Source: Methylophaga sp.
Lineage (GTDB): Bacteria > Pseudomonadota > Gammaproteobacteria > Nitrosococcales > Methylophagaceae
Length of the DNA stretch: 41,005 nt
NCBI GenBank assembly: GCA_002706095.1
Contig: PAJP01000006.1
Coordinates: 1 to 41,005, forward strand
Direction: 5' to 3'
A program made the position numbers and the translations under genes. The number at the start of each line of letters is the position of its first letter. Position 1 is the stretch's first letter. This document shows, piece after piece, positions 1 through 41,005 of the stretch. Under the pieces are notes generated by a model that saw only the letters and a list, made by a program, of their open reading frames with translations, was not told the origin of the DNA and ran no database searches.

Positions 1-31
1 TTTGTTTAAAGGTAAGAAAGGGGAATAAACC

Positions 32-265
32 ATGAAAATTATTGTTGCACTAACTATGGTACTGATTCTAACAGCTTGTGGTGGTTATGACGCAGGTGCT
101 TGTTACAATTCCGCAAAAGAATTTATGGATAGTAAAAACGGTGAAGTTCATTTAATTCCTGGTAAGAACTGGCGGTACATTGGAACTACAGAAGACTCAG
201 TATTTTATATGGAAGCACTGGCACATAGTCATTGTGGTCTTACACAAACATATAAGGTGAAGTAG
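32..265 (+). CDS. small predicted lipoprotein
   Basis: 77 aa. The N-terminus is a typical lipoprotein signal: Lys2, a hydrophobic stretch (IIVALTMVLILTA) and a lipobox LTAC with Gly following, so Cys16 is the predicted lipidated residue. The mature part has three further Cys and no recognisable domain. It would be exported and anchored in the cell envelope. A purine-rich Shine-Dalgarno (GAAAGGGGAA) precedes the ATG. Candidate roles are superinfection exclusion or a lysis accessory, but nothing in the sequence decides between them. It opens the plus-strand block visible here; its promoter is probably left of the window. Confidence 0.7.
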   Translation: MKIIVALTMVLILTACGGYDAGACYNSAKEFMDSKNGEVHLIPGKNWRYIGTTEDSVFYMEALAHSHCGLTQTYKVK

Positions 266-267
266 AT

Positions 268-426
268 ATGACAGACATTGTAAAGAACGCTACACAAAAC
301 CCTGTAACAGGTGATCGACTTGTTTCAAAAGCATCTAATCAGAAGTATCGTGATAATTGGGATGCTATCTTTAAAAAGAAACCTGAGAAAGGCTCTATCC
401 AAGAGGACTCTAAGAATGACCTTTGA
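268..426 (+). CDS. small hypothetical phage protein
   Basis: 52 aa, starting 2 bases after the preceding stop and overlapping the next gene by 11 bases. It is hydrophilic and Lys/Asn/Asp rich, with no membrane segment, signal or known motif. The tight packing between two genes with plausible starts supports it as a real gene. I do not recognise the family. Confidence 0.6.
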   Translation: MTDIVKNATQNPVTGDRLVSKASNQKYRDNWDAIFKKKPEKGSIQEDSKNDL

Positions 427-622
427 CCTACCTACAATCGTTATCCTAGTGTACACATTCATTGGCGGTGTTATTGCAACGTTATTCCAAAAGTGGGATC
501 AAGAAGAATCTTTAGCAGCAAATGTTAAAAGTGACTTCACAGTGATTGACTTTATTACACTGTGTATCTTCTGGATGCCTTTGATGGCCTTTGCAATTAT
601 TGCGAAAGGGTTCCAGAAATGA
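416..622 (+). CDS. small membrane protein, two TM segments
   Basis: 68 aa. I chose ATG 416, not the longer open frame starting at 311, because the upstream part lies inside the preceding gene and GAGG sits a suitable distance before 416. Residues ~5-23 (IVILVYTFIGGVIATLF) and ~45-64 (FITLCIFWMPLMAFAIIA) are clear membrane helices joined by a charged loop. It could be an inner-membrane effector or holin-like protein. It lies far from the lysis genes near 34 kb, so I do not call it a holin. Confidence 0.6.
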   Translation: MTFDLPTIVILVYTFIGGVIATLFQKWDQEESLAANVKSDFTVIDFITLCIFWMPLMAFAIIAKGFQK

Positions 623-648
623 ATAAACAAAAGGAGGAGGTTTTATAG

Positions 649-927
649 GTGCTCATCAGTGAACTAACACCAAAACAATGTTTACAAGCCTACTTGTGTT
701 GCAGCTATATGTATTACATACAATTTGAAAGTCTTGTCGAAGACCATGAGTACGATGCACTTTCTAAGAAGCTTTTGGATAATTACGAAGATTGGAAAGA
801 CCACCAGCATGCCTATTTAGTTTCTAAAGAAGATTTACAAGCTGGTACACTGTTCACAAAGAAAGATTCAGATTATCCAGAGATGGTTAAACAAGCTGCA
901 ACAATTTGGATGCGGGGTACTACTTAG
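649..927 (+). CDS. LigA-related small protein (ligase N-terminal motif without catalytic core)
   Basis: 92 aa, GTG start with a near-perfect Shine-Dalgarno (AAGGAGGAGG) eight bases upstream. The pattern YY...SLVEDHEYDALSKKL resembles the N-terminal Ia region of NAD-dependent DNA ligases (YY..D.P.ISD.EYD.L). Everything downstream, including the KxDG adenylation motif, is missing. Phage proteins of this kind exist as short LigA-related ORFs. It cannot be a working ligase; nicotinamide-nucleotide binding is a possible remnant function. The family resemblance is by eye only. Confidence 0.55.
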   Translation: MLISELTPKQCLQAYLCCSYMYYIQFESLVEDHEYDALSKKLLDNYEDWKDHQHAYLVSKEDLQAGTLFTKKDSDYPEMVKQAATIWMRGTT

Positions 928-939
928 AAGGAGATTTAA

Positions 940-1362
940 ATGTCCTACTGCCGATGGTCTGATGATAATATGCAATCTGACGTGTATGTTTATGAAGCAT
1001 GTGTTGATGATGGTGACGAAGATTCATCAATACGTCATTTCATAATCCATGTGAAAGCTAATCACCCAACAAATACCGAAATCCTTGGTGAAGATGTTGA
1101 AACCCTTGCAAAGCGCTTTCTTATTGACACATACGACCCAACAACCTATTCATTAGCTCTTGAAAAGCGTCATTGGCTAATGAAGAATCTAAAGTACGTA
1201 CCAATCAATCCAAAACACGCTGATAAGACGTATTGGGCAGATTCTCTCGAAGAGCTTTACGAGAAACTTGAGAGTCTTCATAATGATGGGTTGCATATTC
1301 CGAAGAATGTGTTTAGAATGATTGATGAAGAACTTATTGCGGAGGTGATATATGATAAATGA
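940..1362 (+). CDS. conserved phage protein of unknown function (SYCRWS type)
   Basis: 140 aa, with AAGGAGATTTAA before the ATG. It begins MSYCRWSDDN...SDVYVYE, a start seen in many phage hypothetical proteins of unknown role. It is acidic and soluble. Its 3' end overlaps the next gene by 11 bases, so the two are probably translationally coupled. Confidence 0.65.
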   Translation: MSYCRWSDDNMQSDVYVYEACVDDGDEDSSIRHFIIHVKANHPTNTEILGEDVETLAKRFLIDTYDPTTYSLALEKRHWLMKNLKYVPINPKHADKTYWADSLEELYEKLESLHNDGLHIPKNVFRMIDEELIAEVIYDK

Positions 1363-1555
1363 AACTACAGGAAAACCTTTAACAGTTCGTGAATTGATTG
1401 GACAACTTATGCACCAAGACCCTGATGCAGAGGTTGTGTTATTTGCTGATGGTGACGTGTATCCAGCGCTTGTTGTACAAAAATTAGATGAGTACGCTGA
1501 AGTAGAAATTGGAGGTGGGTGGGTGCCCTACCAGGAGACTGGTGACGGTCTATGA
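1352..1555 (+). CDS. small conserved phage protein
   Basis: 67 aa. The ATG follows GGAGGTGATAT. The pattern LTVRELIGQL...DPDAEVVLFADGD resembles a small phage family with a T-V-x-E-L start and a dpdaeV strand. The function is unknown. ATGA-type overlap with both neighbours supports a real, coupled gene. Confidence 0.6.
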   Translation: MINETTGKPLTVRELIGQLMHQDPDAEVVLFADGDVYPALVVQKLDEYAEVEIGGGWVPYQETGDGL

Positions 1556-1758
1556 AGATCGTTTACAAAACCTCAACAGGCAAGTCTCTAAACTTTGGGT
1601 CAATATCCATACCTAGCGAATGTGCAAAAGATGTTGCACAAGGTATTTCAAAAGGCGTTGACCCGTTTGTTTTGAGGTTTGATGGAAATAAGGTTGTGGT
1701 GATTGCTTTAAAGTGGCATATTGGTGATGAGATTTATTTAGCAACTTTGGAGGGGTGA
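1552..1758 (+). CDS. small hypothetical protein
   Basis: 68 aa, coupled to the preceding gene through an ATGA overlap. It has alternating hydrophobic/polar strands (VVVIALKWHIGDEIYLATL), suggesting a small beta-rich fold. No motif is recognised. Confidence 0.5.
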   Translation: MKIVYKTSTGKSLNFGSISIPSECAKDVAQGISKGVDPFVLRFDGNKVVVIALKWHIGDEIYLATLEG

Positions 1759-1763
1759 TTACA

Positions 1764-1802
1764 ATGAATAAAATCTATATGCTTGAATTGGAGAATCAGT
1801 GA
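1764..1802 (+). CDS. possible 12-codon mini-ORF
   Basis: Encodes MNKIYMLELENQ after a good Shine-Dalgarno (GGAGGGG, 9 bases before the ATG). Its TGA overlaps the next ATG as TGATG. It may be a leader peptide that couples translation to the coiled-coil gene, or the stub of a decayed gene. Confidence 0.3.
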   Translation: MNKIYMLELENQ

Positions 1803-1978
1803 TGCCAACATATTTTGAAGAGCTTGTTGCCGAACGAGAACGTAACGAAGTCCTTACAGAGAACGTTGGTAACTGTATGGACACTATTGCACAACAAGAT
1901 AAAGAGATTGAAAGGCTTGAAGATGTGATTAAGGTATTGTCAAGGTTGCTTGCTGAGGAGAATGGAGATACTTTATGA
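1802..1978 (+). CDS. small coiled-coil protein
   Basis: 58 aa. Nearly the whole length is charged heptad-like helix (residues ~5-52, many E/R/L). It starts in TGATG with the mini-ORF and overlaps the next ATG by 4 bases. No enzyme motif. The overlap chain on both sides supports it as a real gene. Confidence 0.5.
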   Translation: MPTYFEELVAERERNEVLTENVGNCMDTIAQQDKEIERLEDVIKVLSRLLAEENGDTL

Positions 1979-2310
1979 CTAAAAGAAAAACATATTACTT
2001 CAACAACGATTCTTGGTACGATGTATCGCCATGTGATTGCTGTGATTACGAAGACCTTATGGAAGTCTTTAACATTGACCTTGACGAACATCCAGACTTC
2101 GATCAAAATGGCTCTGCACACTCTATCGAAGATTGTTTCGCAGATGTGCTAGTGTTTGAAGGCGTCATAGGAAGTGATTGGCAGAGTGATTACTATGATT
2201 TAGATGACGAAGAACAGTACCTATTCTTTATGACACTGCTTGAGAAACACAATTTGCAAGTTCGTATTGAAAAGTTGGGCAATCCTGATGAATACGATGT
2301 TTACCCATAG
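1975..2310 (+). CDS. acidic hypothetical protein
   Basis: 111 aa, very rich in Asp/Glu and Tyr, with a CDCCDYED cluster near residue 20. GGAGATACTTT precedes the ATG. A soluble acidic protein of this kind could bind a host factor, but no family is recognised. Confidence 0.55.
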   Translation: MTKRKTYYFNNDSWYDVSPCDCCDYEDLMEVFNIDLDEHPDFDQNGSAHSIEDCFADVLVFEGVIGSDWQSDYYDLDDEEQYLFFMTLLEKHNLQVRIEKLGNPDEYDVYP

Positions 2311-2327
2311 GAAAGGAGGTTTATAAT

Positions 2328-2561
2328 ATGAAACAAACGTATAAATACAACCTTGTGAAAGGTTCTTCACCATCCTTCACATTTCAATCAGATGATTCTC
2401 AGAAGATTATTGATGTGCTTGAGACATTCTTTTGTGAAGATTGTTTGCAGGAGGGTTTTAATAATGCTCTTGATAACAGCAGGGATTTGAAAGATAATGA
2501 TGAATATATTGACTATCTGTTAAGTACACGGTGTGGTGCAGAATATCTTTTAGAGGAGTAG
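2328..2561 (+). CDS. small acidic hypothetical protein
   Basis: 77 aa, preceded by a strong AAAGGAGG Shine-Dalgarno. It is acidic with several Cys (CEDC and a later single Cys). No known motif. Confidence 0.55.
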   Translation: MKQTYKYNLVKGSSPSFTFQSDDSQKIIDVLETFFCEDCLQEGFNNALDNSRDLKDNDEYIDYLLSTRCGAEYLLEE

Positions 2562-2568
2562 TGAGATT

Positions 2569-2739
2569 ATGAACATTGAAAATCGCCTAGACAAAACACA
2601 TTGGGAGCTTACCGAAGAAGATTGGGAGTTTTTTAAGAAGGTTGTAGAGACACCTGTAGAAACAGAGTTTAAGAAAGCTGGTGAGAAAGCTCTTGAGAGA
2701 TATGAAGGTGCTTATCGAAAACTTGGAGGCATGTCGTGA
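2569..2739 (+). CDS. small helical hypothetical protein
   Basis: 56 aa, almost all predicted helix and strongly charged (E/K). AGAGGAGTAGTGAG lies upstream of the ATG. It overlaps the following GTG-start gene by 4 bases. Function unknown. Confidence 0.5.
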   Translation: MNIENRLDKTHWELTEEDWEFFKKVVETPVETEFKKAGEKALERYEGAYRKLGGMS

Positions 2740-2885
2740 GAAATCTTGTGATTAGCATGATCCGTTCAAGTAGAAAATGGCAAGCGTGTATTGATAACGG
2801 TATGGAGGATGAGTTGCCATTACTTGAGAATGTAAGTGATGAAGAGCTTTTGGAAATGTATGATTATTATGTGGGTGGGTTATGA
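2736..2885 (+). CDS. small hypothetical protein, GTG start
   Basis: 49 aa. GTG at 2736 follows GGAGG with 7 bases between; the TGA overlaps the next ATG as ATGA. The N-terminus is basic/hydrophobic (RNLVISMIRSSRKW) and the C-terminus acidic. Function unknown. Confidence 0.45.
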   Translation: MRNLVISMIRSSRKWQACIDNGMEDELPLLENVSDEELLEMYDYYVGGL

Positions 2886-3436
2886 ATAGTACAACACAGG
2901 AGAAGATCATGTATAAAGACAGTGTAGAGTTCAGTATTTATGGGCCAACAATTTCTGGACAAGGTGAAGCACAATCAAAAGTATTTCGTAAGGTGGTTGG
3001 AAAGCGAGGTACTTGGTACGTTGCTATTCAAGAAAACTCCGAAGATAACATCTATGTTGTAACCAATAACAAGAACGGTATGGCAGGGGCCACGTTGAAG
3101 TTTACTCTTGAAGATGGTTCGGTGGAAGATGTACATGCACCTTGGCACAGTAATGGTGAAGATTTGTTCAAAGACACAGGTATTGACGTGAGAGGACACT
3201 CTTATCACACTTATGTTATTTCACTTGGTAGACATCGTTCTGAAGGAACCTCTTGGTCACGTCCCGATGTGCATACGGAGGTTTTAGAATGTGCTTCAGA
3301 ACCTATCCTGATTGGTCACGAAGAGATTAAGGAACGTGCTAAGAAGTTTGCTCAACAGTTTAAGCAGAAGGTTTGGGTGAGTTATAAAGGTCTTGGTGGT
3401 GGATGCGCAGGTTGGGAAGATTATAAGGAGGGATGA
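2882..3436 (+). CDS. hypothetical protein upstream of helicase
   Basis: 184 aa, ATGA overlap with the preceding small gene and only 4 bases before the helicase. The sequence looks beta-rich in the middle (TWYVAIQENS, IYVVTNNKNG, TYVISLGRH) with a helical C-terminus ending in a Gly-rich segment. No signal peptide or membrane segment. I recognise no family. Its position suggests co-translation with the helicase. Confidence 0.55.
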   Translation: MNSTTQEKIMYKDSVEFSIYGPTISGQGEAQSKVFRKVVGKRGTWYVAIQENSEDNIYVVTNNKNGMAGATLKFTLEDGSVEDVHAPWHSNGEDLFKDTGIDVRGHSYHTYVISLGRHRSEGTSWSRPDVHTEVLECASEPILIGHEEIKERAKKFAQQFKQKVWVSYKGLGGGCAGWEDYKEG

Positions 3437-3440
3437 GAGG

Positions 3441-5033
3441 ATGTTTAGAGCTGAGAAAACGTTTATAGCAACGGGTGAGAAAACACGTATGTATACCCTG
3501 CGAAAGTGGGGTACATTCAACAATGGGTATAAAGACTTTAAAGGGAGTCTTTATGTTCAGAACCTCTCTATCGACAAGGAAAAAGCTGTAGAGAAGGGAG
3601 AGAAGATTAGCAAGGAACTAGGTTTACCTTTTGACTCTGAAATTGATTTTGAACTTAATGAGATTGAACGTAGGAAGCGTCTTGGTGAGCTTTACGAAAC
3701 AATGCCTTCTGACGTAGTAGACCATTTGGACAGTCTCGGTGTTATTGACGACACACCGGAGGAGTTTAAGCACATTCTGGAATCTGATCCTAATGATCTA
3801 AAAGGGCAAGAGTTAGCAATATACAAAATCCTTAACGGTGAAAATGTTTTCGTAACAGGTGGTGGAGGTTGTGGTAAAAGCTGGATTATTCGTAAAGTCA
3901 CAGATTCCAATACAATCTTATGTGCGCCTTCCGGTATTGCAGCACTTAACATCGGCGGGTCAACTTGCCACAGAATCTTCAGGTTGCCTACCACAGTGGT
4001 TACAGAAGAAGATTACCGTTTAGATTCAGCAACACGACAAGTATTAAATGCTAAAAATCTAAAGCGCATTGTGATTGATGAAGTCAGTATGTTGAGAGCT
4101 GATTACCTAAGCCTCATTGATTGGAAACTGAAGCAAGCACGTAATAACAATCTGCCTTTTGGTGGAATACAGATGGTGGTTGTAGGGGATTTCTACCAAA
4201 TACCTCCTATCGTCAGTAATTACGACAAAGAGCAGTATTACCAGGAGGAAGGCCGCTCTTCAAGATTCTGCTTCTCAAGTGACTCTTGGGACTTTGAAAA
4301 GGTAGAGCTTCGTAAAGTATTCCGACAAAGTGATAAACGGCAGATAAACATTCTGAAATCTATCCGTCGAAAAGATAAGAACCATAAACATGCGCTAGAC
4401 ATTATTCAAAAGGAAGCAAAACCGCACGATAAGACCAACTCTAGCATTAACTTATGCGTATTCAATAGAGATGTTGATAACATCAATAATTACTGGTTCA
4501 AGCAATTAAAGACACCTTCAAAGACATTCTTTGCGAACTACTCTGGTAAGTGGTCAGAATCAGAAAAGCCTGTTACAACACGTTTAGAATTGAAGGTTGG
4601 TGCAAAGGTTGTTATCTGTGCTAATCACCCAGAAGGTGCTTACCAGAACGGTATGATGGGTACTGTCAAGTCTATGAATAATTATGGTATCGTTGTGACC
4701 AAAGATTCAGACCAACAAGATGTTATTGTTGAAGAACACAAGTGGGAACGTGTTAAATACAACAAAGGCAGTGAAGGCGTTAAAAAGACTGTCGATGCAA
4801 CCTATCAACAATACCCTTTGAAATTAGGTTGGGCAGTGTCTATCCATAAATCACAAGGTATGACATTGGAAGCAGCCACAATAAACGTTGGAAGAGGCTG
4901 TTTTGAACACGGTCAATTATACGTTGCATTAAGCCGTGTAAAAGACCTTAGAAATTTATCGTTTGTGAATTACGTCTCTCCAAATAACATTATCGTCCAA
5001 AAAGAGGTGCAAGAGTTTTATGAGCAAGAGTGA
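3441..5033 (+). CDS. Pif1/Dda-like SF1B DNA helicase
   Basis: 530 aa from ATG 3441, which has AAGGAGG upstream; the longer open frame from 3393 would run into the preceding gene. Walker A is GGGGCGKSW (residues ~140-148), followed by a motif Ia-like segment ILCAPSGIAALNIGG and the Pif1-typical cHR.F sequence. Walker B is VIDEVSM (~211-217), then VVVGDFYQIPP. The C-terminal helicase motif is GWAVSIHKSQGMT, followed by YVALSRV. These are diagnostic of 5'-3' SF1B helicases of the Pif1/RecD2/Dda group. A role in replication-fork start-up or recombination is likely. The N-terminal ~100 residues match nothing I know. Confidence 0.9.
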   Translation: MFRAEKTFIATGEKTRMYTLRKWGTFNNGYKDFKGSLYVQNLSIDKEKAVEKGEKISKELGLPFDSEIDFELNEIERRKRLGELYETMPSDVVDHLDSLGVIDDTPEEFKHILESDPNDLKGQELAIYKILNGENVFVTGGGGCGKSWIIRKVTDSNTILCAPSGIAALNIGGSTCHRIFRLPTTVVTEEDYRLDSATRQVLNAKNLKRIVIDEVSMLRADYLSLIDWKLKQARNNNLPFGGIQMVVVGDFYQIPPIVSNYDKEQYYQEEGRSSRFCFSSDSWDFEKVELRKVFRQSDKRQINILKSIRRKDKNHKHALDIIQKEAKPHDKTNSSINLCVFNRDVDNINNYWFKQLKTPSKTFFANYSGKWSESEKPVTTRLELKVGAKVVICANHPEGAYQNGMMGTVKSMNNYGIVVTKDSDQQDVIVEEHKWERVKYNKGSEGVKKTVDATYQQYPLKLGWAVSIHKSQGMTLEAATINVGRGCFEHGQLYVALSRVKDLRNLSFVNYVSPNNIIVQKEVQEFYEQE

Positions 5034-5706
5034 TCCTGATTTTAAAGATGTCGAGGAAATGCTTACAAAGTTCTTCAGTAATGCAGACAACCAAGACTTC
5101 AAGAAAAGGGAAGCTGTGAAAGCAATAACTGACAAAACTTTTAAGAAGAATTACCAAGGCACCACAAGAGAGACTGTTCCATACAACATAGGTCTAGCAG
5201 CTTACAAATACATACTTGACAATGGAGGAACACCCAGAGAAGCCTTAGAATACTCTGTTACAGTACATGACAAGTCACTTGAATGGTTAGATGGTATTAA
5301 ACACAATCCTTATTACCATTCTAAAGAGACTGTTAAAGCACACGAAGATCATCCTGCACAGAAGACAATGCTCAGAAATGGTACTATGGATAAATCGGCT
5401 TTGAAATCATCTAACACAGTCAATCAACAGATCACACGATTGTCACGGTATAAGAAAGTCAGTGATAAATTAGAAGGATTAGAAGATCGTGTAGAGGGTT
5501 TAGAATATGAGGTTGATACGCACAGTAAAGAGATTAATCGTTTGAAAAGACATACTGGCATAGAAGAGCTTTCTGATAAAAGTTTAGGGTATCAAATGTA
5601 CCAACAAAAAATGACACAGAAGAAAGTTGCTGAGGAACTAAAAGTCTCTATAGCTACTGTAAAAAGATGGTGGAAGGAATACAAAGAACGTGATAAGGAA
5701 TATTAG
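5020..5706 (+). CDS. coiled-coil protein with C-terminal helix-turn-helix
   Basis: 228 aa, overlapping the helicase 3' end by 14 bases. It has an N-terminal helical domain (residues ~1-95), a coiled coil (~145-185, SDKLEGLEDRVEGLEYEVD) and a C-terminal HTH (MTQKKVAEELKVSIATVKRWW) of the resolvase/homeodomain-like type. It should bind DNA as an oligomer. It could be a transcription regulator, an origin-binding protein or a small-terminase-like protein. Terminase small subunits usually carry the HTH at the N-terminus, so that call is not made. The non-coding region beside it is a plausible binding target. Confidence 0.6.
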   Translation: MSKSDPDFKDVEEMLTKFFSNADNQDFKKREAVKAITDKTFKKNYQGTTRETVPYNIGLAAYKYILDNGGTPREALEYSVTVHDKSLEWLDGIKHNPYYHSKETVKAHEDHPAQKTMLRNGTMDKSALKSSNTVNQQITRLSRYKKVSDKLEGLEDRVEGLEYEVDTHSKEINRLKRHTGIEELSDKSLGYQMYQQKMTQKKVAEELKVSIATVKRWWKEYKERDKEY

Positions 5707-5717
5707 AGGTTTCTAAA

Positions 5718-5735
5718 GGTATCAAAAATGATACC
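5718..5735. repeat. 7-bp perfect inverted repeat with AAAA loop
   Basis: GGTATCA-AAAA-TGATACC lies 12 bases after the stop of the HTH gene. There is no T-run, so it is not a standard terminator. It could protect the mRNA 3' end or be an operator. Confidence 0.55.
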
Positions 5736-5797
5736 CTCAAAAAGCCAATTTCCACTAGTAAACATATTAGTAGAATACTGAACAGGCTTTTATAGAA

Positions 5798-5826
5798 GTG
5801 CTGGTAAACATTCTGTGCGCCAGCAC
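5798..5826. repeat. hairpin, 7-bp stem
   Basis: GTGCTGG (5798-5804) pairs with CCAGCAC (5820-5826) around a 15-base loop. No T-run follows. It is part of the structured non-coding stretch downstream of the plus-strand block. Confidence 0.4.
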
Positions 5827-5873
5827 ACCACTTACCAACACCCTCTATAGGTCTAAAGGTTCCTTAGAAGAAA

Positions 5874-5911
5874 AGGACGGTTGGATTAACGTAATCCCGT
5901 CCTCTCTTTTT
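5874..5911 (+). terminator. rho-independent terminator of the left plus-strand block
   Basis: AGGACG/CGTCCT outer stem (5874-5879 with 5898-5903), inner GGATT/AATCC stem and T5 at 5907-5911. The orientation fits termination of rightward transcription leaving the HTH gene. Confidence 0.65.
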
Positions 5912-6687
5912 AAAGTCCTTATAGCCCTATAAATTCCTGTTAACCACCTGTGCTACCGCACATATCTTTAACAACACCTTTATAATACACTAACACTATC
6001 CTGAGTATCGTGTAATCTATGTTGTGGTGTCGTGTAAGATACTTTACAGTGTCCCTTCCAAGAATCCTTCCCAATATCTTAAACAAAACTATCCCTAATG
6101 AGTATGGTATTCAAAAGCATACTTAACAGGGTATTGTACAGTAATCCTACTGACTATCCTGAAAAAGCTGTATCCCAAGAAAAATTATAGCGACTTTTGA
6201 AATCACTCCAAAAAATATAAAGGGGGTCGAAAGGCATTGGGAAAGCCTCAAAATGTATTAGAGTGCTTATCTAAACCCCATACGACCTACCTACCCCCGC
6301 TTGAAATACCACCTACACAGTCCCTACAAATACCCTTCACACCACCTCCTAAGCTCTCACAAGCCCCTTCACAGCCTTTTACCAGCCTACCCAATACCTT
6401 TCCATAGGGTAACTTTATAAGCGCTCAGGAAGCATTGTGAGAGCGTATTAAGAGGTGCTTTATAGTATGCTTGGTGAGCATGGGCAGTGAGTACGCATAA
6501 GACGTATTATGTTAAATAGGTGTGTAATGCCATGCCCAGGCTGCATAGGATATTTGATAAGGGGCTTGGTAGGTAGTGTGAAGGGCGATTGTTAAATTTC
6601 TGGGGAAGGCGTGTATATTTGTGGGTGACAAGCTCAATAGGATATATTGACACACCACACACTGTACAAGACCTAAATACCACGCAT
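5912..6687. other. non-coding region, structured and skewed
   Basis: I see no convincing gene: no ORF with a Shine-Dalgarno and sensible composition on either strand. About 6277-6404 is strongly C-rich on the plus strand (roughly eight G in 130 bases by hand count); 6410-6640 switches to G-rich. Short hairpins occur, for example GTGC-TACC-GCAC near 5950 and AGTATG/CATACT near 6100. Convergent transcription ends at both borders. A replication origin or packaging-related region is possible but unproven. Confidence 0.5.
6287..6585. repeat. dispersed complementary repeats across the skew switch
   Basis: The right-hand block 6559-6585 reads AAGGGGCTT, GGTAGGTAG, then GTGTGAAGGG almost without gaps. 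Exact reverse complements lie to the left: CTACCTACC at 6287-6295, CCCTTCACAC at 6333-6342 and AAGCCCCTT at 6361-6369. A single-stranded form could fold into a long, interrupted stem. Confidence 0.6.
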
Positions 6688-6709
6688 AAAAAAGCCCCTT
6701 TATAGGGGC
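6688..6709 (-). terminator. rho-independent terminator ending the leftward accessory block
   Basis: On the minus strand GCCCC-TATAAA-GGGGC is followed by six T. It lies 27 bases past the stop of the zinc-ribbon ORF and ends leftward transcription. Confidence 0.75.
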
Positions 6710-6735
6710 GTATTGATAAAGTCTATCAAATTGTA

Positions 6736-6937
6736 TTAATCAAATGGCTGGCAAGCTTTCCACGCATTATAACATTCATTGCACCAGTGAATATCATCCA
6801 TAACCTTGGTTAATGTACAGCGTGAATAGTTAGGCGCAGGTTCACCACAATAATAGCACGTATACAGCTTTGGGAAGTCTTTTTATATTATGGTCAATAA
6901 CATGCCCATCAATAGGTAGTTTGCTAGGCTTTCGCAT
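6736..6937 (-). pseudogene. zinc-ribbon small protein interrupted by a frameshift
   Basis: ATG at 6937 has AAGAGGTG upstream. The first frame codes MRKPSKLPIDGHVIDHNIK and then reaches a stop after 31 codons. Dropping one A from the A5 tract (T5 on the plus strand near 6880-6885) joins it to a frame reading DFPKLYTCYYCGE...WCNECYNAW...FD, ending at 6736. The joined product would be 66 aa with two CxxC pairs, a zinc ribbon. It is either a broken gene, a sequencing error or a slippery site for programmed frameshifting. Its location before the terminator fits the last gene of the leftward block. Confidence 0.55.
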
Positions 6938-6975
6938 TTTATCACCTCTTAATAGTTGGCCTTACCTTTTTTTTA

Positions 6976-7311
6976 CTAGTTGGTTAACATGATAGTGAAT
7001 TTGACATCATCAATTACGAAAACAATAGTGGCAATGGCTCCTACAACAGCCGCTACAATCGCACCTACTAAAGCGTAGCCTAGCATGTTACCGAACAATG
7101 AACCGACCAGTACTAGCATAAAAGTAACGACCAGCATGATGGCAAATGAATTTAACGCGCTGCCCACGACCTCAAGGAAGTCTACTTTACGCTCAGATTG
7201 CGCTTTGATTATCTTAAGACATGCTCCAAATGTCGCTTGGTAATTATCGCCATCGCGTACTGTTGCACGTGTCATCTCATGGGCTTTTTTGAAGAGTTGT
7301 GAGTTGGTCAT
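6976..7311 (-). CDS. membrane protein with hydrophobic hairpin
   Basis: 111 aa, AAAGGAAACG upstream of the ATG. The N-terminal ~42 residues are soluble and charged. Residues ~45-100 are hydrophobic and Gly/Ala/Val rich (FAIMLVVTFMLVLVGSLF, then YALVGAIVAAVVGAIATIVFV), giving two or three membrane helices. It has its own sigma70-like promoter, overlapping the end of the gene upstream. A role at the inner membrane, for example exclusion of other phages, is possible. No family recognised. Confidence 0.6.
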   Translation of the reverse strand: MTNSQLFKKAHEMTRATVRDGDNYQATFGACLKIIKAQSERKVDFLEVVGSALNSFAIMLVVTFMLVLVGSLFGNMLGYALVGAIVAAVVGAIATIVFVIDDVKFTIMLTN

Positions 7312-7337
7312 GGCTGCGTTTCCTTTGATGCGTTGGT

Positions 7338-7715
7338 TTATGCATTCATAATAGCATACCTACGCACCGCGTCAACACTTCGCACCAATTTTTTCTTCCA
7401 TAATCTTTTAATCCTGCTTTGCTCATGCTGTTCAGCGTATAAAAAATACCCTTGCAAGCGCTCATCATCCTTTGGGTACAACATCCTATCGAGCCTAGCT
7501 GTATAGAGAATGTTGTTAGTGCCTACCACGTTATATTGGTAAGGTTTTTTATAAAATGCATTCCCTACCATGTCTCCATACTCTGTCAACACCTCCAACG
7601 TTAGGCTGTCGATGTATAGATAACAATGGGAAGGGGGCTTTGATAGCCAGTATGCTACTTCTTGCTTACGTTCATAGTGTTGTTCAGGTGTTGATGGTAC
7701 TGTGAAGGTCTCCAT
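7338..7715 (-). CDS. hypothetical protein
   Basis: 125 aa from ATG 7715; the open frame also has a TTG two codons earlier. It overlaps the preceding gene's stop region closely, so it is probably coupled. It is Tyr-rich with a basic C-terminus (RIKRLWKKKLVRSVDAVRRY) that could bind nucleic acid. No known domain. Confidence 0.5.
   Translation of the reverse strand: METFTVPSTPEQHYERKQEVAYWLSKPPSHCYLYIDSLTLEVLTEYGDMVGNAFYKKPYQYNVVGTNNILYTARLDRMLYPKDDERLQGYFLYAEQHEQSRIKRLWKKKLVRSVDAVRRYAIMNA
7348..7375 (-). promoter_or_regulatory. sigma70-type promoter for the membrane-protein gene
   Basis: Minus strand TTGACG (7370-7375), 16-bp spacer, TATTAT (7348-7353). It lies inside the 3' end of the upstream gene and 37 bases before the ATG at 7311. 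Confidence 0.55.
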
Positions 7716-7717
7716 GA

Positions 7718-7909
7718 TCAAATATACCCGTTATACGTATAACCTTTAACAATTAAGACTTTAGGATTAGATTCTAACTTGCTTTGCAGGTCAATGAATA
7801 TACCACGGCTCACACGTTTTTTAAGTTTAAAGTGCTTAGGCTTATATCCGGTGCTTGATAGGTACTGTATAGAGACCATACCAACGTCATTGGCATTTAA
7901 TGGGTTCAT
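7718..7909 (-). CDS. small basic hypothetical protein
   Basis: 63 aa, AAGGGGCG Shine-Dalgarno. Lys-rich (YKPKHFKLKKRVSRGIFIDLQ). It follows the 129-aa gene by 14 bases and is co-transcribed with it. Unknown function. Confidence 0.5.
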   Translation of the reverse strand: MNPLNANDVGMVSIQYLSSTGYKPKHFKLKKRVSRGIFIDLQSKLESNPKVLIVKGYTYNGYI

Positions 7910-7923
7910 AATAGAATCGCCCC

Positions 7924-8313
7924 TTATTTTTCAAAAGTTGCTTTATTATTGTCGGTAAGGCCATTGGCAATCATAATCTCAAAAGACTTCTCGCATATTA
8001 AATTATTCGCTAGAACCCGATATTCATAAAAGCCGTTTTGATAATTACCACTTTGGAAGTAGTAGGCATCTTCTATTGGTTCATAGCAAACAAACTTCAC
8101 GCCATGGCGCTTGGCAAGTTTTAAACAATCCGCCTTTGATACATAACACCATAAGACATCGTGTTTAGTATTTTGTAAGCCAGCATAATTCTGCCCTTTG
8201 TTATAAGAAACTAACAATCCCGTAGAATCGTCTAATACCTTATAAGCACTATTTGACCAGTGAACTGCCAGACCGTTTGCTAGTGCTTGTTTAACCTGGT
8301 TTATTGATTGCAT
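7924..8313 (-). CDS. conserved accessory phage/plasmid-type protein
   Basis: 129 aa. The N-terminus ALANGLAVHWSNSAYKVLDD resembles a small family found in phages and plasmids (VhWSNdaYkV pattern) with no assigned function. It is first in a short operon with the 63-aa and 125-aa genes, behind its own sigma70-like promoter at 8338-8366. The similarity is from memory and should be checked by a profile search. Confidence 0.55.
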   Translation of the reverse strand: MQSINQVKQALANGLAVHWSNSAYKVLDDSTGLLVSYNKGQNYAGLQNTKHDVLWCYVSKADCLKLAKRHGVKFVCYEPIEDAYYFQSGNYQNGFYEYRVLANNLICEKSFEIMIANGLTDNNKATFEK

Positions 8314-8337
8314 GGTGTAAACGCCTTTATAAGTTAA

Positions 8338-8366
8338 TTAATAACGTTTTATGCCATCCTTGGCAA
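8338..8366 (-). promoter_or_regulatory. sigma70-type promoter for the 129-aa gene operon
   Basis: Minus strand TTGCCA (8361-8366), 17-bp spacer, TATTAA (8338-8343), 25 bases upstream of the ATG at 8313. Confidence 0.45.
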
Positions 8367-8380
8367 GTATCCTTTAAAGC

Positions 8381-9052
8381 CTATTCTTTCATACTGTCAA
8401 TTTGTGCTACTACTTCCATTGCAAACAACTCAACTGCAATGCTCAAAAAGTGTACTGCAATGCCTGACCAGCTTTCATTGTCCGGTAACGTTGGTATTTC
8501 ACCTAAAGTGCTTTCGATGTATTCTAAAACATCGTCACCATGCACTGCCATTGTTTCATTAGCAATGAAATACGTAACAGCGGGCATGTATGCACCACTT
8601 GCGCATCCTCCTTCACTAATAGCGTATACGTCACACACTAACAAATCGCTTTCAATCCACTCGGGAAGTTCAATGCCTAGTTTTGACACTTCTATATCGT
8701 CAATAGCTTCTACTAAGTATTCCTTAATATCGCTTTCAAGCGCTTGCACAGTATCCCCATACGCATCATAAAAACCATCCAACATCGCATCCCAAGCGCT
8801 GTCACTGTCTTCACGGTCGTTTAGTTCCTTTGCATAAAACTCAAAAGGGGTATAGCTAGTATAATGCGCCCATGCTTCGGTTGCATCGTCGTTAAGCGTT
8901 TCTAGCGTTTCCTGTACAGCGTCGGAAATATTGCCAGTCTCTAACAGCGCTTTTAAAGCTGTTTCTTTGAAGTCTAGAAATTCCATACCTTTAGCAATTG
9001 ACGCGCCAAAAGTGTTTAGTTCGCTGATAGTGGCATTTGTAAAGTTTAGCAT
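8381..9052 (-). CDS. very acidic 223-aa protein, candidate DNA mimic
   Basis: By hand count about 46 Asp+Glu against about 8 Lys+Arg in 223 residues, a net charge near -38 spread along the whole length and not as a tail. It has no signal peptide and no known motif. This composition is typical of phage DNA-mimic proteins that block restriction or other DNA-binding defence enzymes (Ocr, ArdA and similar), but I do not recognise any of those families here. It is transcribed from its own promoter, which carries the 18-bp element shared with the 9482 gene. The functional idea is inference from charge and context. Confidence 0.6.
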   Translation of the reverse strand: MLNFTNATISELNTFGASIAKGMEFLDFKETALKALLETGNISDAVQETLETLNDDATEAWAHYTSYTPFEFYAKELNDREDSDSAWDAMLDGFYDAYGDTVQALESDIKEYLVEAIDDIEVSKLGIELPEWIESDLLVCDVYAISEGGCASGAYMPAVTYFIANETMAVHGDDVLEYIESTLGEIPTLPDNESWSGIAVHFLSIAVELFAMEVVAQIDSMKE

Positions 9053-9072
9053 TTGTTTAGTCTCTTGGTTAA

Positions 9073-9124
9073 GTGTGAGTGTTTCTTACAACGTTACTTT
9101 AAAGGTTATTACCAGTTTTTGCAA
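9073..9124 (-). promoter_or_regulatory. sigma70-type promoter with 18-bp downstream element, copy 1
   Basis: Minus strand TTGCAA (9119-9124), 17-bp spacer, TAAAGT (9096-9101), then TGTAAGAAACACTCACAC (9073-9090) just after the expected start point. The 18 bases are identical to those at 9503-9520. Confidence 0.65.
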
Positions 9125-9482
9125 GCACTGTTTCCACGTCAACATCTATCACTTGCTGTACAATAGCGGTATAATCCACAAGGTATAAGTCACGTTTACC
9201 AACTTTCCAAAGTTCTACATCACTGGAATTAGCAGGAAGGCCGTCAACATTCTCCATAACTTGCCAGTCAATGCGGCTTGGCTCATCTTCGCATGGGTTT
9301 ACCATATAGTCTGAACTACCTACAAATTCGTTGACTTTATCAATAAGCGACTGTATAGAATCAGCTTTAAAGATAATGTCCACTTGCTTATTCGTACCGC
9401 TTGTGATGTCGCATCCGTGCTCATAATCATCCTTTTCTACGTTTGCAAATAAGCCGTTGATAACAAATTGTGCGTTTTTCAT
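9099..9482 (-). CDS. acidic hypothetical protein
   Basis: 127 aa, overall acidic (EKDDYEHGCD, NPCEDEPSRID). The pattern IIFKADSIQSLIDKVNEFVG looks like an alpha/beta fold. Its 3' end overlaps the -35 of the next gene's promoter. It has its own promoter with the shared 18-bp element. Unknown function; the expression arrangement suggests a partner of the acidic 223-aa protein. Confidence 0.55.
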   Translation of the reverse strand: MKNAQFVINGLFANVEKDDYEHGCDITSGTNKQVDIIFKADSIQSLIDKVNEFVGSSDYMVNPCEDEPSRIDWQVMENVDGLPANSSDVELWKVGKRDLYLVDYTAIVQQVIDVDVETVLAKTGNNL

Positions 9483-9502
9483 AACACCGCCTATCGAATA
9501 GT

Positions 9503-9555
9503 GTGTGAGTGTTTCTTACACTGCGTACTTTATCAATCTTACCAAGTACTGTCAA
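9503..9555 (-). promoter_or_regulatory. sigma70-type promoter with 18-bp downstream element, copy 2
   Basis: Minus strand TTGACA (9550-9555), 17-bp spacer, TAAAGT (9527-9532), then TGTAAGAAACACTCACAC (9503-9520). With flanking bases this copy is a near-perfect inverted repeat: GTGTAAG and CTCACAC around a 5-base centre, one mismatch. This fits a protein-binding site or a short RNA hairpin. Confidence 0.7.
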
Positions 9556-9558
9556 CGC

Positions 9559-9693
9559 CTATTTTAAAACAATTTCTTCTCTGTAATAAATACCGGCATT
9601 GTCTAATTGCTTGCGTAAGATGTCGGCAGACTCTCGGTTATAGCGTTTTAGAGCGACTGCCAGCATACCTGATTTTATGATGAATTGATACAT
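9559..9693 (-). CDS. small 44-aa hypothetical protein
   Basis: Starts 2 bases after the stop of the 89-aa gene, with AGAGGTAG inside that gene's end as Shine-Dalgarno. The product MYQFIIKSGMLAVALKRYN... is basic in its middle (LKRYNRESADILRKQ). Probably coupled to the upstream gene. No family recognised. Confidence 0.5.
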   Translation of the reverse strand: MYQFIIKSGMLAVALKRYNRESADILRKQLDNAGIYYREEIVLK

Positions 9694-9694
9694 T

Positions 9695-9964
9695 TTATTT
9701 TCTACCTCTCAATGCTGCCTTTGGGATGCACACCAGGACTCTTTTTAATTCAGGTGCATATTGTGGTGACGCTGTTTTGAATTCTGCATCTGGTATGCTT
9801 TCAACTATTTTTGCACGCTGTTCAGAAGTTACCGAGTCGCATTTATAAAAATCGTATAGCTTGCGTTTTGTTTTTGAGCACCTCAGTACGCCATACTCAT
9901 GATAACTGATTCCCAAGTTATATAGAAAACTACCTACCATTGTATTAGTAACCTTAGCTTTCAT
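9695..9964 (-). CDS. small hypothetical protein
   Basis: 89 aa, basic, with three Cys. It has a long leader (about 60 bases) from its own promoter at 10030-10056. The leader ends TCGATAGGTGCTTT, similar to the TCGATAGGCGGTGTT in front of the 9482 gene. Unknown function. Confidence 0.5.
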   Translation of the reverse strand: MKAKVTNTMVGSFLYNLGISYHEYGVLRCSKTKRKLYDFYKCDSVTSEQRAKIVESIPDAEFKTASPQYAPELKRVLVCIPKAALRGRK

Positions 9965-10029
9965 AAAGCACCTATCGAGTCATTGGTTTAATACTGCAAA
10001 GCGCCCTATGCGCCGTTGCTATGTAAGAC

Positions 10030-10056
10030 ATTATAGACAATCGCTGTATGTGTCAA
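10030..10056 (-). promoter_or_regulatory. sigma70-type promoter for the 89-aa gene
   Basis: Minus strand TTGACA (10051-10056) and TATAAT (10030-10035), both consensus, but with a short 15-bp spacer. The promoter lies inside the last codons of the 83-aa gene. Confidence 0.55.
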
Positions 10057-10282
10057 GAATATAATCAACAGCACCTCCAAAACGCTTTAGTAGTTGGTTG
10101 TAGCACTCCTTCGATACTGCGTAGGCGTTCAATCCTTCCCGCAATCCTTCGTATTCATGCGCATCCATATAACCTAGCGAGTCGTCTTTAAATGCCCTGT
10201 ATGCGTGCGCACGGTCTAACACATCTTCTGCGATCTTATGGTTAGTGTTAATGCTGCTTAAAAGCTTCTCATAACCGTTCAT
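10031..10282 (-). CDS. small hypothetical protein, first gene of the accessory block
   Basis: 83 aa, mostly helical, mixed charge. CGAGGAGTGCTAAAAAT precedes the ATG. It is the first gene behind the consensus-like promoter at 10324-10351. No motif recognised. Confidence 0.55.
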   Translation of the reverse strand: MNGYEKLLSSINTNHKIAEDVLDRAHAYRAFKDDSLGYMDAHEYEGLREGLNAYAVSKECYNQLLKRFGGAVDYILDTYSDCL

Positions 10283-10323
10283 ATTTTTAGCACTCCTCGG
10301 TACGTTTGCTTTCGATACCTAGG

Positions 10324-10351
10324 ATTATAGACGTTCTAAGGGACTGGTCAA
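10324..10351 (-). promoter_or_regulatory. strong sigma70-type promoter heading the accessory block
   Basis: Minus strand TTGACC (10346-10351), 16-bp spacer, TATAAT (10324-10329). The leader contains TCGAAAGCAAA, also present in the leader of the promoter at 15535-15563. Confidence 0.7.
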
Positions 10352-10502
10352 TAGGTCTGAGAAAATAAATTTTCAAGACATCCGCCTAAATAGCACCGCG
10401 CACGCGCTTAGCATACCTGCAAAGCACTTGGCGATAATACCAAGGTATGAATCCGGATTGAATCCTGGGTAACACGACCTTTTCAACAAATCCCAACACA
10501 AA

Positions 10503-10619
10503 TCACAAATCAGAAGTAACCAACACTTCTAAGCGCTTTACATGCTCCGCCGCTGAAGCTCGACCCCGTTCCCCAAATTTTTCAGCAACTTTCAAATCTA
10601 AATCGTCGAAGCTGCCCAT
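10503..10619 (-). CDS. possible 38-aa ORF in the inter-block gap
   Basis: ATG at 10619 with AAGGG 6 bases upstream; the product is MGSFDDLDLKVAEKFGERGR and onward, ending TSDL. The amphipathic, well-mixed composition is more protein-like than chance. It may be a small gene or the relic of a longer one. The rest of 10352-10680 holds a perfect AATCCGGATT palindrome near 10450 and nothing else I can name. Confidence 0.3.
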   Translation of the reverse strand: MGSFDDLDLKVAEKFGERGRASAAEHVKRLEVLVTSDL

Positions 10620-10680
10620 CGAAACCCTTACTACAAACTTCTCACCGTTGAAACTGATTTATCTTTTCCCACCCACGCAT

Positions 10681-10712
10681 AAAAATACCCGCAAGCAATT
10701 AAGCAAGCGGGC
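10681..10712 (-). terminator. rho-independent terminator of the second leftward operon
   Basis: Minus strand GCCCGC (10712-10707) pairs with GCGGGT (10692-10687, one G-T pair); then A and T5. It lies 16 bases past the stop of the 226-aa gene. Confidence 0.6.
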
Positions 10713-10727
10713 TTTGAAAGGCATTAC

Positions 10728-11408
10728 TTATAGAATGTCTTGTTTAGTGCGTTGGTTAAACTCCTTACCAATCACTTCCGATATCTCTGTGAGATTTTCA
10801 TAGCTCTGTACCAGAATATCATTACCAGCATCAATAAGGAGTAGATAATACCTTCCAAAAATATCTAAAGAATATTTATTAGCTCCAAACTCCTCAGCAA
10901 GAATATCAGCGGCCTTTTCAATTTCTTCTTCAGTCCATTCAGAAACATCCCAATACGAGTACCGATCAAAGTTCTTCTTAGGTTTCGATGAAGCGTCCTG
11001 GATGGATTCTACTTTAAAACCTTTATCCTGTACAGACTTTTGCAACTCTTCAACAGCATCTTCGTAAGCTTTGCGGTTGTTTACGACTTCTTGTTGAAGC
11101 ATTTGCACCGCATTTTCACTATTGCAAAGGATTTCGTAAGCGTGTGAGATATTGTCAATAAGGTCTTTTGTAGTGTTATTCTTTTGCATATCAGGTTCCT
11201 TATCTGAATTATTACACAGGATTAAGTCTGAGTCTTTAGACTTATATGAATTGTATCCGCCATTAGACCATTGCACAAATACCCAAGAGTTCCCCTTCTC
11301 AACAACTTCACCAACTACATTTAAAGGGTTGTCAAGGATATTGATAGTCCACTTGCTTCCACTCGAAAGCATCACCGTGTCACCGACTTTCAAATCTTGA
11401 TTTTTCAT
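10728..11408 (-). CDS. protein with N-terminal SH3-like domain and coiled coil
   Basis: 226 aa from ATG 11408, which has AGGAGAACC upstream; the open frame extends 8 codons further but that part lies at the preceding gene's end. Residues ~5-65 look like a small beta barrel (VGDTVMLSSGSKW, then VVGEVVEKGNSWVFVQWSNGG). The middle (~80-130) is coiled coil. The C-terminus is acidic helical. It may be a small adaptor. No named family. Confidence 0.5.
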   Translation of the reverse strand: MKNQDLKVGDTVMLSSGSKWTINILDNPLNVVGEVVEKGNSWVFVQWSNGGYNSYKSKDSDLILCNNSDKEPDMQKNNTTKDLIDNISHAYEILCNSENAVQMLQQEVVNNRKAYEDAVEELQKSVQDKGFKVESIQDASSKPKKNFDRYSYWDVSEWTEEEIEKAADILAEEFGANKYSLDIFGRYYLLLIDAGNDILVQSYENLTEISEVIGKEFNQRTKQDIL

Positions 11409-11428
11409 TTTAGGTTCTCCTGTATCAA

Positions 11429-11863
11429 TCATTTATCACTGTAGAAAGAATGCCCACCAATCTTAACAACCTTTTCGATCTTATTTAAATCCCAAGCTGG
11501 TGTTTCTCCTGAATGAAAGTACAAAGCATTCCTCATAGGTCTTTGGAAGTTATGTACAGGCATTTCTAACACATCTTGGGCAGCTTGTTGAGCAACTTCC
11601 CAGGCTTCTTGTGCAATAACACTATCACTTATATCTTGCAAATGCAATCCATTCGTTACAAAAGCAAACTGACGATCTTGCAACATTACTTCGCAGAAGC
11701 TATCTGGAAAGTCCTCAGATAATACACGGTTCCTTGCGACAATCACTGGTGCAACTTTTGCAGCGTATGTTTCTTCACCACGCGCTTCATAAAATGAAAT
11801 CTGCGAAGCACATTGCAATTCTTGTGCGAGAAATGACGCTGTTAAGATTGCTGCTAAAGTCAT
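11429..11863 (-). CDS. SleB/CwlJ-type cell-wall hydrolase (Hydrolase_2)
   Basis: 144 aa. It carries the hallmark SFYEARGE (residues ~23-30) followed by VAPVIVARNRVL, and a C-terminal ALYFHSGETPAW...GGHSFY block, as in the Hydrolase_2 family; Glu of EARGE is the likely catalytic residue. The N-terminus (LAAILTASFLA) looks like a short signal peptide without a basic start, so export is plausible but uncertain. It is coupled by ATGA to the 33-aa gene. The true endolysin is at 33817-34311 in the late block, so this second muralytic enzyme belongs to a different expression unit. Confidence 0.75.
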   Translation of the reverse strand: MTLAAILTASFLAQELQCASQISFYEARGEETYAAKVAPVIVARNRVLSEDFPDSFCEVMLQDRQFAFVTNGLHLQDISDSVIAQEAWEVAQQAAQDVLEMPVHNFQRPMRNALYFHSGETPAWDLNKIEKVVKIGGHSFYSDK

Positions 11864-11961
11864 TTGTTAAACCCCTTTTTATCCTGTGCAAGAACCTGTA
11901 TCTTATACTCTAAAGCCTGTGCAGCCATTTGTTGAAGCTGCTCTTTTGAATACCTACTCAT
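11860..11961 (-). CDS. 33-aa ORF upstream of the hydrolase
   Basis: Encodes MSRYSKEQLQQMAAQALEYK and 13 more residues, a single amphipathic helix with no membrane segment. AGGAGAAGG lies upstream. It overlaps the 97-aa gene by 8 bases and the hydrolase by 4. It is probably a translated coupling gene, possibly a small partner of the hydrolase. Confidence 0.5.
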   Translation of the reverse strand: MSRYSKEQLQQMAAQALEYKIQVLAQDKKGFNK

Positions 11962-12247
11962 CAACCTTCTCCTCTAATGCAAACCAATACCCATTCTTCT
12001 CAGCATCGCATGTGTAATACATCTTGAAAGGATTGTAACCCTTATCAATCTTCCCTTGCAATGACACCATTAAGATTTTATCAGAAATCTTTTCAACAAT
12101 CAGGTCGAGGTTTTCCATAACACCTTCATAGCCTGCTAGTTTACCGTCTTTATAGATACGTGACCAGGGGCATGAATAGCTTTTGTACCATGTTTCGAGG
12201 TCTTGTTCAATCGCTTGGTAAAGCTGTTTGTTTACGATGTATGTCAT
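11954..12247 (-). CDS. hypothetical protein
   Basis: 97 aa from ATG 12247 (GGAGAGTAAA upstream; an earlier ATG lies inside the preceding gene). Mixed alpha/beta, aromatic-rich (TWYKSYSCPWSRIY). No family recognised. Confidence 0.5.
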   Translation of the reverse strand: MTYIVNKQLYQAIEQDLETWYKSYSCPWSRIYKDGKLAGYEGVMENLDLIVEKISDKILMVSLQGKIDKGYNPFKMYYTCDAEKNGYWFALEEKVDE

Positions 12248-12248
12248 T

Positions 12249-12494
12249 TTACTCTCCAATACTATCGTGACACATCTGAGCAGCTAATTCTAAAATATCT
12301 TTAGTATGGTCTTTTAGGAATTTTTCTTCGGCCTGCAATACAAAATTAATTCTATTAGTATTCCTGTCTGATGAATCACAAACGTTACCCCATTTTAAGT
12401 ACGAGTTTGTATATCCCGTCGCTGTTCTAATACACTCTGCATCTTGTAAGCGTAAATTCTTTTCACGTTCATATTCTTCTTTCAAAGTTTTCAT
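12249..12494 (-). CDS. hypothetical protein
   Basis: 81 aa from ATG 12494, chosen because GGAGGTGCTTGT precedes it and it forms ATGA with the upstream stop. Helical and charged, three Cys. Function unknown. Confidence 0.5.
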   Translation of the reverse strand: MKTLKEEYEREKNLRLQDAECIRTATGYTNSYLKWGNVCDSSDRNTNRINFVLQAEEKFLKDHTKDILELAAQMCHDSIGE

Positions 12495-12904
12495 ACAAGC
12501 ACCTCCGAAGGACAATTCAAAACACCTTCCTCATCATCAGTTAATTCTGCATCAGCACCAACCCTATAATAGTAATGTGAAATACCTTTGTCAACCTCAT
12601 AATAAGCATTCATAAAGGCAATACCCGTAGACTTCTTAGTGGTATCCCAAGCGACCATCCCTTTATACCTTGACACTTTCTTCATTAGCAATAGTTCTAA
12701 AGCATCACCGAACGATAATGAGTTATTTGTCAACCATCGCTCTTGAGCAAGCTCTTTATCAGTAACGGTTACTTTGAAGCGATTGAGAGAATTCTCTTGG
12801 GTAATACATTCGTCAACAATCAGTTCAAGGTTCTCTGGCTCAAGGTATTTGTCAGTACGTTTACGATCATTTGCTGAAGCATGTTGTGGGATTTGGATTG
12901 TCAT
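12491..12904 (-). CDS. hypothetical protein
   Basis: 137 aa, AAAGGA upstream. Soluble, mixed alpha/beta with an acidic C-terminus (ELTDDEEGVLN). No known motif. Coupled to the next gene by a 4-base overlap. Confidence 0.5.
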   Translation of the reverse strand: MTIQIPQHASANDRKRTDKYLEPENLELIVDECITQENSLNRFKVTVTDKELAQERWLTNNSLSFGDALELLLMKKVSRYKGMVAWDTTKKSTGIAFMNAYYEVDKGISHYYYRVGADAELTDDEEGVLNCPSEVLV

Positions 12905-12907
12905 AAA

Positions 12908-13078
12908 TTAAAGTCCTTTAAAAGTTTCAATGTTTACTTTCTCAATATCTTTTAATTCAAATACACTGGTTTCGAAACCATCCTTTAGCATCAAAGCGTG
13001 TGCATTCTTAGAAAATTGTTGGCACACTTCTCGTACATGTAAACCATCTTTGAATTTTATTTCCACATAAATATCCAT
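12908..13078 (-). CDS. small hypothetical protein
   Basis: 56 aa, beta-alpha-beta-like pattern (MDIYVEIKFKDG, QQFSKNAHALMLKDGFETS). AGAGGTATT upstream, inside the end of the 104-aa gene; 2 bases separate them. Confidence 0.5.
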   Translation of the reverse strand: MDIYVEIKFKDGLHVREVCQQFSKNAHALMLKDGFETSVFELKDIEKVNIETFKGL

Positions 13079-13080
13079 AT

Positions 13081-13395
13081 TTAATACCTCTCAGTAATAA
13101 GGATGCATACTTTATCATTATTGCAAATAAACTGCAATTGGTTTTTAGATTTTGTAGAAGCTTCTACAGGCCAAGTATTTCGACAAACAACGCTGTTAAA
13201 CATTACTTGTGTATTCTCATCAACATAAAGCGTTGACATGTTATGGAACCATATGATTTTATAATTTTGCCCACCTGCTTGGAAGTGGATTGTTCTATTG
13301 AGGTTATAGTCAGTATCAAGCTCACCTACAATCTCTTTATTAAGAACGTTTGCGCCAGACTGTAAAATCACTTCTAAAAGGTTTTCAAGTTTCAT
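13081..13395 (-). CDS. hypothetical protein
   Basis: 104 aa, AAGGAGTG upstream of the ATG. Beta-rich, with a repeated aromatic-hydrophobic pattern (YKIIWFHNMSTLYV). No motif recognised. Confidence 0.5.
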   Translation of the reverse strand: MKLENLLEVILQSGANVLNKEIVGELDTDYNLNRTIHFQAGGQNYKIIWFHNMSTLYVDENTQVMFNSVVCRNTWPVEASTKSKNQLQFICNNDKVCILITERY

Positions 13396-13415
13396 TTTAT
13401 AACACTCCTTAATAA

Positions 13416-13733
13416 TTAATCTTCAAAATCTTCAGGTTCGAATAAAGAAGGATGTTTATGGAGAATAGCCGCGTAGTCCATTTCAACCAATTCTAAATCA
13501 CCGATCATTGTCCCTGCTAACCTTACAGCAAGATTGCCTGTTTGTGAATCACTAAGTACCATTTCAAAAGGGTGGTCTTCAGGGTCATGCATTTGCAAGA
13601 TTGCTTCCTGAATATCTCTGAAGGTTTCTTGATAAGCCTTGTTGATTTCCTGTGTGTTCACAATGTATTCAACAATCTCTCCGTTAGGTGCGTAGACAGC
13701 AAGATATGAATGTGTATCGTCAAACTTCTGCAT
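13416..13733 (-). CDS. hypothetical protein
   Basis: 105 aa from ATG 13733, which has GGAGACC directly upstream; the open frame continues to 13802, but that part overlaps the preceding gene by 83 bases. Acidic, with HDPEDHPFEMVLSD near the middle. Overlaps the upstream gene by 14 bases. Function unknown. Confidence 0.5.
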   Translation of the reverse strand: MQKFDDTHSYLAVYAPNGEIVEYIVNTQEINKAYQETFRDIQEAILQMHDPEDHPFEMVLSDSQTGNLAVRLAGTMIGDLELVEMDYAAILHKHPSLFEPEDFED

Positions 13734-14109
13734 GTTGGTCTCCAAAATATAAATCGTGAATTCTTTGACGTTCTTTTGAAGCTTTTCTTTTATTCTCATC
13801 AAAAAGCGCTGCTCGGTAAGAACGTGTTAAAAATACTTGTTCATCCCAAGTCATCCATCTTTCTTTAAGAATTCGTCGGGGATCATCAATGCCTAGTGGT
13901 AAACGAAAGCCCGTTAAAGAATCCTCTATATTTAGGCGGTGCTCGTCTTCTTTCCAACGACCTTCTTCAGAAAATGTCGAAGCTATTTTATAAACAGGCT
14001 CACTAATATCTTTCTTGGCCTTATCCTCAAAATCTAAAATAGTTTTCATATTATCTTTAGAAGCTCTATTAATGTTACTTTCGCAAATCTTACTCAGCCA
14101 CTTAAACAC
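13720..14109 (-). CDS. hypothetical protein, probable GTG start
   Basis: 129 aa from GTG 14109. The upstream ATG (14133) has no Shine-Dalgarno and sits 3 bases after a TATAAT. GTG 14109 has GGAGG just upstream and lies about 27 bases from the -10. Strongly charged with a basic C-terminus (ENKRKASKERQRIHDL). No family recognised. Confidence 0.45.
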   Translation of the reverse strand: MFKWLSKICESNINRASKDNMKTILDFEDKAKKDISEPVYKIASTFSEEGRWKEDEHRLNIEDSLTGFRLPLGIDDPRRILKERWMTWDEQVFLTRSYRAALFDENKRKASKERQRIHDLYFGDQHAEV

Positions 14110-14135
14110 ATTACCTCCAAAGGTATCAGACATCA

Positions 14136-14141
14136 ATTATA
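14136..14141 (-). promoter_or_regulatory. possible -10 element (TATAAT)
   Basis: Consensus TATAAT on the minus strand just upstream of the GTG-start gene. No good -35 is present; a GTGAG/CTCAC inverted repeat overlaps where it should be, which could be an activator or repressor site. Confidence 0.4.
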
Positions 14142-14183
14142 AGGTGAGTTTTCTTATGCTCACGCAGTATAAATCAGGTTAGA

Positions 14184-14239
14184 AAGCCCTTACCCATACC
14201 AACCTACGGGGTCGCTTTAGCAAGGGCTTGTTTGTATGG
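14184..14239 (-). promoter_or_regulatory. hairpin with crossing second stem (possible pseudoknot or attenuator)
   Basis: AAGCCCTT (14184-14191) pairs with AAGGGCTT (14222-14229). CCATAC (14194-14199) pairs with GTATGG (14234-14239). The two stems cross, the topology of an H-type pseudoknot or two competing helices. It lies between the 229-aa gene and the next gene. The minus-strand T-run is short (TTTCT), so plain termination would be weak. Confidence 0.5.
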
Positions 14240-14243
14240 TTTT

Positions 14244-14933
14244 TTACATATAATCGTCTAAGTTGTCTAATGCAATATAGATACGCTCGATACCTGTTTC
14301 ATTAGTGGTTTTGTACTTCGGAACGTCGCCTATATCACTGGTGATCTCAAAAACCTTTGTTGTCTCATTGAACCAAATACTGAAACCTAATTCGTCAAAC
14401 TCCCATTTCCAACGCTCTAAAATACCCTTAACAAGTTCTTCTTCAGCCTTCTTTGCTGCATATTCAGCATCTTCAATTTCCTGCTTGCGCTTATTCTGAC
14501 GAAGCTTCAAACCTTCTTCAAGAATTTCTAAAGCAGCATCACCAATACAAGAGTCTTCAGGTGCTTTAGAAACTTTATCAAGCAATTCTAAATCCTCTGT
14601 ATGCTTATTGATTAGGTCACAGACCTTGTACCAGTATTCAATACGGCTGTCGATGTGTGTACCGGAAGCATCTTGTACCATTTCTTTGTGAGTTACTTCT
14701 TGTTTGTTTGAAAGACCATCGTAATCATCAACGAATAGTCTGTAGCCCCCATCGAGTTCTTTATAGATGTGTAAATAGATCATCGACCCTACAACCACTA
14801 AATCATCATTATAAATGAGCCCTTGTTTAAGACCACTCTCATCAAGCCATTGTTGATAAACACCAACAACAAATTCACGCTGCTCTTCTGTAAGGTTTGA
14901 CAAGTCTGTGTAAGTTTTATCTGATACGATCAT
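14244..14933 (-). CDS. hypothetical protein with central coiled coil
   Basis: 229 aa, ATGA overlap with the preceding gene. Acidic N-terminal region, then residues ~145-175 form a highly charged helix (KRKQEIEDAEYAAKKAEEE), then a short C-terminal alpha/beta part ending in ALDNLDDYM. No catalytic motif seen. It is the largest protein of this operon. Confidence 0.5.
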   Translation of the reverse strand: MIVSDKTYTDLSNLTEEQREFVVGVYQQWLDESGLKQGLIYNDDLVVVGSMIYLHIYKELDGGYRLFVDDYDGLSNKQEVTHKEMVQDASGTHIDSRIEYWYKVCDLINKHTEDLELLDKVSKAPEDSCIGDAALEILEEGLKLRQNKRKQEIEDAEYAAKKAEEELVKGILERWKWEFDELGFSIWFNETTKVFEITSDIGDVPKYKTTNETGIERIYIALDNLDDYM

Positions 14934-15172
14934 TTCGATTCTCCTTCCTCAGTAAGTGTTGTGTAAATATACACACGTTCAATCGGCACGTCAACAGTAA
15001 TTTTAAATTCTTTGTAGGACATGAATATCTCATTTGAGTCTGGATTGATAATGTCGAAGTTCTGTAGAGGACTTCTTGGATAAAATGCTTCGTACCATGT
15101 GCTTTCACGCATATCTTCAAAACCTTTAAAATTTGCATATAAAACGACCCTTGTACACCCTACCCTGTACAT
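14930..15172 (-). CDS. small hypothetical protein
   Basis: 80 aa, AGGAGGGGCA before the ATG. The pattern KEFKITVDVPIERVYIYTTL gives beta strands. Similar wording recurs at the C-terminus of the next product (IERIYIALDNL), so the two neighbours may share a small domain. Coupled by ATGA. Confidence 0.5.
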   Translation of the reverse strand: MYRVGCTRVVLYANFKGFEDMRESTWYEAFYPRSPLQNFDIINPDSNEIFMSYKEFKITVDVPIERVYIYTTLTEEGESK

Positions 15173-15251
15173 TGCCCCTCCTAAACCCTATTACCTCTGT
15201 TTTATACACGTTCCTGTAAGGTTATTTGGCAAGAAGGGGTATGTTCAGGGT

Positions 15252-15497
15252 CTATTTTGGCCGTACATTCCAAAGTGGACAGTCTGTACATGGGCAATTA
15301 CGGACTTGCGTCTTCCAAGAACCCTTTTCAGCAGGGTCGTATATACACTGAAAACAGAATGCTACAATAGCCTTAGCTTTGGAAGTCTTGTCTTCAAGGT
15401 GTCTATCCAGCGGAGTTTTCTGAGGTGGCTTCTCAATCTCGCCTGTACGAATCTTTTCACGATATTCTTTCAGAGCTTCTTGTGCATTGGTGTTCAT
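15252..15497 (-). CDS. small zinc-binding protein, conserved in phages
   Basis: 81 aa from ATG 15497 (ACAGGAGATTTGAAA upstream); the frame is open to 15563 but the extra part covers the promoter. C-terminal half: FCFQCIYDP...CPCTDCPLWNVRP, two Cys pairs likely to hold a zinc ion, a pattern common in phage early genes of unknown role. First gene of the leftward operon. Confidence 0.65.
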   Translation of the reverse strand: MNTNAQEALKEYREKIRTGEIEKPPQKTPLDRHLEDKTSKAKAIVAFCFQCIYDPAEKGSWKTQVRNCPCTDCPLWNVRPK

Positions 15498-15534
15498 TTT
15501 CAAATCTCCTGTAAATTTGCTTTCGACACTTCCA

Positions 15535-15563
15535 AAGGTACGCCATGTGAAGGATGCTGTCAA
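15535..15563 (-). promoter_or_regulatory. sigma70-type promoter of the second leftward operon
   Basis: Minus strand TTGACA (15558-15563), 17-bp spacer, TACCTT (15535-15540), with the ATG 38 bases further on at 15497. Confidence 0.7.
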
Positions 15564-15590
15564 GTACCTTGTGAAGTCTTTATAAAGAAA

Positions 15591-15674
15591 TTAATAAGTA
15601 AATATATTACTTAATATAACACCAATAAGATATTTATAAGTACTCTATAAAGACCTTATTAATATACTTATTAA
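15591..15674. repeat. AT-rich inverted repeats between divergent promoters
   Basis: Exact 10-bp inverted repeat TTAATAAGTA (15591-15600) / TACTTATTAA (15665-15674), and a nested TAAGTAA/TTACTTA pair (15595-15601, 15607-15613). CTTATTAA occurs twice near 15655-15673. This could be an operator array or a DNA-unwinding element. The rest of 15564-15749 holds no gene. Confidence 0.55.
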
Positions 15675-15749
15675 GTTCTTTTAAAAGGGTAACGTAATAG
15701 GTTCCTCAAGTCAATACACCGGATGAAATTATTTTATCGTGTAATTCTG

Positions 15750-15779
15750 TTGACAAGATCGTGTAGGGAGGTGTATAGT
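15750..15779 (+). promoter_or_regulatory. sigma70-type promoter of the main rightward operon
   Basis: TTGACA (15750-15755), 18-bp spacer, TATAGT (15774-15779); the first ATG is at 15841, giving a leader of about 55 bases. Confidence 0.7.
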
Positions 15780-15840
15780 GGTTGTGAAGCGATTGGCATA
15801 CGCCATGTAATTCACAAGATTATACAGGGTATCAGAGACA

Positions 15841-16236
15841 ATGACCAGGATCAATGTAGTTCCAGTGTCAGAACTTACAAATATGCACCTACTCGGTGAA
15901 AATAAAGAGATCACTAGGGTTTTTGGATTGGTTCGTAAGGCTCAACAACGTGGTGTGAACAAGTGGAATTTGAAAGCACCCTCTGAATACACAATGGGTA
16001 CGGGGCATGTAAAATTCTACTACACACGTCTTGGGTATATTCTCAAGCGCTACCACGAACTTACACAGGAGATGACTAGTCGAGGTTATAAACCTAATCC
16101 AATTTCTGACGAAGATTTACTTCAAGGTATTGACAAGAAACACTGGATGGGCGATTATGAACCTACTGAGGGCGCCTTGAAGATCAACCGTCAACGTATT
16201 GCGGAACGTTTGAAAGATATGGATAAATCCCTATAG
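15841..16236 (+). CDS. denV: pyrimidine-dimer DNA glycosylase (T4 endonuclease V-like)
   Basis: 131 aa, close to the 138 aa of T4 DenV. It begins MTRINVVPVSEL; T4 DenV begins MTRINLTLVSEL. Thr2 (the amine nucleophile after Met removal), Arg3, His16, Glu23 (catalytic) and Arg26 are kept, and the block GTGHVKFYYTRLGYILKRY matches the T4 GAGHVTFFY region. The catalytic N-terminal Thr fixes the start codon. The C-terminal aromatic segment of the T4 enzyme (WYKYYG) is missing. It cuts the glycosylic bond and DNA backbone at UV-induced pyrimidine dimers. First gene of the rightward operon. Confidence 0.92.
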   Translation: MTRINVVPVSELTNMHLLGENKEITRVFGLVRKAQQRGVNKWNLKAPSEYTMGTGHVKFYYTRLGYILKRYHELTQEMTSRGYKPNPISDEDLLQGIDKKHWMGDYEPTEGALKINRQRIAERLKDMDKSL

Positions 16237-16293
16237 ATACTGCGTCGTTTTCAGCTTCTATATAAATCAATTACTTATGAAAAAGGTGTACAA

Positions 16294-16479
16294 ATGCAAA
16301 CAGTATACGTTTGGGCAGACACAACATGGTGTTATGAAGATGAACTTCACCAACACGATTGGAAATCTGATGATTATTGCACACTAGAATTTCCGGATGA
16401 GCTTGACGAAGATGGTATTGAGGTGTATGTTTGTAGAGTAGTTGGGAAGTGGTCTGAAGGCTTACAAACTTGGGTATAG
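16294..16479 (+). CDS. small acidic hypothetical protein
   Basis: 61 aa, Trp/Asp/Glu rich (WADTTWCYEDELHQHDW). AAAAAGGTG precedes the ATG. No family recognised; 10 bases before the next gene. Confidence 0.5.
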   Translation: MQTVYVWADTTWCYEDELHQHDWKSDDYCTLEFPDELDEDGIEVYVCRVVGKWSEGLQTWV

Positions 16480-16489
16480 GAGAAATAAG

Positions 16490-16915
16490 ATGAAGATTCG
16501 CATTTTGAACGCAGGCAAGATGGCTGTAGATGGTCGGTATAAAAACGGAGATATTGTTGAAGTTCATGTAGACTCTGATGGACTTTTAACAGAATCTGGT
16601 GTGGAAGATGGATATGGCATAGAACCCTACTACTTTTTAAATTCTTGGAAAGACAAATACTTCGAGATTGTTGGTGAAGATACTACACAAAAACCTTTAA
16701 AAGAAACTGTAAAAGTCTATAAGAAAGCTGATCCACAATACACACAAGGAGCAATGCTGCAAAAGCATTTAAAACAATTGTCAGAGATTGAACACGCGAT
16801 TGAACTTCACGATAATAAACAGAACAAGCGTCGGCAAGAACGTAAGAAGTTGTTAGAAATTATTAACGAAAGTATGCCGAAGCGTGTTAAGGTGGTGGTT
16901 GGCGAATACCAATGA
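16490..16915 (+). CDS. hypothetical protein with N-terminal beta domain
   Basis: 141 aa from ATG 16490 (TAGGAGAAATAAG upstream); the longer frame from 16442 overlaps the preceding gene. Residues ~1-60 look SH3-like (KIRILNAGKMAVDGRYKNGD, IVEVHVDSDG). Residues ~90-135 are a basic helix (NKQNKRRQERKKLLEII), suitable for RNA or DNA contact. Function unknown. Confidence 0.5.
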   Translation: MKIRILNAGKMAVDGRYKNGDIVEVHVDSDGLLTESGVEDGYGIEPYYFLNSWKDKYFEIVGEDTTQKPLKETVKVYKKADPQYTQGAMLQKHLKQLSEIEHAIELHDNKQNKRRQERKKLLEIINESMPKRVKVVVGEYQ

Positions 16916-16961
16916 GACTGATGAGACTTTGAAATCCTTTTGAGGTTATGGAGATTCCGCA

Positions 16962-17303
16962 ATGAACATGAATGACCCTGTAGACATTGACCTTGCAAAG
17001 CATCTTGACCAGCTTGATAAAGAAGATAAGATGTTAGAGGCTGCTGAAGAAATTCAAAAGGAAATGATCGAACACTTTTACATGAACGATGTATACGCAT
17101 CAGTTGAAGAGGACTTTCTTACATGGTTTGATGAAGAAGGTATCGCATGGGAGGTTGTACAGCTTGTTGATCATTATCGTCAGAACCGTATGCAGGAATG
17201 GTTAGATGGTTTTGAGGAGGTTTGTAAAAGGATTGATGAGAAGGTGATTGATATGTCTTGGGATAATGCTGTTGAGGGTTTGAAGAAAACTGAGGAGGTT
17301 TGA
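16962..17303 (+). CDS. acidic helical hypothetical protein
   Basis: 113 aa, TATGGAGATTCCGCA before the ATG. Almost all helix, Asp/Glu/Met/Trp rich, no known motif. 2 bases before the next gene. Confidence 0.5.
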   Translation: MNMNDPVDIDLAKHLDQLDKEDKMLEAAEEIQKEMIEHFYMNDVYASVEEDFLTWFDEEGIAWEVVQLVDHYRQNRMQEWLDGFEEVCKRIDEKVIDMSWDNAVEGLKKTEEV

Positions 17304-17305
17304 AT

Positions 17306-17644
17306 ATGGGTGTTAATATTAATTTTTACATCGTAAAAGGATATAAAATCCCTGAAGAAGTATTTAACAGTGTTTCTGAGGAGGAGCATGATGTTCTTAT
17401 GGATGATGATAACTTCACAGTTATTTCACCAATGACCTCCATAGAAGGTGTTTATGGTGAGGTACTTTATGAAAGCAATGATGGGCGCTATGAACCAATT
17501 GACATACCCGTAATGTCTCTGGAAGACTTAAAAGGAAAATTAACAAACTCAGAGATATTCAGATCATTACCAAAGGCATTTAAAGATTACGTTGTTGATA
17601 ATGATGTTGAGATTAAGACTTATGCATTCATGTGTTATCATTGA
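17306..17644 (+). CDS. hypothetical protein
   Basis: 112 aa from ATG 17306 (GAGGAGGTTTGAAT upstream). The N-terminus MGVNINFYIVKGYKIPEEVF looks like a beta strand-helix start. Acidic. Function unknown. Confidence 0.5.
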   Translation: MGVNINFYIVKGYKIPEEVFNSVSEEEHDVLMDDDNFTVISPMTSIEGVYGEVLYESNDGRYEPIDIPVMSLEDLKGKLTNSEIFRSLPKAFKDYVVDNDVEIKTYAFMCYH

Positions 17645-17656
17645 GGAATATCTAAA

Positions 17657-17854
17657 ATGGCAAAATGTATTGACAAATTAACTGTTGAATTAGGTGTTGA
17701 AGATGTTCAGCCAGTGATTTTGAAGACACTTGGGATGACCAAATCAACACTTATTGAATGGCGTGAGATTATGGCTTCACATGGGTATCAAGGACGTGCT
17801 GGCGAAGTTCAGAAGTATGTTGATATGATTGTGAAGGCTGAGAAGGAGATTTAA
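17657..17854 (+). CDS. small hypothetical protein, possible HTH
   Basis: 65 aa. LGMTKSTLIEWREIMASHG has the spacing of a small helix-turn-helix, so DNA binding is possible. GAGGAATATC precedes the ATG. One base from the next gene. Confidence 0.45.
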   Translation: MAKCIDKLTVELGVEDVQPVILKTLGMTKSTLIEWREIMASHGYQGRAGEVQKYVDMIVKAEKEI

Positions 17855-17855
17855 A

Positions 17856-18077
17856 ATGGTTATGATCTATGATAGTATACGGGTTCGTGATGACCTTCGA
17901 GAGAATGGTGATAATGTTTTCTGGGTAAAGGAGGAAGATTACTTGAAAGTTAAGGCTGTTAATCAGAAGCTTTATGAAGCACTTGTTCGTGCCTTTGAAC
18001 ACCATGAAAGGATGGATCTTCCGTTGGTTATTCAGGACAAAATGATCAAGGCTGTTAAAGAGGCCGAGAAGGCTTAG
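17856..18077 (+). CDS. small helical hypothetical protein
   Basis: 73 aa with AAGGAGATTTAAA before the ATG. Mostly helix, mixed charge. It precedes phoH by 29 bases. No motif. Confidence 0.5.
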   Translation: MVMIYDSIRVRDDLRENGDNVFWVKEEDYLKVKAVNQKLYEALVRAFEHHERMDLPLVIQDKMIKAVKEAEKA

Positions 18078-18106
18078 AGATAGTAACCAGAAGAAGGATG
18101 ATGACA

Positions 18107-18838
18107 ATGCCAAAACGTAATAAGCAAAAAGTCGTTCAGCAGCGTTGGGAGAATAAAATGGAAAAGGGTAAACAGGTTAAAGAGCAATATATCAAGCCAC
18201 CTGTTCAAGCACGTAATGAGAACCAGAAGCAATTTCTAAAGCATTTGAACACCAAAGATGTTGTGATTTTTAATGCTGTTGCAGGCGTTGGTAAGACCTT
18301 CTTAACAATGTCAGAAGTTACCGATTGGTTGAAAAAGGGTATTTATGATAAGCTTGTTATCGCTCGCCCAAACATCTTAATGGGTAATTCTATCGGGCTT
18401 TTAAAGGGAAGCGCTATTGAAAAATGTGAGCCGCTGATGATGCCGATGATTGACGTTATCAAGCAGCGCTATGGAGCAGGGTTTTACGAATCAAGCATTC
18501 ACAATGGAACTATTGAACTACAACCTCTTGAATATATCCGAGGGCGTAATTTCAATTACATCACAGTTCTTGATGAGGCACAGTTGACAACACCTGAAGA
18601 GATGTACACGATATTGACACGTCTTGCGGATGGTGGTAAATTGATTATCCTTGGTGACCCTACGCAGAAAGATCAAAAGGGTCTTGATGGGATTACTTGG
18701 TTATTAGACTTTGTAAAGCGCCACAATCTTCAACATATTGTCGGGTATACTGAAGCGAGTAGTGATGACATTGAGAGGGGTGGGGTTTGTAAGGCTGTTG
18801 TTAAGGCAATGGAAAAAGACCGTGCTGAGGGGGTTTGA
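18107..18838 (+). CDS. phoH: PhoH-like P-loop ATPase
   Basis: 243 aa from ATG 18107, best placed after AGAAGGA; ATGs at 18098 and 18101 are alternatives. Walker A is FNAVAGVGKTF (about residue 60), Walker B is TVLDEAQLTTPEE, then IILGDPTQKDQ as in the PhoH family. The basic N-terminus (PKRNKQKVVQQRWENK) may bind nucleic acid. PhoH proteins are common in phages and act as ATPases/RNA-linked helicases of uncertain role. The adjacent AP2-type endonuclease begins 2 bases later. Confidence 0.88.
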   Translation: MPKRNKQKVVQQRWENKMEKGKQVKEQYIKPPVQARNENQKQFLKHLNTKDVVIFNAVAGVGKTFLTMSEVTDWLKKGIYDKLVIARPNILMGNSIGLLKGSAIEKCEPLMMPMIDVIKQRYGAGFYESSIHNGTIELQPLEYIRGRNFNYITVLDEAQLTTPEEMYTILTRLADGGKLIILGDPTQKDQKGLDGITWLLDFVKRHNLQHIVGYTEASSDDIERGGVCKAVVKAMEKDRAEGV

Positions 18839-18840
18839 TT

Positions 18841-19635
18841 ATGGGTAGACCATCAAAAATTAAAGAGGGGGATTTTCTTGAATTAAAAAATGGTTTTGTA
18901 GAGGTTTTAAAATATGTAGATTATAAAAATATACTTGTAAAACCGATTACCAATGAAGTAATTGCAGAAGATGTACCCTATTGGACTATGAATTGCAATC
19001 TGAAATATAAGTGGTCAACAACGCCATTCGATAGAACGCTATATGGAGTTGGTTATCGTGGTGTGGGTCAACACGATTGTAAAAAGTCCACAAAAGTTCA
19101 CAATACATGGGCAAACATGCTTAAAAGATGTTATTGTGAGTCTGTTTGGGAAACTGACCCAGGATATAGACATGTTAGTGTTGATACCAGTTGGCACAAT
19201 TTTCAGAATTTTGCAGAATGGTTTGACCAAAATTATGTAGAAGGTTTTTTCCTGGATAAAGATTTAATAGGTAACTCTCAACTCTATTCTGAAGCGACAT
19301 GTTGTTTTATACCGAATGAAGTCAATATTGCCATTGCAATGACTCATAACCAGAGAAAAATGAGAGAACATGATAATCTCCCAACTGGGGTACATTATTG
19401 TAAACAGACTGGTAAATATTCTGCCTCATGTGGCACGCGGCAAAATTCAGAGTGGGGAGGTCGCCATGAAAAAATAGAAGATGCTTTTGAAAAATATTTA
19501 GAGATGAAACAAAGGCAACTTGAAAACTTGGCCCACAATTTCCGAAGTCAGATTACAGATGTCGCGTATGACGCTCTTATTAACTTTACTGAAAAAAGGA
19601 TAGCATCTAAATATGAACACTGGAGAAAGCGGTAG
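18841..19635 (+). mobile_element. AP2-type freestanding homing endonuclease-like gene
   Basis: 264 aa from ATG 18841 (GAGGGGGTTTGATT upstream). The blocks VHNTWANMLKRCY, SWHNFQNFAEWF, FFLDKDLIGN and ATCCFIPNEVN, then LPTGVHYCKQTGKYSAS with EDAFEKYLEMKQ at the end, match the phage family of AP2/HNH-like homing endonucleases. It would cut DNA and bind it with the AP2-like region. It sits between phoH and the primase-helicase and overlaps the latter by 23 bases, so it has inserted at the gene border without breaking either. It is more AT-rich than its neighbours. Confidence 0.75.
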
Positions 19636-21382
19636 TTTCCTTGGTCACTTCCCCTGCTTTAGTTGTGGGGGACATGATCCTTTAGCGGTATACAAGCAAT
19701 CTGATGGTAAGTATACAGGATTTTGCTTTTCAAATTGTGGCTATATTTCATCTGAAAAAATTGAGGAGAACTTCGTGGTGGAAGAATTAGAATCGTACAA
19801 AACTGACAACAAGCCTTCAAAGATTTCACAAGAAGACCTTGATGAAATTATGTCTTTGGAATGTCGTGGGTGGAAAGAGCGTAAACTGACAAAGAAAACT
19901 TGTGAAAAGTTCGGTGTACGCAGTCGCTTTGATGAAAATGGTGATTTATACTCACAATATTACCCAATGACTAAAAAGGGAGAGGTTGTAGGGTTCAAGC
20001 AGCGCATTTTACCTAAAGACTTCTCAAAGCCTGTTGGTAATACTAAAGCCAACAATGATCTGTTTGGTCAATCTGTTTGGGAAGCCGGAGGTAAGTATCT
20101 TGCGATAACAACTGGTGAATGTGATTGTCTAGCGCTTGCTCAAGTTCTTAACACTATTCGGGACGGCAATGAGTATTGGACACCTGTTGTCAGCGTTACT
20201 GCTGGTGATGGATCAATCATTAAGCAGTTAAAAAACAATTTTGAGTTTATCAATTCGTTTGATAAAGTCGTGCTTATGTTCGATATGGACGAAGCTGCTC
20301 AGAAATACGTTAATGAAGCTGCACGCTTACTCAACCCTGGTAAAGCGCATATTGCCAAGTTGCCTTTAAAAGACCCTAATGACATGCTTGTTCAGAATCG
20401 TGTAAGTGAACTTCGTACTGCGTTCTTTAAAGCTGAACGATTCAGTCCAGTTGACGTTTGTACATTAGGACAGCTTTGGGAAGAATTTGAACACTCGGTT
20501 GAGGATGACATTATTCCACTGCCTCCACAATTTTCTGAACTAGCTGACTTGATGGGCGGTGGGCCTGCTGCTGGTGAAGTAACAGTCATTGGTGCTTTAA
20601 CCAGTGTTGGTAAATCAACAGTGCTTAATAACATGGTCTATCACGTAGCTACCCATACGCCGAAGCGCGTCGGTTTAATGTATCTTGAGAGCAGTCCAAG
20701 AGAAATTGTACGCAGTTTTTTGAGTATTCACACTGAACAAAACCTAGCACTACAAAAGTATTCCGAAATGGATATGGAGAAATTGAAAGTACAGTTTCAG
20801 GACATGATTGGTCGTGACGATAAGATTGTGACAGTGAATCACAACGGCTCCTTTACATCTGTTGAGCAAATGTTTGAGAAGATTCGTTGGTTGGTGAAGG
20901 GTATGGGTTGTGAATTGGTCGTTGTCGATCCTTTGCAAGCTGCTGTACCAAGTAACGAAAACAATGTGATTGATAGTTTCATGGATTCACTGTTGAAACT
21001 TGCTAAAGAAACTATGGCGAGCATTGTCGTGGTGAGTCACATGAAGAAACCAGACGACGATAAGCCTCATGCTGTTTCTGAGTACAGCTTGAAAGGGTCT
21101 TCAGCGATTAACCAGATTGCTTTTAATACTATTCTGATGAGTCGTGACAAGGTGAATAAAAATGAAAAGATTCGCAATTCAACAAAACTCACACTGGTCA
21201 AGTGTCGGCGCACTGGTTTGACATCTAGTGCAGGGTGGTTGCGATACAATCCATCAAGTGCTAAGATTGAAGCATGTTCCGATCCTTACGAAGAAGCAGA
21301 ACTAGCTGAGTTCGAGAATGATGATTTTGAACAGGCTTCTTCTGGTGGATGGGGTTTTGATAAACCTTCAGAAGAATATTAG
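19613..21382 (+). CDS. T7 gp4-like bifunctional primase-helicase
   Basis: 589 aa. N-terminal zinc-binding domain CFSCGG...CFSNCGY (residues ~15-37). TOPRIM region with ITTGECDCLAL (Glu) and VVLMFDMDEAA (DxD), about residues 165-230. RecA-type hexameric helicase domain from ~300 with Walker A GALTSVGKST (~327-336), a Walker B-like LVVVDPLQA and VVSHMKKP. This order equals T7 gp4: it makes RNA primers and unwinds at the fork. The start overlaps the homing-endonuclease gene and has only a distant AAGGA, so expression may depend on coupling. The DNA polymerase follows by 8 bases. Confidence 0.92.
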   Translation: MNTGESGSFLGHFPCFSCGGHDPLAVYKQSDGKYTGFCFSNCGYISSEKIEENFVVEELESYKTDNKPSKISQEDLDEIMSLECRGWKERKLTKKTCEKFGVRSRFDENGDLYSQYYPMTKKGEVVGFKQRILPKDFSKPVGNTKANNDLFGQSVWEAGGKYLAITTGECDCLALAQVLNTIRDGNEYWTPVVSVTAGDGSIIKQLKNNFEFINSFDKVVLMFDMDEAAQKYVNEAARLLNPGKAHIAKLPLKDPNDMLVQNRVSELRTAFFKAERFSPVDVCTLGQLWEEFEHSVEDDIIPLPPQFSELADLMGGGPAAGEVTVIGALTSVGKSTVLNNMVYHVATHTPKRVGLMYLESSPREIVRSFLSIHTEQNLALQKYSEMDMEKLKVQFQDMIGRDDKIVTVNHNGSFTSVEQMFEKIRWLVKGMGCELVVVDPLQAAVPSNENNVIDSFMDSLLKLAKETMASIVVVSHMKKPDDDKPHAVSEYSLKGSSAINQIAFNTILMSRDKVNKNEKIRNSTKLTLVKCRRTGLTSSAGWLRYNPSSAKIEACSDPYEEAELAEFENDDFEQASSGGWGFDKPSEEY

Positions 21383-21390
21383 GAGTAACA

Positions 21391-23433
21391 ATGGACTACA
21401 TCTACGACCTTGAGACTTATCCAAACTGCTTCACAGCAGCGGTAGGAAGTGTTGATGGTCAAGAATCATGGGTCTTTGAAATTAGTGATCGACGTAATGA
21501 CGAAAAACACTTACGTCAGTTTCTAAAGAAACTGTATCAAAATAAAGATCGTATGGTAGGATTCAATAATGTAGGATTTGACTACCCTATTCTGCATTAT
21601 TTCCTCACTAATAAAAATGTAACATCGGAATGTTTGTATGAAAAGGCAATGCAGATTATTACTGCCGATGATGACGAGAAGTTCAACCACTTGATTTCAC
21701 CCAATAAGAGGTTTATTCAGCAATTAGATTTGTATTTAATTCACCATTTCAATAACAAGGCGCGTGCGACATCGTTGAAGATGCTGGAGTTCAACATGCG
21801 TTCTGACAATATTGAAGATTTACCGTTTGAACCTGGGAGAAATCTTACTTTCGATGAAATGGAAACGCTTGTTGAATATAATAAGCACGATGTTTACCAA
21901 ACGTATTTGTTTTACGAGAAGTCTTTGGGTGCTATTGAGTTTCGTGAAAAGCTGAGTCAAAAATACGACCGCGACTTTATGAATCACAATGACACAAAGA
22001 TCGGTAAAGATTACTTCATAATGAAACTTGAGCAGGAAATGCCGGGGTCTTGTTATCGTCAGTTACCAGGAGGTGCTAGGAAGTTAAATCAGACAAAACG
22101 TGAATACGTTGATTTGGGAGATATTGTCCTTAGTTACGTTCATTTTGAAAGACCGGAGTTTCAATCTGTCGTCGAATGGCTTCAAACGCAACGCATCACA
22201 GAAACCAAGGGAGTTTTTAGTGATCTGCCTGAAGAGAATCTTGGAGAGCTTGCGAAGTATTCGACAATGCTGACAAAGAAGAAAAAGTTTAAAGACAAAC
22301 CTTCGCAAGAAGACCTTGACGAGTTTTACAAGGAACATCCGAAAGGTTGGGTCGAAGAGAAGGTTTTGAAGAGTAAGAAGATCAGTTATTACGGCATGTG
22401 GAGAGTCGCTAAGAACCTGAACACTGTTGTTGATGGGTTCCAGTTTGATTTTGGTACAGGGGGCATTCACGGTTCTGTAGAATCTCAAGTAATAAATTCC
22501 GATGATGAGAATGTCATTGTGGACTTGGATGTTGCGAGCTACTATCCGAACTTAGCAATTTCTAACAGGGTTTACCCAGCACATTTAAGTGAGAACTTTT
22601 GCGATATTTATCAGGATGTATACATGCAGCGTAAGTCGTATGCGAAAGGAACGCCTGAAAATGCGATGATGAAGCTTGCTTTAAATGGTGTGTATGGGGA
22701 CAGTAATAGTAAGTTTAGCCCTTTTTACGATCCACGTTATACAATGGCTATCACAATAAACGGGCAGCTTTCACTTTGTATGCTTGCTGAAGACTTGTTC
22801 AAGATTGAGGGTCTTGAAATGTTGCAAATAAACACGGATGGTTTAACAGTTCGTTTGCCAAGAAATCGCAAGCATGAACTTGATGGTAAGGCGAAACATT
22901 GGGAAGAAATTACTAAACTTGAGCTTGAAGAAGCGATCTACACAAAGATGTGCATTCGTGATGTGAACAACTACCTAGCAGTTGGTGAAGATGGTAAAGT
23001 GAAACGTAAAGGGTCTTATGAGTATGATGGTCTAGGATGGCATCAGAATCAATCCTCATTGGTGATCCCCAAAGCTGCTGAACATGCGCTTATCAAAGGT
23101 GGCGATGTTGAACAGTTTATTCGGAAGCACACTGACAAATTTGATTTCATGTTGCGTACCAAAGTACCTCGTTCATCACGCTTGGTAACGATTGACGAAG
23201 ACGGTGAAGAGACTTTGCAGCAGAACATTTGCAGGTATTACATCAGCAAGGAAGGTGAGAAGCTTGTGAAGATCATGCCACCACTTCCGAAAGACCCTGA
23301 GAAGGAACGTTATATAGGAATTGACAAGGAATGGAACATCAAGACGTGCAATAATGTGAAGGATTTTCGGTGGGATATTGATTACGACTACTACATTGCT
23401 GAAGCGAAAAAACTTGTAGATGTTCTAAAATAA
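21391..23433 (+). CDS. family B DNA polymerase with 3'-5' exonuclease
   Basis: 680 aa, AGGAG before the ATG. Exonuclease motifs: DLETYP (residues ~6-11), GFNNVGFDYP and YNKHDVYQTY. Polymerase motifs: A, DVASYYPNL (~380); B, KLALNGVYG (~428-436); C, INTDGL (~480) in place of the usual DTDS, keeping the second Asp that binds metal. It copies the genome with proofreading. It lies directly behind a T7-like primase-helicase, whereas T7-like replisomes normally use a family A enzyme. No intein. Confidence 0.9.
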   Translation: MDYIYDLETYPNCFTAAVGSVDGQESWVFEISDRRNDEKHLRQFLKKLYQNKDRMVGFNNVGFDYPILHYFLTNKNVTSECLYEKAMQIITADDDEKFNHLISPNKRFIQQLDLYLIHHFNNKARATSLKMLEFNMRSDNIEDLPFEPGRNLTFDEMETLVEYNKHDVYQTYLFYEKSLGAIEFREKLSQKYDRDFMNHNDTKIGKDYFIMKLEQEMPGSCYRQLPGGARKLNQTKREYVDLGDIVLSYVHFERPEFQSVVEWLQTQRITETKGVFSDLPEENLGELAKYSTMLTKKKKFKDKPSQEDLDEFYKEHPKGWVEEKVLKSKKISYYGMWRVAKNLNTVVDGFQFDFGTGGIHGSVESQVINSDDENVIVDLDVASYYPNLAISNRVYPAHLSENFCDIYQDVYMQRKSYAKGTPENAMMKLALNGVYGDSNSKFSPFYDPRYTMAITINGQLSLCMLAEDLFKIEGLEMLQINTDGLTVRLPRNRKHELDGKAKHWEEITKLELEEAIYTKMCIRDVNNYLAVGEDGKVKRKGSYEYDGLGWHQNQSSLVIPKAAEHALIKGGDVEQFIRKHTDKFDFMLRTKVPRSSRLVTIDEDGEETLQQNICRYYISKEGEKLVKIMPPLPKDPEKERYIGIDKEWNIKTCNNVKDFRWDIDYDYYIAEAKKLVDVLK

Positions 23434-23436
23434 CCC

Positions 23437-23465
23437 TTGACCTCCGCAACCACCTTTGATAAGAT
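23437..23465 (+). promoter_or_regulatory. sigma70-type promoter after the DNA polymerase
   Basis: TTGACC (23437-23442), 17-bp spacer, TAAGAT (23460-23465). It starts 3 bases after the polymerase stop and 85 bases before the next gene, so it can boost the DsbA-like and ssDNA-binding protein genes. Confidence 0.6.
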
Positions 23466-23549
23466 AACTACACAGGGTTAGGAAATCACTTCTTAATCCT
23501 TTGTGAAACAGCTACGCACACCAACCAACATTAAAAGGAACTAGACAAA

Positions 23550-23789
23550 ATGCTTGACCAGAAAATCGAAAACGCTGCTATTGAAATTTCAAAACTCCTT
23601 TTGCAACAAGATTCTATCGAAGACTCTATCAAAGACATCTGTGAAACCGCTGCTGAAGACTCTGAAGAATACAGTAAGGCAGATATTAAACAAATTGCCA
23701 AGCTCTTTCACAAAAACGCTGTTGCTGAGGAACGTGCTAAGAAAGAAAAGATTTGGCAAGCTGCTGAAGAGTTGCTTAACAAACATTAA
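23550..23789 (+). CDS. DsbA-like dsDNA-binding protein (T4 DsbA type)
   Basis: 79 aa, AAAAGGAAC upstream. The order of features (SIEDSIKDICETAAED, then SKADIKQIAKLFHKNAVAEE, then a C-terminal helix) resembles T4 DsbA (NELIKDIR..AKDE.., FNRLLALYHK, then an acidic tail). T4 DsbA binds double-stranded DNA near late promoters. An alternative is a GapR/DUF2312-like basic-acidic helix protein. Assigned by pattern only. Confidence 0.5.
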   Translation: MLDQKIENAAIEISKLLLQQDSIEDSIKDICETAAEDSEEYSKADIKQIAKLFHKNAVAEERAKKEKIWQAAEELLNKH

Positions 23790-23802
23790 GAGGTGACTAA
23801 AA

Positions 23803-23967
23803 ATGAACGACACTAAATACGTAATCTTCACTGAATCTGATGGAGCTTACATAGGGACTTTAGACAGCATCCAAGAACTCTGTTCGAATAATGATATTGA
23901 CCCATTTAACTGTGCTTTACATGAGATTGGTAAAGAAGTATCTTTGAAACTCGCTGTTGTTGAATAA
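23803..23967 (+). CDS. small hypothetical protein
   Basis: 54 aa, AAGAGGTGACTAA before the ATG. It begins MNDTKYVIFTESDGAYIGTL, beta-rich. Unknown function. Confidence 0.5.
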   Translation: MNDTKYVIFTESDGAYIGTLDSIQELCSNNDIDPFNCALHEIGKEVSLKLAVVE

Positions 23968-24014
23968 TGAAAGTACACAAGCACTGAAACATTTAAAGTA
24001 ATTAAGGATTGACC

Positions 24015-24239
24015 ATGAATATCCAAGCTGGTAAGATTGATAAGGCATATCTTGAAGAACTTGAAGAGTCTTATGAGGAACACCCTGAGACACTTTTTGA
24101 AAAGGTAACTAACAAAGAATATGGACGAGGCGATTCAAAGAAAATCAGTGATCCGAAAGAACGTCGTAAGCAGCGTGATGAACGGTTGAAAAGACAGAGT
24201 AAGTTTAACAAATTAGACATGAATATGGAGATTGGATAA
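24015..24239 (+). CDS. small charged hypothetical protein
   Basis: 74 aa from ATG 24015 (TAAGGATTGACC upstream). Acidic first half, strongly basic second half (DPKERRKQRDERLKRQSK). It is adjacent to the ATG of the next gene with no gap. Possible nucleic-acid-binding adaptor, not recognised. Confidence 0.5.
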   Translation: MNIQAGKIDKAYLEELEESYEEHPETLFEKVTNKEYGRGDSKKISDPKERRKQRDERLKRQSKFNKLDMNMEIG

Positions 24240-24410
24240 ATGATTTATACACATTCGGTAAGCACGCATGTTGGTGAAAGCTTTGAAACTGTTGAGCATA
24301 CGTTTGAAGGGAGTGTTGAGGATATTGCGGAGGTACTTGAGCAGTTGCATCAGCAGGAACTTGAAGGTACAATGGACATTCAACCGATCAACTTTAACAT
24401 CCAGCTTTAA
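24240..24410 (+). CDS. small acidic hypothetical protein
   Basis: 56 aa, begins directly after the preceding stop (TAAATG). His/Glu rich. ATGGAGATTGG upstream serves as ribosome site. Unknown function. Confidence 0.5.
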   Translation: MIYTHSVSTHVGESFETVEHTFEGSVEDIAEVLEQLHQQELEGTMDIQPINFNIQL

Positions 24411-24436
24411 ATAAACTACACAGGAGATTTACACAA

Positions 24437-25192
24437 ATGAGCGAATTCAAGATCATCAAACAGGCTAAGAAAGGCAACATCGAGAAAGCAGCTATTATGG
24501 GTGGTGTAGCCTTCTACACGAAGTTCAAAGAGCCTGCTGTAATCTACGATGAGAAAGATTTACCCAAGGCTCAGCAGAAGAACTTCGAATGGACTGTAGA
24601 GATTGTTGTTGATGAAGACACAGCAGACGCCTACGACGAGACAGTAAGCGATAAACAGTCTTCTAAGAAGCTTTCTAAAGCACAAGCTGCTAAGAAGTTT
24701 CGCCTTGTAGATGATGAGGGTGACATTGACGATGATAAGTTCCGAGAAGCTAATCTTGATCCTTCACAAAAGAAGTTCTTTGTAATTAAGAAGGCACAGC
24801 GTTGTCAGAAGCGGGATGGTACGCCTTTGACACAACTTCAACCACGCGCAATCCAGAAGATTGATGGTAAGAATGTTGACATTACTTTTGAAAAGTTAGT
24901 TGGAAATGGTTCAGTCGTAAACTTATTGCTGCGCTATGCAGACCAGGGTTCTTATGGTGTGTCATCATACCCTGATAAAATGCTTGTCGAAGAACTTGTT
25001 GAGTATGAAGGTTCAGGTAGTGGTAATAAGATGTCTGAAGAAGAACAAGATTTCTTTGGAGGTGACATTGAGTTAGCAGAGGTTCCTGAAAATGCTGGCA
25101 AGCCTTCAGAGGATTCAGATGTCCAACAAGAACCACCTTTTGAGCCAGATGAACAGCCTGACTTTGGCGAAGAGGATGATGAGCTTTATTAA
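24437..25192 (+). CDS. single-stranded DNA-binding protein (T7 gp2.5-like)
   Basis: 251 aa, AGGAGATTTACACAA before the ATG. An OB-fold-like core (residues ~5-200, GGVAFYTKFKEPAVIYDEKD near the start and DITFEKLVGNGSVVNLLLRY later) is followed by a low-complexity acidic tail ending FGEEDDELY. An acidic tail with a C-terminal aromatic residue is how T7 gp2.5 contacts polymerase and helicase. It should coat ssDNA at the fork and promote annealing. An intrinsic terminator follows directly, which sets its high expression apart. Confidence 0.8.
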   Translation: MSEFKIIKQAKKGNIEKAAIMGGVAFYTKFKEPAVIYDEKDLPKAQQKNFEWTVEIVVDEDTADAYDETVSDKQSSKKLSKAQAAKKFRLVDDEGDIDDDKFREANLDPSQKKFFVIKKAQRCQKRDGTPLTQLQPRAIQKIDGKNVDITFEKLVGNGSVVNLLLRYADQGSYGVSSYPDKMLVEELVEYEGSGSGNKMSEEEQDFFGGDIELAEVPENAGKPSEDSDVQQEPPFEPDEQPDFGEEDDELY

Positions 25193-25206
25193 GGGTTAAT
25201 TTACAG

Positions 25207-25235
25207 AAGGGCAGCTTTGACAGGTTGCCCTTTTT
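25207..25235 (+). terminator. rho-independent terminator after the ssDNA-binding protein gene
   Basis: AAGGGCA (25207-25213) pairs with TGCCCTT (25226-25232), T-run 25231-25235. Part of the transcription from the promoter at 23437 should stop here. Confidence 0.75.
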
Positions 25236-25256
25236 ATTTCTTTGGGAGAAGTGGGT

Positions 25257-26189
25257 ATGGCAATAATTGCTAAAGAAGATGTTCCTGAGAAGTTTGATGT
25301 ATGTTTCATTGACTGCGACTTGATAAAGTATCGTAGTAGCTTTGCAGCAGAGAAAACTTATTGGCATTTGTACGACGCTGAAGGAAACCATATTGACCGT
25401 TTTGATTCTGCTAAGGCTGCTAAAGATCACTTACAAGAATTAGAAGAGTTCTTGATGGTTGACACAGCAGGGTATTACAAAGAACCTGAGAAAGTAGTCG
25501 GGGAACGTGGACAGGCATTGAACGCATGTGACCTTATTATCGAACACATCAAAAAGAACTGTCCTGCTGATGAGTATAAGTTGCACTTAACAGGTAATGA
25601 CACTTACAGGCTATCAATCTCAACTATCCATAAGTACAAAGGCAGCAGAGAGAAGATGGAAAAACCTCGTTGGATTGACGCCGTTACCGAACACTTGATG
25701 CAAACACATGGTGCAAAACCTGTAGATTATATTGAGTGCGATGATGTTTTATCGGTAGGTCTTTGGAGTTGTTATCGAAAAGGTTTGAAGGCGGTTGCGG
25801 CCAATTTAGATAAAGATGTTTATCAGGCACCTCTTCACCATTACGATTGGGTTAAAGATCAATTCCGATATATCACACCGGAAGAGGGTTTAGAGTGGCT
25901 CTTCATCCAAACACTCGCTGGCGATATGAGTGTGGATAATTATGAAGGTGTCCCTGGGATTGGGAAGGTGAAAGCTAAAAAGATTCTTGAAGGATGTACT
26001 ACAGAGCGGCAAATGTATGATAAATCTGTAGAAGCTTATCGTAATTACTTTGGTGACGAGTACACCTACACAACATGGGACGGAAAAGAAGTTACCAAGA
26101 CTGCTGAAGAAATCATGTTAGAGAATCTTCGCTTAGCATATATGTGGAGGAAGAAGGGAGAAGAGTACCAAATTCCAAAGGAGGAATAG
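25257..26189 (+). CDS. 5'-3' exonuclease / flap endonuclease (FEN; T7 gp6-like)
   Basis: 310 aa from ATG 25257 (GGGAGAAGTGGGT upstream). Metal-binding carboxylates: FIDCDLIKYRS (residues ~18-28), IECDDVL and the AGDMSVDNYEG block. The last is followed by VPGIGKVKAKKIL, the helix-three-turn-helix of FEN enzymes. It should degrade RNA primers, trim flaps and degrade host DNA. The gene lies just before the Holliday-junction nuclease. Confidence 0.85.
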   Translation: MAIIAKEDVPEKFDVCFIDCDLIKYRSSFAAEKTYWHLYDAEGNHIDRFDSAKAAKDHLQELEEFLMVDTAGYYKEPEKVVGERGQALNACDLIIEHIKKNCPADEYKLHLTGNDTYRLSISTIHKYKGSREKMEKPRWIDAVTEHLMQTHGAKPVDYIECDDVLSVGLWSCYRKGLKAVAANLDKDVYQAPLHHYDWVKDQFRYITPEEGLEWLFIQTLAGDMSVDNYEGVPGIGKVKAKKILEGCTTERQMYDKSVEAYRNYFGDEYTYTTWDGKEVTKTAEEIMLENLRLAYMWRKKGEEYQIPKEE

Positions 26190-26192
26190 AAC

Positions 26193-26693
26193 ATGAACAT
26201 TTATTACGTAGGTATTGACCAGTCTTATCGAAATTCTGGAATTGTCGTATTGGACAATGAAGACAACGTTGTTAAGTTTGAAGTTGTCCAGACTTTAAAA
26301 GATGACGGCGATTACTTCACACGTTCAAAGAATGCTGCGGAATCCATTGCAAATGTTATCCGCACGATTGATGAATATAGTGATGCGGAATCTTTTGCAA
26401 TCGGTATAGAAAATTTAGCATTTGGCATGCGGGGTTCAACTTTGCAGACTTTGGCAGGGCTTCAATATATGATTGTCAATGCTCTTAGAGAAGATGGGCA
26501 TGACCCGCAACTTTACACACCAAGCGCCATTAAAAAGATTGCAACAGGTTCAGGCAAGGCTTCTAAAGAAGATATGTTCAATGCTTTACCAGAACGTGTT
26601 CAGAAGATGTTCTCCGTAGTTACCAAAGCTCAGGGCAGGGAAGACTTAGCAGATGCTTACTGGATTGCTGTGAAGACTAAACAGGAATATTAA
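26193..26693 (+). CDS. RuvC-like Holliday-junction resolvase
   Basis: 166 aa. RNase H-fold signature: YVGIDQSYRNSGIVVLD (first Asp), AIGIENLAFG (Glu), and the C-terminal EDLADAYWIAV (Asp pair) as in RuvC and phage relatives. It should resolve branched recombination intermediates before packaging. It starts 3 bases after the 5' nuclease gene. Confidence 0.8.
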   Translation: MNIYYVGIDQSYRNSGIVVLDNEDNVVKFEVVQTLKDDGDYFTRSKNAAESIANVIRTIDEYSDAESFAIGIENLAFGMRGSTLQTLAGLQYMIVNALREDGHDPQLYTPSAIKKIATGSGKASKEDMFNALPERVQKMFSVVTKAQGREDLADAYWIAVKTKQEY

Positions 26694-26708
26694 CAAGGAG
26701 CTTGACAA

Positions 26709-26984
26709 GTGGCCTACAAATGCCGTAAGAAACTTAAATCAGATATTGGACGACGCTACGGATTATCTCTAAAACTTTACGAAACCCTCTTGCAAGGTTG
26801 CAAAAATCGTTGTATGATTTGTGAGAGACATGAGGAAGAGGTCGGAACTCTCAATCTTGACCATTGCCATGATAAGACGCACAATAGAGGTCTTATTTGC
26901 AAGTATTGCAACTGGGGCATTGCTAACTTCCAAGACAATCCTGAGTTGCTTCGTAAAGCTGCTCTATATCTTGAAGATCATTGA
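26709..26984 (+). CDS. endonuclease VII-like protein (T4 gp49 type)
   Basis: 91 aa, GTG start after AAGGAGC. CMICERHEEE...LNLDHCHDKTHNRGLICKYCN gives two zinc Cys pairs around the DHCH nuclease motif, diagnostic of the endonuclease VII/His-Me-finger group. About 90 aa against 157 aa in T4, so it lacks the dimerisation part. It may act as a resolvase, a nicking enzyme or a simple HNH-type nuclease. Confidence 0.78.
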   Translation: MAYKCRKKLKSDIGRRYGLSLKLYETLLQGCKNRCMICERHEEEVGTLNLDHCHDKTHNRGLICKYCNWGIANFQDNPELLRKAALYLEDH

Positions 26985-26997
26985 TAGGAGATTTGAA

Positions 26998-27216
26998 ATG
27001 GAAATTGAAGACATCCAAGCTGACGAACGCTACGAAGCGATTGACAATCTGACTGATTATGTTGTAGCCGTTATGAAGAATATTGTGTACAATATTGGAG
27101 GTGATGAAGAATTATTTATTAATTACCTTGCGCACAAAGAAGTTATAGGCGATATTATGGATGGACTTTTAGAAGCAATGCCAAGTGACTACGGAGTAAA
27201 GACAAAATGCGAGTAA
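26998..27216 (+). CDS. small acidic hypothetical protein
   Basis: 72 aa from ATG 26998 (TAGGAGATTTGAA upstream), acidic helical. A longer open frame in another start overlaps the preceding gene and is not used. 10-base overlap with the next gene. Confidence 0.5.
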   Translation: MEIEDIQADERYEAIDNLTDYVVAVMKNIVYNIGGDEELFINYLAHKEVIGDIMDGLLEAMPSDYGVKTKCE

Positions 27217-27428
27217 AAGATGCTATAAAGAAACTTGAAAAACTTAATCCGAATTTGCTGTTGGTGGAACGTGGTAATGACCATGATTATCTTCCTTTTG
27301 ATATGATTGAAGAGATTACTCTTGGAACAGATGGTACTATTTACCACATGTACGAAGCATGGGAAGAGGGAGACTTGATAAGTCAGAATGAAGATAAACT
27401 TGCAAAAGCTGTATTGATGGGAGAATAA
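27207..27428 (+). CDS. small hypothetical phage protein
   Basis: 73 aa, MRVKDAIKKLEKLNPNLLLVERG and onward. The start resembles small phage proteins of the V-x-D-A-I-x-x-L type (similar in style to the 67-aa gene at 1352). Unknown role. Confidence 0.5.
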   Translation: MRVKDAIKKLEKLNPNLLLVERGNDHDYLPFDMIEEITLGTDGTIYHMYEAWEEGDLISQNEDKLAKAVLMGE

Positions 27429-27431
27429 CCA

Positions 27432-27914
27432 ATGAACACACACTTTGAATCAATCTACAAGTTCAATGAATATGGAAACACACCTATTGATGATTCTTAC
27501 GAGAATATTCGACAAGCTATCAACCTTGCTCAAGAGGAGGTTCGTGAGACTGTAGAAGCTAACCGTGATGGTGATATGACAGGTGTTTTGGATGGAGTTG
27601 TAGATATTATTGTGACGGCTGTTGGGATTTCTTACCGAGCAGGATTAACACGTCAGCAATTAGAATTAGCATTGTCAGTTGTCAATGAAGCAAATTTATC
27701 AAAGTTCCCAACAACTGAAGAAGATGCTAAGAAATCTGTTGAGAATTATATTGACGATCCACGTTACACCGATGTAAAATATGAAAAGGTTGGTGAAGAC
27801 GCTTACCGAGTTGTTGGAAAGGTTGTTGAGACAGGTGGGTGCAAGATTTTAAAAGGCAACACATTCGAGCAACCTGAAGGAAAACTTACAGACATTATCA
27901 AAGGTAACTTGTAA
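27432..27914 (+). CDS. MazG-like nucleoside triphosphate pyrophosphohydrolase
   Basis: 160 aa. AQEEVRETVEANR (EExxE) and LDGVVDIIVTAVG (DxxxD) are the metal-binding pattern of the all-alpha NTP pyrophosphohydrolases. It would hydrolyse (d)NTPs or (p)ppGpp-like alarmones to steer the nucleotide pool, which fits its place before ribonucleotide reductase. The C-terminal ~60 residues are an extra beta-rich extension. ATG overlaps the next start by one base (TAATG). Confidence 0.8.
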   Translation: MNTHFESIYKFNEYGNTPIDDSYENIRQAINLAQEEVRETVEANRDGDMTGVLDGVVDIIVTAVGISYRAGLTRQQLELALSVVNEANLSKFPTTEEDAKKSVENYIDDPRYTDVKYEKVGEDAYRVVGKVVETGGCKILKGNTFEQPEGKLTDIIKGNL

Positions 27915-28132
27915 TGACAGACATGGTAAACCACCCTCCACATTACCAATCTGATAATGGTATCGAATGTATTGATGCTATCCGTGCAGCACTTGGTAAA
28001 GAAGGTTTTATAGCATACTGTAAAGGCACTTCTATCAAATACCTTTGGCGTGATAAATGGGATAACGAAGAAGATTTGAAAAAGGGTATCTGGTATCAGA
28101 ACAAAGCCATTGAGGCTATGAATGAGGACTGA
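27914..28132 (+). CDS. DUF3310 family protein
   Basis: 72 aa. NHPPHYQ...GIECIDAI, then TSIKYLWRDKW and GIWYQNKAI match the DUF3310 phage family (SaV-like). It is normally found near nucleotide metabolism genes, as here. No biochemical activity is known to me. Confidence 0.85.
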   Translation: MTDMVNHPPHYQSDNGIECIDAIRAALGKEGFIAYCKGTSIKYLWRDKWDNEEDLKKGIWYQNKAIEAMNED

Positions 28133-28134
28133 AC

Positions 28135-28470
28135 ATGATTCACATGAACTATGCCTTAGCAGAGTCTAAAGGTCTTTCAGAAGAACGTATCAAACTTCTT
28201 GAAGTCTTGTACAAACGGATGTACAGCACCTTAACAAGACCTGAGATGTTCACAGACAGTTACCATAAAGCGCTTGAGAGGGTTCGTCAGATTGAATACA
28301 CTTTACAATACTGTTGGGGTTTTGAAGAGAACCCTTCTATGTGGAAGTATGAATTTTATCTGAAGGGCTGTACATGCCCTAAGATTGATAATGAAGAATT
28401 GGTAGGGACTGATCGAAGGGTTTACAATATGAATTGCCCCTATCATTCCACCGAAGATACTGGGTTTTAA
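28135..28470 (+). CDS. hypothetical protein with Cys/His cluster
   Basis: 111 aa. The C-terminal pattern CTCPKIDNEE...CPYHS is a metal-binding-like cluster common in phage hypothetical proteins. GAGGACTGAAC precedes the ATG. Function unknown. Confidence 0.55.
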   Translation: MIHMNYALAESKGLSEERIKLLEVLYKRMYSTLTRPEMFTDSYHKALERVRQIEYTLQYCWGFEENPSMWKYEFYLKGCTCPKIDNEELVGTDRRVYNMNCPYHSTEDTGF

Positions 28471-28485
28471 GAATAGGGGATAATA

Positions 28486-29718
28486 ATGCAAGTATTGAAG
28501 CGTAATGGTGACGTTGTAAGTTTTGATGGTGAGAAGATTAAAGCAGCCGTTGGTAAAGCAATGTCACGGACTGACTATGAAGATGATAAGCTGCAAGATA
28601 AGGTTGTACGGTATGTGAAGAAGAATATTGAAGAAGATATTGTGAGTGTTGATACGGTTCATAAACTTGTTGAAGACGGTATTATGAACGCTAAGGCTTT
28701 TGACGTTGCGAGAGAGTATGTTACTTATCGGAAAGCACATGAACCTGACATTTTTCGACCAAGGGAGAACTACAAACCGTTTGAGTATCCGCATTTTAAG
28801 CAGTACATGGATGCTGTACACCAAGCGTTCTGGGTAGTCGATGAGTTTAACTTCACAGCGTCTATCCAAGAGTATCATTCAGAACTAAGTGAGAATGAAC
28901 GCCAAGTAATCCAACGGACAATGCTGGCTATTTCACAGATTGAAGCGAGGTTTGTGAAAACCTTCTGGGGAAAACTTTACGACCGTTTACCCAAGCCTGA
29001 AGTGGCAGATGTAGGAGCAGCTTTCAGTAACAACGAATCTATCCACGCAACAGCTTATTCACAGCTTTTAGAGTACCTTGGGATGAATGAGCTTTTTGAA
29101 GACCTTGATAACATTGATTGTCTTCGTAAGCGGCAAGAATACCTAAAGCGTTTTGTATCACCCAATGATTCAAGCAACAAAGAGTTCATGCGTTCAGTGT
29201 TGCTCTTCTCAATGTTTGTTGAGAATGTATCATTGTTTGGGCAATTCTTGATTATGTCATGCTTTGACAACTACAAGAATATGCTGGTAGGCATTAGCAA
29301 TGTTGTTCAAAGCTCTGCTTGTGATGAGAGCGTTCACGCCATGTTTGGTGCCGAGATCATCAACACGATCAAAGAAGAGAATCCTGATTGGTTTACTGAG
29401 GCGCTTGTTCAAGATACTCATGATGCTTGCAAAGTCAGTATGGATGCAGAAAGTGAGATTTTGGATTGGATTTTTGAAGGTGGCGATTTAGATTTTGTTT
29501 CAAAAGAAGAAGTCAAAGATTATCTACGTTGGCGTTTCAACAAGAGCATGGAAATGATCGGTTTCCCAGAGGTTTTTGAAGTACAAGATAAGACGAAAGA
29601 GAAGTTCCAGTGGTTTGAAATTCAGGTGAACAGTACCACCAATCCTGATTTCTTTGCACGTAAGAACGTAAACTACACCAAGGTTAATAAGTCATTTACT
29701 GAAGACGACTTGTTTTAA
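28486..29718 (+). CDS. nrdB: class I ribonucleotide reductase beta subunit with N-terminal ATP-cone
   Basis: 410 aa. Residues 1-86 form an ATP-cone (VLKRNGDVVSFDGEKI, then SVDTVHKLVEDGI and AREYVTYRKAHE). The rest is the diiron radical subunit: Glu153 in ISQIEARF, Glu184-xx-His187 and the radical Tyr191 (NESIHATAY), then VENVSLFGQF and CDESVH for the second metal half. It supplies the tyrosyl radical to NrdA. An ATP-cone on NrdB is uncommon; it is known in some bacterial NrdB where it sets the oligomer state. The NrdA here lacks one. Confidence 0.93.
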   Translation: MQVLKRNGDVVSFDGEKIKAAVGKAMSRTDYEDDKLQDKVVRYVKKNIEEDIVSVDTVHKLVEDGIMNAKAFDVAREYVTYRKAHEPDIFRPRENYKPFEYPHFKQYMDAVHQAFWVVDEFNFTASIQEYHSELSENERQVIQRTMLAISQIEARFVKTFWGKLYDRLPKPEVADVGAAFSNNESIHATAYSQLLEYLGMNELFEDLDNIDCLRKRQEYLKRFVSPNDSSNKEFMRSVLLFSMFVENVSLFGQFLIMSCFDNYKNMLVGISNVVQSSACDESVHAMFGAEIINTIKEENPDWFTEALVQDTHDACKVSMDAESEILDWIFEGGDLDFVSKEEVKDYLRWRFNKSMEMIGFPEVFEVQDKTKEKFQWFEIQVNSTTNPDFFARKNVNYTKVNKSFTEDDLF

Positions 29719-29734
29719 TAGGAGATATTTAATA

Positions 29735-32428
29735 ATGTCATTTGAATGGTTGAACGAAAACTCACGTAAATTTCTACAGTCTGGATACACATTAGAGGGA
29801 GAAACTGCCGAAGGACGTATCCGAGATATTTGCGATGCTGCTGAGAAACGTCTTGGGTTAGAAGGATTCTCTAACAAGATGTATGACTACATGGCAAAGG
29901 GTTTCTATAGCTTGTCGAGTCCTGTATGGGCAAACTATGGCCGTGAAGATCGTGGGTTGCCTATCTCATGTTTTAACAGTCACTGTGAAGACAGCATTCC
30001 AGACATTCTTTTTACACAGTCTGAGATTGGTATTATGTCAAAACTTGGCGGTGGCACGTCAGTTAATCTAACACCTATTCGACCAAGGGGTAGCGACATT
30101 ACCAATAATGGAAAGACTTCTGGAGCAGTACATTTTGCACGACTCTTCGAACAGGTTACTGATGTAATCTCCCAAGGTTCGCAGCGAAGGGGTCGGGTAG
30201 CACCCTATCTGAGTCTTGAGCACGCGGACGCAGAAGAGTTTTTAGAGATTGCACGCGACGGGAATTTGATCCAAGATGTTACTACAGGCGTCACTGTTTC
30301 AGATGAATTTATGGAATCTGTTAAACGCGGGGAGACTGAAAGAGATAAGCGGAACCGTAAGATTTGGGCGAAAACTTTGAAAGTTCGTGGAGAGATAGGC
30401 TTTCCGTACTTGGTGTGGTTGGATAACGCAAATCGAAATAAACCAGAAGTCTACAAAGACAAGGGTATGGATATTCACTCTAGTAATCTTTGTGTATCCC
30501 CCGAGACTAAAATCTTAACTTCTGAAGGTTATATCGAAATTGCCGAATTAGAAAATGAAGATGTACAAGTATGGAATGGTAAAGAGTGGTCTGAAACTAC
30601 AGTTCGAAGGACAGGGGATAACCAGAAGCTTGTAAAGGTTATTACTTCTAATGGATTGGAACTAGAATGTACACCTTACCACAAGTTCTATGTGCAGACT
30701 TCCTACAGTTGTAGTAAAGTGATTGAAAAGCGCGCACAGGACTTGCAAACCGGTGATAAGCTGATTAAGTTTGACTCTTTGCCTGTCGTAGAGGGTTCCG
30801 AAGTCCTAGACAACGCTTACGCAAACGGTTTCTATACTGGCGATGGCTGCTTAACTGCTGACGGAAAACGCATTTACCTCTACCACGACAAAAGACTCAA
30901 TGCTGTAAAAGAACGGCTTGGAGACATCTTTAAAAATTGGTATGTTCAAGACAACTTGAACCGGGAGTATGGTCACAGCGATGTATTGAAAGATAAGTTC
31001 TTTGTGCCTACCCATGACTATACTGTAGAAAGTCGTTTAGAATGGTTAGCAGGTATATTCGATTCTGATGGGACAATCGCCAGAAATGGAAAGACACAAT
31101 CCTTGCAACTGGGGAGTATTAACAAAGGGTTTTTGCAAGATGTTCAAATGATGCTGCAAACGCTTGGGGTAAACTCACGTATCAACCATGCTGCCGATGC
31201 TGGTGAAAGGATGATGCCTGCTAATGATGGTTCTGGTGAGAATAAAGCGTTCTATTGCCAAGAAGCTTGGAGATTATTGCTCGGTCAACATGAAGTAGGC
31301 AAGCTTGTAGATTTAGGTATAAAATTTAGCCGCCTTAATCTTGACTACAGTTATCGTGGGAACCGTGAATGCAGCCACTTCAACAAAGTGGTAGAAGTTA
31401 TTGATGAGGGGCGTTATGACAACACCTACTGTTTCACTGAAAGTAAACGTGGAATGGGTATGTTTAACGGTATTTTGACAGGCCAATGCTCGGAAATATC
31501 ACTGCCTTCAAACAATGAAGAGAGCTTTGTGTGCGTGCTTTCATCAATGAACTTGAAGAAGTATGATGATTGGAAAGACACGGATGCTGTAGAAACACTT
31601 GTGTACTTCCTTGACTCAGTAGTTACAGAAAGCCTTGAGAAACTTGAAGCTATGCGGGATTCTGAAGACCATGAAAAGGAAACAACATTCTTTTTTATGA
31701 AGCGTGCATATCGTTTTATGAAGCGTCACAGAGCGCTCGGAATGGGCGTACTAGCTTACCACACAATGCTTCAAGACAAGATGATCCCTTTTGAGTCTGA
31801 AGAAGCAAGAGAATTGAACAAAGAAGTCCATAAGGTTATTGAAGAGAAGGCTTACAAGGCTTCTAAAGAGCTTGCAGGATTGTTTGGTGAACCTGAAGTG
31901 CTTGAAGGGTATGGGAGACGTAACACAACGCTCATGGCGTGCGCCCCTACAAAGTCTTCAAGTCTTTTGGCTGGCGGTGTGTCGCAGGGTATTGAGCCAC
32001 TATTCTCTAACTATTACATTGCTGATTTTGCAAAGCTCAAGGTAGAAGTTAAAAGTTCAGCATTGGAAAAGCTTTTGCAAGAATATGGCAAGGACACACC
32101 TGACGTTTGGGACAGCATTTCTAAAAATGATGGCAGTGTTCAGCATCTGGACTTCTTGAGTGAACATGAAAAGAATGTGTTCAAGACAATGCAAGAAATC
32201 AGTCCTAAAGAAATTATTGACCACGCCGCTGATCGTCAGGTATATTATGACCAGAGCCAGTCTTTGAATATCATGGTTCATCCAAGTATGCCTGTGAAAG
32301 AGATTAACAGTCTTATGTATTATGCTTGGGAACGTGGTGTTGTATCACTCTACTACCAATACAACTTGAACGCCTCTAAACAACTTGCTACGGGCCGTAA
32401 GGATGACTGCGTGGCTTGCGAAGCATAA
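29735..32428 (+). CDS. nrdA: class I ribonucleotide reductase alpha subunit, interrupted by an intein
   Basis: 897-aa precursor, about 565 aa after splicing. ISCFNS contains the first active-site Cys; the GGGTSVNLTPIRP and RGRVAPYL loops follow. The catalytic Asn-x-Cys-x-Glu is split by the intein and rebuilt as SSNLCSEI. LMACAPTKSSS lies near residue 730, and the C-terminal CVACEA carries the redox CxxC. No ATP-cone: the protein starts at WLNENSRKFL. It reduces ribonucleoside diphosphates to build dNTPs. The AGGAGATATTTAATA site precedes the ATG. Confidence 0.92.
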   Translation: MSFEWLNENSRKFLQSGYTLEGETAEGRIRDICDAAEKRLGLEGFSNKMYDYMAKGFYSLSSPVWANYGREDRGLPISCFNSHCEDSIPDILFTQSEIGIMSKLGGGTSVNLTPIRPRGSDITNNGKTSGAVHFARLFEQVTDVISQGSQRRGRVAPYLSLEHADAEEFLEIARDGNLIQDVTTGVTVSDEFMESVKRGETERDKRNRKIWAKTLKVRGEIGFPYLVWLDNANRNKPEVYKDKGMDIHSSNLCVSPETKILTSEGYIEIAELENEDVQVWNGKEWSETTVRRTGDNQKLVKVITSNGLELECTPYHKFYVQTSYSCSKVIEKRAQDLQTGDKLIKFDSLPVVEGSEVLDNAYANGFYTGDGCLTADGKRIYLYHDKRLNAVKERLGDIFKNWYVQDNLNREYGHSDVLKDKFFVPTHDYTVESRLEWLAGIFDSDGTIARNGKTQSLQLGSINKGFLQDVQMMLQTLGVNSRINHAADAGERMMPANDGSGENKAFYCQEAWRLLLGQHEVGKLVDLGIKFSRLNLDYSYRGNRECSHFNKVVEVIDEGRYDNTYCFTESKRGMGMFNGILTGQCSEISLPSNNEESFVCVLSSMNLKKYDDWKDTDAVETLVYFLDSVVTESLEKLEAMRDSEDHEKETTFFFMKRAYRFMKRHRALGMGVLAYHTMLQDKMIPFESEEARELNKEVHKVIEEKAYKASKELAGLFGEPEVLEGYGRRNTTLMACAPTKSSSLLAGGVSQGIEPLFSNYYIADFAKLKVEVKSSALEKLLQEYGKDTPDVWDSISKNDGSVQHLDFLSEHEKNVFKTMQEISPKEIIDHAADRQVYYDQSQSLNIMVHPSMPVKEINSLMYYAWERGVVSLYYQYNLNASKQLATGRKDDCVACEA
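30491..31486 (+). mobile_element. intein with LAGLIDADG homing endonuclease in nrdA
   Basis: 332 aa, NrdA residues 253-584, inserted before the catalytic Cys. Block A: CVSPETKIL; block B: ECTPYHKF; two LAGLIDADG-type motifs, NGFYTGDG and WLAGIFDSDG; end block: YCFTESKRGMGMFNGILTGQ followed by extein CSEI. The final residue is Gln where most inteins have Asn; splicing-active inteins with C-terminal Gln are known (for example in a virus RNR). Both endonuclease motifs keep their Asp, so it is probably an active homing element. Confidence 0.9.
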
Positions 32429-32433
32429 CTAAC

Positions 32434-32457
32434 AAGCGCCCTCTTTGGGGGGCTTTT
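32434..32457 (+). terminator. terminator after nrdA
   Basis: AAGC-x-CCC pairs with GGG-x-GCTT around TCTTTG, followed by T4. It separates nrdA from the glutaredoxin genes and may let only part of the transcription through. Confidence 0.6.
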
Positions 32458-32487
32458 AAACAACCAACAATCAGACGGAGACTTAAC

Positions 32488-32640
32488 ATGCAATTAGACA
32501 AAGAAATCCAAAACTACACCATCAACCACTCACAAGCTCTGCAAACTTTTAATTCTATTTGGAAGACATTTGTAATCTTGGGTGCTTCACGACATATTGC
32601 GACGTATGGAAACCTAAAAATGTGTGGGGAGAATAATTAA
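32488..32640 (+). CDS. small hypothetical protein
   Basis: 50 aa from ATG 32488 (GACGGAGACTTAAC upstream). Helical, with Trp/Phe. Linked by 3 bases to the glutaredoxin gene. No motif. Confidence 0.5.
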   Translation: MQLDKEIQNYTINHSQALQTFNSIWKTFVILGASRHIATYGNLKMCGENN

Positions 32641-32643
32641 AAC

Positions 32644-32904
32644 ATGCTATTCGTTTACGGTAAACCCAACTGCCCATACTGCACACTAGCCTTAGAATAC
32701 ATTAAGAATTTGAATCTAAATCACCAATACATCGACATTTCACAAGATGATAAGGCTCTGCATTTTGTTAAACATGAAATGAACCGTAAGACTGTCCCAT
32801 TCATTGTTGATTCTTCTCTCGAAGGGACTTCATCAATCGTAGGCGGTTATGATGATCTTTTGAGGAAGTATAAATACCATGACCCTGACGAATTATTTGA
32901 TTAA
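32644..32904 (+). CDS. glutaredoxin / NrdH-like thiol reductant
   Basis: 86 aa with the active site KPNCPYCTLA near residue 10, a cis-Pro region KTVPFIVD and a C-terminal glutathione-loop-like VGGYDDLLR. The thioredoxin fold of a glutaredoxin is clear. It should regenerate the NrdA CxxC, which matches its position after nrdBA. Last gene of the rightward operon. Confidence 0.88.
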   Translation: MLFVYGKPNCPYCTLALEYIKNLNLNHQYIDISQDDKALHFVKHEMNRKTVPFIVDSSLEGTSSIVGGYDDLLRKYKYHDPDELFD

Positions 32905-32916
32905 GTAGTGAGTAAT

Positions 32917-32968
32917 AAAAAGCCCCTGTTCAAGTTCCTCTTTACAAAGGTTCCTGATAGGGGCTTTC
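32917..32968. terminator. bidirectional terminator between converging operons
   Basis: AAAGCCCCT (32919-32927) pairs with AGGGGCTTT (32959-32967), with A-run on the left and T-rich on the right, so it can stop transcription from both sides. It lies between the glutaredoxin gene and the converging late block. Confidence 0.75.
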
Positions 32969-32983
32969 TTGTTTCTATGTGTA

Positions 32984-33151
32984 TCATCCTTTCAAACGGG
33001 CTGCAAAAGCCCCTACAAGGGTTCCTAAAGCAACGATGACTTCTGCTGGTGGGTTAGTATTGGTATACGTTGTAAAGATCCACACAGCCAATACAGAAGC
33101 GCTTACAGAGATGCTTTCACTGTTATCCTTGATACGCTGTTTATATTGCAT
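32984..33151 (-). CDS. 55-aa small membrane protein at the end of the lysis block
   Basis: Begins MQYKQRIKDN and continues SISVSASVLAVWIFTT, then VIVALGTLVGAFAARLKG: one strong and one weak membrane segment with charged ends. A perfect AAAGGAGGTGGTTGGTA site, and the ATG overlaps the preceding stop (TAATG). It is a candidate holin, antiholin or pinholin-like protein; the sequence does not decide. Confidence 0.6.
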   Translation of the reverse strand: MQYKQRIKDNSESISVSASVLAVWIFTTYTNTNPPAEVIVALGTLVGAFAARLKG

Positions 33152-33570
33152 TACCAACCACCTCCTTTGATATTAAGCCTGACAGCCTTATGGAAAGCTT
33201 GCTGCATAAACCAATGACCACCATCACGCTTTATCATAAACCTTAGAAGTTCATCAGCAAATTCCTTTGAGTAATACTTGTAAAGGTCGCTGTAGATATA
33301 ATCATGTACACAGCTCGACCATCGCGCTTCCGTAATGAAAGGATGATAGACCCTGTGGAAGAACCTAGGGACACTTGAACCATCTGTCACATACAGTTTA
33401 GGAACTCTGATGATTATCGTAGAGCCATCTTCAAAAGTAACCCTTACAACATAATCCTCAACCAACATTACTTTGTCAGATTTCTTAGCAAGGTGCTTTG
33501 CAGGATAATCCCTAGGTACTGGTGTGGTAACTAAAAGTGTTAAGTCATCAACCTTGGTTATCTTCTTCAT
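33151..33570 (-). CDS. DUF1353 family protein
   Basis: 139 aa. LYVTDGSSVPRFFHRVYHPF, then SSCVHDYIYSDLYK and DELLRFMIKRDGG match the phage DUF1353 family of unknown function, often found near lysis genes. It overlaps the lipoprotein gene by 23 bases. Confidence 0.82.
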   Translation of the reverse strand: MKKITKVDDLTLLVTTPVPRDYPAKHLAKKSDKVMLVEDYVVRVTFEDGSTIIIRVPKLYVTDGSSVPRFFHRVYHPFITEARWSSCVHDYIYSDLYKYYSKEFADELLRFMIKRDGGHWFMQQAFHKAVRLNIKGGGW

Positions 33571-33820
33571 AACTATTCAACACCTCAAGAATATCTGTGC
33601 AAACACCTTCGGAGGGGTAGTCACCATAAAGGCGTTTAAGAAGCCCCCTGTAAAGTGCTTGCTGTGCAGGATCAGTAGATGCGCAATAGGTTTGTTGAAG
33701 TGTGTACACAGATTTGTACGTGTCTCCAAAGGTATAATCTTCGTCAAAAGGTGTTTGGATTGCTGTACAGGCTGTTAATGTGATTGTTAGTAGGCTGCTG
33801 AGTAATACCTTCTTAATCAT
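33548..33820 (-). CDS. predicted lipoprotein, possible outer-membrane lysis accessory
   Basis: 90 aa. Signal MIKKVLLSSLLTITLTAC with Cys18 as the lipidated residue (lipobox LTAC). Overlaps the endolysin stop by 4 bases. Position behind the endolysin is that of an Rz1-like o-spanin, but it is not Pro-rich and no inner-membrane partner with a long coiled coil lies next to it, so that role is only possible. Confidence 0.65.
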   Translation of the reverse strand: MIKKVLLSSLLTITLTACTAIQTPFDEDYTFGDTYKSVYTLQQTYCASTDPAQQALYRGLLKRLYGDYPSEGVCTDILEVLNSYEEDNQG

Positions 33821-34311
33821 AAATCACCACCAAGGAACATCTTGCGTTCTGCTTCACGTCTCCTAGTAAGACCTCTTAAAGACTTCCCACCTGCCTTATC
33901 CCATCTTAACAATTCATCAGCAGCGCCTTTATAATCACCTTGGTTAAGTTTCTTCAGGAGTGTTGAACGTGCAAATGCACCTTTACCAACATTGAATATA
34001 AAAGAAGCTAGTGCATCGTATTCATGCTGGTACAGAGGAACTTTTACACGTTGATGGATAGCTGCCGTATGTTCACTAATTTCATCCTCAAGGCGCTTTA
34101 CAGCATCCTCTTTAGTAATTGTATCACCAAGAGAAACACCTTTAACGAACCCATACCCTATTGTTGGAATCCCGACTGCATCTAAATACGCCTTTGAACG
34201 ATAACCTTCAAACTCCTTAATAATATCAACAGCAGATTGAGAGTGTGTAAGGTCTTTTACAGGTATTCGTTTATCAGGTTTCCTTTTAATCACTTCATCA
34301 AACCAATTCAT
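33817..34311 (-). CDS. endolysin, glycoside hydrolase 24 (R21/P22 lysozyme type)
   Basis: 164 aa from ATG 34311 (GGAGGTTCTTG upstream, ATGA with the preceding gene); the frame is open further but runs into that gene. Catalytic triad by spacing: Glu35 (KEFEGYR), Asp44 (YLDAVG) and Thr50 (IPTIGYG), as in P22/R21 lysozymes. No signal-arrest-release segment at the N-terminus, so it needs a holin to reach the cell wall. It cleaves peptidoglycan at the end of infection. Confidence 0.9.
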   Translation of the reverse strand: MNWFDEVIKRKPDKRIPVKDLTHSQSAVDIIKEFEGYRSKAYLDAVGIPTIGYGFVKGVSLGDTITKEDAVKRLEDEISEHTAAIHQRVKVPLYQHEYDALASFIFNVGKGAFARSTLLKKLNQGDYKGAADELLRWDKAGGKSLRGLTRRREAERKMFLGGDL

Positions 34312-34610
34312 CAAGAACCTCCATTCTGAAACAAATAAACCATCGCCATTGTTACTGAAGAACCTGCAATAAGTGCTGCAAACCACTTAACAACATCCAA
34401 TATCAATGTGTTTGTTGATTGTCTGTTCTGCATACCTCTTACTTCTTTTTCAAGGTTCTCCATCCTTGGAGAAATGTCACCAGTAAGGATTTGCAAGGTG
34501 TTATTCATCACCTCCGTATTCGTCACAAGTTTTCCTAAAGCATCACGAAGACGCCTATCCTCTTCCTCCAAAGACATTAAGCGTCTTTCTATATCACTTG
34601 TTGGTGGCAT
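34311..34610 (-). CDS. coiled-coil protein with C-terminal membrane helix, holin-associated
   Basis: 99 aa. Residues ~5-65 are charged coiled coil (DIERRLMSLEEEDRRL, MENLEKEVRGM). Residues ~72-93 (VVKWFAALIAGSSVTMAMVYL) form one membrane helix. It resembles XhlA-type haemolysin/holin-associated proteins. Coupled to the endolysin by ATGA, so a role in lysis timing is likely. Confidence 0.6.
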   Translation of the reverse strand: MPPTSDIERRLMSLEEEDRRLRDALGKLVTNTEVMNNTLQILTGDISPRMENLEKEVRGMQNRQSTNTLILDVVKWFAALIAGSSVTMAMVYLFQNGGS

Positions 34611-34628
34611 AATTGAGAATCCTTAGTC

Positions 34629-34790
34629 TTATGTTTGTTTCTTAATAAGTTTTAATAACTCACTCTCATGGAACAGTTTATCTACAACACGTACACAAGA
34701 TAACAAGACGAGTGTGTTAAACAGTGTGAAAGTCATTGTGATTAAGAAGTAGATAAGCTGCCATTCTTTAATAGTCAATGAATCAAGCAT
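34629..34790 (-). CDS. small membrane protein, holin candidate
   Basis: 53 aa from ATG 34790, which overlaps the preceding gene by 8 bases; the longer frame from 34850 lies inside that gene. MLDSLTIKEWQLIYFLITMTF and the following LFNTLVLLSCVRVVDKLF form a hydrophobic helix region with a charged C-terminus. A class III-like or small single-helix holin is plausible beside the endolysin. Confidence 0.5.
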   Translation of the reverse strand: MLDSLTIKEWQLIYFLITMTFTLFNTLVLLSCVRVVDKLFHESELLKLIKKQT

Positions 34791-35397
34791 CTTGTGTAGC
34801 CTGCACAGGCGGGTTATCGTCAGCAACAAAGTTTGAAATATCGTTGACAATAGGTTGCATTTGATCTAAAGTATTTGCAGCATCTAAAGATTCATGGACA
34901 CCTTTACACCAGCTAAAGCAACGTTGGACATGCCTTGATACTGTCTTTGCAACCGTTAATGCAGTAGCTGTATCAAAGGTTGTCCATTGTCCTGGTGTTA
35001 CTTCGAAGTCTACTGATACAAGATCAGGATCGTTATTAATGGTTGTCACAAGCTGTGCAAGACGGTTCTGGGAACCTTCGTCAGTTCTTACAAAAGTCTC
35101 AGGAGTTACCCAATACCCACCACGCTCTACAGTCTTGCGACGATCTGAAGCACGTGTTTTAAATTCTTGTCGCATGGTGGTGTAGAAGGATTCTTCGGAG
35201 AGTTCAAACATCCAATCAGCGGGTTCAAAAGTATCTTCAGCAATACCGTAGATTGTAGGAACACCTGTTGAGAATGTTGATTGAATATCGAATGTTGGGG
35301 TAACACCGTCAGGATGTTTTGGGCCATTCTTTGCAGGTTCTTGTGAAACAGGTTTATTGGTTTTCTTATCAACTAATGTGTAACGGATGTATTTCAT
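34783..35397 (-). CDS. DUF4376-type tail-fibre-associated protein
   Basis: 204 aa. The second half has the DUF4376 pattern: RASDRRKTVERGGYWV early, then GQWTTFDTATALTVAKTVSRHVQRCFSW (read in parts). Such proteins usually sit behind tail-fibre genes and are likely fibre-assembly or fibre-tip components. Acidic C-terminal tail. Here it follows an HNH endonuclease gene and the 722-aa fibre. Confidence 0.65.
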   Translation of the reverse strand: MKYIRYTLVDKKTNKPVSQEPAKNGPKHPDGVTPTFDIQSTFSTGVPTIYGIAEDTFEPADWMFELSEESFYTTMRQEFKTRASDRRKTVERGGYWVTPETFVRTDEGSQNRLAQLVTTINNDPDLVSVDFEVTPGQWTTFDTATALTVAKTVSRHVQRCFSWCKGVHESLDAANTLDQMQPIVNDISNFVADDNPPVQATQDA

Positions 35398-35421
35398 AGT
35401 GTAGATACTCCTGATTGGTTT

Positions 35422-35967
35422 TTAAATGATTTCTTTAATTTCTGACAGACGTTTTTGTTTGGCTTGCATGTAAACGTCATATGCTTCTTGTTCGGTTTCA
35501 AAACGACCTAAGTAAATCTTTTTACCGCGTATCCTAATGTTAGCCAACCACTTCCCCCGAGACTTATCATAACAAACACCTTGTAAACCTTTACGCTTAA
35601 CACTATGCATATTTGCCACATTATCACCTATACTTATGTCACGCAGGTTGTCCCAAGCGTTGTTGAAAGGGTTGCCGTCGATATGGTCAATGACACCTTT
35701 AGGGTCTTCGCCAGTAACAAGTTTGAAGATCAGTCTGCCTATTGGGTAATTTAATGCTTTCCCTTGGGATGTGAATCTTACAATCATTCTCCCCTTATGC
35801 GTAGTCCCAACGATTTTACCGGAGAGTGTATTGTTAAACCTTTTATGCGCGTTGTTCGTGTTAAAGTGTGTTCTTGGACGTTCTTTCCAAGTAAGTTGGC
35901 CTGTGTTGTCATTGTAGTCAAAGCACTCTTGTAGGAATTGCTGTTGCGGTAATGGTTTAAAGTACAT
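35422..35967 (-). mobile_element. HNH homing endonuclease with AP2 DNA-binding domain
   Basis: 181 aa, AAAGGAGTTTTAA before the ATG. The HNH core is VIDHIDGNPFNNAWDNLRD, preceded by YPIGRLIFKLVTGE. The C-terminal AP2 domain reads LQGVCYDKSRGKWLANIRI, then YLGRFETEQEAYDVY. It is a freestanding mobile gene set between the tail fibre and its associated protein. The gap 35968-36144 contains no other gene. Confidence 0.88.
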
Positions 35968-36131
35968 TTAAAACTCCTTTACTCATAAGGTGTACTTTAA
36001 AGTTTATACTGGAAACCTTACAACAGCAAGACTCAGTTCAGGGCTTCAACAATGATTAGTAGAGATGGTGCTTGCCCGGAGGCAGCGACCACCAAGGTTT
36101 AGGTTATAGGGATGGGTACTTCGTTCCAACT

Positions 36132-36145
36132 ACGCTTCGCTGCGT
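36132..36145 (-). repeat. short hairpin at the tail-fibre stop
   Basis: ACGC/GCGT with loop TTCGCT, 4-bp stem, starting at the stop codon of the fibre gene and inside the high-GC block. Confidence 0.35.
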
Positions 36146-36264
36146 TACACTTCGACCCATCTAACTGCGCGGACGTAGTACGAGTCCGACTTGAGGTACG
36201 TGCCCTGGTCGCCATTGTCGAAGCGCTGGCGCCAAGCGACCCCAGCGGAGAGCTGCGTTGAAGT
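36145..36264 (-). other. candidate diversity-generating variable region (VR)
   Basis: The last ~40 codons of the tail fibre. By hand count 72 of 120 bases are G/C (60%), against 51 of 120 (about 43%) in the adjacent upstream segment of the same gene. At least 11 solvent-type positions use NNC codons (CTC, GTC, CGC, CGC, GAC, GAC, GGC, TAC, CTC, GAC, TAC). That is what adenine-specific mutagenesis of AAC codons yields. The lectin-like fold ending in YVRAVR is typical of known DGR targets. No reverse transcriptase, Avd or template repeat is visible. Confidence 0.55.
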
Positions 36265-38313
36265 CCAGTAGTAATTAGCAACAAACGCCTCACTCGCACC
36301 AGATTGGTAGATAGCAATAGAAGTCTGTGCAGGATTACTAGAAGTATAATCACCACCAACAGGATCACTATTAGGGTTAGAACCATTACCACCAGGATTA
36401 GGCCCATAACTAGAATTTACATAGTTAGCCTGAGTAGTGGGTTTCAAATACCGATAACAAATCTCAAGTTCATCAGCACTAGGCAAATGCCAATCAGTGT
36501 AACCATTGATACTAAGATTATTGCAAAACCCCGCCGCAACACTTGTAGAAGAACCACCTGCCGCTACAATCGCTGCGGTATTACTTGCACCATCATTAGT
36601 AGAGGTTGCCCCTGGAACATCTGGATCAACAGTCCACTCCCAAGGTAATGTTGAACCGGCTTCACCACCTTGCGCTTTAGGAGCAACTACCAACGCATAA
36701 GTAGTACCACCTACAACGATATTAGCGCCTGCATAATAACCACCACCAAAAGGTTCACCAGCACTGCTTGGATCAAATACAAAGAACTGCGCTTCAGTAG
36801 TAAATGTAGAAGTACCCCATGCAGAAGCTCCTAACTGAGAACCGATATGTCTTACACGGATACGGTATTCAGTAGACTCAGCAAGTTGTCCTGAAGGAAC
36901 CGTAATAGAAGTAAGATTAGAAGTGTTGTTCATCGAAGACCATACTAAAGAATCATTCGAAGCTAAACGGATTTCCCAATCTGTTGCTTGATGGGTTTCA
37001 CTAATAGGACTTGAAAAGTTACTCGTAGTGATTGTCGGTGTTTCTCCAACATTAATCTCACCATTCGAAGGGCTTGTGATAGTAGGTGTGGCAGGCCGCT
37101 CAGCAGTCTCAAAAGAAGCTGTTTGTGACCAAGAGGATACTGTTAATGTATTGCCATAATAACGAACCCTTGCGTAGTAGGTTGTATTAGGTTGTAAATC
37201 AGCATCTACAGACCACTGTAAAAGATTAGTCGTGTCATTTAAAGACTCTGCAATAACATTACTAAACGTGATGTCAGTAGCTACTTGCCAATCAGTTGCA
37301 GTGTGTGTGTCAAAGCCTGCTGGTGTGGTTGTGAAGTTCGAAGATTCTAACGTGATATTTGTAGGCATATTAGTAGCACCATTTACAGGGAATATAATAG
37401 ATGGACGGTTAATTCGAGAAGACCCGATAGCAAGTTCGAAGTCATAAGCAACACCCCCTTTAGTGACTGTTAAAATGACCCCGCCAGTAGCACCTGCATC
37501 AATATCTACAGAAATTAGATCATCCGTGATAGAGACATTCCCAGTACCACCATTATCAAACTCAATAGAAACTTCATAAGTATCGAAAGATGAGAAGTTA
37601 GTGATTTGATAATTCTCAGAAGAACCTGCTGTAATCACAGGATTGCCTGATAAAGCTACACCAGCAGTTGTTGATTTAATATCATCAGCTACGGATTTTA
37701 ACTGGCGAGGGCTGATGAAACGATCATCACCAGTACCATTATCAATGTCTGATTGACGTGCTTTACGCACAGCGCCTTTATCAGATTCCGTAGCATCTGG
37801 TAACGTACCACTTGAAAGAACACCACCTGTTATCCAAGAGGCATTAATATTCTCAACAAGCTGTCGAATCTGCGAAGGGTCTGCAAAGATAGAACCAGGA
37901 GTACCTTGGTCAATATCTTGTTGAGCAGCTTTACGAACAACACCTGTAGATTCTTCTGTGGCAAGTTCTTTTAGAGCATCGAATGAGAAGGGTTGTTCCC
38001 ATACGTTTGCAGTATCGTACTTAGGATTGACACCTGTATGTGTCTCAGTTGCACGGTAAACCTCACCATCTTCATCTTGTACATAAGATTGGTTAGCTTG
38101 GTATTCAGTGTTTGCATCCCATTCAGGGATACCCATTTGGATGATATGTGCAAGCGCACGGTCATTACGGTTTTGAAGCCAGTTTTCAAATTGGAAAGGG
38201 GGGATTTCAGCAACCCACCCTTGGAGTTTCTTTGAATTAGAGGGTTCTACAGCTTCCCCACCTGCTGCCCAAATTGTATTCGTAAGGTTTAAGGGTTTTT
38301 CAATCTTAGTCAT
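36145..38313 (-). CDS. tail fibre with FnIII-like repeats and C-terminal C-type-lectin-like (DUF1566) domain
   Basis: 722 aa. Residues ~1-110 are an attachment-type N-terminus (IWAAGGEAVEPSNSKKLQGW, GIPEWDANTEYQ). Two short repeats GVVRKAAQQDIDQGTPG / GAVRKARQSDIDNGTGD follow (~140-210). Two fibronectin/Ig-like repeats (RPSIIFPVNGATNMP and PATPTITSPSNGEIN) lie at ~310-510. The C-terminal DUF1566 domain contains GYTDWHLPSADELEI and ends YYWTSTQ...YVRAVRWVEV. It should bind the host receptor. The last 40 codons differ in base composition and codon use; see the separate entry. Confidence 0.85.
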   Translation of the reverse strand: MTKIEKPLNLTNTIWAAGGEAVEPSNSKKLQGWVAEIPPFQFENWLQNRNDRALAHIIQMGIPEWDANTEYQANQSYVQDEDGEVYRATETHTGVNPKYDTANVWEQPFSFDALKELATEESTGVVRKAAQQDIDQGTPGSIFADPSQIRQLVENINASWITGGVLSSGTLPDATESDKGAVRKARQSDIDNGTGDDRFISPRQLKSVADDIKSTTAGVALSGNPVITAGSSENYQITNFSSFDTYEVSIEFDNGGTGNVSITDDLISVDIDAGATGGVILTVTKGGVAYDFELAIGSSRINRPSIIFPVNGATNMPTNITLESSNFTTTPAGFDTHTATDWQVATDITFSNVIAESLNDTTNLLQWSVDADLQPNTTYYARVRYYGNTLTVSSWSQTASFETAERPATPTITSPSNGEINVGETPTITTSNFSSPISETHQATDWEIRLASNDSLVWSSMNNTSNLTSITVPSGQLAESTEYRIRVRHIGSQLGASAWGTSTFTTEAQFFVFDPSSAGEPFGGGYYAGANIVVGGTTYALVVAPKAQGGEAGSTLPWEWTVDPDVPGATSTNDGASNTAAIVAAGGSSTSVAAGFCNNLSINGYTDWHLPSADELEICYRYLKPTTQANYVNSSYGPNPGGNGSNPNSDPVGGDYTSSNPAQTSIAIYQSGASEAFVANYYWTSTQLSAGVAWRQRFDNGDQGTYLKSDSYYVRAVRWVEV

Positions 38314-38337
38314 GTTAAATCACCTTTAAAAAAATGT

Positions 38338-38484
38338 TTATGCGAAGTCACCTGTTAAGGTTATGTTTACTATTTGTGTTTGATTAGGGTATGCGAAGTC
38401 TCTTAGGCTTGGTTCCTTTTCCCAGTCAGTGAGCTTTGGGGGCATGGCTGCATTAAAAGTAGGAATTTCATTATCGTCATTCAT
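38338..38484 (-). CDS. small 48-aa hypothetical protein
   Basis: Encodes MNDDNEIPTFNAAMPPKLTD and 28 more residues ending LTGDFA. It lies between the coiled-coil gene and the tail fibre, 15 bases after the former. The Shine-Dalgarno is weak. It reads as a conserved-looking soluble peptide and could be a fibre linker. Confidence 0.45.
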   Translation of the reverse strand: MNDDNEIPTFNAAMPPKLTDWEKEPSLRDFAYPNQTQIVNITLTGDFA

Positions 38485-38498
38485 ATATGCTACTCATA

Positions 38499-38831
38499 TT
38501 ATTTGGTGACAAATGCGATGACATGTTCACGCACTGTATAGAGTAATCCTAGGATACCAGTTAAAGCCACCCATACCCACCTACCTAAAATTCCTGCCCC
38601 AATTATCTTCTGTTTTACTGATCGGAACTCATTAATTGTAGGCTGTGTTGTAGCAAAGCTGCCTTCTAATCTCTCCAATCTAGAATCAATAGAACGAATA
38701 GATTCAAAGGCTTCCCTTAAATGTTCTCGTGCTTCTTTGGAATCACGTTGACTATTTTCCATGTTCATAAGAATCATTTTATTGCGTTCATCTAGTCTTG
38801 CCAGTTGCACCTCTAATGACTCATTAGACAT
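38499..38831 (-). CDS. coiled-coil protein with C-terminal membrane helix
   Basis: 110 aa, same architecture as the 34311-34610 product: coiled coil at ~5-60 (EVQLARLDERNKM, SIRSIDSRLERLEGS), then one membrane helix at ~78-98 (GRWVWVALTGILGLLY). No clear sequence match between the two, so the likeness is architectural. Possibly holin-associated or tail-membrane contact protein. Confidence 0.55.
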   Translation of the reverse strand: MSNESLEVQLARLDERNKMILMNMENSQRDSKEAREHLREAFESIRSIDSRLERLEGSFATTQPTINEFRSVKQKIIGAGILGRWVWVALTGILGLLYTVREHVIAFVTK

Positions 38832-38910
38832 AATATTAATCCAATATAACTATTAGTAAGTTTGATCTAAAGAGTAGTATATATTAGAGAGTATCAAGTG
38901 ACAGCTATAA

Positions 38911-38940
38911 TTAAAAACTCACCCCAGAGTGTGGGGTGAG
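38911..38940 (-). terminator. rho-independent terminator downstream of the tailspike
   Basis: Minus strand CTCACCCCA / TGGGGTGAG, 9-bp stem with 5-base loop, followed by T5AA. It lies about 100 bases past the tailspike stop. Confidence 0.8.
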
Positions 38941-38971
38941 TGTGGCGTCAAGACGACATGGGTAGATCGGA

Positions 38972-38998
38972 CTAGAGGGCGTTAATATCTGTTGCCAT
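38972..38998 (-). pseudogene. possible truncated gene start (8 codons)
   Basis: A perfect AGGAGG site precedes ATG and the peptide MATDINAL, then TAG; a second stop follows 7 codons later. It lies between tailspike stop and terminator and shares the tailspike's higher GC. It looks like the remaining start of a gene lost at a recombination border. The rest of 38832-39041 holds only the terminator. Confidence 0.35.
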
Positions 38999-39041
38999 TA
39001 GGAAGCCTCCTGGCTTGCTGTATAACGCTTGTTCGTGAGGG

Positions 39042-41005
39042 TTACATAGCGCTGATAATAAAGGCTAGAAGTTCTTCATAGCGCACGCCGTAACGGTTCC
39101 CAGCAGGGCGGTATTCTTGTACTACCTCGCTACCTGCTGATCTAGTCAGTGCGCCATTGCCATCGTACTCATTTTCCCAAGACTGAATGATCTCTTCTTG
39201 CTCGCCCCACTCGTCGTAGCAGAGGATGCCGTAGCGGTGAGCATCAAGCCCTTCATCTGCGAAGGCTTCGGCAACCTCCTGTGCAATCACGCCAACGTGA
39301 ATGCGAGCATCAGCTCCCTTTTTTTCGACGGCATCGCGGAAGCGGAATTTTTTGACTAGGCTTTTTAGCCGCTTTGCGACTAGCGCCTCCGACGCATCAA
39401 GAGTCGAGATATCCTGTTTTTCACGCTCGTCGGACGTGTTTATTGTGCCCGTGGTCGAGTAAATCTCCGACCACCTGTAACTAGGGCTGCCCGTAGAGAA
39501 TTCAGAATCTACTGAAGGCCTGATCTGACCCTCAAAAATTGACGATGAGGAGTAAAATATCAAAGACCCTTGCCCCGTTGCTGCGCCACCCCCTATAGAA
39601 AGGATTCTTGTGTCAAAATCTGCTGTCCCTGCCACAAGTGTTCTAAAGTCAATGTATCGAGAGCCCTTGTCGCGATCAGCGCCAAGGAGTAGTCGCCTAC
39701 CCGAAAACTCAAACAAGTTCTTATCGTCTAAATCAGCCGCAGCGAAAGTGTTTGCATTCCAATGCGCTGTCGTCTGCATAGACCCCATTACATTGCCACC
39801 TTTAACAAAAAGGTGTGTCGCGCCCTTAGTTAAAGAATCTAAATTCCCGTTTGCTATACAATTTGAAACATAGCTAAACCTTCCGTCTCCTGAGTCTACA
39901 GCATCAATAAGCGATCCTATATTTAATCCAATAATATTGGATATTATGTTATTGCTGCTTGGAATCCTTATGGCGGTTCTGCTTGGTGTCCTGCTAGTAT
40001 TACACTGTATTGTTGTATTACTTATAACAGAACGCTCCGCTATAATATCAAGTGCGACGTATTCACTTTTAGTAGTAGTGGTTGCTTCCTCTCTTTCAAG
40101 AATGAAGCAATTACTGATGAACACTGCGGTTATCATTTCCGACACGCCGTATCCTGTGATTCTAACCCCCCTAGTGTATGCGGCAATATGCGAACCCTCT
40201 ATAACATGATTATTGGAAGGGCTGATTAAATCATGGAACTCTATACCAACATCGACAGACACTATAGTTAGCCCGGAAAAAATTCCTCCTTCTGACTGAC
40301 CGGATACATCAATACCGGTTCCTAGTAAGAAAATCTGGCTATCTGAAATGCGCAAGCCTGTAACTGTTGATACTCTAATTCCAATAGAGCTGGTTCTACT
40401 AGGAAATTTTGCGTTGAGTTCTGACCCGCATACATAGACATTATCAAGCAAGACCTCGTCAACATCATCAAGATCAATAGCGCATCCCCACTCAGCCGAA
40501 TCTCCCACACTGCTATCATATGCCGCCGAAGTGGTTATTGAAACATCTCTTAACACTAAAGCGGGATCATGTGGCGCATAGCTTTGCTTGCCTTTGAAGT
40601 AAATGCCGGTGTGACTATCTCCATCAGTTAATAGTGAAACACTCTCTACTATCGTGCTGATATAAATTGTATCGCTTAGCGAGAGGTTAAAATTTAGGCC
40701 GTTGCAGTTTTCAAACAAAAGCCGCGTCACTGATCGGCTATCACCGCGCACTGAGCAATATCGAGTTACTGTTTGCAAATTAGACGTAATGCGGAAAATG
40801 CCAGCAGGTATAAACATCTCTTGGCTAGCAGTATTGATCTGTGCGATCGCGCCGTTAAAAGGCGCTGTATCATCCGCAACGCCATCGCCAATAGCCCCGA
40901 ACTGTTTCACATTGACCGTGGCACCAAACAACCCCTTAGCTTGCAATCCACTGCCCGACAAGTTGATAAACGACCCACCATCATCCGTACCAGTCCCCGC
41001 TGCTA
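39042..41005 (-). CDS. tailspike with pectate-lyase-like beta helix and S74 chaperone (5' end outside window)
   Basis: At least 654 codons; no stop between the first internal TTG/ATG and the right edge, so the N-terminus is missing. After GSGLQAKGLFG comes VNVKQFGAIGDGVADDTAPF, the start of a pectate-lyase-3/beta-helix domain, and long beta-helix repeats follow. The C-terminus (DEREKQDISTLDASEALVAK, then HVGVIAQEVAEAF) is an S74 intramolecular chaperone that cuts itself off after trimer folding. It should bind or degrade host surface sugar. GC is clearly higher than in the neighbours. Confidence 0.88.
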   Translation of the reverse strand, partial: AAGTGTDDGGSFINLSGSGLQAKGLFGATVNVKQFGAIGDGVADDTAPFNGAIAQINTASQEMFIPAGIFRITSNLQTVTRYCSVRGDSRSVTRLLFENCNGLNFNLSLSDTIYISTIVESVSLLTDGDSHTGIYFKGKQSYAPHDPALVLRDVSITTSAAYDSSVGDSAEWGCAIDLDDVDEVLLDNVYVCGSELNAKFPSRTSSIGIRVSTVTGLRISDSQIFLLGTGIDVSGQSEGGIFSGLTIVSVDVGIEFHDLISPSNNHVIEGSHIAAYTRGVRITGYGVSEMITAVFISNCFILEREEATTTTKSEYVALDIIAERSVISNTTIQCNTSRTPSRTAIRIPSSNNIISNIIGLNIGSLIDAVDSGDGRFSYVSNCIANGNLDSLTKGATHLFVKGGNVMGSMQTTAHWNANTFAAADLDDKNLFEFSGRRLLLGADRDKGSRYIDFRTLVAGTADFDTRILSIGGGAATGQGSLIFYSSSSIFEGQIRPSVDSEFSTGSPSYRWSEIYSTTGTINTSDEREKQDISTLDASEALVAKRLKSLVKKFRFRDAVEKKGADARIHVGVIAQEVAEAFADEGLDAHRYGILCYDEWGEQEEIIQSWENEYDGNGALTRSAGSEVVQEYRPAGNRYGVRYEELLAFIISAM

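What the first reader, a model, noticed from the sequence alone, without database searches (positions are those of the whole stretch)
36145..36264. Tail-fibre C-terminus looks like a DGR variable region, but the retroelement is not in view
The last ~40 codons of a DUF1566/C-type-lectin fibre jump from about 43% to 60% GC (hand count), and codons at candidate variable positions are nearly all NNC. Known DGR targets have this fold, this end motif (YVRAVR) and AAC-derived codons. The window has no reverse transcriptase, no Avd-like gene and no template repeat. Either a DGR cassette lies elsewhere in the phage genome, or a remote or host-encoded DGR acts in trans, or this is a captured hypervariable receptor domain.
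Basis: partly seen in the sequence, partly recalled or inferred. Interest (0 to 1): 0.75.

Follow-up and report, generated by a model that had tools for sequence, protein, structure and literature searches.

The report
Orphaned hypervariable tip of tail fibre
The tip of this phage's tail fibre was clearly shaped by a self-mutating retroelement that relatives still carry next door, but in this phage that machinery is gone and a DNA-cutting gene sits in its place.

Summary
The last codons of the fibre gene (VR 36169-36258, minus strand) jump to 60% GC and NNC codons in an Lcl_C, C-type-lectin-like domain. Metagenomic relatives L012 and L013 have the same fibre followed by avd, a 90-nt template whose mismatches to the VR all fall at A, and a reverse transcriptase. 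So this is a genuine DGR variable region. The window phage is complete in its contig (72,762-bp closed unit) and has no template, avd or RT; the host assembly's only RVT_1 matches are a Drt3a/Drt3b pair. Where relatives keep avd-TR-RT it has an HNH/AP2 endonuclease (35422-35967). L117 and L118 look intermediate: avd intact, template cut to about 31 nt, HNH instead of RT. VRs of window, L010 and L011, without RT in the records held, differ at template-A positions (19 of 33 versus 4 of 57). Best reading: an orphaned VR, the cassette lost and its slot held by a homing-type endonuclease. Action in trans by another phage's DGR is not excluded.

The parts
36145..38313 (-). tail fibre gene (722 aa); phage tail-fibre N-terminus, Ig-like middle, Lcl_C / C-type-lectin-like C-terminus
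36169..36258 (-). variable region (VR), 90 nt, orphaned: no template repeat found in the phage or host assembly
   Evidence: aligned without gaps to the 90-nt template repeats of L012 and L013; VR differences among window, L010, L011 sit at template-A positions
36098..36168 (-). end of the gene after the VR plus stop codon and about 50 nt of non-coding DNA that is nearly identical in L010 and L011 and similar in the DGR-bearing L012 (not in L013); possible remnant of the target-recognition block
   Evidence: no significant hairpin predicted here
35422..35967 (-). HNH_3/AP2 endonuclease gene (181 aa) in the slot that holds avd-TR-RT in L012/L013
   Evidence: clade of five HNH proteins found at this locus
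34783..35397 (-). DUF4376 gene (tail-fibre PHROG), the conserved flank on the far side of the slot
   Evidence: directly follows RT in L012/L013, HNH in window/L010/L011/L117/L118, and the fibre itself in L122

Best explanation
The 3' end of the fibre gene is the variable region of a diversity-generating retroelement (DGR) whose avd, template repeat and reverse transcriptase have been lost from this phage lineage. In related phages the order is fibre-VR, avd, template, RT, DUF4376 gene; here it is fibre-VR, HNH/AP2 endonuclease, DUF4376 gene. The endonuclease belongs to a small HNH lineage found at this slot in five phage records, two of which still keep avd and a truncated template. The most likely course (inferred) is that an HNH homing-type endonuclease entered the cassette, displaced RT and part of the template, spread between phages by recombination, and the rest of the cassette later decayed. 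The present VR is then one frozen product of earlier mutagenic homing and works as an ordinary receptor-binding tip that can change only by normal mutation or by recombination with other phages. Shown: the VR's nature, the absence of the cassette, the HNH in the slot, the truncated template in L117/L118. Inferred: that the HNH is an active homing enzyme, that it caused the loss, and that the tip binds a receptor.
For: Fibre homologues L012 and L013 (66% and 64% identical over the gene), L015 and L119 have avd and RT directly downstream with A-restricted template-VR pairs. Of 31 locus rows with both avd and RT, a few of them duplicate records, 28 show a template with no non-A mismatch in its best 60 nt and 3 have 1-2; the window phage (L009), L010, L011, L117 and L118 have 13-16. 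Phage complete: 42,001-bp self-overlap with 5 mismatches, unit 72,762 bp. No RVT_1 or L012-type RT in the records of L009 (72,839 bp), L010 (13,760) or L011 (50,141) (L013 and L015 rang as controls in both). Profile search of the six-frame phage unit found no avd or RT remnant (best E 0.84; L117's avd rang at 2e-28), and no template remnant beyond chance-length runs, while the same scan found the L117 stub. L117/L118: intact avd, 31-nt stub of the template with no non-A mismatch to the VRs of L117, L118 and L122, then HNH. L117-L118 blocks from the VR's end through HNH are 94-100% identical (one intergenic block 82%), most of the fibre before them 72-88%. The HNHs of the five slot phages form a clade (support 0.81 among 38 HNH).
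Against: The VR backbone of window, L010 and L011 is less drifted than the domain before it (third-position differences 0 of 30 against 31 of 177 for L010-L011, 1 of 30 against 42 of 176 for window-L010), and about 50 non-coding nt after it are nearly identical; a long-dead target would be expected to drift. HNH proteins of window and L011 are only 37% identical although the flanking DUF4376 proteins are 97% identical, so the slot's history is not one simple insertion. L122 and L171 lack the cassette without any HNH in the slot, so an HNH is not needed for loss. In L117-L118 the first fibre blocks (89-100%) and the start of DUF4376 (91-98%) are also fairly alike, so the module's outer edges are not sharp. 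L010 and L011 are fragments or may be, so an RT elsewhere in them is possible. Homing activity is untested.
Confidence: 0.7

Rival explanations
1. The VR is still a live target: a DGR carried by a co-infecting relative (or another element) supplies RT and template RNA in trans and keeps rewriting it.
For: A-position-limited differences among three phages without RT in the records held; low third-position drift in their VRs and conserved downstream block. In BPP-1, donor-plasmid avd, RT and template act on a target block placed in a recipient phage or plasmid (PMC3240598, passages).
Against: No template in viral contigs matches this VR: the VR/TR pattern found only the three VRs of L009, L010 and L011 themselves; of 11 loci with the generic template core, the best (L012) has 6 non-A mismatches, the others 9-17. 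Both scans need exact matches, so a slightly different template would be missed. No template or VR relative in 63 genomes of the host order other than own C6 (the one 2-mismatch hit lies among unrelated genes). VR identical in the L009 record, though that record may not be independent.
Confidence: 0.17
2. The VR varies by recombination: whole fibre tips are swapped between DGR-bearing and DGR-lacking phages, the HNH gene helping by cutting the partner's locus.
For: L011 is window-like in parts of both flanks (identical over 180 nt of the fibre; DUF4376 97% in protein) but L010-like in the tip and HNH; L117/L118 share a near-identical avd-HNH module behind diverged fibre DNA. Nuclease genes at boundaries of exchange between phages are described (PMC10448857, abstract).
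Against: Swaps alone do not confine differences to template-A positions; they could only redistribute variants that a DGR made. In L117/L118 the shared module starts at the VR's 3' end, so the VR itself was not shared. No cleavage data.
Confidence: 0.08
3. It is no DGR target at all: an ordinary GC-rich, laterally acquired fibre tip.
For: Many Lcl_C fibres recovered have no RT or avd nearby (43 of the 80 viral loci kept, each with at least 2.5 kb downstream; 21 have RT, 3 avd only, 13 too short); fibre tips are often acquired (recalled).
Against: Gap-free alignment to the DGR templates of L012/L013 with 6 and 9 non-A mismatches in 90 nt, and A-position-limited polymorphism among the closest relatives, Fisher 2e-7.
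Confidence: 0.03

Closest known systems
Phage DGR target genes with C-type-lectin tips (BPP-1 mtd; tail fibres of crAss-like and other phages)
   Same: Hypervariable last ~30 codons of a fibre, NNC codons at variable positions, C-type-lectin-like fold, relatives with A-restricted template-VR pairs, avd and RT directly downstream
   Different: In this phage template, avd and RT are absent from the complete phage unit
Incomplete DGR cassettes in crAss-like phages of genus I AlphacrAssvirinae (PMC7290462: 15 of 91 genomes complete, 66 incomplete; 80 with VR, 30 with template)
   Same: Related phages differ in how much of the cassette is left; many keep a VR without a template
   Different: The term HNH does not occur in that paper's main text; here an HNH/AP2 gene of one lineage sits in the slot and two phages show avd plus a cut template plus HNH
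Free-standing phage homing endonucleases (HNH with AP2 domain)
   Same: HNH_3 plus AP2 domains, position next to a structural gene, recombination boundaries close to it
   Different: Occupies a retroelement's place; cleavage and homing not tested

Membership tests
Diversity-generating retroelement (complete cassette) | Reverse transcriptase of DGR type | tested here: not met
   No RVT_1 on C6, only two matches on C10, which are Drt3a/Drt3b; no L012-type RT in own genome
Diversity-generating retroelement (complete cassette) | Template repeat matching the VR except at A | tested here: not met
   (whole phage unit both strands; host assembly by DNA search and by a pattern with up to 3 mismatches)
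Diversity-generating retroelement (complete cassette) | Accessory gene avd (not universal) | tested here: not met
   no avd remnant in the six-frame phage unit; L117 avd found at 2e-28 as control
DGR variable protein (target) | Lcl_C / C-type-lectin-like fold with VR at the C-terminus | tested here: met
DGR variable protein (target) | Differences between alleles confined to template-A positions | tested here: met
   19 of 33 A positions versus 4 of 57 others polymorphic among window, L010, L011, using L012's template as proxy; 20 of 35 versus 3 of 55 with L013's; own template not available
DGR variable protein (target) | Recognition block (IMH and hairpin) after the VR | tested here: inconclusive
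   downstream block conserved in L010/L011 but no significant hairpin in window, L010, L012 or L013 (z -0.6 to 1.1); L117, L119, L171 have one (z -3.5, -2.4, -2.6)
HNH homing endonuclease | HNH catalytic domain with DNA-binding domain | tested here: met
   HNH_3 36.7 bits, AP2 35.0 bits, both above cut-off
HNH homing endonuclease | Site-specific cutting and spread into alleles lacking it | not tested
   only indirect: near-identical module behind diverged fibre DNA, mosaic L011
DRT type 3 defence pair (host RTs considered as possible DGR RT) | Drt3a and Drt3b models above cut-off, adjacent | tested here: met
   Drt3b 611.7 bits (cut-off 350), Drt3a 316.8 (cut-off 200), adjacent ORFs

The most novel reading that the evidence does not exclude
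RT-less members of this phage group have outsourced fibre diversification: they keep a functional DGR target block but no retroelement, and receive new VR alleles from DGR-bearing relatives during co-infection, either by retrohoming in trans or by HNH-driven replacement of the fibre tip, so that an HNH endonuclease and a DGR are alternating occupants of one slot and RT-less phages exploit diversity made by others.
Probability: 0.13. Interest if true: 0.78.

Novelty: new variant of a known kind. Interest (0 to 1): 0.47.

Why it matters
RT-centred surveys miss targets that are not next to an RT (stated for remote targets in PMC8144416, passage), so targets that have lost it are hard to see. This case shows how such orphans can be recognised (relatives with cassette, A-limited differences, truncated template) and gives an apparent intermediate in which an HNH gene stands in place of the RT and most of the template. 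It makes two questions testable by sequence: how long a hypervariable tip survives once its retroelement is gone, and whether RT-less phages still draw on the diversity made by DGR-bearing neighbours.

Tried and rejected
A hidden cassette elsewhere in the phage: rejected. One 23-nt A-tolerant run on the minus strand of the phage unit (13 identities) was judged chance-length by my own rough estimate of about one such run expected; no tool computed that. The host RTs as a DGR: rejected, Drt3a/Drt3b. G017 pattern hit as a host template: rejected, neighbouring genes are unrelated; its two weak DNA hits likewise. L009 as independent proof that the VR is frozen: not used, because its 72,839-bp record has a 77-bp terminal repeat and no substitution against the first C6 copy over the whole unit (one N only), so it may come from the same material. 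Hairpin after the window VR: not significant. First structure job with 6 sequences failed (pLDDT 32.5); the second with 58 worked. A genome-contig scan with the whole fibre alignment, whose patterns fell in the N-terminal part, found nothing; with the C-terminus it gave 78 distant loci, of which I used 13 (L035-L047) and 8 in alignment A6. No phage-collection record is near by DNA; 8 Pseudomonas phage records match the tip at under 60% identity by protein and were not followed up. One search kept the best 80 of 143 viral loci and the best 80 of 218 HNH loci; the rest were not seen. The HNH tree used the 38 of the 45 best-scoring HNH matches that were at least 120 aa long, scored by a profile made from the window and L011 HNH. 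L173 (avd, no RT in the stretch held) and L036 (part of an RT, no avd or template found) were not followed. NCBIfam gave no DGR-specific RT model for L012/L013 RT, only sub-cut-off matches led by group II intron RT, so 'DGR-type' rests on the adjoining template and avd. Literature: listings for 'diversity-generating retroelement' with 'homing endonuclease' (8 papers) and with 'HNH endonuclease' (7), and broader lists. I saw passages of PMC12386605, PMC8144416, PMC3240598 and PMC13220884, a term search without hits in PMC10743442, the abstract and outline of PMC10448857, and passages plus section 3.3 of PMC7290462; none of these passages shows an HNH replacing a DGR RT. Absence in print is not claimed beyond these searches.

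Full report

The genome around it. The window is the start of contig G000:C6 (114,763 bp). The contig repeats itself at an offset of 72,762 bp over 42,001 bp with 5 mismatches, none in the fibre, so it holds a closed phage unit of 72,762 bp. It encodes primase/helicase, DNA polymerase, ribonucleotide reductase, PhoH and endolysin and is assembled with a 3.57-Mb genome. A metagenome record (L009, 72,839 bp with a 77-bp terminal repeat) is the same phage without a substitution against the first copy, possibly from the same material.

Relatives with the cassette. Relatives in IMG/VR were found with the C-terminal domain. L012 and L013 have fibres 66% and 64% identical over the gene, followed by avd (126 aa), a template repeat and an RT (ORFs of 384 and 400 aa), then the DUF4376 gene. 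In both, all mismatches within the 90-nt repeat fall at A in the template (15 and 14 of them). The RTs match RVT_1; NCBIfam has no better than sub-cut-off matches for them. The L012 and L013 avd proteins match the NCBIfam Avd and Pfam bAvd models with E 3e-5 to 5e-4, and L117's matches the NCBIfam model at 7e-8 and no Pfam model, all below those models' cut-offs. Of 31 locus rows with avd and RT (some duplicate records), 28 have a template with no non-A mismatch in the best 60 nt and 3 have one or two. This is the DGR anatomy, and the window VR aligns to it without gaps, with 6 non-A mismatches to L012's template and 9 to L013's.

The cassette is missing here. The phage unit has no second copy of the VR, no template or remnant by an A-tolerant scan on both strands, and no avd or RT remnant by profile search of six frames. 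RVT_1 rings only twice in the host assembly, in adjacent genes that are Drt3a and Drt3b. No relative of the L012 RT at E 1e-20 was found in 63 genomes of the host's order, own genome included (L013 and L015 rang in the control search). The records of L010 (13,760 bp, a fragment) and L011 (50,141 bp, perhaps a fragment) also lack RVT_1.

What sits in its place. Between fibre and DUF4376 gene the window has an HNH_3/AP2 protein of 181 aa (35422-35967). L010 and L011 have an HNH gene in the same place; that of L011 is 37% identical to the window's, although the DUF4376 proteins are 97% identical. L011 is window-like in parts of the fibre (180 identical nt) and in DUF4376 but L010-like in the tip and HNH: the locus is mosaic. 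L117 and L118 (tips 58% identical to the window's) keep an intact avd of 121 aa, then a 31-nt stub of a template with no non-A mismatch to the VRs of L117, L118 and L122, and then an HNH gene; RT and the rest of the template are gone, and neither record holds RVT_1 (9,185 and 22,900 bp). From the VR's 3' end through the HNH, L117 and L118 are 94-100% identical per 90-nt block except one intergenic block at 82%; the fibre before it is mostly 72-88% (its first four blocks 89-100%), and DUF4376 falls from 91-98% to 79-80%. That fits a module that moved recently between phages, though its outer edges are not sharp. L122 (89,992 bp) and L171 (108,833 bp) have VR-like tips and no cassette, no HNH in the slot and no RVT_1, whereas L119, close to L171, has the full cassette. 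In a tree of 38 HNH proteins the five slot HNHs form a clade with support 0.81; of the 80 HNH loci kept (of 218 found) only those five have an Lcl_C tip within the stretch held, only L117 and L118 an avd, and none an RT. The window's HNH lineage thus appears tied to this slot.

Has the VR gone on changing? Among window, L010 and L011, 19 of 33 template-A positions but 4 of 57 other positions differ (Fisher 2.2e-7; 20 of 35 and 3 of 55 with L013's template), and all 23 differing positions are first or second codon positions. One of the four non-A sites is A in L013's template. Third-position differences are fewer in the VR than upstream for L010-L011 (0 of 30 against 31 of 177, p 0.01), window-L010 (1 of 30 against 42 of 176, p 0.007), window-L011 (p 0.004) and L118-L122 (p 0.005), and also where one or both partners carry a DGR (window-L012 p 0.001, L012-L013 p 4e-5); the contrast is not significant for L117-L118, L117-L122 and L119-L171 (p 0.08, 0.21, 0.09). 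The pairs are not independent. So the window-group VRs were overwritten from near-identical templates more recently than their flanks diverged. Either each lineage lost the cassette recently, which fits HNH modules sweeping through DGR-bearing phages and leaving each recipient's VR in place, or the targets are still served from outside. No template fitting this VR was found: the VR/TR pattern hit only the VRs of L009, L010 and L011, and 11 loci with the generic template core have 6 to 17 non-A mismatches to it. Both pattern scans demand exact matches, so a slightly different template would be missed.

Comparison with what is known. Loss of parts of a DGR is known: in crAss-like genus I, 15 of 91 genomes had the full cassette, 66 incomplete ones, and 80 had a VR but only 30 a template (PMC7290462, passages and section 3.3); complete cassettes and fragments in other crAss-like groups are mentioned in PMC12386605 (passages). 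Nuclease genes at boundaries of exchange between phages are known (PMC10448857, abstract). A hairpin after the VR helps target recognition in BPP-1 (PMC3240598, passages); a significant one is predicted in L117, L119 and L171 but not in window, L010, L012 or L013. What I have not met in the listings searched and passages seen is an HNH gene in the place of a DGR's RT with a cut template beside it. I therefore file the finding as an orphaned DGR target, a new variant of a known kind.

Noticed in passing
G000:C6:1-114763 (window is 1-41005): The contig runs about 1.58 times round a 72,762-bp phage unit; the two copies differ at 5 of 42,001 positions, one of them an N at 41006.
   Followed up: partly
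L003 478-3443 (G000:C10): Host assembly encodes an adjacent Drt3a/Drt3b antiviral reverse transcriptase pair, both above NCBIfam cut-offs.
   Followed up: yes
window 29735-32428: Ribonucleotide reductase large subunit of 897 aa; its best PHROG matches leave a gap of about 380 residues in the middle; the L011 homologue shows intein-like sequence there (by eye). Not tested.
   Followed up: no
window 15574-15684 and C6 68560-68673: A 111-114-bp stretch repeated at about 78% identity elsewhere in the phage, with shorter inverted matches.
   Followed up: no
L010 1258-1790: HNH gene of L010 falls into two overlapping frames, a frameshift or a sequencing error.
   Followed up: no
L173 7262-7546: Avd match without RT in the roughly 4 kb held after the fibre, with a distant fibre: possibly another decaying cassette.
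   Followed up: no
L176 2884 and 7381: One record with two fibre tips that both match a single template (0 non-A mismatches each in the best 60 nt).
   Followed up: no
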